Positions 1 through 64,000 of a stretch of 64,000 bases of DNA are shown one piece after another (positions within the stretch are counted from its first letter, which is position 1; every line of letters begins with the position of its first letter). This DNA is from Pseudomonas sp. BN102 (lineage in GTDB: Bacteria; Pseudomonadota; Gammaproteobacteria; Pseudomonadales; Pseudomonadaceae), in contig NZ_SSON01000077.1 in the NCBI RefSeq assembly GCF_029871245.1, positions 238,204-302,203 on the forward strand, given 5' to 3'. The notes beneath the pieces were generated by a model, which worked only from the letters and a program-made list of their open reading frames with translations, did no database searches and was not told the origin of the DNA. Both the position numbers and the translations under genes were made by a program.

Positions 1-52
1 AAGCCAGCGCCGCGGCGACGTCGGCGTTGGTGAAGAAACGGACAGATTGCAT
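1..52 (-). CDS. 5' end of an unidentified gene, cut by the window edge
   Basis: Only the first 17 codons are inside the window (MQSVRFFTNADVAAALA). The start is supported by a good Shine-Dalgarno sequence (AAGGAG about six bases before the ATG) and by the same orientation as the upstream livF, which ends 85 bases earlier. The N-terminus resembles ornithine cyclodeaminase-like proteins, which often begin with a short strand and an 'ADVAALL'-type helix. I recall such a gene beside this transporter in P. aeruginosa, but 17 residues cannot prove it. It may be the last gene of the liv operon or have its own promoter. Confidence 0.5.
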   Translation of the reverse strand, partial: MQSVRFFTNADVAAALA

Positions 53-103
53 ATCGAGCTCCTTGGCAGGACCGAGGGCTGGGCAAACCACCCTCACCCC
101 CGG

Positions 104-126
104 CCCCTCTCCCAGAGGGAGAGGGG
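104..126. repeat. GC-rich perfect hairpin repeat after livF
   Basis: A ten-base perfect inverted repeat (CCCCTCTCCC / GGGAGAGGGG) with a three-base loop lies just after the livF stop. The surrounding text (ccctcacccccggcccctct) matches a dispersed repeat found in many proteobacterial intergenic regions. No T-tract follows on the minus strand, so it is not a classical terminator, but it could pause or partly terminate transcription between livF and the next gene. Confidence 0.6.
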
Positions 127-137
127 AGGAACAGCAG

Positions 138-854
138 TCAGTGACCGCCGAGGTAGGCGTTGCGGACGTCCTGGTTGCCCAGCAGTTCCTCGCCCGTGCC
201 GCTCATGCGGATTTCCCCGGTGACCATCACGTAGGCGCGGTCGGAGAGCTTCAGCGCATGGTTGGCGTTCTGCTCGACGAGGAAGATGGTCATGCCGGTC
301 TGCGCCAGCTCCCGCAGGGTCTGGAAGATCTGCTTGACCACGATGGGCGCGAGACCCAGGGACGGCTCGTCGAGCAGCAGCAGCTTGGGCCGGCTCATCA
401 GCGCGCGGGCGATGGCGAGCATCTGCTGCTCGCCGCCGGACATGGTCATGGCGCGCTGGTTGCGCCGCTCCTTGAGGCGCGGGAACAGCTCGAACATGCG
501 TTGCATGTCTTCGTCGGCATGGTCCATGCCGATGGGGATGGTGCCCATCAGCAGGTTTTCCTCCACGCTCATGTCGGGGAACACCCGGCGCCCTTCCGGC
601 GACTGGGCGACGCCGTTGGAGGCGACGTAGTCCGCGGAGCGGTGGGTGATGTCGGTGCCGTGATAGACGATCTGCCCGGCCGCCGCGCGCGGCTGGCCGA
701 AGATCGACATCAAGAGGGTCGACTTGCCCGCACCGTTGGAGCCGATCAGGCTCACCGTCTCGCCTTCGTCGATGTGCAGGCTGACTTTCTTCAGGGCCTG
801 GATGGGGCCGTAGAAGACGTCGACATCCTTGAACTCCAGGAGGGGCGCGCTCAT
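138..854 (-). CDS. livF: LivF-type ABC transporter ATPase
   Basis: Second ATPase of a branched-chain/hydrophobic amino acid uptake ABC transporter; it energises import through LivH/LivM at the inner membrane. The 238-residue protein has the usual LivF length. Walker A is GSNGAGKST (38-46), the signature is MSGGEQQ (138-144) and Walker B LLLLDE (158-163) is followed by PSLGLAP, typical of LivF. The ATG overlaps the livG stop by four bases (ATGA), so the two are translationally coupled; a GAGGAGG Shine-Dalgarno lies just upstream. Substrate cannot be read from the ATPase. In P. aeruginosa the matching genes are, from memory, the PA4909-PA4913 transporter rather than braCDEFG. Confidence 0.93.
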   Translation of the reverse strand: MSAPLLEFKDVDVFYGPIQALKKVSLHIDEGETVSLIGSNGAGKSTLLMSIFGQPRAAAGQIVYHGTDITHRSADYVASNGVAQSPEGRRVFPDMSVEENLLMGTIPIGMDHADEDMQRMFELFPRLKERRNQRAMTMSGGEQQMLAIARALMSRPKLLLLDEPSLGLAPIVVKQIFQTLRELAQTGMTIFLVEQNANHALKLSDRAYVMVTGEIRMSGTGEELLGNQDVRNAYLGGH

Positions 855-1723
855 GCCACTTCCTCCTCTTCGGCGCCAAGGTAGGCGGCGATTACCTTGG
901 GATCGTGGCGGATCGCGTGGGGATTGCCCTCGGCGATCACTTCGCCGTGGTCCAGCACCACGATGTAGTCGGAAATGCTCATCACCATGCCCATGTCGTG
1001 TTCGATCAGCAGTACGGTCTGGTCGTGTTCGTCGCGCAGCTTGCGGATGATCCGGCTGAGCGCCTCGGTTTCAGCGGGGTTGAGGCCGGCGGCCGGTTCG
1101 TCCAGGCAGATCAGTTGCGGCCGGGTGCACATGGCGCGGGCGATCTCCAGACGGCGCTGCTGGCCGTAGGAAAGTTCGCCGGCCAGGCGGTTGGCGCAGT
1201 CCACCAGGTCCACCACCTCCAGCCAGTAGAAAGCGTGGTTCAGCGCGTCCTCCTCGGCCCTGCGGAAGCCCGGGGTGTTGAACACGCCGGCCAGCAGGTT
1301 GCGGTTGACCCACATGTGCTGGGCCACCAGCAGGTTCTCCACCACCGACATCTCCCGGAACAGGCGGATGTTCTGGAAGGTGCGCGCAAGACCTACGCGG
1401 TTCACCAGGTGGGTGCCGCCGAACATCTTGTAGTGCAGGCGGCTGGCGAACTGCGCGGGCCGAACGAAGTCGGTCGGCTGGAAGGGCTCGCCGAGCACCT
1501 TGATGATGTCGGTGCTGGTCTCGCGGGTGTTGAGCTGGATGCGCCCGCCGGTGGCCTTGTAGAAACCGGTCAGGCAGTTGAACACGGTGGTCTTGCCCGC
1601 GCCGTTGGGGCCGATCAGCGCGGAGATGGAGCCGCGCTTGATCTTCAGGCTGACGTCATTGAGCGCCTTGATGCCGCCGAAGTGCATCATCAGGTGCTCG
1701 ACGCTGAGGATGTATTCGCTCAT
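851..1723 (-). CDS. livG: LivG-type ABC transporter ATPase
   Basis: First ATPase of the same importer. Walker A is GPNGAGKTT (38-46), the signature region LSYGQQ (184-189) and Walker B LICLDEP (204-210), followed by AAGLNPAE, a LivG hallmark. At 290 residues it is longer than E. coli LivG (255); the extra residues sit at about 61-105, after the first helix, a known variation in this subfamily. The start overlaps the livM stop (ATGA) and is preceded by AAAGGAG. Function as a heterodimer with LivF is inferred from the family and the five-gene operon. Confidence 0.93.
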   Translation of the reverse strand: MSEYILSVEHLMMHFGGIKALNDVSLKIKRGSISALIGPNGAGKTTVFNCLTGFYKATGGRIQLNTRETSTDIIKVLGEPFQPTDFVRPAQFASRLHYKMFGGTHLVNRVGLARTFQNIRLFREMSVVENLLVAQHMWVNRNLLAGVFNTPGFRRAEEDALNHAFYWLEVVDLVDCANRLAGELSYGQQRRLEIARAMCTRPQLICLDEPAAGLNPAETEALSRIIRKLRDEHDQTVLLIEHDMGMVMSISDYIVVLDHGEVIAEGNPHAIRHDPKVIAAYLGAEEEEVA

Positions 1724-3006
1724 GGCGCGACTCCTTTACGCGGGGTGAAGCCGCTGCGGCTGATGCGGATCAGCCCGCGCGGCCGCCAGATCATCATCAG
1801 CACCATGAGGATGCCGAACAGCAGCACGCGGTAGTCGGCGAAGGCGCGCAGCAGCTCCGGGGCGACGGTGAGGACGAAGGCGGCGATCACCACCCCGACG
1901 GTCGAGCCCATGCCGCCGAGCACGACGATGGCGAGGATCAGCGCCGACTCGAAGAAGGTGAAGGACGAGGGGTTGACGAAGCCCTGGTAGCTGGCGAAGA
2001 ACACCCCGGCCAGGCCGGCGGTGGAGGCCCCCAGCATGAACGCCGAGAGCTTCACCAGCACATGGTTCAGGCCCATGGCACGGCAGGCGATTTCGTCCTC
2101 GCGCAGCGCTTCCCAGGCGCGCCCGACCGGCATGCGGGTCAGCCGGTGCTTGACGTAGAGCACCAGCATCACCACCAGGAACAGCACCACGTAAATGAAC
2201 AGGAACTTCAGGTTGGGGTTGTAGGCGATGCCGAAGAACTCGTGGAAGGGCACCCCGCCCTCTTTGGCCCGCCGGCCCAGCTCGAGGCCGAAGAACGTCG
2301 GCGAGGGCACCGACATGCCGTTCGGGCCGCCGGTGAAGTCCAGCCAGTTGTTGAGGATCAGGCGGATGATCTCGCCGAAGCCCAGGGTGACAATGGCCAG
2401 GTAGTCACCGTGCATGCGCAGCACCGGGAAGCCGAGCAGCGCACCGGCCATCGCCGCAATCAGCGGCGACAGCGGCAGCACCGACCAGAAGCCCAGGCCC
2501 AGGTACTCGTAGCCGAGCGCCAGGCCGTAGGCGCCGATGGCATAGAAAGCCACGTAGCCGAGGTCGAGCAGGCCGGCGAGACCCACCACGATATTCAGGC
2601 CGAGGCCCAGCAGCACGTAGATCAGCCCGAGGATGACCACGGTGAGCAGGTACTTGCCGGCGAAGAGCGGGAAAATCACCGCGGCGAGCATGATCAGCGG
2701 AATGATCCAGCGCAGCCGGGTCTTGTAGTCGGGCGCGCGCACGTGGACGCCGGAGCTGGCGCTCTCGAAGCGCTGTATCAGCAGCTCGCCGCGGGCGGTC
2801 TGCAGGTACAGGCTCAGGGCGAAGCGGCCGAGCATGACGACGCCGATCATCGCGCCGACCCGCTTGAACTCCAGGTTGAAGCTGTAGCCGTCGAGGACCA
2901 CGCCGACGATGGGGCCGAACACGATCAGCGCCAGCAGGCCGGCGAGCACCGCATCCAGCAGGCCTTTTTTGATATCGATGGATTTGCTTGCGATAGCCGA
3001 GGACAT
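1720..3006 (-). CDS. livM: LivM-type ABC transporter permease
   Basis: Inner-membrane permease, about 428 residues, the size of Pseudomonas BraE/LivM. The chosen ATG gives MSSAIASKSIDIKKGLLDAV and lies two bases after the livH stop (TAA GC ATG) with GAAGGTG upstream; the open frame extends further but that stretch is the tail of livH in another frame. Many hydrophobic segments are visible, with the family motif VGLAGLLDLGYVAFYAIGAY in the middle, GPNGMSVPSP, and the EAA-like loop MPVGRAWEALREDEIACRAMGL towards the C-terminus that docks on the ATPases. The first ~100 residues form an N-terminal extension with two membrane segments before the conserved core, as in BraE. Confidence 0.92.
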   Translation of the reverse strand: MSSAIASKSIDIKKGLLDAVLAGLLALIVFGPIVGVVLDGYSFNLEFKRVGAMIGVVMLGRFALSLYLQTARGELLIQRFESASSGVHVRAPDYKTRLRWIIPLIMLAAVIFPLFAGKYLLTVVILGLIYVLLGLGLNIVVGLAGLLDLGYVAFYAIGAYGLALGYEYLGLGFWSVLPLSPLIAAMAGALLGFPVLRMHGDYLAIVTLGFGEIIRLILNNWLDFTGGPNGMSVPSPTFFGLELGRRAKEGGVPFHEFFGIAYNPNLKFLFIYVVLFLVVMLVLYVKHRLTRMPVGRAWEALREDEIACRAMGLNHVLVKLSAFMLGASTAGLAGVFFASYQGFVNPSSFTFFESALILAIVVLGGMGSTVGVVIAAFVLTVAPELLRAFADYRVLLFGILMVLMMIWRPRGLIRISRSGFTPRKGVAP

Positions 3007-3008
3007 GC

Positions 3009-3923
<915 letters not shown>

Positions 3924-4075
3924 CACTCAGTCTCGTCTTTTGGGGGACCGACCTTGGGTTCGGTCGGCCTCCGCGAGTGGAATCAGACGGGCACCACTGA
4001 ATTACCGTGTCAAATCGGGTGCTTCCACACCCGGCTCAAGCAGAAAAGGACTTCAGCAGTTTCCCGGAATGCACC

Positions 4076-4108
4076 GACCGGCCAGATGCGGGTGGCATCT
4101 GGCCGGTC
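4076..4108 (-). other. Strong hairpin between livK and livH
   Basis: A 14-base perfect inverted repeat (GACCGGCCAGATGC / GCATCTGGCCGGTC) with a five-base loop. There is no U-tract on either strand. In the livK-to-livH transcript it would form a very stable stem, of the kind known to stabilise the upstream binding-protein message or reduce read-through in periplasmic binding protein operons. A shorter stem (CGGGTG/CACCCG, 4016-4033) and a six-base dyad at 3948-3967 follow downstream. Confidence 0.6.
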
Positions 4109-4121
4109 AGCCGAGTCAAGA

Positions 4122-4153
4122 GCCTGTTCACGACCCCTCGATCGTGAGCAGGT
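4122..4153. repeat. Imperfect palindromic repeat
   Basis: CCTGTTCACGA and TCGTGAGCAGG form an imperfect stem (one A-C mismatch) around an eight-base centre. The same motif (AGCCTGCTCACGA...TCGTGAGC) recurs between queG and orn near 51,270-51,291, so this is probably a dispersed intergenic repeat of this genome. Confidence 0.45.
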
Positions 4154-4159
4154 TCTAAA

Positions 4160-4189
4160 GGTTCGCGGCCCTTACGGGTCACGCGAACC
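4160..4189 (-). terminator. Hairpin directly after livK (attenuator/terminator)
   Basis: GGTTCGCG...CGCGAACC gives an eight-base stem, with inner pairing GCCC/GGGT across a short loop. It begins five bases after the livK stop. On the minus strand it is followed by tttagaacc, with only three T, so termination is likely partial and some transcription should continue into livHMGF. Confidence 0.5.
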
Positions 4190-4194
4190 GGCCA

Positions 4195-5316
4195 TCACTG
4201 CTGGGCGTACTTACCCTTGTCGTCCCACTCGTAGATCACGTAGTCGGAGACCTTCAGGTCGCCCTTGGCATCCCACTCCTTCTTGCCCATTACGGTTTGC
4301 ACCGGATGGCTCTTCAGCCATTCGGAAGCCTTGGCCGGATCGTTGGAACCGGCGCCATTGAAGCCGGCAGCCAGGGCCTGCAGGGTGGCGTAGGCATAGA
4401 GCGTGTAGCCTTCGGGCTCAAAGCCGCCAGCGCGGAACTTCTCGATCACTGCCTTGCCGTCCGGGATCTTGCGCGGGTCGGCGCCAAAGGTCATCTGTAC
4501 ACCTTTGGTGTACTGCGGGCCACCGGCGGTGGTGACCAGTTCGTCGGTGACGATGCCGTCGCCAGAGAGGAACACGGCGGTCAGGCCCTGCTCGCGCATC
4601 TGGCGGACCAGCGGGCCGGCTTCCGGGTGCAGGCCGCCGAAGTAGACGACCTCGGCACCGGTGGCGCGGATCTTGGTGACCAGGGCGTTGAAGTCTTTCT
4701 CGCCGCGGGTCAGGCCTTCGTACAGGACTTCCTTCACGCCGCGCTTGGCCAGCTGCGCCTTGGTGGCGTCGGCCAGGCCCTGACCGTAGGTGTCCTTGTC
4801 GTGGATGATGGCGACCTTGGTGGCCTTGAGCTTGTCGACGATGTAGTCGCCGGCAACGATGCCCTGCTGGTCGTCACGGCCGCACATGCGGAACATGCCG
4901 GACAGGCCGCGCTCGGTCACGGCCGGGTTGGTGGAGCCGGGGGTCATGGCGATGACGCCCGCTTCGTCGTAGACCTCGGAAGCCGGGATGGTCGAGGAGG
5001 AGCAGAAGTGACCGACCACGGCGATGGCCTTGTCCTGGTCGACCAGGCGGTTGGCGACGGAGACGGCCTGCTTCGGCTCGCAGGCATCGTCAGCCTTGAC
5101 CAGCTTGATCTTCTCGCCGTTGATACCGCCGGCGGCGTTGAGGTCCTCGGCGGCCTGGGTGGCGCCGCGCCAGTATTGTTCGCCAAAGGAAGCGTTGGCG
5201 CCGGTGTGCGGCCCGGCAACGCCGATGACAACATCAGCCTGTACAACGGAAGAAACGCCCAGCGCGGTGGTAACCGCCAGAGCCAGAAAGCCTTTTCTGA
5301 AAATCTTCTGCGACAT
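4195..5316 (-). CDS. livK: Periplasmic amino-acid-binding protein, LivK/BraC family
   Basis: Periplasmic solute receptor (373 residues) that delivers ligand to LivHMGF. The first 27 residues are a Sec signal peptide (charged MSQKIFRKG, hydrophobic core, cleavage after VVQA). The mature part has the Leu/Ile/Val-binding fold: VVIGVAGPHTGANASFGEQY, the Cys pair seen in the family (DDACEPKQAV and GHFCSSSTIP), and EKDFNALVTKIRATGAEVVYFGG. An additional Cys occurs in FRMCGRDD. Start supported by AGGAG eight bases upstream. The sequence is clearly different from BraC as I remember it, so the ligand may not be Leu/Ile/Val; the neighbouring pipecolate/lysine genes make another amino acid possible. Transcription from a sigma-54 promoter is indicated just upstream. 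Confidence 0.9.
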   Translation of the reverse strand: MSQKIFRKGFLALAVTTALGVSSVVQADVVIGVAGPHTGANASFGEQYWRGATQAAEDLNAAGGINGEKIKLVKADDACEPKQAVSVANRLVDQDKAIAVVGHFCSSSTIPASEVYDEAGVIAMTPGSTNPAVTERGLSGMFRMCGRDDQQGIVAGDYIVDKLKATKVAIIHDKDTYGQGLADATKAQLAKRGVKEVLYEGLTRGEKDFNALVTKIRATGAEVVYFGGLHPEAGPLVRQMREQGLTAVFLSGDGIVTDELVTTAGGPQYTKGVQMTFGADPRKIPDGKAVIEKFRAGGFEPEGYTLYAYATLQALAAGFNGAGSNDPAKASEWLKSHPVQTVMGKKEWDAKGDLKVSDYVIYEWDDKGKYAQQ

Positions 5317-5358
5317 GGAGTTTTGCTCCTGAGGTTTTTAGGGTTAGCGCTCGTATTC

Positions 5359-5374
5359 AGCAAGTGGCGTGCCA
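5359..5374 (-). promoter_or_regulatory. Sigma-54 (RpoN) promoter of livK
   Basis: On the minus strand the sequence reads TGGCACGCCACTTGCT, an exact match to the -24/-12 consensus TGGCACG-N4-TTGCW. The -12 element is about 45 bases upstream of the livK ATG, leaving room for a start site and a short leader with the AGGAG ribosome site. Sigma-54 promoters need an activator bound upstream; a candidate NtrC site lies at 5552-5568. Confidence 0.8.
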
Positions 5375-5709
5375 TTAATTCTTGTAGTTGCTCCGCGCCC
5401 TGAAAGGCCTTTCCCACCTCCTTTTTTCTTATTTTTATTCTTATGAATCAATAACTTCCAAATCGATTCAATAATCCCGCAGGCGTGCCTGCAACCCGCC
5501 TGGCATCAGCATGCCAGCACGGTTGGTAACAATAGCCCCACGGTACCTCTTTGCACATCACTGGTGCGCGAAATTTCCCACAGCGCACTGTTACCGCCCT
5601 ACCCTCGTCCCCTCCATCCTGCAAGAAAGAACCCCATGCTTCAAAGCTGTGCAGTGCAATTTTTTCGCGACATGCATCACGCCCTCAAACACTGTTCGTA
5701 GGATGCGGT
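5375..5709. other. livK upstream control region (no gene)
   Basis: This is most of the 393-base gap between the amaA stop and the livK start. Besides the sigma-54 promoter and the NtrC-like site it contains a perfect seven-base dyad CTGGCAT/ATGCCAG (5500-5517), an AT-rich stretch (5420-5475) suitable for DNA bending, and no obvious terminator for amaA. Small open frames on the plus strand here lack ribosome sites and are judged spurious. Confidence 0.55.
5552..5568. promoter_or_regulatory. Candidate NtrC-type enhancer site
   Basis: TGCACATCACTGGTGCG matches the NtrC palindrome TGCACY-N5-GGTGCA at all but the outermost and one inner base, comparable to functional E. coli glnA sites as I remember them. 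It is centred about 190 bases upstream of the -24 element, a normal enhancer distance. A half-site-like GCGCACTGTTACCG lies at about 5584. Role inferred from motif and position only. Confidence 0.5.
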
Positions 5710-6993
5710 CTAGATCACGACCCGCAGACATTGCCCCGCGTGATACAGCGAAAATCCAGCCTCGTAGAGCGAGCTTCTGAGCCCCGGCGCCGCCACCGCC
5801 CGCATGGGCTGGAATGGCATGGGCAGCACCTCTGCATCACCGCTCAGGAGGTACTCGGCAAACGCCTTGCCCACCACGCTGCCGGTGGTCACCCCGCGTC
5901 CGTTGTAACCGGTGAAGGCCAGCAGGCCGGGCGCCGGTTCGTAAAGGCGCATCAGGTGGTCAGGGGTGAAATCGATGCGGCCGGTCCAGGTGAACTCCCA
6001 GTCCAGCTTGCCGAGATACGGGAAGTAGTGGCGCTGTATGCGGTCGGCCCAGGCGCGCAGGAACCAGGCCGGCTTACGCGAGCCGTCGCCCAGGCTGCCA
6101 AGCAGCAGGCGGCCATCGGCGTCGCGGCGGATGCTGCTGAGCACCTGGCGGGTGTCCCACGAGCCCTGCCCGCCCGGCAGGATGCGCGCGGCGGCCTCGC
6201 CCGATAGGGGCGTGGACGCCACCTGGTAGTAGTAACCGGGGAAGAAGTGACGACGCAGCTCGGTCCACTCGCCCTCGGTGTAGGCGTTGGAGGCAATCAC
6301 CACCTGGGGCGCGATGGCCGCGCCATGTTCGCTGATCACGCACCAGTCGGCGCCCTGGCGCTCCAGCCGCAGCACGGGCGAATGTTCGAAGAGCTGGCCG
6401 CCCAGGTATTTCACGGCGCGGGCCAGGCCACGGGTATAGCCCATGGGGTTGAGAGTGCCGGCGCGGCGGTCGAGCAACGCGGCGGCGATCCGGTCGGTGC
6501 CGGTAGCTTCGCGGCAGGCGGCGCCGGTCAGCAGCTCGACCGGCGCACCACGGCGCTGCCACTGCTCGCAGCGGCTGGCGAGGTCGGCCTGGCCACGGGC
6601 GTTGTGAGCCATGTGCAGGGTGCCTTCGCGGCGCAGCTGGCAGTCGATGTCGTAACGGTCGACCAGGGAGAACACCAGCGATGGCGCGGCCCCCAGGGTC
6701 CGATTGAGTCGCTCGCCAGCCTGGCGGCCAAGGCCGGCCTCGATCTCGTCCGGCGGTATCCACATGCCGGCGTTGACCAGCCCGACATTGCGCCCGGAAC
6801 CGCCGTGCCCGGCGGTGTGGGCTTCGAGCAGGCACACGCGCTTGCCGGCCTCCAGCAGGTGCAGGGCGGCGGAGAGGCCGGTGAAACCGGCCCCGATCAC
6901 GCACACATCGACTTTGACCTCGCCGTGCAGCACGGGGCTTTCCGGCAGTTCGGGCGTCAGATATTCCCAGAGGCATTCCTGGCGCAGGGTCAT
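5710..6993 (-). CDS. amaA: L-pipecolate oxidase (FAD-dependent)
   Basis: Flavoprotein of the DadA/GlpO oxidoreductase class, 427 residues, the length of P. putida AmaA. It oxidises L-pipecolate to piperideine-6-carboxylate, feeding the D-lysine/pipecolate branch of lysine catabolism. The dinucleotide-binding motif VDVCVIGAGFTGLSAALHL is at 28-46 (GAGFTG 34-39), and the C-terminal FAD-contact segment FTGYNGRGVTTGSVVGK is near residue 370. The start follows an AAGGA ribosome site. The gene is 28 bases downstream of amaB, so both are one operon. Identification rests on resemblance plus the amaB and amaR neighbours; a generic D-amino-acid dehydrogenase is the alternative. Confidence 0.85.
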   Translation of the reverse strand: MTLRQECLWEYLTPELPESPVLHGEVKVDVCVIGAGFTGLSAALHLLEAGKRVCLLEAHTAGHGGSGRNVGLVNAGMWIPPDEIEAGLGRQAGERLNRTLGAAPSLVFSLVDRYDIDCQLRREGTLHMAHNARGQADLASRCEQWQRRGAPVELLTGAACREATGTDRIAAALLDRRAGTLNPMGYTRGLARAVKYLGGQLFEHSPVLRLERQGADWCVISEHGAAIAPQVVIASNAYTEGEWTELRRHFFPGYYYQVASTPLSGEAAARILPGGQGSWDTRQVLSSIRRDADGRLLLGSLGDGSRKPAWFLRAWADRIQRHYFPYLGKLDWEFTWTGRIDFTPDHLMRLYEPAPGLLAFTGYNGRGVTTGSVVGKAFAEYLLSGDAEVLPMPFQPMRAVAAPGLRSSLYEAGFSLYHAGQCLRVVI

Positions 6994-7021
6994 GGGGTCA
7001 ATCCTTAGGGCCGGAACCCGC

Positions 7022-8512
7022 TCAGTCGAAGGTGATGCCCTGGGCCAGCGGCAGCTCGTGGGAATAGTTCACGGTGTTGGTCTGGCGGCGCATGTAGGCC
7101 TTCCAGGCATCCGAGCCGGACTCGCGGCCGCCGCCGGTTTCCTTCTCGCCGCCGAAGGCACCGCCGATCTCGGCGCCGCTGGGGCCGATATTGACGTTGG
7201 CGATACCGCAATCGCTGCCCACCGCCGACTGGAACAGCTCAGCCTCGCGCACGTCGGTGGTGAACAGGCAGGAGGACAGCCCCTGGGGAACCGCGTTGTT
7301 CAGGCGGATGGCCTCGGCGAAATCGCTGTAGCCGACCACGTAGAGGATGGGCGCGAAGGTCTCGTGGCAGACCACGGCGCTCTGCCCCGGCATTTCGACT
7401 ATGGCCGGCGACACGTAGTAGGCGCTGGGGAACTGCGCGGCCAGCTGGCGCTCGCCGCCGAAGACCTTGCCGCCTTCGCCGCGGGCCTGTTCCAGCGCGC
7501 GCTGCATGGCGTCGAAGCTCTGCTGGTCGATCAGCGGGCCGACCAGGTTGCCCTCCAGCGGATGACCGATGCGCACCTTGGCGTAGGCGGCCTTGAGGCG
7601 CTCGACGATCTCGGCCTTCACCGATTCGTGGGCGATTAGCCGGCGCAGGGTGGTGCAGCGCTGGCCGGCGGTACCGACGGCGCTGAAGAGAATGGCGCGC
7701 ACGGCCAGGTCGAGGTCGGCGCTGGGGGCGAGGATCATGGCGTTGTTGCCTCCCAGCTCCAGCACGCTGCGGCCGAAGCGCGCCGCCACCTTGGGACCGA
7801 CTTCGCGGCCCATGCGGGTGCTGCCGGTGGCGCTGACCAGGGCCACGCGCGAATCGTCCACCAGGGCTTCGCCAGCCTCGCGTGCGCCGATCACCACCTG
7901 GCTGAGATGCGCCGGCGCGTCGCTGAAATTCTTCGCCACGCGCTCGAACAGCGCCTGGCAGGCCAGGGCAGTGAGCGGGGTCTTCTCGGACGGTTTCCAC
8001 ACCACCGGGTTGCCGCAGACCAGAGCCAGCGCGGCGTTCCAGGACCAGACCGCGACCGGGAAGTTGAAGGCGCTGATCACGCCGACCACGCCCAGCGGGT
8101 GCCAGGTCTCGCGCATGTGGTGGCCGGGGCGCTCGGAGGCGATGGTCAGGCCGTAGAGCTGGCGCGACAGGCCGACGGCGAAGTCGCAGATATCGATCAT
8201 TTCCTGCACTTCACCCAGGCCTTCCTGGGTGATTTTGCCGGCTTCCCAGGACACCAGTTCGCCCAGTTCCGCCTTGTGCTGGCGCAGCACTTCGCCGAAC
8301 TGGCGGATCAGTTCGCCACGGCGTGGCGCCGGTACCTTGCGCCAGGCGACGAAGGAATCAAAGGCGCGGGCGATTTTCTGTTCCACCTCGGCGCGGCCTT
8401 CCAGGCGCACGGTGCCGATGCGGCTGCCGTCGATGGGCGAATGGACGGCGTGCTCGCCCTGCTGGTAGAGGGATGAATCGACACCGAGGCGGTCAAGCAG
8501 TGCGGCAACCAT
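7022..8512 (-). CDS. amaB: Piperideine-6-carboxylate / 2-aminoadipate semialdehyde dehydrogenase
   Basis: NAD(P)-dependent aldehyde dehydrogenase (496 residues) of the ALDH7/antiquitin type. It converts piperideine-6-carboxylate, in equilibrium with aminoadipate semialdehyde, to 2-aminoadipate. Catalytic residues are visible: Glu252 in LELGGNN and Cys286 in GQRCTT, with the cofactor loop SATGSTRMG at 227-235. The open frame extends 54 codons upstream, but MVAALLDRLGVD at 8512 has AGGAG five bases before it and matches the family N-terminus, while the extension runs through a REP hairpin. It is the first gene of the amaB-amaA operon, divergent from amaR. Confidence 0.88.
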   Translation of the reverse strand: MVAALLDRLGVDSSLYQQGEHAVHSPIDGSRIGTVRLEGRAEVEQKIARAFDSFVAWRKVPAPRRGELIRQFGEVLRQHKAELGELVSWEAGKITQEGLGEVQEMIDICDFAVGLSRQLYGLTIASERPGHHMRETWHPLGVVGVISAFNFPVAVWSWNAALALVCGNPVVWKPSEKTPLTALACQALFERVAKNFSDAPAHLSQVVIGAREAGEALVDDSRVALVSATGSTRMGREVGPKVAARFGRSVLELGGNNAMILAPSADLDLAVRAILFSAVGTAGQRCTTLRRLIAHESVKAEIVERLKAAYAKVRIGHPLEGNLVGPLIDQQSFDAMQRALEQARGEGGKVFGGERQLAAQFPSAYYVSPAIVEMPGQSAVVCHETFAPILYVVGYSDFAEAIRLNNAVPQGLSSCLFTTDVREAELFQSAVGSDCGIANVNIGPSGAEIGGAFGGEKETGGGRESGSDAWKAYMRRQTNTVNYSHELPLAQGITFD

Positions 8513-8553
8513 GGGAACTCCTGTCACAGAAAATGATGGCTCCATACCTGTAG

Positions 8554-8594
8554 GAGCGAGCTTGCTCGCGAAGCGTTCGCCAGCAAGCTCGCTC
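8554..8594. repeat. REP element between amaB and amaR
   Basis: GAGCGAGCTTGCT (8554-8566) and AGCAAGCTCGCTC (8582-8594) form a 13-base perfect inverted repeat, with CGCGAAGCG in the loop. GTAGGAGCGAGCTTGCTCGCGAA-type sequence is the classic Pseudomonas REP. It is unusual in lying between two divergent starts rather than between gene ends; it is in the amaB 5' region. Confidence 0.85.
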
Positions 8595-8667
8595 TTACCG
8601 ATCAGAGCCGAGTCGGAATGGCACCAGTAATATCCGCGAAAAGGGCTTGCCAACAAACGACCTTTCC

Positions 8668-8697
8668 GACACATATCATTCCGTTATTTCATGTATC
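8668..8697. promoter_or_regulatory. Possible AmaR (LysR-type) operator
   Basis: An AT-rich dyad GACACAT...ATGTATC (one mismatch, 16-base centre) sits 22 bases before the amaR start in the amaB/amaR divergent region. LysR regulators usually autoregulate through such T-N11-A containing dyads. The evidence is position and symmetry only. Confidence 0.3.
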
Positions 8698-8718
8698 AGC
8701 CCGTACAAGAGAAACCCG

Positions 8719-9618
8719 ATGCTGAAACGTCACATGCCCTCGATCACCGCCCTGCAATGTTTCGAGGCAGTGGCCCGGCACCTCAGTTTCACCCGCGCGT
8801 CCGAGGAGCTCGCCCTGACCCAGAGCGCGGTGAGCAAGCAGGTGGCACAACTGGAGGAACTGCTCCAGCACCTGCTATTCCGCCGCGTGCGCCGACGCCT
8901 GCAGCTGACCCCGGCGGGCTCGCTCTACCTCACCGAGGTACGCAAGATCCTCACCCAGGTGGAGATGTCCACCCACTACATGCTGTCCTACGGCGGCGAC
9001 ACCGACGTGCTGCGGGTGGCCACCCCGCCGACTTTCGGTGCGCGCTGGCTGATCCCCCGGCTCAAGGGCTGGCGCCTGCGCCACCCGAACATCCACCTTG
9101 ACCTGCGCAACGAGCTGGAGCCCACCGCCCTGACCCAGGGCCGTTGCGACCTGGCCTTCTTCTTCGGCCAGGGCGCCTTGCCTGGCGCCGAGTGCATCCG
9201 CCTGTTCGGCGAGGAAGTGGTGCCGGTCTGCGCACCGAGCGTGATGCCCACGCAGCCCTTCACCGAACCGACCCAGCTCACCGAGTTGGTACTGCTGCAG
9301 AACGCCACCCGCCCGGAAGCCTGGCACGAATGGTTCCAGAGCCAGGACCGGCACACCGAGCACAGCTACCACGGGCCGCGCTTCGACACCTCCTACATGT
9401 GCATCCGTGCCGCCCAGGCCGGCTGCGGCGTGGCCCTGCTGCCACGCTTTCTGGTGGAAGAGGAACTGGCCGAAGGCAAGCTGGTGATCCCCTGGGACCA
9501 CCCCATGCCCAGCCGTAACGCCTACTACCTGGCCTACCCTGAGCACGTGGCCGAAGTACCCAAGGTGCGCGACTTCGTGCGCTGGATGCTGGAGCAGATG
9601 GATCAGGAACCGCTGTAA
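8719..9618 (+). CDS. amaR: LysR-family regulator AmaR
   Basis: Transcription factor of 299 residues, divergent from amaB. The N-terminal helix-turn-helix covers about residues 5-62 (PSITALQCFEAVARHLSFTR, then TQSAVSKQVAQLE) and the rest is the periplasmic-binding-like effector domain, including the segment GCGVALLPRFLVEEEL typical of GcvA/AmpR-like LysR proteins. An open frame exists 24 codons further upstream, but MLKRHMPSIT matches the family start; its Shine-Dalgarno is weak (AAGAGA). Family knowledge: AmaR (PA4914 in P. aeruginosa) controls pipecolate/lysine genes; the position here fits that role. Confidence 0.85.
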   Translation: MLKRHMPSITALQCFEAVARHLSFTRASEELALTQSAVSKQVAQLEELLQHLLFRRVRRRLQLTPAGSLYLTEVRKILTQVEMSTHYMLSYGGDTDVLRVATPPTFGARWLIPRLKGWRLRHPNIHLDLRNELEPTALTQGRCDLAFFFGQGALPGAECIRLFGEEVVPVCAPSVMPTQPFTEPTQLTELVLLQNATRPEAWHEWFQSQDRHTEHSYHGPRFDTSYMCIRAAQAGCGVALLPRFLVEEELAEGKLVIPWDHPMPSRNAYYLAYPEHVAEVPKVRDFVRWMLEQMDQEPL

Positions 9619-9642
9619 CAGGATCACTGCAGGCGATTCTTT

Positions 9643-9676
9643 TCCTGTGGGAACGAATTCATTCGCCCCCACAGGA
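9643..9676. repeat. REP-like nested palindrome after amaR
   Basis: TCCTGTGGG and CCCACAGGA enclose an inner dyad CGAAT/ATTCG. The core GCGAATTCATTCGC-like sequence recurs near 13,286, 25,961 and 62,666. It lies in the gap between convergent amaR and azu. Confidence 0.7.
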
Positions 9677-9741
9677 GCAGGGACATGACTTCCCGAGGCT
9701 TCAGGAAAAAACGGAATGAACCCGGCGGTCGCTCCAGAAAC

Positions 9742-9771
9742 AAAAAAGGCCGCTACACGGAGCGGCCTTTT
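9742..9771. terminator. Bidirectional terminator of azu and amaR
   Basis: GGCCGCT acacgg AGCGGCC with six A on the left and TTTT on the right. Read on the minus strand it is a stem followed by TTTTTT, right after the azu stop; read on the plus strand it ends in TTTT, serving amaR. Confidence 0.88.
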
Positions 9772-9787
9772 CGTATCCACCTGTGGG

Positions 9788-10237
9788 TCAGTCGACCAGG
9801 GCCAGGGTACCTTTCATCATCGACACGTGCCCCGGGAAGGAGCAGAAGAACTCGTAGCTCTCGCCGGCGGCCAGCTTGGACACCTCGAAGGTCACGCTGG
9901 CGCTCTCGCCACCGCCGATCATCTTGGTGTGGGCGATGATGCGGGGGTCGTCAGCCTTCAGGTAGTCCTTGTCGAGGCCTGCGGTCATCCCTTCGGTGGC
10001 GATGGGCTGGGCATCGGAGGTCTTGCTCAGCACCCAGTTGTGGCCCATCACGTTCTTGGCCAGCTTGCCGGAGTGCTTGAGGTTCACGGTGAAGGTCTTG
10101 CAACTTTTGCTGACCTTGATTTCCTTCGTATCGAAAGTCATCTGGTCAGTGCCTTGCACATCCACGGTACATTCAGCAGCCAGCAGAGGTGCACTGGCCA
10201 GGGCCAGCACGGATGCAACGACGAGCTTGCGAATCAT
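9788..10237 (-). CDS. azu: Azurin, periplasmic blue copper protein
   Basis: Single-electron carrier in the periplasm. The 149-residue precursor has a 20-residue signal peptide ending PLLA, giving a mature protein that begins [10 protein letters not shown]. All type-1 copper ligands are present at the canonical mature positions: Gly45, His46 (GHNW), Cys112, His117 and Met121 ([10 protein letters not shown]). The disulfide Cys3-Cys26 is present too. The open frame continues 31 codons upstream, but [10 protein letters not shown] has AAGGAG at proper spacing and the right signal peptide. Divergent from a LysE-type gene with 120 bases between; I see no clear ANR box there, unlike the reported anaerobic control in P. 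aeruginosa. Confidence 0.97.
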
Positions 10238-10357
10238 GGGAGTCTCCTTGGCAGAATGGGCAAAAGGCCCAACTAGGGAGACTGCCCGATTTGCCGGCGA
10301 GTTCCCATGACCTGCGGCAACTGGCCGCAACCCTGTTTACAAGGAGTTTCACCCCCC

Positions 10358-10981
10358 ATGCTGTCCTTCTTCATCGCCGCGATGCTCCTGGGCTTCGTGT
10401 TCAACGCCGCGCCCGGTGCGGTCTTCAGCGAAACCCTGCGACGCGGCCTGCGGGGTGGCTACCAACCCGCACTGATGGTGCAGATCGGCTCGCTGGTGGG
10501 CGACGCCACCTGGGCCGCGCTTGGCCTCACGGGTCTCGCCCTGTTGCTGGACAGCGCCGCCGTGCGCTATCCGCTGACCATCGCCAGCGCCCTCTACCTC
10601 GGCTGGCTCGGGCTGCAGTCACTGCGCGACGCCCACCGGCCGCCGCCGCCCTCGACCGAAGAGGGCGGCGCCAGCGGCAGCGCCTTCGCCTCGGGCGCGG
10701 CGCTGTCCCTGACCAACCCGCAGAACATCGTCTACTGGGCCGCCATGGGCGGTGCCATGGCAGCCGTTGGCGTAGCGCAGCCGACGCCCATGCACCTGGC
10801 GGTCTTCTTCGGCGGCTTCATGCTGTCCTCGCTGCTCTGGTGCTTCATCTGTGCCGGCCTGGTGGACTGGTTCCGCCGCGCCGCCTCCACCCTCTGGCAC
10901 CGCCTCACCTACCTGGCTTGCGGCCTGTGCCTGCTGGGGCTTTCGGGAATGACGGCGGCGGAACTGCTGAAACTGGCCTGA
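10358..10981 (+). CDS. LysE-family amino acid exporter
   Basis: Inner-membrane protein of 207 residues with about six hydrophobic segments. The N-terminus (FFIAAMLLGFVFNAAPGAVFSETLRRGLRGG) carries the LysE/RhtB hallmark of a small-residue helix followed by PGPxxx-like AAPGAVF and a GxRxG loop. NPQNIVYWAAMGG in the middle matches the NPK/NPQ motif of the family. The start is preceded by AAGGAG. Substrate is unknown; basic amino acids, homoserine or threonine are typical. Divergent from azurin, with no functional link evident. Confidence 0.8.
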   Translation: MLSFFIAAMLLGFVFNAAPGAVFSETLRRGLRGGYQPALMVQIGSLVGDATWAALGLTGLALLLDSAAVRYPLTIASALYLGWLGLQSLRDAHRPPPPSTEEGGASGSAFASGAALSLTNPQNIVYWAAMGGAMAAVGVAQPTPMHLAVFFGGFMLSSLLWCFICAGLVDWFRRAASTLWHRLTYLACGLCLLGLSGMTAAELLKLA

Positions 10982-11066
10982 CCTATAGGGCTGATCGAGA
11001 CAATCAACGGGCGGGCCGTGCGAGGCGGCCCTAGCATGGCGCCATTCATCCATAAGGAGATGTGCC

Positions 11067-11132
11067 ATGAACTTCCTGCAAAGCCTGCTCGCCGCCTACG
11101 CCGCCGGGGCCTGCGGCGCTTCCGCCGAATAG
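11067..11132 (+). CDS. Possible 21-residue microprotein or leader peptide
   Basis: A 21-codon frame starting [14 protein letters not shown] and ending GASAE follows a strong ribosome site (AAGGAG, seven bases before the ATG). It is one hydrophobic, alanine-rich segment with a single Cys. It sits alone in a 252-base gap between the LysE-type gene and the LOG gene. It may be a membrane microprotein, a regulatory leader or chance; no homologue is recognised. Confidence 0.35.
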
Positions 11133-11233
11133 CCCTGCCGTCCTACCGTTCGGAAGCTGACCACTCGCACAGCTTGGAGCCCGAGGCCGAAGCCGGTACT
11201 CTTGCGCGCTTTTTTTCGCACCAGGAGTCCCCC

Positions 11234-11821
11234 ATGCCCTTGCGTTCCATCTGCGTGTTCTGCGGTGCCAGCCCCGGCGCCAAGCCGATCTACCGTGAAA
11301 CCGCCGCCCTCCTGGGCCACACCCTGGCCGAGCGCGGCATCACGTTGGTCTACGGCGGTGGCGCGGTTGGCCTGATGGGCACGGTCGCCGATGCGGCCCT
11401 GGCCGCCGGTGGCGAGGTCATCGGGGTGATTCCGCAGAGCCTGATGGACGCCGAAATCGGCCACAAGGGCCTGACCCGCCTGGAAGTGGTGGATGGCATG
11501 CACGCGCGCAAGGCACGCATGGCCGAACTCTCCGACGCCTTCATCGCCCTGCCCGGCGGCCTAGGCACACTGGAAGAGCTCTTCGAGATCTGGACCTGGG
11601 GCCAGCTCGGCTACCACAGCAAGCCGCTGGGTCTGTTGGAAGTGAACAGCTTCTACGACAAGCTCACCGATTTCCTCGACCACCTGGTGGAAGAGCGCTT
11701 CGTCCGCGACCAGCACCGCGGCATGCTGCAGGTCGGCGGCCACCCGGAGACCCTGCTCGACCGCCTGGAAGCCTGGCGCCCCAGCAGCGCCCCGAAGTGG
11801 GTCGATCGCAAGCCTCATTGA
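11234..11821 (+). CDS. LOG-family protein (TIGR00730)
   Basis: Cytosolic Rossmann-fold nucleotide hydrolase of 195 residues, the family length. Diagnostic motifs are present: GGGAVGLMG (41-49), MHARKARM (89-96) and PGGLGTLEE (107-115). Plant and some bacterial LOG proteins cleave ribose-phosphate from cytokinin nucleotides or AMP-like compounds; the physiological role in Pseudomonas is not established. The frame is open further upstream, but the ATG at 11234 has CAGGAG and gives the conserved N-terminus [13 protein letters not shown]. Corresponds, as I recall, to PA4923 beside azurin. Confidence 0.92.
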
Positions 11822-11825
11822 TCCC

Positions 11826-11903
11826 TGGCCCGGCTAGATTCTGTACGAAAGGTCGCCGAGCTCAGGCAGTTTTCGTACAGAATCCTGACTCCCTGCCGGG
11901 CCA
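11826..11903 (+). repeat. Nested inverted repeat between LOG and DUF3465 genes
   Basis: Outer arms TGGCCCGGC (11826-11834) and GCCGGGCCA (11895-11903) enclose inner arms GATTCTGTACGAAA (11837-11850) and TTTCGTACAGAATC (11871-11884), all perfect. The inner loop is 20 bases. This would fold into one ~78-base RNA stem with an asymmetric internal loop. There is no U-tract. It may be a repeat element, an RNA-processing site or the terminator of the LOG gene; the TGTAC-centred arms could also bind protein. Confidence 0.65.
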
Positions 11904-11920
11904 CGCAAAGGACCTGCCCC

Positions 11921-12352
11921 ATGAAGAAGATCCTCCTCATCCTCGCCCTGGGCCTCGGCCTCTACGGCGTCTACGAGCGCAATCCGCAACTCTTCTCCCC
12001 CGCCGAGCAGCACGCCTCTGCCGATGGCCAGCTGCGCGAGGCCTTCGAGCAGCGTCAAAGCGACCTCCAGATCGAAGGCAAGGGCGTGGTGGCCAAGGTC
12101 CTGCGCGATGACCTCAAGGGCAGCCGCCATCAGCGCTTCATCCTGAAAACCGCCGATGGACTGTCGCTGCTGGTGGCGCACAATATCGACCTGGCCCCGC
12201 GCATCGACGGCCTGCGCGAAGGCGACGAGGTGGGTTTCTTCGGCGAGTACGAATGGAACGCCAAGGGCGGTGTGATCCACTGGACCCACCATGATCCGGC
12301 CGGTCGCCATGTCGGCGGCTGGCTCAAGCACAAGGGCCGCACCTACGAGTAG
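11921..12352 (+). CDS. DUF3465 exported protein
   Basis: Small protein of 143 residues with an N-terminal hydrophobic signal/anchor ([17 protein letters not shown]). The rest is a compact domain with [23 protein letters not shown] and the very conserved C-terminal [22 protein letters not shown], the signature of DUF3465. These His residues could bind metal, but the function is unknown. It looks like an OB-like beta-barrel. Ten bases separate it from the DCC gene, and a GNAT gene follows four bases later, so the three form a small operon. Confidence 0.78.
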
Positions 12353-12362
12353 GGAGCAGCGC

Positions 12363-12737
12363 ATGGCAGGCGACGACGGGCGGATCAAGGTCTACTACAA
12401 CAGCGCCTGCCCCGTGTGCAAAGCCAGCATCGAGGGCCAGAAGGGCAAGACCACCGCTTGCCAGGTGGAATGGGCGGACATCCACCAGGACAACGCCGCG
12501 GTCGGTGAAATCGGCGAGAACCTCGAATACGTCCGCGAACGCCTGCACCTGGTGGACGAGCAGGGCGTGAAGCGCATGGGTGTGGATGCCTTCATCGTGC
12601 TCTGGCGCCACTCGCCGGGCGAGGAATGGAAGGCCCGGCTGTTCTCCCTGCCGCTCATCCACGGCCTGGCGCAACTGGCCTACAAGGCCTTCGCCCGCCT
12701 GCTCTACCGCTGGAACAAGGCCTTGCACCACTGGTGA
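12363..12737 (+). CDS. DCC-family thiol-disulfide oxidoreductase (DUF393)
   Basis: Predicted thioredoxin-fold protein of 124 residues. The usual DGxCPxC start is altered to YYNSACPVC, keeping both Cys of the CxxC pair but with Ser-Ala instead of Asp-Gly/Asp before it. Downstream KTTACQVEWADI fits the family strand, and the C-terminus (HGLAQLAYKAFARLLYRWN) matches the DUF393 tail. Start ATG follows GGGAG; a longer frame upstream overlaps the DUF3465 gene. Redox role inferred from family only. Confidence 0.75.
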   Translation: MAGDDGRIKVYYNSACPVCKASIEGQKGKTTACQVEWADIHQDNAAVGEIGENLEYVRERLHLVDEQGVKRMGVDAFIVLWRHSPGEEWKARLFSLPLIHGLAQLAYKAFARLLYRWNKALHHW

Positions 12738-12741
12738 CCCT

Positions 12742-13188
12742 ATGACGACAACGATCGAAACCCTGACGTCCCTCTCCCCCGCCGACCGCCAGCGCCTGGT
12801 GGAGGTCTGGGAAAGCGCGGTGCGCGCTACCCACCACTTCCTCGGCGAAGACGACATCCAGTTCTTCAAGCCCCTGGTACGCGACGCCTATCTGGATTCA
12901 ATGCGGCTCACCTGCCTGCGTGACGCCGCAGGCCGCATCGCCGGTTTCATCGGTACGACCGGAGACCGGGTGGACATGCTCTTCGTCGATCCCGCGCAGC
13001 ATGGCCGGGGCATCGGCCGCGCACTGCTGGAGCACGCCCTGGCTTGTGGGGCCCGGACGGTCGATGTTAACGAACAGAACCCGCAGGCAGTGGGCTTCTT
13101 CCTGCGCATGGGCTTCGTCCGGGCCGGTCGCTCGGAAATCGACGCCCTGGGCAAGGCGTTTCCCGTCCTGCACCTGGTCAAGGAATAG
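12742..13188 (+). CDS. GNAT N-acetyltransferase, YjaB-like
   Basis: Acetyl-CoA-dependent acyltransferase of 148 residues. It closely resembles E. coli YjaB over its whole length: ESAVRATHHFLGEDD near the N-terminus, VDMLFVDPAQHGRGIGRALLEHAL (acetyl-CoA loop Q/RxxGxG/A around residue 83) and VNEQNPQAVGFFLRMGFVRAGRSE. The acceptor is not known. Start ATG is four bases after the DCC stop; the frame is open further upstream inside that gene. Last gene of the DUF3465-DCC-GNAT operon. Confidence 0.82.
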   Translation: MTTTIETLTSLSPADRQRLVEVWESAVRATHHFLGEDDIQFFKPLVRDAYLDSMRLTCLRDAAGRIAGFIGTTGDRVDMLFVDPAQHGRGIGRALLEHALACGARTVDVNEQNPQAVGFFLRMGFVRAGRSEIDALGKAFPVLHLVKE

Positions 13189-13285
13189 ACCCGGGTCGGG
13201 CTCGCGATCCCCATGCGGTATCGGTGGCGATGGGTATCGCTCCGCTCGCTGAGCGCCGCCCGATCCATCCTACGAAGCTTGTAGG

Positions 13286-13320
13286 GGCGAATTCATTCGC
13301 CAAGCAGGCCGCGGGCCTGC
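13286..13320. repeat. Paired REP-like dyads between GNAT and mscS genes
   Basis: GGCGAAT tc ATTCGCC (13286-13301) is followed at once by GCAGGCC gcg GGCCTGC (13304-13320). The preceding text (gatgggtatcgctccgctc, cccgatccatcctacgaagc) belongs to the repeat family also seen near 21,361 and 25,907. It lies between convergent genes, where it probably acts as a bidirectional transcription barrier. Confidence 0.7.
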
Positions 13321-13339
13321 CCGTCGAATTGCCGACAGA

Positions 13340-14188
13340 TTACCCCTGCGGTTGCTGCACGATGATGGTCTGCGCCGGCATGGGCGCTGGGAAGTCGGTA
13401 CCGAGGGCGTCCTTGATGGTGCGGTTGGAGTCGAAATACACCTGCCAGTAGTTGTCGTTGTGGCAGTAGGGACGCACCGCCAGCACCGGGCCAACGAGGT
13501 TGAACTCGAGGATTTCCACATCCACCGGCGGGTCGGTGAGGACGTTGGAGATGGCGGCGATGCGCTGCTTGAGCAGGGCAACGGCGGCCTGGTAGTCGGC
13601 GGCGCCGGACAACTGGGCCTTCAGCTCCACACGGCGGAAGTCGTTGTGGCTGAAGTTCTGGATGTTGTCGCTGAAGATCTTGTTGTTGCCCACCAGGGTC
13701 ATCACGTTGTCCGGGGTGTTGATAGTGGTGGCGAACAGACCGATCTCCTTCACCGTGCCGACCACCCCGCCGGCGCTGATGAAATCGCCCACCTTGAACG
13801 GCCGCAGGACGATGATGAAGCCACCCGCCGCGAGGTTCGCCAGCAGTCCCGACCAGGCCATGCCGATGGCCAGGCCGACCGCTGCGATCAGTGCCGCCAG
13901 GCTGGTGGTCTGGATGCCGAAGTAGCCGAGGATGCCCACCACCAGCAGGATGTTCAGGGTCACGGTGATGAAGGAGCCGACGTAGCGCAGCACGGTCGGG
14001 TCCGCCTTCTGCCGCTCCAGGGAACGCTGGACCAGGCTTACCGCGAAGTTGATCAGCCAGCGGCCGATCACCCAGAAGGCGATGGCCGCGAGGATCTTGA
14101 TGCCGAAGGTGGTGGCGTACTGCATGACAGTGGTCATGAACGCGCTGACTTTCTCGGTACCTACATTGACGATCGTTGTTTCATCCAT
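13340..14188 (-). CDS. Small-conductance mechanosensitive channel, MscS family
   Basis: Inner-membrane osmotic release valve, 282 residues, the core MscS size. Three membrane segments lie in the first ~130 residues. The pore helix TM3 is visible as SLAALIAAVGLAIGMAWSGLLANLAAGGFIIVLRPFKVGDFI, with the Gly/Ala packing pattern of MscS. After it comes the beta domain (VVGTVKEIGLFATTINTPDN) with the family motif NNKIFSDNIQNFS. Start ATG has AAGGTG upstream. Gene corresponds to PA4925 as I recall. It ends on the paired dyads at 13,286-13,320. Confidence 0.9.
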   Translation of the reverse strand: MDETTIVNVGTEKVSAFMTTVMQYATTFGIKILAAIAFWVIGRWLINFAVSLVQRSLERQKADPTVLRYVGSFITVTLNILLVVGILGYFGIQTTSLAALIAAVGLAIGMAWSGLLANLAAGGFIIVLRPFKVGDFISAGGVVGTVKEIGLFATTINTPDNVMTLVGNNKIFSDNIQNFSHNDFRRVELKAQLSGAADYQAAVALLKQRIAAISNVLTDPPVDVEILEFNLVGPVLAVRPYCHNDNYWQVYFDSNRTIKDALGTDFPAPMPAQTIIVQQPQG

Positions 14189-14284
14189 GGCGAAGCACCT
14201 TGCAGGAGAGAAGTGGCCTCGAAAAAGCTAGCACGGCGCCGGTAAAGTGCCTGTCCGCCGGGCATCGTGCGCCCATCCTACGAA

Positions 14285-15220
14285 TTAAACGGCGAGTTCC
14301 CAGAGCGGCATCACGGTCACCCGCACCTCGGGGTCGTGGCTGCCGCCGCCGAGGATGACCCCGCGCAGGGGCGAGACATCGGAGAAGTCGCGACCCCAGG
14401 CCAGGGTGATGTGCTCCAGGTTGGGCAGGATGTTGTTGGTGGGGTCGAAATCCACCCAGCCACTGCGCGGGCAGTAGACCGACACCCAGGCGTGGGAGGC
14501 ATCGGCGCCGATCAGCCGTGGCTGACCGGGCGGCGGCTGGGTCAGCAGGTAACCGCTGACGTAGCGCGCCGCCAGCCCGCGGGAGCGCAGGCAGGCGAGC
14601 ATCAGGTGCGCGAAGTCCTGGCAGACCCCGCGACGGCGCTCCAGCACCTCGGTCAACGGCGTCGCCACCTGGGTGGCGTCGGCATCGAAGGCGAACTCGC
14701 TGAAGATCTTCTCCATCAGCGCGGCCGTGCCCTGCAGCAGCGGCCGACCCGCCGGAAAACTGCCGGCGGCGTACTCGGCGAACTGGCGCTTGATGCGCAC
14801 ATAGGGCGACTCCACCCGGTAGCGGCAGGCGTCCAGTTCGATGGGCGACAAGGCGCGGCCGGTATAGGCCAGGCTCGCCGGCACCAGCTCCCAGGCCGGC
14901 GAGGCAGCCAGGTCGATCGGACCGTGGGGCAGCACCTCGACTTGCAGGCGGGTGTTCACCTGCAATTCGTCATGAGGGCGCTCGAAGGCCAGGCGCGTCA
15001 GCGGATTGCCGAACACGTCCAGCAGGTCCTGGCGCAGGGTGGGCTCCGGCTCCACCAGCAATTGCTGGCCGCTGCACCGCTGCCAGGGGCAGTCCCGCGG
15101 CCAGAGGTGGACCAGCTGCTGGGACAGGGAAACCGGCGCCGAATAGCGATAGTGGGTGTCGTGGAACACCTGGTAGCGGGCGCCCTGCACAGGGGCGATG
15201 GACTGGGCTTGCGCTCGCAT
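14285..15220 (-). CDS. Transglutaminase-like cysteine peptidase (COG1305)
   Basis: Cytosolic protein of 311 residues: an N-terminal beta domain (about 15-150) and a transglutaminase-fold catalytic domain (about 165-285). The triad looks intact: Cys200 in RRRGVCQDFAHLM, His243 in DASHAWVSVY and Asp259 in WVDFDPTNN. No signal peptide is seen. Its ATG overlaps the stop of the ATP-grasp gene (TGATG), so they are coupled. In such operons these enzymes are predicted (Iyer and colleagues' amidoligase/ATP-grasp surveys) to cleave or cross-link peptides made by the neighbouring ligases; no substrate is proven. Confidence 0.88.
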   Translation of the reverse strand: MRAQAQSIAPVQGARYQVFHDTHYRYSAPVSLSQQLVHLWPRDCPWQRCSGQQLLVEPEPTLRQDLLDVFGNPLTRLAFERPHDELQVNTRLQVEVLPHGPIDLAASPAWELVPASLAYTGRALSPIELDACRYRVESPYVRIKRQFAEYAAGSFPAGRPLLQGTAALMEKIFSEFAFDADATQVATPLTEVLERRRGVCQDFAHLMLACLRSRGLAARYVSGYLLTQPPPGQPRLIGADASHAWVSVYCPRSGWVDFDPTNNILPNLEHITLAWGRDFSDVSPLRGVILGGGSHDPEVRVTVMPLWELAV

Positions 15221-17718
15221 CAGGTGGACACCGTTTGCTGGCTGACATCGTCGACGTGGGCAAAATAGCGCAATCCGAGGCGATCGGAGACCTGTCCGAC
15301 GTTCTGCGCGATCTCCCGCAGCAGCCCGGCCAGGCCGGCGAGCACTTCATCGAGGCTTTCGCTGCCGAACAGCGGGTCTTCCAGGGTCGCCAGGTCGAAG
15401 GCCAGCAGGCGCCCGATCAGGCCGCTGAGCACCAGCTCCTGGGGCGCGCCGAACTCCAGGTGCAGACGCCCCAGGGAGCGCTCCAGCGCCTGCAACTGGA
15501 AGCGCAGGGCGTGGGGGTTCTGCTCGTGCAGGAGGAGCAGGTCGAGTACCGGGATCAGCTGCGGCGAGGCCAGGTAGCGCGAGCGGTAGGTGATGGTGCT
15601 GTTGCCCAGCTCCAGCAGCCAGTCCAGGGCAACCGGGTCCCAGGCGGCGCCGCCTTCGAGGAAACCGGCGATGCTCTCGGCATAGAACTGCACCCGCTCG
15701 ATGCGCCGGCCGATCATCAGGAAGCGCCAGCCGTCGTCGCGGGTCATGTCGTCGAGGGCGAAGCCCGACAGGGCCGCCAGGGACATCAGCAGGCGGTTGA
15801 GGAAGTCCAGGGCCTCGCCCAGGTCGGTGCGCGCAGGGTCCAGCGCCTGGGCCTCGCGGTTCAGCTCCAGCACCGCGTGCCAGTTCTCCCGCGACAGCCG
15901 GCCGCGCACCTGGGCCGCGGCCCAGTGCAGACGACGCAGGTTGGCGCTGACGCTGCTGGGCCATTCGTCGTCCAGCAGGGCCGCCAGCAGGCGCTCCTCC
16001 AGGGGCTCGTCGCCCAGCGGCAGCAGGCCGATGGCGCCGGCCAGCTGCAGGGCCGATTGCAGCGCCTGTTCGTCGCCGTCGGCATCCACGTAGCGCGACA
16101 GCACCACCCGCAGCAGGCGCGCGCCGTCATCGCAGCGCTCGCCATAACGGCCGAACCAGTAGAGGTTTTCCACCACCCTCGAGGGCAGGTAGGGGTCCTG
16201 GCGGATCAGGTCGCGCGCGCCGAGGGTACGCGGGCGCAGGGGCTCGCCCACCACCGGCAGGTCGGCCAGCACCCAGGTGTCCTTGCTGGCGCCGCCGCGC
16301 TGCATGGAGACCACTTCGGCATCGGCCGCCGAGGCCACGCGCGTCAGGCCGCCGGGCATCACCCAGTAGCGGCCGTCGCTGCCGGCCACGGCGAAAACGC
16401 GCATGCCGATGGCCCGCGACTGCAACTCGCCGCGCTCGCCGTCGCCCTGCCAGACCGGCGCCTGGGACAGCTGCGCCATGCGCTGGGCGACATAGGCATG
16501 GGGATGGGCCTGCAGGCGCTTGCGCAGGGACAGCAGGGCGCCATCTTCCAGGGCGTGGCCGAACAGCGGCTCGAAGCTCTGCGAGGGGAAGGCCGGCTTG
16601 ATCACCAGCCCGGCGAGGCCCTCCAGGGACTTACCCATCCCCTGCCCGGTGCCGCACCACCAGGTGCCCACCGTGGGCAGCAACAGCTCTTCGCCGAGCA
16701 GGCGCTGGCTGACCCGTGGCAGGAAGCCGAGCAGGCCGGGCGACTCCAGCACGCCGCTGCCCAGGGCATTGGCCACTAGCACCCGGCCGTGGCGCACCGC
16801 GTCCAGCAGGCCGGGCACGCCCAGGGCCGAATCGGTGCGTAGCTCCAGCGGGTCGCAGTAATCGTCGTCGAGGCGGCGCAGCACGGCGTGGACGCGCTTC
16901 AGGCCGCCCAGGGTCTTGAGGTAGAGGGTGGCGTCGCGCACCGTCAGGTCATGGCCCTCCACCAGCGGGAAGCCGAGCTGGCGCGCGAGGTAAAGGTGCT
17001 CGAAATAGGTCTCGTTGAAGCGCCCCGGGGTCAGTAACACCACCAGGGGCGTCTCGCCGTCGCTGGGGGCCTGGCTGATCAGGGTTTCCTGCAGGGTGCG
17101 GAAGTAGCCGGCCAGGTACTGCACCCGCAAGTCGCGGTAGAGCTCCGGCAGGGCGCGGGAGACGATCTGCCGGTTCTCCAGGGCGTAGCCAGCGCCGGAG
17201 GGCGCCTGGGTGCGGTCGGCCAGCACGTGCCAGCGGCCGTCGGCGTCGCGGGCCAGGTCCACCGCGTAACTGTGCAGGAAGATGCCGCCGGGCGGCTGTA
17301 CGCCCTGGCAGGGCCAGAGGAAGTTGGGATGGCCGAAAACCAGCTCACTGGGCAGGAGCCCCTCGGCCAGCAGCTGCTGCTCGCCATAAAGGTCGGCCAG
17401 CATGGCGTTGAGCAGGCGCGCGCGCTGCGCCACGCCGGCGGCAATGGGCTGCCATTCCTCGGCCGAGAGCAGGTTGGGCAGCAGGTCGAGTTCCCAGGGA
17501 CGGTCGGTGCCCTTGGGGTCGGCGTAAACGTTGTAGGTGACGCCATTTTCCTGGATCTGCCGCGCCAGCAGCTCCTGGCGCTGCTTCAGCTGGGCGGGCG
17601 TGGCGCGCTCCAGTTGCTGGAACAGGCGCTGCCAGTGCGAGCGCACCGCGCCCTCGGCATCCAGCAGCTCGTGATAGGCCGTGGCGGTCAGGGGATAGTT
17701 GTCTAGCAGCTCGGACAT
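15220..17718 (-). CDS. Fused circularly permuted ATP-grasp ligase and alpha-E protein
   Basis: Large protein of 832 residues joining two families that are often separate genes. Residues about 1-490 are the circularly permuted type-2 ATP-grasp domain (COG2308), with NVYADPKGTDRPWELDLLPN, VLLTPGRFNETYFEHLYLARQLGFPLVEGHDL and GMGKSLEGLAGLVIKPAF. From about residue 505 comes the helical alpha-E domain (COG2307/DUF403), starting SRVVENLYWFGRYGERCDD. The ATP-grasp part should form an amide or peptide bond at ATP cost; alpha-E is a helical partner of unknown role. Flanked by two transglutaminase genes in one operon. Confidence 0.88.
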   Translation of the reverse strand: MSELLDNYPLTATAYHELLDAEGAVRSHWQRLFQQLERATPAQLKQRQELLARQIQENGVTYNVYADPKGTDRPWELDLLPNLLSAEEWQPIAAGVAQRARLLNAMLADLYGEQQLLAEGLLPSELVFGHPNFLWPCQGVQPPGGIFLHSYAVDLARDADGRWHVLADRTQAPSGAGYALENRQIVSRALPELYRDLRVQYLAGYFRTLQETLISQAPSDGETPLVVLLTPGRFNETYFEHLYLARQLGFPLVEGHDLTVRDATLYLKTLGGLKRVHAVLRRLDDDYCDPLELRTDSALGVPGLLDAVRHGRVLVANALGSGVLESPGLLGFLPRVSQRLLGEELLLPTVGTWWCGTGQGMGKSLEGLAGLVIKPAFPSQSFEPLFGHALEDGALLSLRKRLQAHPHAYVAQRMAQLSQAPVWQGDGERGELQSRAIGMRVFAVAGSDGRYWVMPGGLTRVASAADAEVVSMQRGGASKDTWVLADLPVVGEPLRPRTLGARDLIRQDPYLPSRVVENLYWFGRYGERCDDGARLLRVVLSRYVDADGDEQALQSALQLAGAIGLLPLGDEPLEERLLAALLDDEWPSSVSANLRRLHWAAAQVRGRLSRENWHAVLELNREAQALDPARTDLGEALDFLNRLLMSLAALSGFALDDMTRDDGWRFLMIGRRIERVQFYAESIAGFLEGGAAWDPVALDWLLELGNSTITYRSRYLASPQLIPVLDLLLLHEQNPHALRFQLQALERSLGRLHLEFGAPQELVLSGLIGRLLAFDLATLEDPLFGSESLDEVLAGLAGLLREIAQNVGQVSDRLGLRYFAHVDDVSQQTVST

Positions 17719-17807
17719 CGACAGGCTCGGCAGAAGGGCAGCAGGGAAACTTTAGCGGACGCGGCGCCCGGCCGCAGCGGCGCCGGCCGGGACACCACCC
17801 TTGCAGC

Positions 17808-20800
17808 CTACAGGCGACGCAGGTCCAGGGTCATGGGCAGTTCGTCGTCGACCAGCGGCTGACCGACCTGCAGCTTGCCCGGGGTGTGCCCGTGACGGAA
17901 GAAGCGCGCCAGGCGCCGGCTTTCCGCCTCGTACGCGTTCACCGGGAAGCTGTCGTAGCTACGCCCGCCAGGGTGCGCCACATGGTACTGGCAACCGCCG
18001 AGGGAGCGCTGCATCCAGGTGTCCACCAGGTCGAACACCAGCGGCGCCTGCACGCCTATGGTGGGCTGCAGGCAGGAGGCCGGCTGCCAGGCGCGATAGC
18101 GCACGCCGGCGACGAACTCGCCGACCCGCCCGGTGGGCTGCAGCGGCACGGGATGGCCATTGCAGGTGAGCACGTAGCGGTCCGGGGTCATGCCGCTGAC
18201 CTTCAGCTGCACCCGCTCCAGGGAGGAGTCCACGTAGCGCACGGCGCCGATTGCGGCGCCCTCCTCGCCCAGCACGTGCCAGGGTTCCAGGGCCTGGCGC
18301 AATTCCAGGTCGATGCCCTTCACCGAATAGTCGCCATATTTCGGGAAACGGAACTCGAAGTGCGGGGCGAACCATTCGCCGCGCAGCGGATAGCCAGCGG
18401 CGTTGAACTCATGGACCACGTCTTCGAAGTCCTGCTGGACGAAGTGCGGCAGGAGGAAACGGTCATGCAGCTCGGTGCCCCAGCGCACCAGCTTCGGCGG
18501 CTGGTAGGGCTCGTTCCAGAAGCGCGCCACCAGGCCGCGCAGGAGCAATTGCTGGGCCAGGCTCATGCGCGCATGGGGCGGCATTTCGAAGGCGCGCAGT
18601 TCCAGCAGGCCGAGGCGGCCCGTGCTGCTGTCCGGCGAGTAGAGCTTGTCGATGCAGAACTCGGCGCGGTGGGTATTGCCGCTGACGTCCACCAGCAAGT
18701 TGCGCAACAACCGGTCCACCAGCCAGGGCGGGCAGTCGGCGCCGGGCTCGGGCATCTGCCTGAAGGCGATCTCCAGTTCGTAGAGGGCATCGTTGCGCGC
18801 TTCGTCCACCCTCGGTGCCTGGGAGGTGGGGCCGATGAACAGGCCGGAGAAGAGGTAGGACAGCGAGGGGTGGTTGTGCCAGTAGCTGATCAGGCTGCGC
18901 AACAGGTCGGGACGGCGCAGGAAGGGCGAGTCCGCCGGCGTGGCGCCGCCCAGCACGAAATGGTTGCCGCCGCCGGTGCCGACATGGCGGCCGTCGACCA
19001 TGAACTTCTCGCTGGACAGCCGGCTCTGCCGCGCCGCTTCGTAGAGGAATTCGGTGCGTTCCACCAGTTCGTCCCAGTTGGCCGAAGGGTGGATGTTCAC
19101 CTCGATCACTCCCGGGTCCGGGGTAACGCGGAAATTGACCAGGCGCGGGTCGCTGGGTGGCTCATAGCCTTCCAGCAGCACCGGGCAGTCCAGTTCTCCG
19201 GCCGTGGCCTCGATGGCGGCGACCAGTTCCAGATAGGCCTCCAGCTCGTCCAGGGGCGGCATGAAGAGGTAGAGCCGGCCCTCGCGGGGCTCGGCGCAAA
19301 GGGCGGTGCGGACGATACCGGCGGCGGACTGGTGCAGGCGCGGCTCGCGGGCTTGTGCCGTGGGGCACGGGGCGCCGTCACGCAGTTGCTGGCGGATCTG
19401 CGCGGCACGAGGCAATGGCGGGAAGGTCTGGCCGGGATCAGCCGGATTCACATAGGGATAGTCGGCCTCACTGGCCCAGGGCTGGGAGTCCAGCGGCAGG
19501 CGGTAGCCCAGGGGCGAATCGCCGGGGATCAGCCGGCAATATTCGTCGCGCAGGTACCAGCGGCCGCTTTCCCAGGCGTCGCCCGCAGCACTGCGCGCCA
19601 GCGGCAGCACCTGGCCGACCACATCCCCGAGGCCTCGCTCGAAAACCCGGCGCAGGCGCTCGCGCTCCAGCGGGTCGGCCAGGCGCGCATCTTCCGGGGT
19701 GACGTTGGCGGGCAGCTTGCGCTCGCGCCAGAGGTAGTAGAACCAGTCCTCGAACGCCGGGAACTGGTGCTCCGCCGAAACGCCCAGGCGCCCGGCCACT
19801 CCCTTGAGAAAGCGCGCGGCGAGTAAGGCGTCGGCGCCATAGCTGCGGCTTTCGTCGGCATAGAGCGCCGGGTCCTGCCAGAGGCTTTCGCCGTCGCGGC
19901 GCCAGTAGCAGTTCAGCGACCAGCGCGGCAGCTGCTCGCCGGGATACCACTTGCCCTGGCCGAAGTGCACGAGCCCCTGGGGCGAATAGTGTCGGCGCAG
20001 GCGGTAGAACAGGTCAGCGGCGAGCAGGCGCTTGTGCGGCCCCAGGGCGGCGGTGTTCCACTCGGGATCGTCAGGGTAATCGATGGCGATGAAGGTGGGC
20101 TCGCCGCCCATGGTCAGGCGCACGTCGCCACGAACCAGGTCGGCGTCGATGCGTGCGCCCAGTTCGCGGATGGCCTGCCATTGTTCCTCGCTATAAGGCT
20201 TGGTCACCCGAGGCGCCTCCCAGACCCGCTCGACGCGCATCTCGTGGGCGAACTCGCACTCGCTTTCCTCCACCGCACCGCTGATGGGCGCCGCCGAGGA
20301 CGGTTCCGGGCTGCAGGCCAGGGGAATATGGCCCTCCCCGGCGAACAGGCCGGAGGTCGGGTCCAGGCCGATCCAGCCGGCGCCCGGCAGGTAGACCTCG
20401 CACCAGGCGTGCAGGTCGGTGAAGTCCACCGCGGTGCCGCTGGGACCGTCGAGGGACTTCTGGTCGGCGGTGAGCTGGATCAGGTAGCCGGAGACGAAGC
20501 GTGCAGCCAGCCCCAGATGGCGCAGCAGCTGCACCAGCAGCCAGGCCGAGTCGCGGCAGGAGCCGGAGGCCTTCTCCAGGCTCTCTTCCGGGCTCTGCAC
20601 GCCGGGCTCCATGCGAATCAGGTAGCGGATATCCCGCGACAGCTGCTGGTTGAGCGCCACCAGGAAATCGACGCTGCGCTTGGGCGTAAGGTCGATGCGC
20701 GCCAGGTAATCGGCGAACAGCGGCGTCTCCGGCAGGCAGCTGAGGTAGGGCGCCAACTCGCGCTGCTCGTCGGCGGTGTAGCTGAAGGGAATCTGCTCGG

Positions 20801-21095
20801 CGTAGGGCTCGAGGAAGAAATCGAAGGGGTTGAACACCGCCATCTCGGCGACCAGGTCGACCTCCACCTTCATCTCGCGGGTCTTTTCCGGGAAGACCAG
20901 CCGCGCCAGGTAGTTGCCCTGGGGGTCCTGTTGCCAATTGATGAAGTGCTTGCCGGGCGCCACTTTCAGGGTATAGCCGAGGATTCGCGTACGGCTGTGG
21001 GGCGCCGGCCGCAGGCGGATGATCTGCGGGCCGAGGTTGACCTCGCGATCGTAGCGATAGTGGGTGACGTGGTGCAGAGCGACATGGATCGACAC
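17808..21095 (-). CDS. Transglutaminase fused to putative amidoligase (DUF2126)
   Basis: Cytosolic protein of 1,095 residues, first gene of the operon. The N-terminal ~300 residues are a transglutaminase-like domain: Cys near 178 in [17 protein letters not shown], His near 228 in [15 protein letters not shown], Asp in LDPTSG. The remaining ~750 residues are DUF2126, described as a putative amidoligase, with [37 protein letters not shown] and [22 protein letters not shown] start is chosen (GTG TCG ATC CAT) because AGGAGG lies six bases before it and the family begins [15 protein letters not shown]; upstream codons lack support. The fusion of peptidase and ligase in one chain is known in this family. 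Confidence 0.88.
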
Positions 21096-21360
21096 GGCGT
21101 GCCTCCTGCGGGCCTGGACGATGTGGGAGCCGCGCAAGACTTGTGCCAGCCCCCGAACCGTTGATTTTCGGCCCGTCCGAGCACTGGAAACGGGCCGTCT
21201 TCGCACCCGGATGGCACGACCGCACAAAAATGGTTCGCGAGCGGCCGCAACTGGCGGGTGAACTCCAAGCCTAGCGGCCTAAAATGAAGAACAACGGAAT
21301 TCGCGCCGGGCTTTTTAGGCCGATTGGTCATAAGCGCTGCGAATACCTGTGGGGGCGAAT

Positions 21361-21387
21361 GATGGGTATCGCGTTGCTCCACCCATC
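21361..21387. repeat. REP-family dyad
   Basis: GATGGGT and ACCCATC with a 13-base centre, followed by CTACGG. Related to the GATGGGTATCGCTCCGCTC text near 13,232 and to CCCATCCTACG near 14,272. Confidence 0.6.
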
Positions 21388-21454
21388 CTACGGCCTTTGG
21401 TAACTCCACAGCCCCGGTGCGGGTCCCTTCTCGAAGTCTGGCCGACCCGGAAAC

Positions 21455-21482
21455 AAAAACGCCAGCCCAAAGGCTGGCGTTT
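21455..21482 (-). terminator. ygiQ terminator
   Basis: ACGCCAGCC caaa GGCTGGCGT stem; on the minus strand it is followed by TTTTTG. It lies right after the ygiQ stop. Confidence 0.88.
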
Positions 21483-21485
21483 CCA

Positions 21486-23777
<2,292 letters not shown>

Positions 23778-23921
23778 ATTTTTTGACCAGCGGGCTTTTC
23801 ACGGGGCGCGCAATATAGCACAAATTTTGAGCAAACCCGACGCCCGCGCTGGGTTTCTGCTAGGCCGAACGCAAGCCTGTAGGAAATTACTTACAGAGTG
23901 ATCACAAATTCTCCAGATCGC

Positions 23922-23927
23922 TATACT
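23922..23927 (+). promoter_or_regulatory. Candidate -10 element of nicD (RpoS-like)
   Basis: TATACT preceded by GC and followed by T gives GCTATACTT, matching the RpoS -10 consensus KCTAYACTT; the -35 is poor. It lies 60 bases upstream of the GTG start. A sigma-38 or weak sigma-70 promoter are both possible. Confidence 0.4.
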
Positions 23928-23986
23928 TCTGCCGACATAAGAACCGCCAGGCCGTCGTAGTAGAACTCTTACAAGGAGCGTGCGCG

Positions 23987-25894
23987 GTGCCTCGTCCAAG
24001 CCTCCCCCTCTTCCTGCTCCTTTGCTGGCTCGGCGTCGCCGTGCCAGCGCAGGCGGCTTTCGAGCTGACCCCGCAGAGCAGCGGCGCGTCACTCAATGAG
24101 CAGATCGACCTGCTGGAAGACCCGGACGGCAAACTGGGCATTCAGGACATGGCCAGCCCGGCGGTGCAGCAGCGCTTCACGCCGGCCAACGGCCGCGCCA
24201 GCGTCGGCCAGAGCCGCAGCGTCTGGTGGGTGCGGGTGCAGCTCAGCCGCAGCAACGACGCCCCGAAGCAGTGGTGGCTGGAGAACGCCGGCATTACCGT
24301 CTATCGGGTCAGTCTCTACCTGCCGGACGGCAACGGCGGCTGGATGGCCCGAGAGTCCAGCGAAGCGCTGCCCTTCGCCGAGACTCGCGACTACTCCTAC
24401 CGGCGCATGCTGTTCAAGCTGCCCGAAATCGGCGCGCAGCCGCTGACCCTGTACTTCCGCAGCTTCGATCCGGCGGGCAACTCCTTCCCGTTGAAGGTCT
24501 GGCAGCTGGATGACCTCAAGGAGCTGAAGGCCACCGAGAACCTCGGCTTCGGCCTGGTCTACGGGGTGATCCTGGCGCTCTTCCTCTACAACCTGTTCAT
24601 CCTGGTGGCGTTGCGCGACCCCGCCTACCTCTGGTACGTGCTGGCCACCGCCTCGGCGCTGGTGTTCATCCTCAGCATGACCGGGCACGGCTTCCAGTAC
24701 TTCTGGCCGGATGCGCCGGTGCCCCTGTGGTTGGACCGCATCACCCTGCCGGCACTCTGGGGCATCTTCGTCATGCGCTTCACCCAGGAGCTGCTGTACA
24801 CCCGCCGCGGCCTGCGCTGGGCCGACCGCCTGTTCAACGTGGCCTGCGTGCTCTACGCCATCGCCATCCTGATCAACGTCTTCGGCTACCGCGCGGAGGG
24901 TGCCATCCTGATCGCCCTGACCCCGATAGTGACGGTGCCCACCGCCCTGATCAGCGCGCTGATCCGCTGGCGCCAGGGCTTCATCCCGGCGCGCCTCTAC
25001 CTGATCGGCTACGGCACCGTGCTGATCAGCACCGCGGTGCTGGTGATGCGTGCCGCCGGCATCATCCAGCCGATCAACTTCACCGCCTACATGTTCCCCA
25101 TCGCCGTCGCCGCCGAATCCATCCTCTTCTCCTTCGCCCTGGCCTACCGCATCCAGATGCTCAAGCAGGAACGCGCCGCCGCCCTGGAGCAGGCCGACCG
25201 CGAGAAGGCCGCACGCCTGGCGCAGATGCAGGCCAGCGCCGACGAACTGCAAGCCGCCGTCACCGCCCGGACCGCCGAACTGGCCGCGGCCAACGCGCGC
25301 CTCAGCGAGCGCGAGCGGGCCCTGCAGCATGCGGCCTTCCACGATCCGCTGACCGAGTTGCCGAACCGCCGCTACCTGATCGAGCGCACCGAGTCGGCCC
25401 TGGCCAACGCCAAGCGCCACGAAGAAGCGCTGGCGCTGATGCTGATCGATCTCGACAACTTCAAGCCGATCAACGATCGCTTCGGCCACGACGCCGGCGA
25501 CGAGATGCTGCGCACCATCGGCCAGCGCCTGCGCGAGCACGTGCGCGGCGGTGACGCGGTGGCGCGCCTGGGCGGCGACGAATTCGCCGTGCTGATCGGC
25601 GGGCCGGACGCCGAAGTCCAGGCCTGCGACCTGGCCCGGCGCCTGCTGGAGGAACTGGCCGCCCCGGTGTGCTACGGCGCGGAGCGGCTGTCGGTGACCA
25701 TCAGCATCGGCGTGGCGCTCTTCCCGCAGCACTCCCAGCATTTTTCCGGGCTCTACCAGACCGCCGACCGGGCCCTGTACAAGGTCAAGGCCCGCGGCCG
25801 CTCGGGACTGGCGGTGTTCGGCGAAGATGGCGAACTGTCCAGCGAGGCCAGCCTGCAGCTGGATGTGCTGAAGATTCGCAGTGGGCTGCTCTAA
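23987..25894 (+). CDS. nicD: 7TM-DISM diguanylate cyclase NicD
   Basis: Membrane sensor that makes c-di-GMP. The 635-residue protein has a signal peptide (1-24, ending AQAA), a periplasmic DISM extracellular domain (about 30-165), seven membrane segments (about 180-385), a short coiled coil rich in Ala/Glu (390-445) and a GGDEF domain (about 455-620). The active-site GGDEF is intact at 529-533 and an I-site RGGD sits five residues before it, so product inhibition is expected. Start is GTG with AAGGAG eight bases upstream. NicD (PA4929) is reported to sense nutrients in P. aeruginosa biofilm dispersion; the name rests on sequence type and its place beside alr. Confidence 0.86.
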   Translation: MPRPSLPLFLLLCWLGVAVPAQAAFELTPQSSGASLNEQIDLLEDPDGKLGIQDMASPAVQQRFTPANGRASVGQSRSVWWVRVQLSRSNDAPKQWWLENAGITVYRVSLYLPDGNGGWMARESSEALPFAETRDYSYRRMLFKLPEIGAQPLTLYFRSFDPAGNSFPLKVWQLDDLKELKATENLGFGLVYGVILALFLYNLFILVALRDPAYLWYVLATASALVFILSMTGHGFQYFWPDAPVPLWLDRITLPALWGIFVMRFTQELLYTRRGLRWADRLFNVACVLYAIAILINVFGYRAEGAILIALTPIVTVPTALISALIRWRQGFIPARLYLIGYGTVLISTAVLVMRAAGIIQPINFTAYMFPIAVAAESILFSFALAYRIQMLKQERAAALEQADREKAARLAQMQASADELQAAVTARTAELAAANARLSERERALQHAAFHDPLTELPNRRYLIERTESALANAKRHEEALALMLIDLDNFKPINDRFGHDAGDEMLRTIGQRLREHVRGGDAVARLGGDEFAVLIGGPDAEVQACDLARRLLEELAAPVCYGAERLSVTISIGVALFPQHSQHFSGLYQTADRALYKVKARGRSGLAVFGEDGELSSEASLQLDVLKIRSGLL

Positions 25895-25906
25895 CAACAC
25901 GGGCCC

Positions 25907-25981
25907 GTAGGTTGGGTCGGGCGGCGTTCCGCGAGCGCAGCGAAGCCCGACACACCCTTCGCGAATGAATTCGCTCCTACA
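25907..25981. repeat. REP-like composite repeat between nicD and alr
   Basis: GTAGGTTGGGTCGGGC...GCCCGACACACCC followed by GCGAAT ga ATTCGC (25961-25974) and CCTACAGG. The outer GTAGG/CCTAC ends give overall dyad symmetry. It fills the gap between the convergent nicD and alr genes and may serve as their shared terminator. Confidence 0.7.
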
Positions 25982-25992
25982 GGTGATTACCT

Positions 25993-27069
25993 TCAGGCCA
26001 GATAACGCCGCGGCACCCGCGCGGTGACCTTGGTCAGCAGCTCGTAGCCGATGGTGCCGCAGGCCTGGGCCAGTTCGTCCACCGGCAGCTGGGCGCCCCA
26101 GAGCTCCACCGGGTCGCCTATCCGGGCTTGCGGCATGTCGCTCAGGTCCACCGCCAGCATGTCCATGGAAACGCGACCGACCAGGGGTACGCGGCGGCCA
26201 TTGACCACCACCGGGGTGCCGCTGGGCGCGTGGCGCGGGTAGCCGTCGGCATAGCCGCAGCTGACCGTGCCGATGCGCGACGGCCGGGCCGCCTCCCAGG
26301 TGGCGCCGTAGCCCACGGTTTCCCCTGCGGCGATCTCACGCACAGCGATCAGCTGGGCGCTGAGGCTCATGGCAGGCTTCAGGCCCAGCTCGGCGGCGCT
26401 GAGGTCGGCGAAGGGCGAAGCGCCGTAGAGCATGATGCCGGGACGCAGCCAGTCCATGTGGGCGGCGGGCATGGTCAGGATCGCCGCCGAGTTGGCCAGG
26501 CTGCGCTGGTCGAAGTCCAGGGTCAGCAGATCGAGGAAGGCCTCCAGCTGGGCCTCGTTGAGTTCGTGGCCGCGCAGGTCGGCGCAGGCGAAGTGGCTGA
26601 TCAGGTTGAGTTCCGCCACCTGCGCGGCGCCGCGCAGACGCCCGTGCCAGCGGCGCAGGTCGTCCGCGGTGAAACCCAGGCGGTGCATGCCGGAGTCCAG
26701 CTTGAGCCAGACGTTCAGCGGCCGCGCCAGTTCGGCAGCGAGCAGGGCCTCGGCCTGTTCCGATCCCTGCACCACCAGGTCCAGCCCAAGCTGGGCGGCC
26801 AGTTGGTACTCGGCCGCCTCGAAGCAGCCTTCCAGCAGCAGTACCCGGGCCTGGTCATCCAGGGCGCGAACCTCGGCGGCCTCTTCCAGGCAAGCCACGG
26901 CAAAGCCGTCCGCCTCACCGTGCAAGCTGCTGACCACTTCGCGCACGCCATGGCCATAGGCATTTGCCTTGACCACCGCGAAGGCCTGCCGGCCGGGCGC
27001 GCAGCGCTTGGCGACGGCATAGTTGTGGCGAATGGCGGAAAGGTCGACGGCGGCGATCAGCGGACGCAT
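25993..27069 (-). CDS. alr: Alanine racemase
   Basis: PLP enzyme interconverting L- and D-alanine for peptidoglycan. The 358-residue protein carries the PLP lysine Lys34 in AVVKANAYGHG and the second catalytic residue Tyr254 in GETVGYGATW. IGTVSCGYADGYPRH lies at 266-280. Position directly after dnaB matches the biosynthetic alr of P. aeruginosa; the catabolic paralogue dadX sits with dadA elsewhere and is not seen here. It is 71 bases downstream of dnaB and probably co-transcribed. Confidence 0.95.
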   Translation of the reverse strand: MRPLIAAVDLSAIRHNYAVAKRCAPGRQAFAVVKANAYGHGVREVVSSLHGEADGFAVACLEEAAEVRALDDQARVLLLEGCFEAAEYQLAAQLGLDLVVQGSEQAEALLAAELARPLNVWLKLDSGMHRLGFTADDLRRWHGRLRGAAQVAELNLISHFACADLRGHELNEAQLEAFLDLLTLDFDQRSLANSAAILTMPAAHMDWLRPGIMLYGASPFADLSAAELGLKPAMSLSAQLIAVREIAAGETVGYGATWEAARPSRIGTVSCGYADGYPRHAPSGTPVVVNGRRVPLVGRVSMDMLAVDLSDMPQARIGDPVELWGAQLPVDELAQACGTIGYELLTKVTARVPRRYLA

Positions 27070-27140
27070 TGCGGCAGGCTCATGAACGAAAACGGGCGCC
27101 CATCATACCGCCTGGGCGCCCGCATTCATTGATCTGCAGC

Positions 27141-28535
27141 TTATTCGTCGTCGAACTGGTAGGCACCTGGCGCGAGGTTCTCGAAGCGCGAGTACTTGCC
27201 GAGGAAGGCCAGCCGCGCGGTACCCAGTGGACCGTTACGCTGTTTGCCGATGATGATCTCGGCGACGCCCTTGAACTCGGTCTCGGGGTGGTAAACCTCG
27301 TCGCGGTACACGAACAGGATGATGTCGGCGTCCTGCTCGATCGCCCCGGATTCGCGCAGGTCGGAGTTGATCGGGCGTTTGTTCGGGCGCTGTTCGAGTC
27401 CGCGGTTCAGCTGGGACAAGGCGATCACCGGACAGTTGAACTCCTTGGCCAGGGCCTTCAGCGAGCGCGAGATCTCGGAAATCTCGTTCACCCGGCTGTC
27501 ACCACTGGAGCCGGGGATCTGCATGAGCTGCAGGTAGTCGACCATGATCAGGCCAATCTCGCCGTGCTCGCGGGCCAGGCGGCGGGTACGCGCGCGCATC
27601 TCGGAGGGGGAGATGCCGGCGGTATCGTCGATGAACAGCTTGCGGTCGTTGAGCAGGTTGACCGCGGAGGTCAGTCGCGGCCAGTCATCGTCGTCCAGGC
27701 GACCGGCACGGACCTTGGTCTGGTCGATGCGCCCGAGGGACGCGAGCATACGAATGACGATGGATTCGGAGGGCATCTCCAGTGAATACACCAGGATCGC
27801 CTTGTCACTGCGCATCAGGGCGTTTTCCACCAAGTTCATCGCGAAGGTGGTCTTACCCATGGACGGACGGCCGGCGACGATGATCATGTCGGCCGGCTGC
27901 AGGCCGCTGGTCAGGTTGTCCAGGTCGTTGAAGCCGGTGGATAGGCCGGTGATGGCGTCGCCGTTGTTGAACAGCTCGTCGATGCGGTCGATGGCCTTGA
28001 CCAGGATGTCGTTGATGCCCACCGGGCCGCCGGTCTTGGGCCGCGCCTCGGCGATCTGGAAAATCAGCCGCTCGGCTTCGTCGAGGATCTCTTCCCCGGT
28101 CCGCCCCTGGGGCGAATAGGCGCTGTCGGCGATGTCGGTGCTGATGCCGATCAGCTGGCGCAGTGTGGCGCGCTCGCGAATGATCTGGGCGTAGGCCTTG
28201 ATGTTGGCCACCGACGGAGTGTTCTTCGCCAATTCGCCGAGGTAGGCCAGGCCACCGACCTGAGGCAACTGCCCTTCCTTGTCCAATTGCTCGGACAGGG
28301 TGACCACATCGAACGGCATGTTGCGCTCGGCCAGCTTGTAGATGGCGCGGAAGATCAGCCGATGATCGTGGCGATAGAAGTCGCCGTCGGACACCTGGTC
28401 GAGCACGCGCTCCCAGGCATTGTTGTCCAGCATCAGGCCCCCGAGGACGGCCTGCTCGGCCTCGATGGAGTGCGGCGGCACTTTCAGGGCGGAGGTTTGC
28501 AGGTCGAACTGTTCCGGGACGGAGATATCGTTCAT
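27141..28535 (-). CDS. dnaB: Replicative DNA helicase DnaB
   Basis: Hexameric 5'-3' helicase that unwinds DNA at the replication fork. 464 residues. The N-terminal DnaG-interacting helical domain runs from about 20 to 125 (PPHSIEAEQAVLGGLMLDN). The RecA-like motor follows, with Walker A AGRPSMGKTT and Walker B IGLIMVDYLQLM. LSQLNRGLEQRPNKRP and ADIILFVYRDE are diagnostic. The frame stays open 15 codons upstream, inside a hairpin; MNDISVPEQFD matches the Pseudomonas start, though the Shine-Dalgarno is weak. No intein. Confidence 0.96.
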   Translation of the reverse strand: MNDISVPEQFDLQTSALKVPPHSIEAEQAVLGGLMLDNNAWERVLDQVSDGDFYRHDHRLIFRAIYKLAERNMPFDVVTLSEQLDKEGQLPQVGGLAYLGELAKNTPSVANIKAYAQIIRERATLRQLIGISTDIADSAYSPQGRTGEEILDEAERLIFQIAEARPKTGGPVGINDILVKAIDRIDELFNNGDAITGLSTGFNDLDNLTSGLQPADMIIVAGRPSMGKTTFAMNLVENALMRSDKAILVYSLEMPSESIVIRMLASLGRIDQTKVRAGRLDDDDWPRLTSAVNLLNDRKLFIDDTAGISPSEMRARTRRLAREHGEIGLIMVDYLQLMQIPGSSGDSRVNEISEISRSLKALAKEFNCPVIALSQLNRGLEQRPNKRPINSDLRESGAIEQDADIILFVYRDEVYHPETEFKGVAEIIIGKQRNGPLGTARLAFLGKYSRFENLAPGAYQFDDE

Positions 28536-28565
28536 GGGCTCAGAAAGAATCTTGGGGTAGAAAGA

Positions 28566-28605
28566 CATCGGGCACGGCATCGCTTTCGCGATGACGTGCC
28601 CGATG
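28566..28605 (-). terminator. Strong hairpin upstream of dnaB (terminator/attenuator)
   Basis: Arms CATCGGGCACG/CGTGCCCGATG (11 bases) and CATCGC/GCGATG (6 bases) separated by one G-A mismatch, with loop TTTC. On the minus strand it is followed by TCTTTCT, a broken U-tract. It lies between rplI and dnaB, 31 bases before the dnaB ATG, so it could end the ribosomal operon partly and tune dnaB. A smaller stem CACGATCT/AGATCGTG (28661-28682) precedes it, just after the rplI stop. Confidence 0.7.
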
Positions 28606-28691
28606 TTAGCGGCCTTGCAACTGAGTGCAAGTCCACTCGACGACTTGCGACGAACCTGTCCACGATCTACGGCGAGATCGTGAAAAGGCTC

Positions 28692-29138
28692 TTAGCCAGC
28701 GATCACGATCAGCTTGACGGTCGCTTCGACGTCGGTGTGCAGGTGCAGCGCAACGTCGTACTCGCCAACTTGACGGATGGTGCCGTTCGGCAGGCGGACT
28801 TCAGCCTTGGCAACCGGAACGCCGGAGGCGGTCAGGGCGTCAGCGATGTCGTGGGTGCCGATGGAACCGAACAGCTTGCCTTCGTCGCCAGCGCTGGCAG
28901 TGATGGTCACTTCCAGTTCGGACAGCTGGGCAGCGCGAGCTTCGGCGTTGGCCTTCTTGTCGGCGGCCTGCTTTTCCAGCTCAGCGCGGCGGGCTTCGAA
29001 CGCAGCAACGTTCTCAGCGGTAGCAGCGGTGGCCTTGCCTTGCGGCAGCAGGTAGTTACGGCCGTAACCGGCCTTTACATTCACCTTGTCGCCCAGGTTG
29101 CCCAGGTTGGCGATTTTTTCGAGCAGGATGACTTCCAT
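28692..29138 (-). CDS. rplI: 50S ribosomal protein L9
   Basis: 148-residue ribosomal protein with two lobes joined by a long helix. The N-terminal [36 protein letters not shown] is the family signature. The helix region is Ala/Glu/Lys-rich (about 40-75). The C-terminal lobe includes [16 protein letters not shown]. Last gene of rpsF-rpsR-DUF2232-rplI. Confidence 0.97.
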
Positions 29139-29159
29139 TTGAGTCTTACCTCTTAACTT

Positions 29160-30053
29160 TTAACCTTCACCGTTCGCAGGGCCGGCGCCATTCTTGCGCG
29201 CCTTGCGTCCGCGAAAATCAATCAGACTGTCGACTATGGCCAGGACCACCAGCAACGGATAGACCAGTTGCATGAACAGCAGCAGCGACACGTACAACCC
29301 CACCAGCCAGAAACCGGCCAGTCCGCCTTGTTTGGCCAGCCCATGCAGCAGGGCCAGCCCGGCGATTGCCAGCGGTACACTGCAGATCGGCGTCAGCATC
29401 GCCAGCTCCAGGCCCAGGTTCGGACCCAACAGCATGGCGGCCAACAGCCCGAAGGCCAGCGCCGGCGACAATTTCAGGGCGCGGAACTCGCCACCGAAAC
29501 CACCGGGGTTATACAAGGCTGCCTGCCAGTAGCGGCCGAGCATCAGGCTCAGCACGCTGACCAGCTGCAGCAGCGACGCGATCAGGCCGGTCAGGACCGG
29601 CGCGATCATGGCTCCCAGGCGCGCTCGCTCGTCATCCGCCAGTTGCGAATAGACGCCACCCATCACCTGCGGCATGAGCTTTTCCAGCTCCGCCGCCATG
29701 GCGGTAATGGGTTCGCGGAACACCGCGCCCAGCACCAGGCTGTAAAGCAGCCCGAGCGCCACGCTGATCATCAGCACCCGCGTCCAGGACACGCTGGAAC
29801 GCAGCACCAGGGCCAACCCCAGCGCGCCGAGCAACACCATCAGGGTGCGCGGTTCGCCGAAGTACCACCAGCCGAGGGCCGGTAGCAGAGCCCAGGCAAG
29901 GATGCCGAGAGCATCGTTCACACCACGCCGCAGCAGCACCAGGCTGCCCGCGGCTGCGCTCAGCCAGAACATCAACGGCAGGGCCGCTGCACCCGCCACC
30001 ACGAGGATGGCCTGCATGCGACCGCGCATGATGAACTCTGCCAGAGCGCGCAT
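29160..30053 (-). CDS. DUF2232 (YybS-like) membrane protein
   Basis: Inner-membrane protein of 297 residues with eight or so hydrophobic segments and short loops. Nearly all of it is Leu/Ala/Val-rich; an acidic segment lies near 120-150 (AAELEKLMPQVMGG). It sits between rpsR and rplI, as in other Pseudomonas (PA4933, from memory). DUF2232 proteins such as YybS are uncharacterised, though the location in a ribosomal protein operon is conserved even in some Firmicutes. Confidence 0.8.
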   Translation of the reverse strand: MRALAEFIMRGRMQAILVVAGAAALPLMFWLSAAAGSLVLLRRGVNDALGILAWALLPALGWWYFGEPRTLMVLLGALGLALVLRSSVSWTRVLMISVALGLLYSLVLGAVFREPITAMAAELEKLMPQVMGGVYSQLADDERARLGAMIAPVLTGLIASLLQLVSVLSLMLGRYWQAALYNPGGFGGEFRALKLSPALAFGLLAAMLLGPNLGLELAMLTPICSVPLAIAGLALLHGLAKQGGLAGFWLVGLYVSLLLFMQLVYPLLVVLAIVDSLIDFRGRKARKNGAGPANGEG

Positions 30054-30088
30054 TGGGATCTATCCCTTACCTAGTCGACGGTCCGGTC

Positions 30089-30319
30089 TCAACGACCGTG
30101 GCTGTCGGTGTAGGGCAGCAGGGCCAGGTAGCGGGCGCGCTTGATAGCGGTAGCCAGCTGACGCTGATACTTGGCTTTGGTACCGGTGATACGGCTCGGA
30201 ACGATCTTGCCGGTTTCGGAGATGTAAGCCTTCAGGGTGTTGAGATCCTTGAAGTCGATCTCTTTCACGCCTTCAGCGGTGAAACGGCAGAACTTACGAC
30301 GACGGAAGAAACGTGCCAT
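30089..30319 (-). CDS. rpsR: 30S ribosomal protein S18
   Basis: 76-residue protein with [18 protein letters not shown] at the start and [15 protein letters not shown] at the end, matching S18. It partners S6 on the 30S platform; the complex also represses its own mRNA in many bacteria. 28 bases after rpsF. Confidence 0.98.
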
Positions 30320-30347
30320 GAACTTGGCTCCTCAATAGACCCGTGGA

Positions 30348-30755
30348 TTACTCGTCAGCGTTGTCGCTGTCGTCGCCTTCTGCGGCAACGTCAGTTTCAA
30401 CGCGCTCACGGCGCTCGCGGCGCTCGCTGCGGTTTTCCTCGGCCTTGAGCATCTCGGACTGGCCAGTGACGGCTTCGTCGCGACGGATGACCAAGTTGCG
30501 GATGACGGCATCGTTGTAGCGGAAGTTGTCTTCCAGCTCGGCCAGGGCCTTGCCGCTGCACTCAACGTTCAGCATCACGTAGTGAGCCTTGTGAACGTTG
30601 TTGATGGCGTAGGCCAGCTGACGACGGCCCCAGTCTTCCAGGCGGTGAACCTTGCCACCGTCTTCTTCGATGAGCTTGGTGTAGCGCTCAACCATGCCGC
30701 CAACCTGCTCGCTCTGGTCCGGGTGAACCAGGAAGATGATTTCGTAATGACGCAT
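30348..30755 (-). CDS. rpsF: 30S ribosomal protein S6
   Basis: 135 residues; the N-terminal [18 protein letters not shown] and the middle [25 protein letters not shown] are diagnostic. The C-terminal tail is charged ([11 protein letters not shown], then [10 protein letters not shown]), a substrate for RimK-type glutamate ligases in E. coli. First gene of its operon, with its own promoter and structured leader. Confidence 0.98.
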
Positions 30756-30822
30756 AAATGCTCCTTACGGGTTGTAGCCTGCCAACATAGTGGTCAGGCA
30801 AGGAGTGAATATCTCGTTTTGG

Positions 30823-30865
30823 CTTGCCGGTGAGAGGGCACGCAATAGCCTGCCCTCACGGCAAG
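30823..30865 (-). promoter_or_regulatory. S6:S18-type autoregulatory leader hairpin of rpsF
   Basis: On the minus strand CTTGCCG...CGGCAAG closes a stem whose inner part pairs TGAGGGCA with TGCCCTC and leaves a TCAC/CCG bulge. A CCG-containing bulge at this site is the hallmark of the widespread S6:S18 mRNA binding motif. The hairpin begins almost at the start site predicted from the promoter. Rfam comparison would settle it. Confidence 0.6.
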
Positions 30866-30872
30866 GGGCGAC

Positions 30873-30901
30873 ATTCTAGAGAAGGGGTTGATGCCACGCA
30901 A
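30873..30901 (-). promoter_or_regulatory. rpsF promoter (sigma-70 type)
   Basis: On the minus strand TTGCGT (30901-30896) and TAGAAT (30878-30873) are spaced by 17 bases. The -10 has five of six consensus bases. It lies between rlmB and rpsF and would place the start site at about 30,866. Confidence 0.6.
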
Positions 30902-30990
30902 GGAAGATTGTCGATTATTTGAACAGCTGGAAACGGGTGTGCGGAGCCCGACCTTGCATCGAGCCCCGCCAAGCCTGGAGACCTCGGGTT

Positions 30991-31737
30991 TCAGGCCTTC
31001 AGCTTTCTCTGCCGCACCGCCTCGAACAGGCAGACGCCTGTCGCCACCGAGACGTTCAGGCTGCTGACGCTGCCAGCCATGGGCAGCTTGACCAGGTAAT
31101 CGCAGTGCTCGCGGGTCAGCCGTCGCATGCCCTTGCCTTCGGCCCCCATGACCAGCACCGTGGGGCCGGTCATGTCCTGCTGGTAGACCTCCTGCTCGGC
31201 CTCGCCGGCCGTACCGACCACCCAGAGCCCCTTCTTCTGCAGCTTCTCCAGGGTGCGCGAGAGATTGGTCACCGCCACCAGCGGCATCACTTCCGCCGCG
31301 CCACAGGCCACCTTGCGCACTGTGGCATTGAGGGTGGCGGATTTGTCCTTGGGTACTATCACCGCCAGGACTCCGGCAGCATCGGCGGTGCGCAGGCAGG
31401 CGCCGAGGTTGTGCGGATCGGTGACACCATCCAGGGCCAGCAGCAAGGGCGCCCCCGGGGTCCGCTCGAGCAATTCGTCGAGCATGTTCTCGCCCCAGAC
31501 CTGGCTGGGACTAACTTCGGCCACCACGCCCTGGTGCACGCCTTCGGCCCACTCGTCCAACTCGTGGCGGTCCTTGTGGCCGACCGCGATGCGGTGCTGC
31601 CCGGCCAGGTCGAGCAGGACCTGGACCCGCGGGTCATGCCTGCTTTCCGCCAGCCACAGCTGCTTCACGCGTTTCGGATGATGGCGCAGCAGCGCCTCCA
31701 CGGCATGCACGCCGTAGACCTTTTCCAACTGACTCAT
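30991..31737 (-). CDS. rlmB: 23S rRNA (guanosine2251-2'-O)-methyltransferase
   Basis: SpoU/TrmH-family enzyme of 248 residues that methylates G2251 in the peptidyl transferase centre. N-terminal substrate-binding part (KVYGVHAVEALLRHHPKRVKQLW) and C-terminal knotted SPOUT domain with LLALDGVTDPHNLGACLRTADA, VLVMGAEGKGMRRL and LPMAGSVSSLNVSVATGV, the three SpoU motifs. Overlaps the rnr stop by four bases. Confidence 0.96.
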   Translation of the reverse strand: MSQLEKVYGVHAVEALLRHHPKRVKQLWLAESRHDPRVQVLLDLAGQHRIAVGHKDRHELDEWAEGVHQGVVAEVSPSQVWGENMLDELLERTPGAPLLLALDGVTDPHNLGACLRTADAAGVLAVIVPKDKSATLNATVRKVACGAAEVMPLVAVTNLSRTLEKLQKKGLWVVGTAGEAEQEVYQQDMTGPTVLVMGAEGKGMRRLTREHCDYLVKLPMAGSVSSLNVSVATGVCLFEAVRQRKLKA

Positions 31738-34454
31738 TTCTTGACCTTGCTGGTGGGCGCCTTGGGCTTGGGCGGCCCTTTACGGTGCTTCGAGGGTTTG
31801 CTGGCGACCTTGGCCTTCGCTGCCTTGGCCTTCTTCTTCGGCGGCTTGGCCTCGACCTTGCCCGGCTTGTCCAAGGGCTTCTGCGCCGGACGGCTGCCCT
31901 TGCTGGCCTTGGCACCCTGCTTGGCTTCGCTGAGCAGGGCCTGTTTGAGGGCGCGGCTCTTGCTCACATCGGTGTTGCCGAGCATTTCCTCGGCCTGGGC
32001 GAGCATTTCCGGCGGCACGTCGGGCAGCGCCTGGACTTTGCCGGCGCGATGCCGACGCGGCGCCACCGCGGCCTGGGGTTCATGCCAGGGCTTTTCCTGG
32101 GCAGCGCGCGCAGCGGCCTTGGCGCCGCGGCCACGACCCTTGCCGACACGGGGTTCGGCCACGGCCTTGGGCGCTGGCTTCTCCTGCCCGCGCTTCTTGC
32201 GACCCACCGGGGCGCTGAGGACGTTCTCGGAAAGCTCGAAGTCGATCTTGCGCTCGTCCAGGTCGACCCGCGCCACCACGACTTCCACCGTGTCGCCCAG
32301 GCGGAAACTGCGGCCGCTGCGCTCACCGGACAGGCGATGGTGGATGGGGTCGAAGTGGTAGTAGTCGCCCGGCAGCGCCGTGACGTGCACCAGGCCTTCC
32401 ACATAGATGTCGATCAGTTCGACGAAGATGCCGAAACCGGTCACTGCCGAGATCACGCCGGGGAAAGTCTCGCCCACGCGGTCGCGCATGTACTCGCACT
32501 TCAACCAGTTGGTGACGTCGCGGGTGGCCTCGTCGGCGCGTCGCTCGGTCATCGAGCATTGTTCGCCGAGCTGTGCCAGGCGCGCCTCGTCGTAGGGATA
32601 GATGCGCGCCTTGGGCATGCTCGCCGCGCCTGCGCGCTGCACGTGGTCGCTGGCCCGCTTGGAGCGGATCAGGCTGCGGATGGCGCGGTGCACCAGCAGG
32701 TCCGGGTAGCGACGGATGGGCGAGGTGAAGTGGGTATAGGCGTCGTAGTTGAGGCCGAAGTGCCCGACGTTATCGGGGCTGTACACCGCCTGACTGAGGG
32801 AGCGCAGCATCACCGTCTGGATCAGGTGGAAGTCCGGACGCTCGCGCACCTTCTCCAGCAGCGCCTGGTAGTCGCTGGGGGTCGGCTCGCCCTTGCCGCG
32901 GTTGAGGGAAAGCCCCAGTTCGGCGAGGAACTGCCGCAGCTTGTCCAGGCGCTCGCTCGGCGGGCCATCGTGGATGCGGTAGAGCGCCGGGATCTCGTGC
33001 TGCAAGAGGAAGCGCGCAGTGGCCACGTTGGCGCAGAGCATGCATTCCTCGATCAGCTTGTGGGCGTCGTTGCGCTGGGTCGGCAGGATCTCGGAGATCT
33101 TGCGGTCGGCGCCGAAGACGATGCGCGTCTCCTGGGTCTCGAAGTCGATGGCGCCACGCACCTGGCGAGCCGCCAGCAGCACCTTGTAGAGCTTGTAGAG
33201 CTGCTCCAGGGGCTTGACCAGGTTCGGCAGCTGCTCGGCGAACAGCCTGGCCTCGGTCGACTCCGGGGTTTCCAGGAACTGGCTGACCTTGGTGTAGGTG
33301 AGCCGCGCATGGGAATGGATGACCGCTTCGTAGAACTCGTAGCCAGTGAGCTTGCCTGCGCGGGAGATGGTCATGTCGCAGACCATGGCCAGGCGGTCCA
33401 CCAGCGGGTTCAGGGAGCAGAGGCCGTTGGACAGCACCTCCGGCAGCATCGGGATGACTTTTTCCGGGAAGTACACCGAGTTGCCGCGATTGGTCGCTTC
33501 CTCGTCCAGCGCCGAGCCCACCTTTACATAGTGGGAAACGTCGGCGATGGCGACGATCAGGCGCCAGCCGCCGCCTTTGCGGGCTTCGGCATAGACGGCG
33601 TCGTCGAAATCGCGGGCGTCCTCGCCGTCGATCGTGACCAGCGGCAGGTCACGCAGGTCGATGCGCTTTTCCTTGTCCTTCTCGGCCACCTCGGGCTTGA
33701 GCTTCGCGGCCTCCTTGACCACGGCGGCGGGCCACTCGTGGGGAAGGTCATAGCTGCGCAGGGCGACTTCGATCTCCATGCCCGGCGCCATGTAGTCGCC
33801 CAGCACCTCTACCACCTCGCCCTGGGCCAGGCGGAAATTGCTCGGCCACTGCTCGATCTTCACCTGGACGAACTGGCCGTGCTTGGCAGTGCCCTGCTTG
33901 CCCGCGGCAATCAGCACTTCCTGCTGGATCTTCGGATTGTCCGCGACCACGCGGGCGATCCCGCTTTCCTCGAAGAAGCGGCCAACCAGGGTTTCGTGGG
34001 CGCGCGCGATTATTTCCACCAGCGCCCCTTCGCGACGACCACGTCGGTCGAGGCCGGCAACTCGCGCCAGCGCTCGGTCACCGTCGAATACCAGGCGCAT
34101 CTGCGCCGGGCTGAGGAAAAGGTCGTCGCTGCCGTCGTCGGGAATGAGGAAGCCGAAGCCGTCGCGGTGGCCACTGATGCGGCCGCAGATCAGATCGAGC
34201 TTGTCGACCGGCGCATAGGTGCCCCGGCGGGTATAGATAAGCTGGCCGTCACGCTCCATGGCGCGGAGGCGGCGACGCAGAGCCTCCAGCTGTTCGTCGG
34301 TGGTCAGGCCGAATTCTTCCACCAGCTGTTCCCGGCTGGCAGGCGCACCGCGCTCGTCGAGGCGCTGCAGGATCAGCTCGCGGCTGGGAATGGGGTTCTC
34401 GTATTTTTCCGCCTCGCGAGCGGCCTCGGGGTCGAGGTTCTGCCAATCGGCCAT
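31734..34454 (-). CDS. rnr: Ribonuclease R
   Basis: Processive 3'-5' exoribonuclease that degrades structured RNA and helps in rRNA and tmRNA quality control. 906 residues, longer than E. coli RNase R (813). Order: N-terminal helix-turn-helix-like region (1-60), two cold-shock OB folds (about 65-240), RNB catalytic domain (about 255-590, with TIDGEDARDFDDAVYAEA carrying the metal-binding Asp residues), S1 domain (about 640-725) and a long basic tail rich in Lys/Ala/Pro (about 730-906) that should bind RNA. A small upstream frame ends in a TAATG overlap with its start. Confidence 0.96.
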   Translation of the reverse strand: MADWQNLDPEAAREAEKYENPIPSRELILQRLDERGAPASREQLVEEFGLTTDEQLEALRRRLRAMERDGQLIYTRRGTYAPVDKLDLICGRISGHRDGFGFLIPDDGSDDLFLSPAQMRLVFDGDRALARVAGLDRRGRREGALVEIIARAHETLVGRFFEESGIARVVADNPKIQQEVLIAAGKQGTAKHGQFVQVKIEQWPSNFRLAQGEVVEVLGDYMAPGMEIEVALRSYDLPHEWPAAVVKEAAKLKPEVAEKDKEKRIDLRDLPLVTIDGEDARDFDDAVYAEARKGGGWRLIVAIADVSHYVKVGSALDEEATNRGNSVYFPEKVIPMLPEVLSNGLCSLNPLVDRLAMVCDMTISRAGKLTGYEFYEAVIHSHARLTYTKVSQFLETPESTEARLFAEQLPNLVKPLEQLYKLYKVLLAARQVRGAIDFETQETRIVFGADRKISEILPTQRNDAHKLIEECMLCANVATARFLLQHEIPALYRIHDGPPSERLDKLRQFLAELGLSLNRGKGEPTPSDYQALLEKVRERPDFHLIQTVMLRSLSQAVYSPDNVGHFGLNYDAYTHFTSPIRRYPDLLVHRAIRSLIRSKRASDHVQRAGAASMPKARIYPYDEARLAQLGEQCSMTERRADEATRDVTNWLKCEYMRDRVGETFPGVISAVTGFGIFVELIDIYVEGLVHVTALPGDYYHFDPIHHRLSGERSGRSFRLGDTVEVVVARVDLDERKIDFELSENVLSAPVGRKKRGQEKPAPKAVAEPRVGKGRGRGAKAAARAAQEKPWHEPQAAVAPRRHRAGKVQALPDVPPEMLAQAEEMLGNTDVSKSRALKQALLSEAKQGAKASKGSRPAQKPLDKPGKVEAKPPKKKAKAAKAKVASKPSKHRKGPPKPKAPTSKVKK

Positions 34455-34495
34455 TAGAGAGTGATCACCTGTTCATTCATAGTTGGGTTTGCCAT
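34454..34495 (-). CDS. Possible 13-residue leader peptide coupled to rnr
   Basis: The frame MANPTMNEQVITL ends in TAA whose last A is the first base of the rnr ATG (TAATG), the classic geometry for translational re-initiation. The rnr start itself has only a distant AGGTG. The leader has a poor ribosome site (AGG close to its ATG). It may be chance. Confidence 0.3.
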   Translation of the reverse strand: MANPTMNEQVITL

Positions 34496-34567
34496 ATGCC
34501 TATTGAAGCGCGAATTCCGATTGTCGGTCAGCTTAGGCGGAAGAATAATTTTTTTCGCGCTCAGGGG

Positions 34568-34596
34568 TTTACAACACAAAAGTCGGCTCGTATAGT
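34568..34596 (+). promoter_or_regulatory. Promoter of the tRNA-Leu genes
   Basis: TTTACA (34568-34573) and TATAGT (34591-34596) with a 17-base spacer: five of six consensus bases in each element. The first tRNA begins 64 bases downstream. A GC-rich stretch (cgcgcccacagcg) just after the -10 resembles a stringent discriminator. Confidence 0.72.
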
Positions 34597-34659
34597 TCGC
34601 GCCCACAGCGTCGCTGAGACGTTGTAACCGGAAGCTGATGAGCAATCATCGCATCCAGT

Positions 34660-34746
34660 GCCCAGGTGGCGGAATTGGTAGACGCACTAGGTTCAGGTCC
34701 TAGCGGTGGCAACACCGTGGAAGTTCGAGTCTTCTCCTGGGCACCA
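34660..34746 (+). tRNA. tRNA-Leu (anticodon CAG)
   Basis: 87 bases including encoded CCA. Acceptor GCCCAGG pairs with CCTGGGC; anticodon CAG at 34694-34696 in the loop of stem ACTAG/CTAGC; long variable arm GGTGGCAACACC as required for leucine; T loop GTTCGAGTC. Reads CUG, the main leucine codon in this GC-rich genome. Confidence 0.97.
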
Positions 34747-34856
34747 TTTTCAGAAGCCGAGCCGCACAGCTCGGTTTCGCGTTTAACGGATCGTACGGAT
34801 CCGTATCGACTACCTCGATGAAGTCCGTATAAGTCGATGAGCGATCATCGCAATGT

Positions 34857-34943
34857 GCCCAGGTGGCGGAATTGGTAGACGCACTAGGTTCAGGTCCTAG
34901 CGGTGGCAACACCGTGGAAGTTCGAGTCTTCTCCTGGGCACCA
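34857..34943 (+). tRNA. tRNA-Leu (anticodon CAG), second identical copy
   Basis: Identical over all 87 bases to the first copy, 197 bases downstream. Anticodon CAG at 34891-34893. The flank GATGAGCGATCATCGCA before it repeats the flank of copy one (GATGAGCAATCATCGCA), so the duplicated unit includes upstream sequence. Confidence 0.97.
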
Positions 34944-34952
34944 CTCTTCAAA

Positions 34953-34981
34953 CACAAAGCCGAGCTCAGCTCGGCTTTGTG
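34953..34981 (+). terminator. Terminator of the tRNA-Leu pair
   Basis: CACAAAGCCGAGC tca GCTCGGCTTTGTG, a 13-base perfect stem, followed by CTTTCTG. After the first tRNA a weaker relative (AGCCGAGC cgcaca GCTCGGTTT, about 34757-34778) is seen, again pointing to duplication of the unit. Confidence 0.82.
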
Positions 34982-35064
34982 CTTTCTGCATGTCGACGAT
35001 CAGCCCCGCCACCCCGATCCCGCAATGGGGCCAGGCTTGCGCCCGGCCCGCCCTTGGCCTCCTT

Positions 35065-36999
35065 CTATGCCTTGAACTGCCCGAGGCTGGCCTTGAGCTG
35101 ATCGGCCAGGCCAGCGAGCACCCGCCCACTGCTGGCAGTCGCGGCCACCGCTTCGGCCGCCAGGCTGGCCTCGGCATGGATAACATCCACTCGGCCACGT
35201 ACACCATCGGCGCCAGCTGCCTGTTGCTCGGCCGCGCGAGCCGCCGCCTGCACCGCGCCGTGCACCTGCTCCACGGCCTGCTGCACACCTTGCTGCAGGC
35301 GCTCGCTGTCACGCAGCGCCTCCAACCCCTCGACCGCACGCTCCCGGGCCTGGGAAATGGCCGCCACCGCCTCGCGCGCCCCGGTCTGCAGGGCGGTGAT
35401 GTGTTCCTGGATATCGCCGGTGGATTGCTGGGTCTTGCTGGCGAGCGCGCGCACCTCGTCCGCCACCACGGCGAAACCGCGCCCGCTCTCCCCTGCCCTG
35501 GCCGCCTCGATAGCGGCGTTCAGCGCCAGCAGGTTGGTCTGCTCGGCAATGCCATGGATAACCGACAACACCATCTCGATCTGCTCGCTCTGCCGCGCCA
35601 GCCGCTCAATCACCGCGGAACCGTTCTGAACCCGTGCTTCCAGGTTCTCGATCAGGCCACCCACCTTGCGCGCGATGGCCGCATTGTCCTGAGCGGCCTG
35701 GCGGATCTCGCCGACCTGGCGCAAGGTGCTCTGCATCGCATGGCTCTCGGCCTGGGCCTCCGCCACCATGCCGGACAGCGCATTCAGGCTGCCCTCCACT
35801 TCACTGCGCTGGCGTTGCGCCGCCGCCTCGGCCGACTGGCTGCGCTGGGACAACGCCACGATCTCGACCCCGGTGCGCTGCGCCACCTCTCCCGCCTCGC
35901 GGACTATGGGCTGCAACTTGTCGACGAAGCGGTTCACCGCCGCGGCCATCTCACCCACCTCGTCGCGACTGTCCAGCTTGACCCGGCGGGTCAGGTCGCC
36001 CTCACCGGCGGCCAGGTCATCCAGGGCACCGATCAGCAGCCGCAGACGTACCACCACGCGCCGCCCGAGCACCAGGGCCAGCACCAGCAGCATACCCAGG
36101 CCTACCAGCACCAGCCCAAGGCCGATGCGCCAGCGCAACTCTCCCGCTGCCGCCTCCACTGCCTGACGGGTACCGGCGCTCATGTTGCCGGCCGCCTCGC
36201 GCGCCGACTGCAGGCGCGCGGTCAGTGCCGTGCTGCTTTCGCTGGCGGCGCCGGCAAGGCTCTCGCCCACCAGCTCGCCGCCACTGGCGATCAGGGCGGC
36301 GAAGCGCTGGTCCAGCGCCTTCAGCTGCTGCTCCACCGAAGCCGTGGACACCCCCATGCGCACCTTGCCGATCTCCACGCCATTGGGGCTGATGGAGGCG
36401 TCCACCAAGTAGACGGAAGGATCGTCGGCCGCCGCGTTCAGCACCTTGTCCAGCGCCCGCTCCCCCTGCCCCTTGGCCAGCAGGGCCTTGATCTGGGGAT
36501 TTTCGCGATTGAGGTAACGCGTCAGATGCTGACCGGTAGCATCGTCGTAGACCACGAAGAGCACATTGGGATTGCGCTGGGCGCGGCGGGCGAACTCGGA
36601 AAGCGTCGGCACGTCGTTGTCCCACATGGCTCGCGGCGCCACGGCAGCGAGCAACTGGGCCAGGTCGTTGGCCGATTCCCTGAGGTTCTGCTCCAGGGTC
36701 TGACGCAGCTGGCCCTGCTCCTGTTGGAGCCGCTCGCTGAGAGAGGCACCCAGGCGCTCGCGGGTCTTGCCGGAGAGTGCGCTCAGGCTACCGGACACTT
36801 CCTGCCCGGCCAGTTCGAGGTCGCCGGCCAGGCGCTTGGTATCGCTCCCCAGCCTCACACCCAGCTCATCAACCAGGGAATTCACTGTGCTTCGCGTCAG
36901 GGCAACAGCCACCACCACCTGCACCAGCAGGGCCAGCCCCAGGGCGATGAAGACCGGACGCAGCAAACGACTTTGCAACAGGGAGAGGATGGCTGACAC
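35065..36999 (-). CDS. Methyl-accepting chemotaxis protein
   Basis: Transmembrane chemoreceptor of 644 residues. TM1 is about 14-34, a periplasmic sensor of ~255 residues follows, TM2 is about 292-312, then HAMP (about 315-365) and the cytoplasmic signalling domain with the hairpin tip [23 protein letters not shown] near residue 500. The sensor has a long helical start rich in Leu/Gln/Glu, then [21 protein letters not shown], like a cache-type module. The C-terminus ([10 protein letters not shown]) is typical of Pseudomonas receptors without a CheR-docking pentapeptide. Start is GTG with AAGGAG nine bases upstream. Ligand unknown. Confidence 0.9.
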
Positions 37000-37112
37000 G
37001 ACTTGTGGCTCCTTAACGACCGTTACCGCTATAACGGCGACAACACGGATTTATTGAGCACCAGCAAAGTACGTGCCGATCAGCAGCGCGACATTCGCAG
37101 CCACAGAAACGA

Positions 37113-37139
37113 CAAAGGGCCGCACTGGGCGGCCCTTTG
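37113..37139 (-). terminator. purA terminator
   Basis: CAAAGGGCCGC actgg GCGGCCCTTTG, 11-base stem, 15 bases after the purA stop on the minus strand; followed by TCGTTTC. Ends the hisZ-purA transcription unit before the chemoreceptor. Confidence 0.8.
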
Positions 37140-37154
37140 GAGGAGTCAGGAGAC

Positions 37155-39736
<2,582 letters not shown>

Positions 39737-39770
39737 TTCGCCAATCCCCTCTCAGCCGGGCGGCAAGCCA

Positions 39771-39956
39771 TCAGTGAAGCAGATACAGGAGGCCGGTCCC
39801 CAGCAACATGCTGGACAGGCCCATCAGGCGGAGATGGCGGTCCTTGAACTCCGCCAACCCAAGCACCGCGGCGCGCCAACGGCGCGGATAGAGGAAGGGC
39901 AGGATGCCTTCCAGCACCAGCATCAGACAAAAGGCAATGCCGAGTTCCTGCCACAT
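39771..39956 (-). CDS. DUF2065 small membrane protein (YjeT-like)
   Basis: 61 residues with two hydrophobic segments (WQELGIAFCLMLVLEGILPFL and LMGLSSMLLGTGLLYLLH) joined by YPRRWRAAVLGLAEFKD. Family and place between hflC and purA are the same in E. coli (YjeT). Function unknown. The ATG at 39956 is chosen over one 15 codons upstream, which would cross the terminator stem. Confidence 0.82.
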   Translation of the reverse strand: MWQELGIAFCLMLVLEGILPFLYPRRWRAAVLGLAEFKDRHLRLMGLSSMLLGTGLLYLLH

Positions 39957-39971
39957 GATTCCCGCGGACGC

Positions 39972-39994
39972 AAAAAAGCCGGGATTTCCCGGCT
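39972..39994 (-). terminator. Rho-independent terminator after hflC
   Basis: AGCCGGG aaat CCCGGCT followed on the minus strand by TTTTTTG. It lies between hflC and the DUF2065 gene, so DUF2065-hisZ-purA should have a promoter of its own or rely on read-through. Confidence 0.85.
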
Positions 39995-40027
39995 GACCCA
40001 TGATAACACGTTTTCCCTGCCGGTCAC

Positions 40028-40054
40028 CCCGGCGGACGATGAGCGTCCGCCGGG
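40028..40054 (-). terminator. Strong stem after hflC stop
   Basis: CCCGGCGGACG atgag CGTCCGCCGGG, an 11-base perfect stem seven bases after the hflC stop, without U-tract. With the T-rich terminator 33 bases on it forms a tandem end to the operon; it may protect the transcript 3' end. Confidence 0.65.
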
Positions 40055-40061
40055 AGACTGA

Positions 40062-40931
40062 TCAGCGCTTGGCCTTGTCCAGGTAGCGGAAGAACTCGCT
40101 GCCCGGATCCAGGACCATCACGTCACCCTTGTTGGAAAAAGCTTCGCGATAGGCCTGGAGGCTGCGGTGGAAGGCATAGAACTCCTCGTCCTGGCCATAC
40201 GCCTGGGCGTAGATGGAAGCCGCCTTGGCGTCACCATCACCGCGGGTTTCCTCGGCTTCGCGATAGGCCTCGGCCAGCAGTACGCGGCGCTGGCGGTCGG
40301 CGTCGGCACGGATACCTTCGGCCAGCTCAGAGCCCTTGGCGCGGTGCTCGCGAGCTTCACGCTCACGCTCGGTGCTCATCCGCTCGAAGACGCTGCGGTT
40401 GACTTCCTTGGGCAGGTCGATGGCCTTCACCCGCACGTCCACCACCTCGATGCCGAGTTCCTTGCTGGCCATGCGGTTCAACGCCGCCGTGATGTCCGCC
40501 ATCAGCGCGTCGCGCTCGCCGGAGACCACTTCATGGAGGGTCCGCTTGCCGAACTGGTCGCGCAGGCCCGCCTCTAGGCGACGGGACAGACGCTCGTCGG
40601 CAATCTGCTTCATGCCGGAAGTCGCGGTGTAGAAGCGCTCGGCATCAGCCACACGCCACTTGGCGTAGGCGTCCACCATCACCGCTTTCTTTTCCAGGGT
40701 GAGGAAGCGCTGGGTCGGCGAGTCCAGGGTCAGCAGGCGGGCGTCGAACTTGCGCACCTGGTTGACGTACGGAATCTTCATATGCAGGCCGGGCTGAACG
40801 TCGGCTTCGACGATGCGGCCGAACTGCAGTAGGACCGCCTTCTCGGTCTGCGACACGATGTAGAGGCTGCTCCACACGAGCAGCGCCACCACCACGCCGC
40901 CGATCAGGGCAAACAGCGATTTATTGGTCAT
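40062..40931 (-). CDS. hflC: Protease modulator HflC
   Basis: Membrane-anchored SPFH/band-7 protein of 289 residues, one TM near the N-terminus (ALIGGVVVALLVWSSLYIV), the bulk in the periplasm. With HflK it forms the large cage around FtsH and limits its proteolysis. Family motifs: EKAVLLQFGRIVEADVQPGLHMKIPYVNQVRKFDARLLT and TEREREAREHRAKGSELAEGIRADADR. ATG overlaps the hflK stop (TGATG). Confidence 0.96.
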   Translation of the reverse strand: MTNKSLFALIGGVVVALLVWSSLYIVSQTEKAVLLQFGRIVEADVQPGLHMKIPYVNQVRKFDARLLTLDSPTQRFLTLEKKAVMVDAYAKWRVADAERFYTATSGMKQIADERLSRRLEAGLRDQFGKRTLHEVVSGERDALMADITAALNRMASKELGIEVVDVRVKAIDLPKEVNRSVFERMSTEREREAREHRAKGSELAEGIRADADRQRRVLLAEAYREAEETRGDGDAKAASIYAQAYGQDEEFYAFHRSLQAYREAFSNKGDVMVLDPGSEFFRYLDKAKR

Positions 40932-42097
40932 CAGCGACTCTCCCTGGAACGCAGATTGCGCTGCTGCAGATCGGTGGCGACGCGCGAGCCCAGGTCACTG
41001 CCGCTCGCGGAGGCCGATGCGGCCGGAGCCGCCGGGGCGGGGCTGCCGCCACGATTGTCGATCATCTTGTCCAGCGGCAGGTAGAGCAGATTGTTCTGAC
41101 CCTCCTTGCCGGTCACCAGGACCTTGCTGGTATTGCCGAGGACATCCTGCATGGTCTCGAGGTACAGACGCTGGCGAGTGACCTCGGGCGCCTTGTGGTA
41201 CTCGGTAAGCAGCTTGCTGAAGCGGTCGGCCTCACCCTCGGCGCGGGCGATCACTTCATCGCGGTAGCCGTTGGCATCCTCGATGATGCGCTGGGCCTGG
41301 CCGCGAGCCTCGGGCACCACGGCGTTGGCATAGGCCTCGGCCTGGTTCTTGGCGCGCTGTTCGTCTTCGCGGGCACGGATCACGTCGTCGAAGGCTTCCT
41401 GCACTTCACGCGGGGCGGCCGCGCTCTGCACGTTGACCTGGGTGACCGTGATACCGGTGCGGTAGTTGTCGAGGAAACGCTGCAGGCGCTCCTTGATCTC
41501 GCTGGCCATCAGTTCGCGGCCCTCGGTCAGCACCTGATCCATCTCGGTGGAGCCGACCACATGGCGCAGGGCGCTTTCGGTGGCGTGCTGCAGGCTGACC
41601 TCTGGCTCGTCGACGTTCAGCACGAAGTCCTGGAGGTTACTGATCTTGTACTGGACAGTGAGCGGCACTTCGACGATGTTCTCGTCCTCGGTGAGCATCT
41701 GACCCTGCTTGCTATAGGCACGCTCGCGGGTGACGTTCTCCTGGAACTTGCGATCGATCGGCGGGAAGTAGATGTTCAGACCCGGGCCAACAGTCTCGTA
41801 GTATTTGCCGAAGCGCAGCACTACGGCCTGCTCCTGCTCGTCGACCACATAGACGGCGCTGTAAAGCCAGACCACGGCAAGCAGGGCCAGGCCGATGCCG
41901 AGCAGGCCGAAACCGCCCGATCTGCCGCCACCCTCGTCGCCGCCACGTTTCTTGCCGCTACCGAACAAGCCATTCAGGCTGTCCTGCAGCTTGCGGAAGG
42001 CCTCGTCCAGGTCCGGTGGCCCTTTGCGGTCGCCACCACGGCGTCCACCCCAGGGGTCCTGGTTATTCGAGTTGCCACCCGGCTCGTTCCAAGCCAT
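40931..42097 (-). CDS. hflK: Protease modulator HflK
   Basis: Partner of HflC, 388 residues. The N-terminal cytosolic part is Gly/Arg/Asp-rich (NNQDPWGGRRGGDRKGPPDLDEAF), one TM follows at about 65-85, then the SPFH domain (VVLRFGKYYETVGPGLNIYFPP). The C-terminal region is Ala/Ser/Pro-rich. MAWNEPGG is the family start, four codons inside the open frame. First gene after hflX. Confidence 0.96.
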   Translation of the reverse strand: MAWNEPGGNSNNQDPWGGRRGGDRKGPPDLDEAFRKLQDSLNGLFGSGKKRGGDEGGGRSGGFGLLGIGLALLAVVWLYSAVYVVDEQEQAVVLRFGKYYETVGPGLNIYFPPIDRKFQENVTRERAYSKQGQMLTEDENIVEVPLTVQYKISNLQDFVLNVDEPEVSLQHATESALRHVVGSTEMDQVLTEGRELMASEIKERLQRFLDNYRTGITVTQVNVQSAAAPREVQEAFDDVIRAREDEQRAKNQAEAYANAVVPEARGQAQRIIEDANGYRDEVIARAEGEADRFSKLLTEYHKAPEVTRQRLYLETMQDVLGNTSKVLVTGKEGQNNLLYLPLDKMIDNRGGSPAPAAPAASASASGSDLGSRVATDLQQRNLRSRESR

Positions 42098-42193
42098 AGC
42101 GCTCTCCATACTGATAAAGCAAAGACGCGCCCACGGCGCGCCCGCCCATGCTACCCAAGCCCGCGGCCCGCGGCAAAATCACCTACACGGGCT

Positions 42194-43495
42194 TTATTGC
42201 AAAGTGTGTTGCTCGAGGAACTCGCTCGGCTGCCAGCCTTCGCGGCTGACCAGTCGATTCAGCTCGACGCGCGGCAAGCGCACCGCCAGCAGGATATCGC
42301 CGGCCTCGTCGTGTTCTTCTGTCTGGACCGCACCCAGGGCGAAGAACTGGGCTCGCAACCGGCCGAAACGCTGCGGCAGACGCAGGGTGCCGACGAACAG
42401 GTCCTCGCCCAGCAACTCGGCGACGGCCTGCTCCAGCAGTTCGAGGCCGCTGCCATCGCGCGCCGAGAGCCAGACCCGTTCGGGCTTGCCCTCTTCGTCA
42501 CGCTGAATATGCGGCTCGACGTTTTCCAGGAGGTCCACCTTGTTGTAGACCTCCAGCATCGGCAGCCCCTCGGCGCCGATTTCGCCCAGCACCGCCAGCA
42601 CTTGTTCGATCTGTGCCATGCGTTCGGGCTCATGGGCGTCGATCACATGCAGCAGAAGGTCGGCGTTGGCGGACTCTTCTAGGGTAGCCCGGAAGGCCTC
42701 AACCAGCTTGTGCGGCAGGTGGCGAATGAAGCCCACGGTATCGGCCAGCACGATCGGTCCCAGGTCATCCAGCTCAAGCCGGCGCAGGGTGGGGTCGAGG
42801 GTGGCGAACAACTGGTCGGCGGCGTAGACCTCGGAAGCAGTCAGCGAATTGAACAAGGTGGATTTGCCGGCGTTGGTGTAGCCCACCAGGGAGACTGCCG
42901 GGATATCCGCGCGCTTGCGCCCGCGGCGTGCCTGCTCGCGCTGGCTGCGGACCTTCTCCAGGCGCTGCTTGATCTGGCGAATGCGCACCCGCAGCAGGCG
43001 GCGGTCCGTTTCCAACTGGGTTTCACCCGGGCCACGCAGGCCGATACCGCCTTTCTGGCGCTCAAGGTGGGTCCAGCCACGCACCAGCCGCGTGCTCATG
43101 TGATTGAGCTGGGCCAGTTCGACCTGCAGCTTGCCCTCATGAGTACGGGCGCGCTGGGCGAAGATGTCGAGAATCAGACCGGTACGGTCGAGCACCCGGC
43201 ACTCGAAGGCGCGCTCGAGGTTGCGCTCCTGGCTGGGCGTGAGGATGTGATTGAAGATGACCAACTCGGCCTTCTCGGCCTTGACCAAGTCGTGCAACTC
43301 GTCGACCTTGCCGCTGCCGATCAGGAACTTGGCCGTTGGCTGGTGACGGGAAACGGAGACGAATGCCACCGTGTCCGCACCGGCCGAACGTGCAAGTTCC
43401 AAGAACTCCTGCGGATCTTCGCGCGCCTCGGGATCTTGGCCCTCCAAATGAACCAGGATGGCCCGTTCACCACCACCAGGGCGTTCGAAAAACAA
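42194..43495 (-). CDS. hflX: Ribosome-associated GTPase HflX
   Basis: 433 residues. The N-terminal HflX-specific domain contains LNHMSTRLVRGWTHLERQKGGIGLRGPGETQLE, the diagnostic motif. The GTPase domain has VGYTNAGKSTLFN (G1), DTVGFIRHLPHKL (G3) and NKVDLL (G4). It rescues stalled ribosomes under heat stress in E. coli. The start appears to be TTG (TTG TTT TTC GAA), 12 bases after the hfq stop, with TAGGAG seven bases upstream; the family begins MFFERxGGGE, so the TTG is well supported. Confidence 0.95.
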   Translation of the reverse strand: MFFERPGGGERAILVHLEGQDPEAREDPQEFLELARSAGADTVAFVSVSRHQPTAKFLIGSGKVDELHDLVKAEKAELVIFNHILTPSQERNLERAFECRVLDRTGLILDIFAQRARTHEGKLQVELAQLNHMSTRLVRGWTHLERQKGGIGLRGPGETQLETDRRLLRVRIRQIKQRLEKVRSQREQARRGRKRADIPAVSLVGYTNAGKSTLFNSLTASEVYAADQLFATLDPTLRRLELDDLGPIVLADTVGFIRHLPHKLVEAFRATLEESANADLLLHVIDAHEPERMAQIEQVLAVLGEIGAEGLPMLEVYNKVDLLENVEPHIQRDEEGKPERVWLSARDGSGLELLEQAVAELLGEDLFVGTLRLPQRFGRLRAQFFALGAVQTEEHDEAGDILLAVRLPRVELNRLVSREGWQPSEFLEQHTLQ

Positions 43496-43507
43496 TGCAG
43501 TCTCCTA

Positions 43508-43792
<285 letters not shown>

Positions 43793-43864
43793 TTAGTTTT
43801 CAAATGAAGAAAGAAGACTGGTACTCCGCCCTACCCCCAAGGATAGACGGTAACCGGCTCGGTC

Positions 43865-44845
43865 TCAGCTCAATATGGAGACCGACTTCAGGTATTTCAA
43901 GGTACGCGGCAGATTGTCGCAAGCCAGGCTATCCAACCAGTACAGGTCGGACCAACTGCGTAACCAGGTGAACTGCCTTTTGGCGAGTTGGCGGGTAGCG
44001 ATGATACCCCGCTCTTCCATCTCGGCCCGGGTCAGCCCGCCATCCAGGTAATCCCACACCTGGCGGTAACCGACCGCCCTTATAGACGGCAGTCCTGCAT
44101 GCAAGTCACTTCTGCTGCGCAGCGCTTCGACCTCCAGGATGAAGCCCTGTTCCAGCATCAGGCGAAAACGTTGCGCAATTCTTTCGTGCAACACCTGCCG
44201 CTGCGCCGGTGCAATGGCCAGATGCGCGACAGTATAAGGCAAATGCGCCTTACCTGGCGCGTTCCCGGCCAGATTTTGCGCGGCTTGGCGCTGCCGATGG
44301 GCGGTCATGGTCAGCCCACTGACCCGATAGACTTCCAGCGCCCGGGTCAGGCGCTGCGGATCGTTGGGATGGATGCGCGCAGCGGATTCCGGGTCCACCG
44401 CCGCCAGCTCCCGGTGGAGGGTGTCCCAGCCCTCGCGCGCGGCGCGGGCTTCCAGCTCGGCACGCACCTCGGAATCGGCGCTGGGCATGTCCGCCAGACC
44501 TTCCAGCAACGCCTTGTAATAAAGCATGGTTCCGCCCACCAACAGGGGAATCCGCCCTTTGGCGGTGATCTCTGCCATGGCGGCCAGGGCGTCCGCGCGG
44601 AATTCGGCGGCCGAGTAGCTCTCGGCCGGGTCGCGGATATCGATCAGGCGATGGGGAAACTCGGCCAGGGTGGCCTTGTCCGGCTTGGCGGTGCCTATGT
44701 CCATGCCGCGATAGATCAGCGCAGAATCCACGCTGATCAGCTCGCAAGGCAGGGTTCGCGCCAGCTCCAGGGCCAGGTCAGTCTTGCCGGCAGCCGTGGG
44801 ACCCATGAGGAAGATTGCCGGCGGCAGCCGCTCAGTCATGCTCAA
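43865..44845 (-). CDS. miaA: tRNA dimethylallyltransferase
   Basis: 326 residues. Transfers an isoprenyl group to A37 of tRNAs that read UNN codons. P-loop GPTAAGKT at 15-22, [16 protein letters not shown] and the catalytic region [16 protein letters not shown] are present; [13 protein letters not shown] near the C-terminus binds the anticodon stem. 102 bases before hfq, so an hfq promoter may lie inside miaA or in the gap. ATG overlaps the mutL stop by four bases. Confidence 0.97.
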
Positions 44846-46728
44846 CGACCGCGCAGGAACAGCTTGTCCAGGTCATCCATACCCAGCTGCGTCCAGGTCG
44901 GACGCCCATGGTTGCACTGGCCACTGCGTTCAGTGTGTTCCATATCGCGCAGCAGCGCGTTCATCTCCGGCTGTGTCAGCCGGCGGTTGGCGCGTACCGC
45001 GCCGTGGCAGGCCATGGTGCCGAGCAACTCGTTCAGGTGGGCCTGGATGCGATCGCTAGTGCCGTATTCCAGCAGATCAGAGAGCACATCGCGCACCAGT
45101 TGCGCAGCCTCGGCCTGCTTCAGCAGGGCCGGGATCTGGCGGATCGCCAGGGTTTCCGGCCCCAGGCGCTGCAACTCGAAGCCCAGGCGGCGGAACCATT
45201 CGCCATGTTCTTCGGCGCAGTCGGCCTCGCGCTGGCTGACGGCGATGGACTCCGGCACCAGCAGCGGCTGGCCCTTGAGCCCCTCGCTGGCCATGGCCAG
45301 CTTCAGGCGTTCGTAGGTGATGCGTTCGTGGGCGGCGTGCATGTCCACCAGCACCAGCCCCTGGGCGTTCTCGGCGAGGATATAGATGCCCTTGAGCTGG
45401 GCCAGCGCATAGCCCAACGGCGGCACATCGCCCTGGGACTCGGGCAAGGCCACGGGCGCAGCGGTGGCGGGCAGCGCGGCAAAGAACTCGCGGTAGGCGC
45501 CCTGGGCTTCGGCGATCGGCACGCCCGGACCCGGTTGCGGACGTGGCGCCTGGTAACCACCGCCGGAAGATGGGCGCCAGACGGCCTCGGCCGCTGGTTG
45601 CTCCAGCATATTGGCGGCAAGGCTCATCTCGGCCTGGGGGCCGAACTCGCCGGCAGCGAGGCCCGTCGGGCGCACCACGGCATCGGTCGAGGCCGGCGCG
45701 GCCAACTGGTCCTCCGGACGCACCTCACCCAGGGCTCGATGCAGGGTGCCATAGAGGAAATCGTGGACCATGCGGCTGTCGCGGAAGCGTACTTCGTGCT
45801 TGGTCGGATGCACGTTGACGTCGACCACCGCCGGGTCGACCTCGAAGAACAGCACGAAGGTAGGATGCCGGCCGTTGTAGAGCACGTCCCGATAGGCCTG
45901 GCGCACGGCGTGGGCGACCAGCTTGTCGCGCACCATGCGGCCATTCACATAGAAGTACTGTAGGTCCGCCTGGCTGCGAGAGAAGGTTGGCAGACCGACC
46001 CAGCCCCAGAGGTGCAGGCCATTGCGCTCCACTTCGATGGGCAGCGCCTGTTCCAGGAAGGCCGGGCCGCAGACGGTCGCGACGCGGCGGGCACGGGAAA
46101 TGGCATCGCGCGCTTCATTCAGCGCGAAGATGGTCTTGCCGTTGTGACGCAGGTGGAAGGCCACGTCGAAGCGGGCCAGGGCCAGGCGCTTGATGACTTC
46201 CTGCAGGTGGTCGAACTCGGTCTTTTCCGCGCGCAGGAACTTGCGCCGCGCCGGGGTATTGAAGAACAGGTCGCGCACTTCCACCGAAGTGCCCACGGGA
46301 TGGGCGGCGGGTTGCACCCGGGCCTCCATGTCGCGACCTTCAGTCTCCACCTGCCAGGCCTGCTCGGCGTCGACGGTGCGCGAGGTCATGGTCAGGCGCG
46401 CCACCGAGCTGATGGAGGCCAGCGCCTCACCCCGGAAGCCCAGGCTCATCACCCGCTCCAGGTCCTCTAGGTCGCGGATCTTGCTAGTGGCGTGGCGGGC
46501 CAGCGCCAGCGGCAGGTCGTCCGCCGGGATGCCACCGCCGTCGTCGCGCACTCGCAGCAGCTTGATGCCGCCCTGTTCCACCTCGACGTCAATGCGCCGG
46601 GCGCCGGCGTCCAGGCTGTTCTCCAGCAGTTCCTTGATGACCGAGGCGGGGCGCTCGACCACTTCACCAGCGGCGATCTGGTTCGCCAGCCGCGGGCTCA
46701 GCAGCTGGATGCGCGGCAACTCGCTCAT
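44842..46728 (-). CDS. mutL: DNA mismatch repair protein MutL
   Basis: 628 residues: GHKL ATPase at the N-terminus ([42 protein letters not shown]) and a C-terminal dimerisation domain. The nuclease motif DQHA(X)2E(X)4E is seen as [12 protein letters not shown], with Met for Gln, and [12 protein letters not shown] and CNHGRPTW complete the metal site. So this MutL should nick DNA, unlike E. coli MutL, consistent with Pseudomonas lacking MutH. A Pro/Gly/Ala linker joins the halves (about 340-430). Confidence 0.96.
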
Positions 46729-48173
46729 GGCTGGGCCGCCAGGGTCGCGGCGGGGATATTCAGGGTCTGGCCGACCTTGATGTTGTCGTCCTTCAGCGAG
46801 TTGGCGCTGCGCAGGGCGGCCATGCTCACCTCGTAACGCTGAGCGATCAGCGCCAGGCTCTCGCCGGAAGTCACCACATGCTCGCGCGGGCCGATGGCGA
46901 TCTTGCCCTGGTCACGCAGCCAGGCGATGTAGGTGCCGGGCGGCGGGTTCTGCTGGAAGAACTGCTTGATACCGGTCTGGATCGAGCGCGCCAGCGCCTG
47001 CTGGTGGCTGGGCGACGCCAGTTTCTGGGATTCGTTATGGTTGGAGATGAAGCCGGTTTCCACCAGGATCGACGGGATGTCCGGCGACTTCAACACCATG
47101 AAGCCGGCCTGCTCCACCCGACGCTTGTGCAGCGGGGTGACGCGGCTGACGTTGCTCAGCACCTTCTGCCCGACGTTCAGGCTGGAGGACAGGGTCGCGG
47201 TCATCGACAGGTCCAGCAGCACGCCGGCGAGCATGCGGTCCTTGTCGTCCAGGCTGACGCTGCCGACGCCGCCGATCAGGTCGGAGCGGTTCTCGTTGTC
47301 GGCCAGCCAACGCGCCGTTTCCGAGGTGGCGCCACGGTCGGACAGGGCGAACACCGAAGCACCGAAGGCGCTGCGGCTGGGCGCGGCATCGGCATGGATG
47401 GAAACGAAGAGGTCGGCGCCCTTCTTGCGCGCGATCTCGGTGCGCTTGCGCAGCGGGATGAAGTAGTCGCCGGTACGCACCAGCTCACCGCGGAAGCCCT
47501 TCTCCCGGCTGATCTGGCGCTGCAGTTCCTTGGCAATCGCCAGGGTCACGTTCTTCTCATGCTGCCCCTTCGGCCCGAGGGCACCGGGGTCCTCGCCGCC
47601 ATGGCCGGCGTCGATGGCGACCACGATGTCGCGCTTGCCGCCCGGTACTGGCGGCAGCTTGCTGGGCGCAGGCTGGGTCGGGGTCACGGGAGCCTGGGGC
47701 GTGCTGGGCGCGGTGGCTACCTGGGGTGCGCTGGCCTCCTTGGCAGCCGCTTCCTGGTCGAACAGGTCCACTACCAGACGGTTGCCATACTGCTGGTTGG
47801 GCGCCAGGGCGAAGCTCTTGGGCGTCACGGCGGCGGAAACGTCTATCACCACCCGCAGGTCGGTGGGTGTGCGCTGGGCGGAGCGCACGCTGGTGATTGG
47901 CGTATTGCTGAGGGACAGCTGCTCCAGCTTGGTCGAGAGCTGAGCGCCATTGATATCGATGACGATGCGGTTGGGTGCCGTCAGCGTGAACACGGAGTGC
48001 TGGACCGGACCGGACAGGTCGAAAACCAGGCGCGTATTGTCCGGCGCGCGCCAGAGCCGCACCCCGCGAACCTCCGCAGCAGCCAGGACATCAGCGGCGA
48101 ACGCCGCGAGCAGAACCCCAATCCCGGCAAACAGTGCGCGCGAGCGCATACCCCACCCCATCTTTGTTTTCAT
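46725..48173 (-). CDS. amiB: N-acetylmuramoyl-L-alanine amidase AmiB
   Basis: Periplasmic cell-wall hydrolase that splits septal peptidoglycan at division. 482 residues: signal peptide (to about residue 32, ending VLAA), AMIN domain (about 35-140, septal targeting), Pro/Thr/Ala linker, zinc-dependent amidase_3 domain (about 175-415, with [15 protein letters not shown] and [11 protein letters not shown]) and a C-terminal LysM domain (about 425-470). ATG at 48173 overlaps the tsaE stop (ATGA); inner ATG codons could also start the signal peptide. Confidence 0.95.
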
Positions 48174-48637
48174 GCTCCCAAGGCCAGGGCGGCACACCAT
48201 GCTTCGCCGCGCTCGGTGTGTGGCGACAACCGCAGCGAACGGCCGCCCGCTTGCGGCGTAATGTTAATGTCCAGGTCGGCCTTTGGCAAAATGCCTGCGC
48301 CCCGCTGGGGCCACTCGATCAGGCACAGCGCGTCGCCTTCGAAGTAGTCGCGGATACCCAGAAATTCCAATTCCTCGGGGTCGGCGAGGCGGTACAGATC
48401 GAAATGGAAGGCGTGCTTGTCACCAATTTCGTAGGGTTCGACCAGGGTGAAGGTGGGGCTCTTCACCGACCCGGCATGGCCCAGGCCACGCAGGATACCG
48501 CGAGACAGTGTGGTTTTCCCCGCGCCCAGATCGCCATGCAGGTAGAGGACGCCGCGTCCTCCGGTCAGGGTGGCCAGGCGGGCGCCGAGGGCCAGCATGG
48601 CCTCCTCGCCTTCGGCATGCAGGATCACTTCAGGCAA
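48170..48637 (-). CDS. tsaE: tRNA threonylcarbamoyladenosine synthesis ATPase TsaE
   Basis: 155 residues. P-loop GDLGAGKTT at 35-43; [17 protein letters not shown] and EWPQRG are family motifs. It drives the TsaBDE complex that makes t6A37 on ANN-decoding tRNAs. Overlaps the nnr 3' end by 13 bases, so translation is coupled. Confidence 0.96.
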
Positions 48638-50124
48638 GGCGAGAACTCCTCGAGCAACTGACGAATGGTCGGAATCAGGTCACTGGCTGCCAGCCCACGG
48701 CCCTGCCGGGCCAGGCTTTCGCCAGCGCCCGCATGCAGCCAGACGGCCAGGCTGGTGGCGGCGAAGCCGTCCATCCCCTGAGCCATCAGGGCGCCTATCA
48801 GCCCGGCGAGTACATCGCCGAGCCCGGCCCCCGCCATAACAGGATGGCCACGATCACAGAGGGCAAGGCGGCCGTCAGCCGCCGCCACCAGGCTGCCGGC
48901 GCCCTTGAGCAGGACCACGGCATTGAATTTGTGCGCCAGGCCCAGGGCGGCTCGCGGCCTGTCGGCCTGTACCTCGGCGGTCGGGATACCCAGCAGGCGT
49001 GCGGCTTCGCCCGGATGCGGGGTAATCACACAGCCAGCGGGAAGCCGGACCTGCTCGCTGGCCAGCAGGTTCAGGGCATCGGCATCCCAGACCTGCGGCA
49101 CCGCCAGGCCAGCCACGGCGCTGAGCAGGCTGCGGCCCCAGGCGGCCTGGCCAAGCCCCGGCCCCACCACCAGGACATCGGCCTTCTCCGCCAGCCCCAG
49201 CAACTGGTTGGCGGAACTCACCCCGGCGCACATCACCTCCGGAAGGCGCGCCAGCGAAGCCGGCACATGCTCCGGACGGGTCGCCAGGGACACCAGGCCG
49301 GCGCCGCCGCGCAGCGCGCTTTCCGCCGACAGCAGCGACGCACCGCCCAGGCCACGGTCGCCTCCCACCACCAGCAGATGGCCGAACATGCCTTTGTGGG
49401 CGGTATGCGGGCGCGGCGCCAGACGCTGCAGGTTGCCGACAGCCATGCGTTCGGCCACCCGCGGCGTCGCCGCTACCAGGACGGGATCGGCCTGGAGATC
49501 GTCGAACATCAGCTCACCTACCTGGTTCGGCGCGTCGGCGGTGAACAGGCCCAGCTTCAGGCCGATGAAAGTCATCGTCAGGTCCGCGCGCACCGCCACG
49601 CCCAGCACGCGGCCGGTGTCGGCACAGAGCCCGGACGGGATGTCGATGGCCAGCACCGGCAGGCCACTGGCGTTGAGCAGGCGGATGACCTGGGCATAGG
49701 GCTCGCGTACGGCTCCAGACAGCCCGGTGCCCAGCAGGGCATCCACCACCACGCCTTCGAGGGCCGCACATTCGCTCCAGGGCTGGATGGCGATTCCGGC
49801 GGCAATCGCTTCGTCCCGCGCCAGCGCCGCATCGCCCGCCAGGGCATCCGCCGCGCCGACGGCCAGGATCTTTACCCGCCAGCCGGCGCGCTGGGCCAGC
49901 GCGGCCACCAGGTAACCATCTCCGGCATTGTTGCCACGCCCGGCTAGCACACTGAGGCAGCCGGCCTCCGGCCAGCGGCGGCGCAAGGCGCGCCAGGCCG
50001 CATGGGCGGCGCGTTGCATCAGCTCGAAACCCGGAGTGCCAGCGGCAATCAGGCGGGCGTCAAGGTCACGCACCTGGTCGGCGGAATGGAGCGAAAGGGG
50101 CAGGTCGTCGCGAGAAGGCAGCAT
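48625..50124 (-). CDS. nnr: Bifunctional NAD(P)HX epimerase / dehydratase
   Basis: Repairs hydrated NAD(P)H. 499 residues: N-terminal YjeF epimerase domain (about 10-215, with [16 protein letters not shown]) and C-terminal ribokinase-like dehydratase (about 225-495, with [29 protein letters not shown] and [22 protein letters not shown]). First gene of the nnr-to-hflC run; divergent from queG with 68 bases between the starts. Confidence 0.95.
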
Positions 50125-50192
50125 TGGATTCGGTTACGGCAGCGAGGTCTGGCAGAATTATATCCACCTCGGCCCCGGTTTCCTGCCCCAGC

Positions 50193-51263
50193 ATGTCCCT
50201 CTCCACGCAAGATCTCGCATCACTCGCCCAATCCATCAAGGACTGGGGCCGCGAACTGGGCTTCCAGCAGGTGGGTATCACCGGGGTCGAGCTCGGCGAG
50301 CACGAAGGCCATCTGCAACGCTGGCTGGACGCCGGCTACCAGGGCGAGATGGATTACATGGCCGCCCACGGCAGCAAACGTTCGCACCCGGATGAGCTGG
50401 TCCCCGGCACCTTGCGGGTGATTTCCCTGCGCATGGACTACCTGCCCGGCGACAGCCGCATGGCCAAGGTCCTGGGCGAGCCGGAGAAGGCCTACGTCTC
50501 GCGCTACGCCCTGGGTCGCGACTACCACAAACTGATCCGCAAGCGCCTGCAGCACCTGGCCGAACGCATCGAGCAGGCCATAGGCCCGTTCAACTATCGC
50601 GCCTTCGTCGACAGCGCGCCGGTGCTGGAAAAAGCCATAGCCGAACAGGCGGGCCTGGGATGGATCGGCAAGAACACCCTGGTGCTCAACCGCAAGGCCG
50701 GCAGCTACTTCTTCCTCGGCGAACTCTTCGTCGACGCCCCCCTTCCAGTGGACCCGCCCCACGGCAGCGAGCACTGCGGGCGCTGCACGGCCTGCCTGGA
50801 CATCTGCCCCACCGCCGCCTTCGTCGGCCCCTACCAGCTGGACGCGCGGCGCTGCATTTCCTACCTGACCATCGAGTTCAAGGGCAGCATCCCCGAAGAC
50901 CTGCGCCCGCTGATCGGCAACCGCGTGTTCGGTTGCGATGACTGCCAGATGGTCTGCCCCTGGAACCGTTTCGCCCGTTCCACCGGTGAGGGTGACTTCC
51001 AGCCACGCCACGGCCTGGACAACGCCGAGCTGGCGGAGCTGTTCCGCTGGAGCGAGGAAGAGTTCCTCAGCCGCACCGAAGGCTCGCCGCTGCGCCGCGC
51101 CGGTTACGAGCGCTGGCTGCGCAACCTGGCGGTGGGCCTGGGCAACGCGCCCTCAAGTATCCCGGTGCTGGAGGCTCTGCGCCTGCGCCGCGAATACCCC
51201 TCGGCGCTGGTGCGCGAGCATGTGGAGTGGGCGCTTGCCCGCCACGGGGCGAGCGCAGCCTGA
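50193..51263 (+). CDS. queG: Epoxyqueuosine reductase QueG
   Basis: Cobalamin- and iron-sulfur-dependent enzyme for the last step of queuosine synthesis. 356 residues. Two [4Fe-4S] sites are visible: CGRCTACLDICPTAAF and FGCDDCQMVCPWNRF. The N-terminal half has the B12-binding fold with RYALGRDYHKLIRKRLQHLAE. The frame is open 23 codons further upstream; MSLSTQDLASLAQSIK fits the family but has a weak Shine-Dalgarno. Convergent with orn across a short palindrome. Confidence 0.95.
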   Translation: MSLSTQDLASLAQSIKDWGRELGFQQVGITGVELGEHEGHLQRWLDAGYQGEMDYMAAHGSKRSHPDELVPGTLRVISLRMDYLPGDSRMAKVLGEPEKAYVSRYALGRDYHKLIRKRLQHLAERIEQAIGPFNYRAFVDSAPVLEKAIAEQAGLGWIGKNTLVLNRKAGSYFFLGELFVDAPLPVDPPHGSEHCGRCTACLDICPTAAFVGPYQLDARRCISYLTIEFKGSIPEDLRPLIGNRVFGCDDCQMVCPWNRFARSTGEGDFQPRHGLDNAELAELFRWSEEEFLSRTEGSPLRRAGYERWLRNLAVGLGNAPSSIPVLEALRLRREYPSALVREHVEWALARHGASAA

Positions 51264-51273
51264 CTCAGAGCCT

Positions 51274-51291
51274 GCTCACGATATCGTGAGC
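51274..51291. repeat. Perfect 18-base palindrome between queG and orn
   Basis: GCTCACGATATCGTGAGC, fully symmetric, in a 34-base gap between the convergent queG and orn stops. Shares its core with the element at 4122-4153. Acts probably as a shared terminator stem, though no U-tract is seen. Confidence 0.65.
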
Positions 51292-51297
51292 GCCCTC

Positions 51298-51840
51298 TCA
51301 GACCTTGATGAAATGCTCGCGATAGTGCCGCAGCTCGGCGATCGAGTCGCGGATGTCGTCCATGGCCAGGTGGCTGCTGCTCTTCTTCACCCCGTCGCGC
51401 ACAGCGGGCGCCCAGCGCGCCGCCAGTTCCTTGAGGGTGGAGACGTCCAAGTTGCGGTAGTGGAAGTAGGCTTCCAGCTGCGGCATGTGGCGATAGAGGA
51501 AGCGGCGGTCCTGGCAGATGCTGTTACCGCAGATCGGCGACTTGCCCTTGGGCACCCACTGTTCAAGGAAGGTCAGGGTCTGCGCCTCGGCTTCAGCCAT
51601 GTTGATGACGCTCTCGCGCACCCGCTGGGTCAAACCGCTCTGGCCGTGCTGACGGGTATTCCACTCATCCATGCCGGCGAGGATCTCGTCGCTCTGGTGG
51701 ATCGCGATGGTCGGACCTTCGGCGAGCACATTGAGCTCGCTGTCGGTGACTATTGTCGCCATCTCGATGATGACGTCCGTGTCCGGGTTCAGTCCGGTCA
51801 TTTCCAGATCGATCCAGATCAGGTTCAGGGCATTCTGCAT
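51298..51840 (-). CDS. orn: Oligoribonuclease
   Basis: DEDDh 3'-5' exonuclease that degrades 2-5 base RNAs, including pGpG from c-di-GMP breakdown. 180 residues; [19 protein letters not shown] (metal motif) and [22 protein letters not shown] (His and Asp of the last motif) are intact. [14 protein letters not shown] is the family start with GGAG upstream; the frame extends ten codons more. Fits a genome with many c-di-GMP proteins (nicD, fimX). Confidence 0.97.
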
Positions 51841-51935
51841 ATTCGGTCTCCAGGGCGGGGCGCGCATTCTAGCTTAGAGCCTGCTGCTGCGGGCTGCGTG
51901 CTAAACTCGCGCGGTTTTTTCCAAGCGGACCGACC

Positions 51936-52967
51936 ATGGCCAAACGCCAACTCACCCGCCGGCAAAGCTGGCGCATCGAGAAAATCCAGGAAGAGCGCGC
52001 CGCCCGTGCGGCCAAGCGCGAATCCCGTGCGCTCGACGAACTCGAAGGCGGCGACCTCGGCCCCGAGCAGACCGGCCTGGTAATCGCCCACTTCGGCGTC
52101 CAGGTCGAGGTCGAGGCGCTGGAGGGCGAGCAGGCCGGGCAGATCGTGCGCTGCCACCTTCGCGCCAACCTGCCCACCCTTGTCACCGGCGACCGCGTGG
52201 TCTGGCGCGACAGCAACCAGGGCAGCGGCGTGATCGTCGCCCAGTTGCCGCGCAGCTCGGAGCTGTGCCGCCCGGACATGCGCGGGGTACTCAAGCCGGT
52301 GGCGGCCAACGTCGACCAGATCGTCATCGTCTTCGCACCCCTGCCCCATCCTCACGCCAACCTGATCGACCGCTACCTGATAGCCGCCGAGCACGCCGGC
52401 ATCCACCCGCTGTTGCTGCTGAACAAGGCCGACCTGGTGGACGAGCAGAACAGCGCCATGCTCGACGACCTGCTCGGCGTCTACCGCCACCTGGGCTATC
52501 CGCTATTGGAAGTGTCGGCGCGCCAGGGCGGCGGCATGGAAGACCTGATGACCCGGCTCGACGGCCATATCAGCGTGTTCGTCGGCCAGTCCGGGGTGGG
52601 CAAGTCGTCCCTGGTGAACAGCCTGCTGCCGGGCGTGGACACCCGCGTCGGCGCCCTCTCCGAACTCACCGGCAAGGGCACTCACACCACCACCACCGCG
52701 CGCCTGTTCCACTTCCCCGGCGGCGGTGAGCTGATCGACTCCCCCGGTATCCGCGAGTTCGGCCTGGGCCATGTCAGCCGTGACGACGTGGAAGCCGGCT
52801 TCATCGAATTCAGCGACTTGCTCGGCACCTGCCGCTTCCGCGACTGCAAGCACGACCGCGAGCCCGGCTGCGCCCTGCTCAAGGCCCTCGAAGACGGCCG
52901 CGTGCACCCGCAACGCATGGCCAGTTACCGGCATATCCTCGCCAGCCTGCCGCAGGACGAGTACTGA
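51936..52967 (+). CDS. rsgA: Ribosome small subunit GTPase RsgA
   Basis: 343 residues. Assembly factor of the 30S subunit. N-terminal basic stretch ([18 protein letters not shown]), OB fold (about 45-115), circularly permuted GTPase with NKADLVDEQ (G4) before [15 protein letters not shown] (G1) and SPGIREFGL (G3), and a C-terminal zinc site ([17 protein letters not shown]). Divergent from orn with a 95-base gap. Confidence 0.97.
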
Positions 52968-53028
52968 GCGCGCCATACCTGGCAGAAGGCAGGGTGCGGC
53001 TCTACCCCCCGCAGTCCCCATGAAACAG

Positions 53029-53054
53029 AAAGGCCACGCATTGCGTGGCCTTTT
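53029..53054. terminator. Bidirectional terminator of rsgA and motB
   Basis: AAAGGCCACGCA and TGCGTGGCCTTTT form a strong stem with T-tracts on both strands, between the convergent rsgA and motB. Confidence 0.88.
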
Positions 53055-53068
53055 CGTTTGTGTGCGGA

Positions 53069-54112
53069 TCACTGCCCCTTGGGCTCGTCCATGTTCAGCA
53101 CGCCGTCCTCGAAGATATTCAGCTTCTCGCGCAGTTCGCGCGGCTGGACGGGGGCAGCCGGTTTTTCCGCGGGCGCCGGCGGAGCCGCCCCTTCGACGGG
53201 CGGCTGGGGCTGCTCCGGCGCGGCAGGCTTGTCGCTGTCGCCCTGCTCGCCCTCGATGGCGCGCTGGGCCTTCTTGGTCAGCACGATGATGTCGATGCGG
53301 CGGTTGACCGGATTGAAGGGGTCCTTGCGGTCGAACAGCGCCGAAGAGGCATAACCCACCACTCGCGCCACCTGCTGCTCCGGATAACCGCCGGCGATCA
53401 GGGTGCGCCGCGCGGCGTTGGCGCGACCGGCGGACAGCTCCCAGTTGCCGAAATCGCCGTCACCGGCATACGGCTTGGCGTCGGTATGGCCGCTGATGCT
53501 GACCTTGTTCGGCACTGCCTTGATGGTTTCGGCAAGGATCAGCAGGATGTCCTCGAAGTAAGGTTGCAAGCGCGCGCTGCCGATGTCGAACATCGGCCGG
53601 TTGGCGGCGTCCATGATCTGGATGCGCAAGCCGTCCTGGGTGATCTCGAAGAGGATCTGGTCCTTGAACTTACGCAGCTCGGGGTTTTCTTCCACTTTGT
53701 TCTGCAGCTCCTGCAGCAGCAGTTCGAGGCGCTCGCGCTCGATCTGCTCGGCCAGGGTCTCGACCTGGCTGGCGTCCACCTTCTGCCGGTCATCCGCGTC
53801 CACCGCCGCCTCCTGGGCGTCGGGAGCGTCTTTCAGGTCCGGATTGAGGGTACGGTCGGGCGCCGGCGTCGGCGTACCGCCGAGATCGATGACGTAGGGG
53901 CTGGCGCTTTCGCTGAAACCTATGGGGTCCTTGAAGTAGCCGGAAATGGCCTTTTTCTGCTCGGGGGTGGCTGAGGACATCAGCCAGAGCACCAGGAAGA
54001 AGGCCATCATCGCCGTGGCGAAGTCGGCGAAGGCTATTTTCCAGGCGCCGCCGTGGTGACCGGCGGCGTAGCGCTTGACGCGCTTGACGATGATTGGCTG
54101 GTTGTTCTCCAT
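53069..54112 (-). CDS. motB: Flagellar motor stator protein MotB
   Basis: 347 residues. Short cytosolic start, one TM with the proton-binding Asp (KIAFADFATAMMAFFLVLWLMSSA), a plug/linker, and a C-terminal OmpA-like peptidoglycan-binding domain (SISGHTDAKPYAGDGDFGNWELSAGRANAARRTL). The last ~50 residues are Pro/Ala-rich with a charged end. Ten bases after motA. Confidence 0.95.
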   Translation of the reverse strand: MENNQPIIVKRVKRYAAGHHGGAWKIAFADFATAMMAFFLVLWLMSSATPEQKKAISGYFKDPIGFSESASPYVIDLGGTPTPAPDRTLNPDLKDAPDAQEAAVDADDRQKVDASQVETLAEQIERERLELLLQELQNKVEENPELRKFKDQILFEITQDGLRIQIMDAANRPMFDIGSARLQPYFEDILLILAETIKAVPNKVSISGHTDAKPYAGDGDFGNWELSAGRANAARRTLIAGGYPEQQVARVVGYASSALFDRKDPFNPVNRRIDIIVLTKKAQRAIEGEQGDSDKPAAPEQPQPPVEGAAPPAPAEKPAAPVQPRELREKLNIFEDGVLNMDEPKGQ

Positions 54113-54122
54113 GACTCAGCCT

Positions 54123-54974
54123 TCAGCTGCCGCGCACGGCCTGCTCCAGCTCGCTGAAGCTGGGGCGATGCGCCGGGAACAGCGTCTTGCGCCCGAACTC
54201 CACCGCCAGCGACGGCGGCATCCCGGACGCCGAAGCCACCAGGCAGGCCTTGATGGCCTCGAACACGTTCAGTTCCTCGCGGGCATCGTGCTCCAGGGAA
54301 ACCGACAGCGGGCCGAAGAAGCCATAGGCCGCGAGAATACCAAGGAACGTCCCCACCAGCGCCGCACCCACGTGCTGGCCGAGGGCGGCCTGCTCAGCCT
54401 CACCGAGCATGGCCATGGTGACCACGATGCCCAGTACCGCCGCGACGATACCAAAGCCCGGCAGGCCGTCGGCGATGCGGTTCACCGCGTGGGAAGGATG
54501 TTCCAGCTCTTCCTTCAGGCTGGCCAGCTCCATGTCGAACAGGCCCTCCAATTCATGGGGCGCCATATTGCCGGAGGACATGATGCGCAAGTAGTCGCAG
54601 ATGTAGGCGGTCATCCGCTCATCCTTGAGGATGCCCGGGTACTTGCTGAAGATCGGGCTGGCGGCGGCGTCCTCGATATCGGCCTCGATGGCCATCATCC
54701 CTTCGCGGCGACTCTTGTTGAGGATTTCGTAGAGCAGCCGCAGCACTTCCAGATAGAAACCATGGGTGAAGCGCGAGCTGAACATCTTCAGCGACTTCTT
54801 GAACACCGTCATGGTGGTGCTGCCCGGGTTGGCCTGCAGGAAGGCACCCAGCGCGGCGCCGCCGATGATCATGATCTCGAACGGTTGGATCAGCGCGGCG
54901 ATCTTGCCGTGGGAAAGGACGTATCCGCCGAGCACACTGGCGAATACGACGATGATGCCGAGGATTTTTGCCAT
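54123..54974 (-). CDS. motA: Flagellar motor stator protein MotA
   Basis: 283 residues with four membrane segments: two near the N-terminus (ILGIIVVFASVLGGYVLSHG, IMIIGGAALGAFLQAN) and two at about 165-220. The conserved proline motif before TM3 is ADGLPGFGIVAAVLGIVVTM. The cytosolic loop carries charged residues that touch FliG. Pseudomonas also has motCD elsewhere; the neighbours here, orn/rsgA/rhdA, identify the motAB pair. Confidence 0.95.
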   Translation of the reverse strand: MAKILGIIVVFASVLGGYVLSHGKIAALIQPFEIMIIGGAALGAFLQANPGSTTMTVFKKSLKMFSSRFTHGFYLEVLRLLYEILNKSRREGMMAIEADIEDAAASPIFSKYPGILKDERMTAYICDYLRIMSSGNMAPHELEGLFDMELASLKEELEHPSHAVNRIADGLPGFGIVAAVLGIVVTMAMLGEAEQAALGQHVGAALVGTFLGILAAYGFFGPLSVSLEHDAREELNVFEAIKACLVASASGMPPSLAVEFGRKTLFPAHRPSFSELEQAVRGS

Positions 54975-55028
54975 AGGAAGGAAGCTTGAAGGGTCAGTAG
55001 AAAGGGTTATGAAAAACAGCCCTTCTAA

Positions 55029-55055
55029 TTATCGGAAAATTTGCGCCAGACTATA
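55029..55055 (-). promoter_or_regulatory. Candidate sigma-28 (FliA) promoter of motAB
   Basis: On the minus strand TATA (55055-55052), a 15-base spacer and TCCGATAA (55036-55029) match the flagellar sigma-28 consensus TAAA-N15-GCCGATAA at ten of twelve positions. It is 55 bases upstream of motA and within the 117-base divergent gap with the HDOD gene. Confidence 0.6.
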
Positions 55056-55091
55056 GCCTGTTCCGGCGAAAAGCCAGATTGGCGCCCCCCT

Positions 55092-56615
55092 ATGTCAACC
55101 GCAAAGCCCATGCGACGCAGCCTCGACAGCTGGATCAAGCACCTCGACGGCGTGCGCCTGCCCGTTCCGGCCGCCAGCCATGAGAAAGTCCGCCGCGCCC
55201 TTGGCGACAGTCGCCGCTCCCTGCGCGACATCGCCGAGCTGACCCAGGACAGCCCCGCCCTCGCCCTCAGCCTGCTGCGCGAGGCCAATGCCGCCGGCAA
55301 CCTGCTGAGCAGCCCGGCGGAGAGCCTGGAGGTCGCCCTCAGCCGCCTGGGCCTGAAACGCGCCGAAACCCTGCTCAATCGATTGCCGGCTGTGCCCGAG
55401 GAGGAGATTCCCCAGGCCCTGCGCCAGTTGCAGCTGATCGGCCAGCATGCTGCGCAGCAGGCCAATGGCCTGTTCGCCGCACGCCTGGCGCGCCTCTGGC
55501 AGGAAATCCACTGGTGCAGCCTGCTCTTCCTCTCGCCCCTCTGGCCGCTGCTGGCCAGCCACCCGGAACTCTTCGCCACCTGGGAGAAACGCGTACTGGG
55601 TGAGGGAGAGCCGGCCGCCAAGGTCGAGCGCGAGCTGCTCGGCGTGCCGCTGCTGCGGCTCTGTCAGGCGCTGGCCGAACACTGGAGGCTTCCCGACTGG
55701 ATAATCCAGGGCTACCGCCTGCTCAGCGACGACCGCCGCCTGCTGGTCAAGGCCCTGCACATTGCCCGTGACAAGGAACACCCGCTGCACCAGCAACAAC
55801 AACTGGACGCCGATCCGGCCCTGAGCCGCTGGCTGACCCAGCCGAGCAACACGGTGCTTCTGGCCAACGGGCTGGCGGTCTCCGCCCACGCGGGCTGGGG
55901 CGATGACCACAGCCTGCGCTGGCAGCGTCTTAGCGGACTGTTCATGAAGCTGCCGCTGGACGAACTGCAGCAACTGGTCCACCAGCAGGCCGCGCAAAGC
56001 GCCCGCCTGCATGCCCGAGGCAACCTCTGGCACCCGGCCGAGGCCCTGCTTTGGCCCTGGAGCCAGCACCGCCTGCGCCCCGAACCGGCCGTCGCACTGC
56101 CTCCCAGCGCCGGCGCCCTGGAAGCCTGGCGCCGCCATTGCGCCGAGCTGCTCCACGACCCCAGCCCCTTCACCAATGTGGTGCAACTCAGCGCGTGCGC
56201 CCGTGATGCCCTGGAGAGCGGCGGCATGCGTCGGGTCCTGGTGCTGCTGGCTGACCGCAACCACAGCCGCTTGCTCGCCCAGCAGCAGGCCGGCCTGCCC
56301 AGGGAAGCCAGCGGCCTGCAGCTGGACCCCAGCCAGAGCCAGGTGCTGCGGCGCCTGCTCACCCAGCCCGGGCAACTGCGCCTCGGGCCGGACAACATGG
56401 CGCAATTCTCCGCCCTGCTCCCGGGCCAACTGAAGAGCCTGTTCCCGGGGCACCACCTGCTGCTGCGCTCGATCGCCGTGAACGGCCGGGTGGCGATGCT
56501 GGTGGTGGCCGACCAGGACGGCGCCCCCTTCGCCGACCTCAGCCTGCGCGCCTTTGCCAAGGCTGCGCAGTGCGTGGAACGCGCCCTTGCCAACTTCGCC
56601 AGCCGCGGCCGGTAG
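55092..56615 (+). CDS. HDOD-domain protein
   Basis: Cytosolic protein of 507 residues. The N-terminal ~330 residues are an HDOD domain, a helical HD-phosphohydrolase fold that lacks the catalytic His-Asp pair (LPVPAASHEKVRRALGDSRRSLRDIAELTQDSPALALSLLREAN, then LEVALSRLGLKRAETLL). The C-terminal part (about 345-505) looks GAF-like and ends in FAKAAQCVERALANF. HDOD proteins act as signalling scaffolds. Its divergence from motAB, with a shared control region, suggests a motility or surface-behaviour role. MSTAKPMRRS is chosen at 55092; the frame is open 17 codons further. Confidence 0.8.
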   Translation: MSTAKPMRRSLDSWIKHLDGVRLPVPAASHEKVRRALGDSRRSLRDIAELTQDSPALALSLLREANAAGNLLSSPAESLEVALSRLGLKRAETLLNRLPAVPEEEIPQALRQLQLIGQHAAQQANGLFAARLARLWQEIHWCSLLFLSPLWPLLASHPELFATWEKRVLGEGEPAAKVERELLGVPLLRLCQALAEHWRLPDWIIQGYRLLSDDRRLLVKALHIARDKEHPLHQQQQLDADPALSRWLTQPSNTVLLANGLAVSAHAGWGDDHSLRWQRLSGLFMKLPLDELQQLVHQQAAQSARLHARGNLWHPAEALLWPWSQHRLRPEPAVALPPSAGALEAWRRHCAELLHDPSPFTNVVQLSACARDALESGGMRRVLVLLADRNHSRLLAQQQAGLPREASGLQLDPSQSQVLRRLLTQPGQLRLGPDNMAQFSALLPGQLKSLFPGHHLLLRSIAVNGRVAMLVVADQDGAPFADLSLRAFAKAAQCVERALANFASRGR

Positions 56616-56810
56616 AGTCCATTCAGGGTCTTGCGAGCCAGAGAAGAACAAGGCGAAACGCAGTGAAGCGGAGTTACAGCCGAAGCGCGTTAGCCGCGGG
56701 TAGCTTTCCGAAGCCATTTCAACGCAGTTATTCCGACGCGCAACAGATTGTGAATAGGCTATTAGGCTTTCCGCTACAATTCGCCACTTTGTCTAATTCT
56801 GGAGGCTTCC
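56616..56810. other. Gap before rhdA with a structured repeat-like stretch
   Basis: The segment from about 56,628 to 56,765 (gtcttgcgagccagagaaga, caaggcgaaacgcagtgaag, ttcaacgcagttattccgac, attgtgaataggctattagg) resembles a recurring Pseudomonas intergenic element, to my recollection. No frame is supported. The rhdA ribosome site GGAGG (56801-56805) and a TACAAT at 56775-56780 that could be a -10 element lie at its end, but no good -35 is spaced correctly. Confidence 0.4.
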
Positions 56811-57626
56811 ATGTCCGCCTTCTCCAACCTGCCGCTGGTGATCGAACCGGCCGACCTGGCGCCCCTGCTCGACGCCGACAAGATGATCCTGGTCGATCTC
56901 ACCAGCGCCGCCCGCTACGCCGCAGGCCATATCCCGGGCGCCCGCTTCGTCGACCCGAAACGCACCCAGCTCGGCCAGCCGCCGGCCCCCGGCCTGGTGC
57001 CGGCCAAGGCCGACCTCGAGGCGCTGTTCGGCGAACTCGGCCACTGTAGCGATGCCACCTACGTGGTCTATGACGACGAAGGCGGCGGCTGGGCAGGCCG
57101 TTTCATCTGGCTGCTGGATGTCATCGGCCACCACCGCTACCACTACCTGAACGGCGGCCTGCACGCCTGGCTGGCTGAAAGCCGAGGGCTTTCCGAAGCC
57201 GTTCCGGCCCCCGTGGGCGGCCCGGTCGCCCTGACCCTGCACGACGAGCCCACCGCCAGCCGCGAGTACCTGCAGGGCCGCCTGGGCGCCAGCGACCTGG
57301 CCATCTGGGACGCCCGCGGCCCCGGTGAATACAACGGCACCAAGGTCCTGGCCGCCAAGGGCGGGCACATCCCGGGCGCGGTCCACTTCGAGTGGACCGC
57401 CGGCATGGACCCGGCCCGCGCCCTGCGCATCCGCACCGACATGGCCGAGGTGCTGCAATCCCTGGGCATCACCCCGGACAAGGAAATCGTCACCCACTGC
57501 CATACCCACCACCGCTCGGGCTTCACCTACCTGGTGGCCAAGGCCCTCGGCTATCCGCGGGTCAAGGGCTACGCCGGCTCCTGGTCCGAGTGGGGCAATC
57601 ATCCGGATACCCCAGTAGAACTCTGA
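56811..57626 (+). CDS. rhdA: Thiosulfate sulfurtransferase (rhodanese) RhdA
   Basis: 271 residues, two rhodanese domains. The catalytic loop in the second is CHTHHRSGFTY, with the Cys that forms a persulfide; the Azotobacter RhdA loop CQTHHRS is the close relative I recall. The first domain lacks a Cys at that spot, as usual. Moves sulfur from thiosulfate to cyanide or other acceptors; P. aeruginosa RhdA protects against cyanide. GGAGG six bases before the ATG. Followed 24 bases later by psd. Confidence 0.93.
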   Translation: MSAFSNLPLVIEPADLAPLLDADKMILVDLTSAARYAAGHIPGARFVDPKRTQLGQPPAPGLVPAKADLEALFGELGHCSDATYVVYDDEGGGWAGRFIWLLDVIGHHRYHYLNGGLHAWLAESRGLSEAVPAPVGGPVALTLHDEPTASREYLQGRLGASDLAIWDARGPGEYNGTKVLAAKGGHIPGAVHFEWTAGMDPARALRIRTDMAEVLQSLGITPDKEIVTHCHTHHRSGFTYLVAKALGYPRVKGYAGSWSEWGNHPDTPVEL

Positions 57627-57650
57627 GGCTCCATTCGCCAAGGAAACCCA

Positions 57651-58514
57651 ATGAAAGAACGCCTTTTCATCATCGGCCAGTACCTGCTGCCGCATAACCT
57701 GCTGTCGCGCCTGGCCGGCTGCATCGCCGAGTGCCGCGTGCGCTGGTTCAAGAACGCCTTCACCGCCTGGTTCGCCAAGCGCTATCAGGTGAACATGAGT
57801 GAAGCGCTGGTGGAGGATCTCAGCGCCTACGAACATTTCAACGCCTTCTTCACCCGCGCGCTCAAGCCCGGCGCGCGGCCGCTGGACGAAACCCCCGGCG
57901 CCATCCTCTGTCCGGCTGACGGCGCGATCAGCCAACTCGGCCCTATCGAGCACGGTCGCTGCTTCCAGGCCAAGGGCCACAGCTTCAGCGTGCTGGAACT
58001 GCTGGGTGGCGACGCCGAGCGCGCCGCCCCCTTCATGGGCGGCGAGTTCGCCACTGTCTACCTGTCACCCAAGGACTACCACCGGGTTCACGCGCCCTTG
58101 GGCGGTACGCTGCGGGAGATGGTCTATGTCCCTGGCAAACTCTTCTCGGTGAACCAGAGCACCGCGGAGAACGTGCCCGAGCTCTTCGCCCGTAACGAGC
58201 GGGTGGTCTGCCTGTTCGATACCGAGCGCGGCCCCATGGCCGTGGTGCTGGTGGGCGCGATGATCGTCGCCTCCATCGAGACCGTCTGGGCCGGCCTGGT
58301 CACCCCGCCGAAGCGCGAGCTGAAAACCTTCAGCTACGACGAAGCGGCGCGCGCGCCCATCCGCCTGGAAAAAGGTGACGAAATCGGCCGCTTCAAACTG
58401 GGCTCCACCGCTATCGTCCTGTTCGGCCCGGACCAGGTGCGCTGGGCCGAGAGCGCCTGGCCCGGCAGCCAGGTACGCATGGGCGAACTGTTCGCGCTGC
58501 CCCGGAACGCCTGA
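57651..58514 (+). CDS. psd: Phosphatidylserine decarboxylase
   Basis: Membrane enzyme making phosphatidylethanolamine. 287 residues as one proenzyme; it self-cleaves at the Ser of LGST (in FKLGSTAIVLF) to form the pyruvoyl group. Asp/His triad region is DGAISQLG and PKDYHRVHAPLGG. Same order rhdA-psd as P. aeruginosa. Confidence 0.96.
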   Translation: MKERLFIIGQYLLPHNLLSRLAGCIAECRVRWFKNAFTAWFAKRYQVNMSEALVEDLSAYEHFNAFFTRALKPGARPLDETPGAILCPADGAISQLGPIEHGRCFQAKGHSFSVLELLGGDAERAAPFMGGEFATVYLSPKDYHRVHAPLGGTLREMVYVPGKLFSVNQSTAENVPELFARNERVVCLFDTERGPMAVVLVGAMIVASIETVWAGLVTPPKRELKTFSYDEAARAPIRLEKGDEIGRFKLGSTAIVLFGPDQVRWAESAWPGSQVRMGELFALPRNA

Positions 58515-58528
58515 CCCGGTATCGATCC

Positions 58529-58550
58529 GGCCGAACCGCGGGGTTCGGCC
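58529..58550 (+). terminator. Hairpin after psd
   Basis: GGCCGAACC gcgg GGTTCGGCC, nine-base perfect stem 14 bases after the psd stop, enclosed by GATCC/GGATC. No U-tract, so termination is unproven. Confidence 0.5.
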
Positions 58551-58702
58551 AGGGTTGGATCAGGAAGGAGGCACGCGCAGGCCGCGCAGTGCCAACGCGA
58601 CTACAGCCCTGCCATGGATAGGCTGCCACTGCGTACCGATGCTGATAGAGTGCTGAAATCCTATCCAAACTAACAAACGAGACGTCGGAGTACCGGATCC
58701 AG

Positions 58703-60529
58703 ATGGACCACCAGAGCCCTCACCTGCTGTTGCGCGTTCCCACGCCGAGCAAACGGAGCCTGTCCTTCTGCGGTGCCACGCCTCGCGAATTGAAACGCTG
58801 GATCTCTCTCCTGCCGAAGGCCAACCTCGGCGAAACCGCGCGCCAGCTCTACCAGGCCCTGATGGAGTTGAACCAGCTGGTGACCCCCAGCGAAAACCGC
58901 CTGCAATTGCTGGAGCTGATGCGCCCGGAAGTCCATTTCGTGTGCCTGCACCTGGAACGACACTTCCTCGGCCAGTCCATTGTCCTGGACGAGCGCCCGC
59001 GCAAGGTCGCCAACCTCTGCCAGGCCCTGCAGAACCATCTGGCCATTGGCTACAAGCTGATCATCGTGCAGGAATCGCCTCACTCGAGCCGCGATCGCGA
59101 GCGCACCCAGGTCCTCACTGTCGCCCTGCAACGGGCAATGCACAGCCTGAACGGCCCGCTGATACGTTCCAGCCAGCTCTACTGCCCGGTACCCGAAGGC
59201 CTCTGGCTGGAGCTGCACCAGATCTATCAACTGGCGCAGAGCCGCCAGCTCCAACGCATCACCGTGCGCGACCCACTGGCACGCCATACCCAAGCCCTCA
59301 GCGCCGAGCAGAGCTACCTGGTAGCGCTGTTGCTGGGCTGCGCCCGTTGCAACCAGATGCGCCAGAATGGCATCGCCCGCCTGGCGGAGGCCCTGGAGCC
59401 CTGGAGCGCCCTGGTGCGCCTGCAATCGGCCGAGCTGCCTTCCAGCCTGTTCGCCGTGGCGCCACAGTTGGACGGCCCGCCGCGCTACAAGGCGCTGTTC
59501 CATGAGGTCGACCCGCGCACCCTGCTAGGCCTCGACTCGCTGCCGCTGGTGGACGCCATCAAGGAATACCTGCTGCTGCCGGATGAGGAGCGCCAGCGGT
59601 CGCGCCTGCTGATGCCCGAAGGCCTGAGCCTGGACCTGCTGCAGCACCTGAGTTCGGCCTGGGGCGACATCTCCGAGCGCACCTTCCAGCGCAACCCCGG
59701 CCAGGGCCGCCTGACCCTGTGCATCGGCATGAGCGCTCTGCACTTCTTCCTGGCCGACAGCCGCCCCTTCGGCGATGTGCTCAAGCTGCCCCAGGAAGTC
59801 GGCCAGGCGGTGTTCGACACGTCTGGCAGCAAGCCTGCGAAAGACATCTGGGCCAATGCCTTCGACGCCCAGCCCGACCAGGGCTGGCGGTCGGGCATGG
59901 CCATGGAGGAGATCGAATACACCAGGCCCGTCGCCGAAAGCAGTGCGCCGCCGCGCCAGGCCAGTGCCGCGCCGGAAAGCTACCCGACCTTCAGCGTCTC
60001 AGTGGTCAACCACAGCCCCGGCGGTTATTGCCTGAGCTGGCCCAGGGAGGTCCCCAGCCAACTGCAGGCCGGCGAACTGCTCGGCGTGCAGGACGCCCCG
60101 GGCCAGGGCTGGAGCATCGCCGTGGTGCGCTGGATCCGCCAGGTACGCGGCGGCGGCACGCAGATGGGCATCGAGCTGGTGGCCCCCCAGGCACAGTCCT
60201 GCGGTGCGCTCCTGCTGCGCAAGGGCGAGCAGAACAGCCACTATCTGCGCGCCCTGCTGCTGCCGGCGATCGGCGCCATTTCCCGTCCCGCCACCTTGAT
60301 CACAACGCGCCTGCCCTTCCAGGAGGGCAACAAGGTGCAGATCAACCTGCACGGCGACGAGTACCGCGCCGTGCTGACCCGGCGCCTGACCAGCACCGGC
60401 AGTTTCAATCAGTTCGAGTACCGCGTTTTCGAGCAGCCGGCATCGCCCCAGGGGAAACCTGTCACAGCTCCGGGAAGCCATCCCCAAGGTGGCGAGGAAG
60501 ATTTTGACTCGCTATGGAAGTCGCTGTAG
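58703..60529 (+). CDS. PilZ-like domain protein next to fimX
   Basis: Cytosolic protein of 608 residues. The N-terminal ~400 residues are helical with no motif I can name (LQLLELMRPEVHFVCLHLERHFLGQ). The C-terminal part (about 425-550) has a PilZ-like motif VVNHSPGGYCLSW, matching (D/N)xSxxG, but the Arg-rich RxxxR stretch expected just before it is absent, so c-di-GMP binding is uncertain. The start has only a distant GGAG. It is 59 bases upstream of fimX, in tandem, which suggests a shared role in surface motility. Confidence 0.7.
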   Translation: MDHQSPHLLLRVPTPSKRSLSFCGATPRELKRWISLLPKANLGETARQLYQALMELNQLVTPSENRLQLLELMRPEVHFVCLHLERHFLGQSIVLDERPRKVANLCQALQNHLAIGYKLIIVQESPHSSRDRERTQVLTVALQRAMHSLNGPLIRSSQLYCPVPEGLWLELHQIYQLAQSRQLQRITVRDPLARHTQALSAEQSYLVALLLGCARCNQMRQNGIARLAEALEPWSALVRLQSAELPSSLFAVAPQLDGPPRYKALFHEVDPRTLLGLDSLPLVDAIKEYLLLPDEERQRSRLLMPEGLSLDLLQHLSSAWGDISERTFQRNPGQGRLTLCIGMSALHFFLADSRPFGDVLKLPQEVGQAVFDTSGSKPAKDIWANAFDAQPDQGWRSGMAMEEIEYTRPVAESSAPPRQASAAPESYPTFSVSVVNHSPGGYCLSWPREVPSQLQAGELLGVQDAPGQGWSIAVVRWIRQVRGGGTQMGIELVAPQAQSCGALLLRKGEQNSHYLRALLLPAIGAISRPATLITTRLPFQEGNKVQINLHGDEYRAVLTRRLTSTGSFNQFEYRVFEQPASPQGKPVTAPGSHPQGGEEDFDSLWKSL

Positions 60530-60588
60530 ATTCCCGACTCATCACCATTCGTCGCCTATTCGCGCTCATTCGGCGCTAAGCACAGGCC

Positions 60589-62658
60589 ATGGCCATCGAA
60601 AAGAAAACGATCCGTCTGCTGATCCTGGAAGACTCGCAGAACGAAGCCGAGCGCCTGGTCAGCCTATTCCGCAATGCCGGACGCGCGACCCGCGTGCACC
60701 GCATCCTTTCCGCCGATGACCTCAGCGAAGCCCTGCAGCAGAGCTGGGACCTGCTGATCGCCGCGCCCAGCAGCGAACTCCTGAACCCCAGCGAAGCCCT
60801 CAACAGCATCCGCCGCCAGTCCAAGGACATTCCCTTCATCCAGCTGGTGCCGGACAACGACTCAGACCTGATCACCGAAGCCCTGGCCCTAGGCGCGCAG
60901 GACGCTCTGCCCCAGGGCGAGGACGAGCGCCTGGTGCTGGTGGCCAACCGCGAACTGGCCAACCTCGAGCAACGCCGTGCGCGGCGCGCCGCCGAAGTCG
61001 GTCTGCGCGAGGCGGAGAAGCGCTGCCAACTGCTGCTGGACAGCTCCGTGGACGCCATCGCCTACGTCCACGACGGCATGCATATCTATGCCAACCGCGC
61101 CTATGTGGAAATGTTCGGCTACGACGATGGCGACGAACTCGAAGGCATGCCGATGATCGACCTGATCGCCGGCGCCGACCAGGCCGGCTTCAAGGACTTC
61201 CTGAAGAACTACCGCGACGGCGAAGGTAGCGGCGAACTCACCTGCAATGGCTGCAAGGTGGACGGCCAACCCTTCCAGGCGCGCATGGGCTTCTCCCCCG
61301 CCACCTACGATGGCGAACCCTGCATCCAGGTGGTGATCCGCGCCGAGTCCGATAGCGCAGAGCTGGAAGAGAAGCTGCGCGAGATCAGCAGCCAGGACCT
61401 GGTCACCGGCCTGTTCAATCGCGCCCACTTCAACGAGTTGCTCGACGCCTCCACCGAGCGTGCGGTCAAGGCCGGCCAGCCGGCCAGCCTCGCTTACATC
61501 CGGGTTGCCCGCTATTCCAGCCTCCTGGCCGAAATCGGAATCGCCGGCGTCGACCTGCTGCTCACCGACCTGGCCAACCTGCTGCGCGCTCACTTCGCCG
61601 GGGACGCCCAACTGGCCCGCTACGGCGACGACGTGTTTGGCGTACTGCAACAGGGACTCACGCCAGAACAGGCCGCGGAAGGCCTGCGCAGCCTGCTGAA
61701 AAAGATCGATATTCACCTGTTCGACGTCAGCAGCCGGACCGTGCAGGTCAGCCTGTGCATCGGCGTCGCCGGCCTCAGCGAAACCACGCCCAAGGCCCAG
61801 GACGTGGTGGACCGCGCCCACCGGTGCGCCGACGAGCTAGGGGACGAGAACGGCCTGAAGCTCTACGACCCGGCCGAGGAACTGGCCGCCGCGGCCAACC
61901 GCGGCAATCTGCTGGCCATGGTCCGGCAGGCCCTGGAGAACAACAGCTTCCGCCTGCTGTTCCAGCCGATCATCAGCCTGCGCGGCGACAGTTTCGAGCA
62001 TTATGAAGTGCTGCTGCGCCTGCTCAGCCCCCAGGGCGAGGAAGTGCCGCCCGTCGACTTCCTCGACGCCGCCAAGGAAGCCGGCCTGGCCGAGAGGATC
62101 GACCGCTGGGTGATACTCAACTCCATCAAGCTGCTTGCAGAACACCGCACCAAGGGTCACAACACCCGGTTGTTCGTCCACCTCTCCGGCGCCAGCCTGC
62201 AGGACCAGACCCTGCTGCCCTGGCTCAGCGTCGCGCTGAAGGCGGCACGGCTGCCGTCCGACGCGCTGATCTTCCAGTTCAGCGAACCGGACGCCATCGC
62301 CTACCTGAAGCAGGCCAAGGTGCTGACCCAGGGACTGGCGGAGCTGCATTGCCAGGTGGCCATGAGCCAGTTTGGCTGCGCCTTGAACCCCTTCAATACC
62401 CTCAAGCACCTGACCATCGACTTCGTGAAAGTCGATGGCTCCTTCACCCACGACTTGAGCCGGGCGGAGAACCAGGAAGTCCTCAAAACCCTGCTGGCCA
62501 GCCTGCATGCCCAGGCCAAGCTGACCATAGTGCCCTTCGTCGAGACCGCCAGCGTGCTGGCGACCCTCTGGCAGGCCGGCGTCAACTACATCCAGGGCTA
62601 CTACCTGCAAGGCCCCAGCCAGGCCATGGATTACGACTTCTCGTCGGGGGACGAGTAG
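60589..62658 (+). CDS. fimX: Type IV pilus c-di-GMP effector FimX
   Basis: 689 residues: REC-like (about 5-125, lacking the phosphoacceptor Asp: WDLLIAAPS), PAS (about 140-255), degenerate GGDEF (about 265-425, motif reads RYGDDVFGVL) and degenerate EAL (about 435-685, motif EVLLRLL). The GGDEF site is broken and EAL reads EVL, so it binds rather than makes or degrades c-di-GMP, as known for P. aeruginosa FimX, which localises pilus assembly at the pole. Start ATG has a weak Shine-Dalgarno; translation may depend on the upstream gene. Confidence 0.93.
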   Translation: MAIEKKTIRLLILEDSQNEAERLVSLFRNAGRATRVHRILSADDLSEALQQSWDLLIAAPSSELLNPSEALNSIRRQSKDIPFIQLVPDNDSDLITEALALGAQDALPQGEDERLVLVANRELANLEQRRARRAAEVGLREAEKRCQLLLDSSVDAIAYVHDGMHIYANRAYVEMFGYDDGDELEGMPMIDLIAGADQAGFKDFLKNYRDGEGSGELTCNGCKVDGQPFQARMGFSPATYDGEPCIQVVIRAESDSAELEEKLREISSQDLVTGLFNRAHFNELLDASTERAVKAGQPASLAYIRVARYSSLLAEIGIAGVDLLLTDLANLLRAHFAGDAQLARYGDDVFGVLQQGLTPEQAAEGLRSLLKKIDIHLFDVSSRTVQVSLCIGVAGLSETTPKAQDVVDRAHRCADELGDENGLKLYDPAEELAAAANRGNLLAMVRQALENNSFRLLFQPIISLRGDSFEHYEVLLRLLSPQGEEVPPVDFLDAAKEAGLAERIDRWVILNSIKLLAEHRTKGHNTRLFVHLSGASLQDQTLLPWLSVALKAARLPSDALIFQFSEPDAIAYLKQAKVLTQGLAELHCQVAMSQFGCALNPFNTLKHLTIDFVKVDGSFTHDLSRAENQEVLKTLLASLHAQAKLTIVPFVETASVLATLWQAGVNYIQGYYLQGPSQAMDYDFSSGDE

Positions 62659-62722
62659 GGGCTAGCTCATTCGCCAAGCAGAGCGAAGCTTAACCTCTAC
62701 CCCGACTCACAGATTCCAGCCA

Positions 62723-62752
62723 CGAAAAAGCCGCCCGAAGGCGGCTTTTTCG
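62723..62752. terminator. Bidirectional terminator of fimX and serB
   Basis: AAAAAGCCGCC cgaa GGCGGCTTTTT with matching flanks CG/CG; U-tracts on both strands between the convergent genes. Confidence 0.93.
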
Positions 62753-62767
62753 TGTCCGGCACGGCGA

Positions 62768-63982
62768 TCAGTCCTGTCCGTCGCGATCGCGGAAACCCAG
62801 CAGGTAAAGAATGCCGTCCAGGCCCAGGGTAGAGATGGCCTGCTTGGCCGACTGTTTGACCAGCGGCTTGGCGCGGAAGGCCACGCCCAGGCCGGCCAGG
62901 CCAAGCATCGGCAGGTCGTTGGCGCCGTCACCCACAGCAATGGTCTGCTCCAGGCGCAGCCCTTCCTTCTCGGCCAGCTCGCGCAGCAGGTCGGCCTTGC
63001 GCTGAGCGTCGACTATCGGCTCCACGGCCACGCCGGTCAGCTTGCCGTCGACAATCTGCAGCTCGTTGGCGAACACGTAGTCGATGCCCAGCTTGGCCTG
63101 CAATTGCTTCGCGAAATAGCTGAAGCCGCCGGAGAGGATGGCGGTCTTGTAGCCCAGGCGCTTGAGCTCGGCGAACAGGGTTTCCGCCCCTTCGGTGAGC
63201 CGCAGCGAAGCGCCGATCTCTTCCAGCACATCCTCGGAGAGCCCCTGGAGCAGCGCCAGGCGTTCCTTGAAGCTGGCGCGGAAGTCGAACTCGCCGCGCA
63301 TGGCGCGCTCGGTGATCTCTGCCACCTGCTCGCCGACGCCGGCGGCCTTGGCCAATTCGTCGATGACTTCGGCCTCGATCAGCGTCGAGTCCATGTCGAA
63401 CACCGCCAGGCGGCGGTTGCGGCGGAACACCGAATCACGCTGGAAGGCGATATCGACGTTCAACTCCTGTGCCACGCTGAGGAACTCGGCGCGCAGGGCC
63501 ACCGGGTCGGCCGGCTCGCCGCGCACGGAGAACTCGATGCAGCCCTTGCCCTGGTCGACCGGCATGTCCAGCGGCATGCGTCCCGACAGACGGTCGATGT
63601 GGTCGATGTTGAGACCGTACTTCGCGGTGATGGAACTCACTCGCTGCAGCTGCTCCGCGGTCACCTTGCGCGTCAGCAGGGTGACAATGTAGCGGCTCTT
63701 GCCCTGGCCACCCACCCACTGCTGGTAGTCGGCCTCGGACACCGGGGTGAAGCGCACCTGCTGGTCCAGCTTGTAGGCCGTGAACAGCACGTCCTTGAGT
63801 ACGGACGAGGCCATGGCGTTATCCGGGATTTCCACCAGGATGCCGAACGACAGGGTGTCGTGAATCACCGCCTGGCCGATGTCCAGGATGTTTACGCCGC
63901 CCTGGGCGAGCACGCCGGTGATGGCCGCGGTCAGGCCGGGGCGGTCTTCCCCAGTGATGTTGATCAGGACAATCTCGCGCAA
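62768..63982 (-). CDS. serB: Phosphoserine phosphatase
   Basis: 404 residues; last step of serine synthesis. N-terminal pair of ACT-like domains (about 1-165: MREIVLINITGEDRPGLTAAITGVL and YIVTLLTRKVTAEQLQR) and a HAD domain with catalytic DMDST (in VFDMDSTLIEAEVIDELA), SGGFSYFAKQL and VGDGANDLPML. The start is TTG: the family begins MREIVLIN, and GAGGGAGG lies seven bases before the TTG. The full gene is inside the window. Confidence 0.95.
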   Translation of the reverse strand: MREIVLINITGEDRPGLTAAITGVLAQGGVNILDIGQAVIHDTLSFGILVEIPDNAMASSVLKDVLFTAYKLDQQVRFTPVSEADYQQWVGGQGKSRYIVTLLTRKVTAEQLQRVSSITAKYGLNIDHIDRLSGRMPLDMPVDQGKGCIEFSVRGEPADPVALRAEFLSVAQELNVDIAFQRDSVFRRNRRLAVFDMDSTLIEAEVIDELAKAAGVGEQVAEITERAMRGEFDFRASFKERLALLQGLSEDVLEEIGASLRLTEGAETLFAELKRLGYKTAILSGGFSYFAKQLQAKLGIDYVFANELQIVDGKLTGVAVEPIVDAQRKADLLRELAEKEGLRLEQTIAVGDGANDLPMLGLAGLGVAFRAKPLVKQSAKQAISTLGLDGILYLLGFRDRDGQD

Positions 63983-64000
63983 GGCACACCTCCCTCTGCG

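Follow-up and report, generated by a model that had tools for sequence, protein, structure and literature searches.

Which signal switches on the livKHMGF genes of Pseudomonas sp. BN102, and through what promoter, is the question raised by the 393-bp gap at 5317-5709 of the window, the whole 64,000-nucleotide stretch of DNA analysed in this study. The gap, which contains all of the regulatory features described here, lies upstream of a gene for a livK-type substrate-binding protein (4195-5316, minus strand; NCBIfam PRK15404, Pfam Peripla_BP_6) that is present in 18 of 18 genomes of the genus and scores 380 bits against PRK15404, under the 477-bit cut-off of that model. Downstream and in the same direction follow livH, livM, livG and livF (138-3926, minus strand), identified by NCBIfam matches as the permease and ATPase genes of this ABC importer, livM above its own cut-off and livH, livG and livF below theirs. 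Upstream of livK, and likewise in its direction, stand amaA- and amaB-type genes for L-pipecolate breakdown, the immediate neighbour being an amaA-type L-pipecolate oxidase gene (5710-6993, minus strand; NCBIfam NF050086, above cut-off). Sequence and gene order point to livK as the orthologue of P. aeruginosa PA4913, the gene order being that which we take to hold in the P. putida locus L052 and the P. aeruginosa locus L038, where neighbours were named by eye; PP_4867 is presumably the P. putida orthologue, judging from the gene order in L052 (pncB, nadE and azurin adjoining, by eye) and from locus numbers. In place of the amaA found here, L052 has a divergent pncB and L038 a LysR gene upstream of livK (both by eye), which suggests that promoter and enhancer travel with livK and not with the upstream gene.

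The genome that holds the window (G000) comprises 6.48 Mb in 81 contigs and, judging from its relatives, belongs to the Pseudomonadaceae. The relatives compared were the best 80 of at least 590 candidate livK loci, at 76-99% identity, and counts out of 76 leave out L043, L046 (Azotobacter), L047 and L058, livK relatives with no sigma-54 site by the pattern used; in L058 a weaker TGGCGC-type candidate was seen by eye. The genus alignment comprises 14 members, L015-L018 being examined separately because of the start-codon pattern, and L019 is a paralogue (73% identical). As a yardstick for the activator we used the glnK-amtB and glnA loci of the same genus.

The initial annotation had claimed an exact -24/-12 match upstream of livK and, about 190 bases upstream of that promoter, an NtrC-type dyad, and both are indeed in place. 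The promoter, TGGCACGCCACTTGCT, occupies 5359-5374 on the minus strand (read 5374 to 5359) at a distance of 43 bp from the ATG of livK (5316), and has the TGGCAC-N5-TTGC form with GG and GC ten bases apart. Judged from the promoter position, transcription is predicted to start at 5348 (minus strand), 12 nt after the -12 C, which would leave an untranslated leader of about 32 nt carrying the Shine-Dalgarno sequence AGGAG (5326-5330, minus strand). The pattern TGGCACGNNNNTTGCW matched exactly once in the window, and with up to two mismatches 17 times against 13.6 expected, so that only the exact match stands out. Across G000 it gave four exact matches and the reversed control none; the other three precede genes that start like GlnA, FlgF and FlgB by NCBIfam (glnA, flgF and flgB), nitrogen and flagellar genes being kinds long known as sigma-54 targets, and the strict form is therefore very selective in this genome. 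Of the best 80 of at least 590 loci, 76 have a sigma-54 site ahead of the orthologue, as do 18 of 18 genus genomes (the 14 aligned and L015-L018), and a simple scan of 5250-5760 gave no sigma-70-like promoter. By its sequence the livK promoter is practically certain to be of the sigma-54 type, and dependence on RpoN is predicted. Genes for rpoN and ntrC are present in G000, both over curated cut-offs, and, like the sites, their geometry and their conservation, this is a matter of direct observation.

The dyad, GCAC-N7-GTGC on the plus strand (GCACATCACTGGTGC, 5553-5567), is centred about 187 bp upstream of the -24 GG and takes the form seen at glnK and glnA; its GCAC and GTGC halves hold the GC-N11-GC spacing, and thus fit the rule given for P. 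stutzeri NtrC sites in the part of that study consulted (PMC8443478). In the window neither the bare GCAC-N7-GTGC (2 seen, 3.2 expected) nor the dyad pattern with up to two mismatches (64 seen, 74 expected) exceeds chance; the glnK/glnA-type form GCACNNNNNYGGTGCG gave 2 matches against 0.27 expected, the other being GCACGCGGCTGGTGCG at 43080-43095. Weak evidence alone, the dyad is lifted above chance by its conservation: 62 of the 76 loci (from the best 80 of at least 590) have a dyad 185-225 bp ahead of the sigma-54 site, as compared with 0.23% of 15,200 dinucleotide shuffles of those regions, figures that form a contrast and not a p-value because related loci share ancestry. Among these 62 dyads from the best 80 of at least 590, the T before and the A after GTGC are kept in every one, and the spacer is variable, with 34 distinct 15-mers, GCAC and GTGC being fixed by selection.

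The dyad does not stand alone. A GTGC half-site at 5585-5588 (minus strand), 21 bp upstream of it, can be read as the right-hand part of a second, degenerate dyad at 5585-5599, which would start 32 bp from the start of the main one. Such a half-site is found 20-21 bp upstream in 61 of the 62 dyad-bearing loci (best 80 of at least 590), where about 2% would be expected from GTGC density, and the second dyad that it implies follows at a step of 31-32 bp in the same 61 of 62, with a degenerate left half that keeps GC-N11-GC in 25 of the 61. Among the 62, drawn from these best 80 of at least 590, only L038 (P. aeruginosa PA7) has the dyad and lacks the half-site. Paired NtrC sites 32 bp apart, about three helical turns, are a feature of the enteric glnA promoter. 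When the full arrangement, dyad-N175-205-sigma-54 site, was sought in the family, it was found in 33 of 119 genomes, once in each, with no match of the reversed control; 31 of these look like livK by sequence and those in G093 and G037 do not, and the 86 genomes without the arrangement were counted regardless of whether they have livK.

Comparison with known nitrogen-regulated promoters of the genus brought out both likeness and difference. At glnK-amtB the GCAC-N7-GTGC dyad was found in 15 of 18 loci (L111-L128; none in L121-L123), and at glnA the dyad GCACGAAAACGGTGC lies 88 bp before the sigma-54 site; the strict sigma-54 pattern has no match at glnK, where the site reads TGGCAAG..TTCTGC by eye. 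As at livK, these dyads occur in tandem with a sigma-54 site downstream, and the tandem step is 31-32 bp at livK, 31 at glnA and 33 at glnK (8 of 8 glnK loci tried). The right half GGTGCG of the livK dyad (GCACATCACTGGTGCG on the plus strand) is common to most glnK/glnA dyads, whereas its left half, GCACA on the plus strand in 62 of 62 livK dyads from the best 80 of at least 590, is unlike that of the strong glnK/glnA dyads and recurs at the weaker of the glnK sites, in 6 of 8 loci. The livK enhancer also lies at a greater distance from the promoter (193 bp between the start of the dyad and the -24 element; 88 bp at glnA), and its second site is degenerate on the other side.

Because a conserved sigma-54 promoter is combined with paired upstream NtrC-type sites, the importer is most likely a nitrogen-scavenging one, and we consider it probable that an NtrC/sigma-54 promoter, assisted by an IHF bend, drives livKHMGF of a nitrogen-scavenging importer of small amino acids. 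Under nitrogen shortage NtrC would be phosphorylated and would bind cooperatively to the strong dyad at 5553-5567 and the weaker site 31-32 bp further upstream (tandem sites near -212); a bend at an IHF-like site (5446-5458) would then bring NtrC into contact with the sigma-54 polymerase some 190 bp away, and the polymerase at 5374-5359 would open the promoter and transcribe from near 5348. The livKHMGF genes would form one transcript, and the importer that it encodes would take up small amino acids, alanine among them, in both L and D form for use as nitrogen sources.

Published work on the orthologues bears on this reading from several sides. PA4913 is reported to be stabilised by L-Ala (most), L-Pro, L-Ser, L-Thr, L-Val, Gly, D-Ala and alpha-aminobutyrate (PMC6829864), so that the initial annotation was right in naming an amino-acid importer and missed its alanine/small amino-acid type; the system is better called an alanine/small amino-acid importer. 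P. aeruginosa mutants in PA4910 and PA4912, which belong to the same operon as PA4913 with the same synteny, are described as using D-alanine less well as a nitrogen source, the PA4912 mutant also D-valine, phenotypes that fit nitrogen scavenging (PMC2542419). Induction of livK by nitrogen limitation, as had been claimed for the importer, is likely in view of the sigma-54 promoter and of an NtrC-type enhancer with matching geometry, right half, tandem spacing and conservation; against it stand protein data from P. putida, in which PP4867 was 16.7-fold lower in N- than in C-limited culture, and the same study gives a PP4867 mRNA change of +1.8, not significant, between N- and C-limited cells and records PP4864, of the same presumed operon, only in N limitation (PMC3325844). 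The main text of an RNA-seq study of P. putida under N limitation lists urt genes and no PP_486x; urtABCD (PP_4841-4844), listed there as likely NtrC-controlled, resembles livKHMGF in being an ABC importer operon and differs, by its published description, in its substrate (PMC7801951). Titles and abstract openings, among which subscription journals are thinly covered, gave no report of sigma-54, NtrC or CbrB binding at PA4913/PP4867.

Carbon supply leaves its mark as well. By our reading of the columns, PA4913 mRNA was 6.9-fold up in crc and 2.1-fold down in crcZ mutants, and in the portion of that work consulted both braC and PA4913 are tied to the CrcZ/Crc carbon cascade (PMC3480352), which lends no support to the contrast that had been drawn between nitrogen control of this importer and leucine/Lrp-type control of braC. 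Since PA4913 mRNA changes in crc and crcZ mutants, carbon control via CrcZ/Crc probably acts on top of nitrogen control, at least in P. aeruginosa.

Whether carbon supply could also act at the promoter turns on two further words in the gap, a TGTTAC element like the CbrB forward subsite (5526-5531, minus strand) and a GTAACA element like the reverse subsite (5589-5594, minus strand, seen in the genus alignment), which flank the dyad, the latter overlapping the degenerate second NtrC-like site. The site inventory of the initial annotation, sound for the sigma-54 site and the dyad, missed the TGTTAC that accompanies the dyad in many relatives. An NtrC-like protein is encoded beside crcZ in G000, in the position that cbrB takes. 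On these words a carbon-limitation promoter can be built, in which CbrB would be the main activator through TGTTAC/GTAACA and the dyad would be secondary. TGTTAC is found at 140-330 bp in 61 of the 76 sigma-54 loci from the best 80 of at least 590, at differing distances, against 3.9% of shuffles, and in 12 of the 14 loci of this set that have no dyad (L039 and L040 have neither); it is also kept in 12 of 14 members of the genus alignment and is absent in L015-L018. Both words are published CbrB subsites (PMC6296734) and recur at crcZ of the same genus, and the crc and crcZ effects on PA4913 mRNA and the higher PP4867 protein in C limitation would agree with such control, although a Crc/CrcZ effect can be post-transcriptional. 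GTAACA, kept in 12 of 14 of the genus alignment, is however found in only 9 of the 76 loci (best 80 of at least 590), and the published consensus TGTTAC-N12-14-GTAACA-N15-19-GTAACA (PMC8871633) is not reproduced: no locus among the best 80 of at least 590 shows the F1-R1 spacing, and 5 show the F1-R2 distance; in the window the reverse word comes before the forward one with 57 bp between, wrong in order and distance. PP4867, matched by gene order, is not among the 61 CbrB ChIP-seq targets of Table 1, obtained under one growth condition (PMC6296734). CbrB as main activator was accordingly demoted, its words being convincing in the window and the genus alignment only, GTAACA kept in so few relatives and the published spacing failing, and we regard this reading as improbable. 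At crcZ itself the resemblance to livK lies in the TGTTACC and GTAACA words, an IHF-like site by eye and a TGGCAC-type promoter, and the difference in the close F1-R1-R2 spacing, present at G000 crcZ and absent at livK. In L049, L053, L055, L056 and L084 (P. oryzihabitans group) no dyad was found and TGTTAC and GTAACA stand at the CbrB F1-R2 distance, a possible switch of activator in that group.

A dual carbon/nitrogen promoter like that of hutU, at which NtrC and CbrB would alternate on neighbouring or overlapping sites, is rather improbable too. It has in its favour that dyad and TGTTAC or GTAACA occur together in 50 of the 76 loci (best 80 of at least 590), that in the window the weak second NtrC-like site shares bases with GTAACA, and that hutU is described as controlled by NtrC and CbrB through overlapping sites (PMC8871633); of 17 genus hutU loci, 6 (L176, L178, L180, L183, L184 and L185; the set is without L188, of 3100 bases) have a distance of 61 bp between the starts of TGTTAC and GTAAC(A/G). 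What speaks against it is that the canonical CbrB spacing is absent and that TGTTAC is missing from 13 of the 62 dyad loci (best 80 of at least 590) and from L015-L018. The hutU promoter shares with livK a sigma-54 site, distant upstream sites and these words, and differs in the reversed order of the two words and in its lack of GCAC-N7-GTGC, for which 600 bp were scanned at each of the 17 loci. Another sigma-54 activator could instead own the dyad, or the dyad could be a chance word, and the importer could respond to the substrate that it takes up. NtrC is one of many sigma-54 activators in G000, which weighs against its identity as the activator here: by our reading, the central activator domain of the ntrC model has matches at some two dozen places. 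The left half of the dyad is invariably GCACA. Form, spacing and tandem step are nonetheless those of glnK and glnA of the same genus, and no sigma-54 activator was found among the livK neighbours searched (LysR, amaA, amaB and liv genes), so that we consider this last explanation very unlikely and NtrC, from the letters of the site, the likely activator.

With the NtrC/sigma-54 promoter as the preferred reading, the DNA between enhancer and promoter deserves attention in its own right. In the window it carries GAAGTTATTGATT (5446-5458, minus strand), one base off the IHF consensus and taken to be IHF-like on that basis, which recurs at the same position in 3 of 7 genus loci (L001, L012 and L013). 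Most other relatives have instead a row of GGTTGC words: three or more, all oriented alike, at 60-185 bp upstream of -24, in 57 of the 76 sigma-54 loci of the best 80 of at least 590 (for example L037, L059, L061, L033, L093, L104 and L109), as compared with 3 of 7,600 shuffles reaching three. Distances between neighbouring words in these 76 loci (best 80 of at least 590) fall at 22-23 bp in 101 of 171 cases and at 45-48 bp in 48, and the letter next after GGTTGC is most commonly A, then C. The window is without such a row and has a lone GGTTGC at 5491-5496; within the genus the row is present, less evenly spaced, in L015-L018 and absent in L001, L012 and L013, which carry the IHF-like word. 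Among these loci of the best 80 of at least 590, none of the 57 with a row has that word and 2 of the remaining 19 do, numbers that are too small to establish an exchange. We know of no protein that binds the row. The literature matches for GGTTGCAC/GTTGCACC concern other matters, by title and abstract opening. The row was also tried as a general regulon signal and rejected: a two-copy pattern gave 33 matches in 8 genomes, 15 of them livK rows by sequence, and no regulon can be read from GGTTGC because the other 18 compare with 19 matches of the reversed control (8 genomes, our sorting). We tentatively suggest, as a possibility rather than an expectation, that a constant NtrC/sigma-54 frame might be completed in two exchangeable ways, by an IHF-like bend in the clade of the window and possibly in P. 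aeruginosa, or by a helically phased row of 3-5 GGTTGC repeats in most other species, bound by a putative protein that would shape the loop or add a third signal, enhancer and promoter being kept and the DNA between them rebuilt.

Several observations concern the promoter-proximal part of the gap and the paralogue. The stretch from AGGAGGTGGGA to the livK ATG (5317-5425) is highly conserved and gapless in the 14 genus members, more than promoter and leader seem to need, and a similar GGAGGG block is seen in P. aeruginosa L038 and L039. The possibility that 5317-5425 contains a short upstream ORF was discarded, since in the genus alignment L012 shows a premature stop in that frame. The leaders of L033 and L038, from promoter to ATG, carry AACAAGAA and AACAACAAC, which resemble Crc/Hfq (CA) sites; in the window livK leader no full AANAANAA motif was seen by eye. 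A braC-type paralogue (G000:C67, L028), 44% identical, has GGTAACA far upstream and a ACAACAACAATG motif near its start, and no sigma-54 site was seen by eye in the 330 bp upstream of it.

The livK promoter is most likely a new example of the known NtrC/sigma-54 switch. Through it, a Pseudomonas importer of wide distribution (PA4913/PP_4867 type) joins the genes that are probably sigma-54-dependent, and nitrogen control of that importer becomes a specific, testable claim. The contrast between GGTTGC row and IHF-like site suggests how the stretch between an enhancer and its promoter can be exchanged without loss of either, and the phased row in other species provides a concrete lead to a DNA-binding protein.
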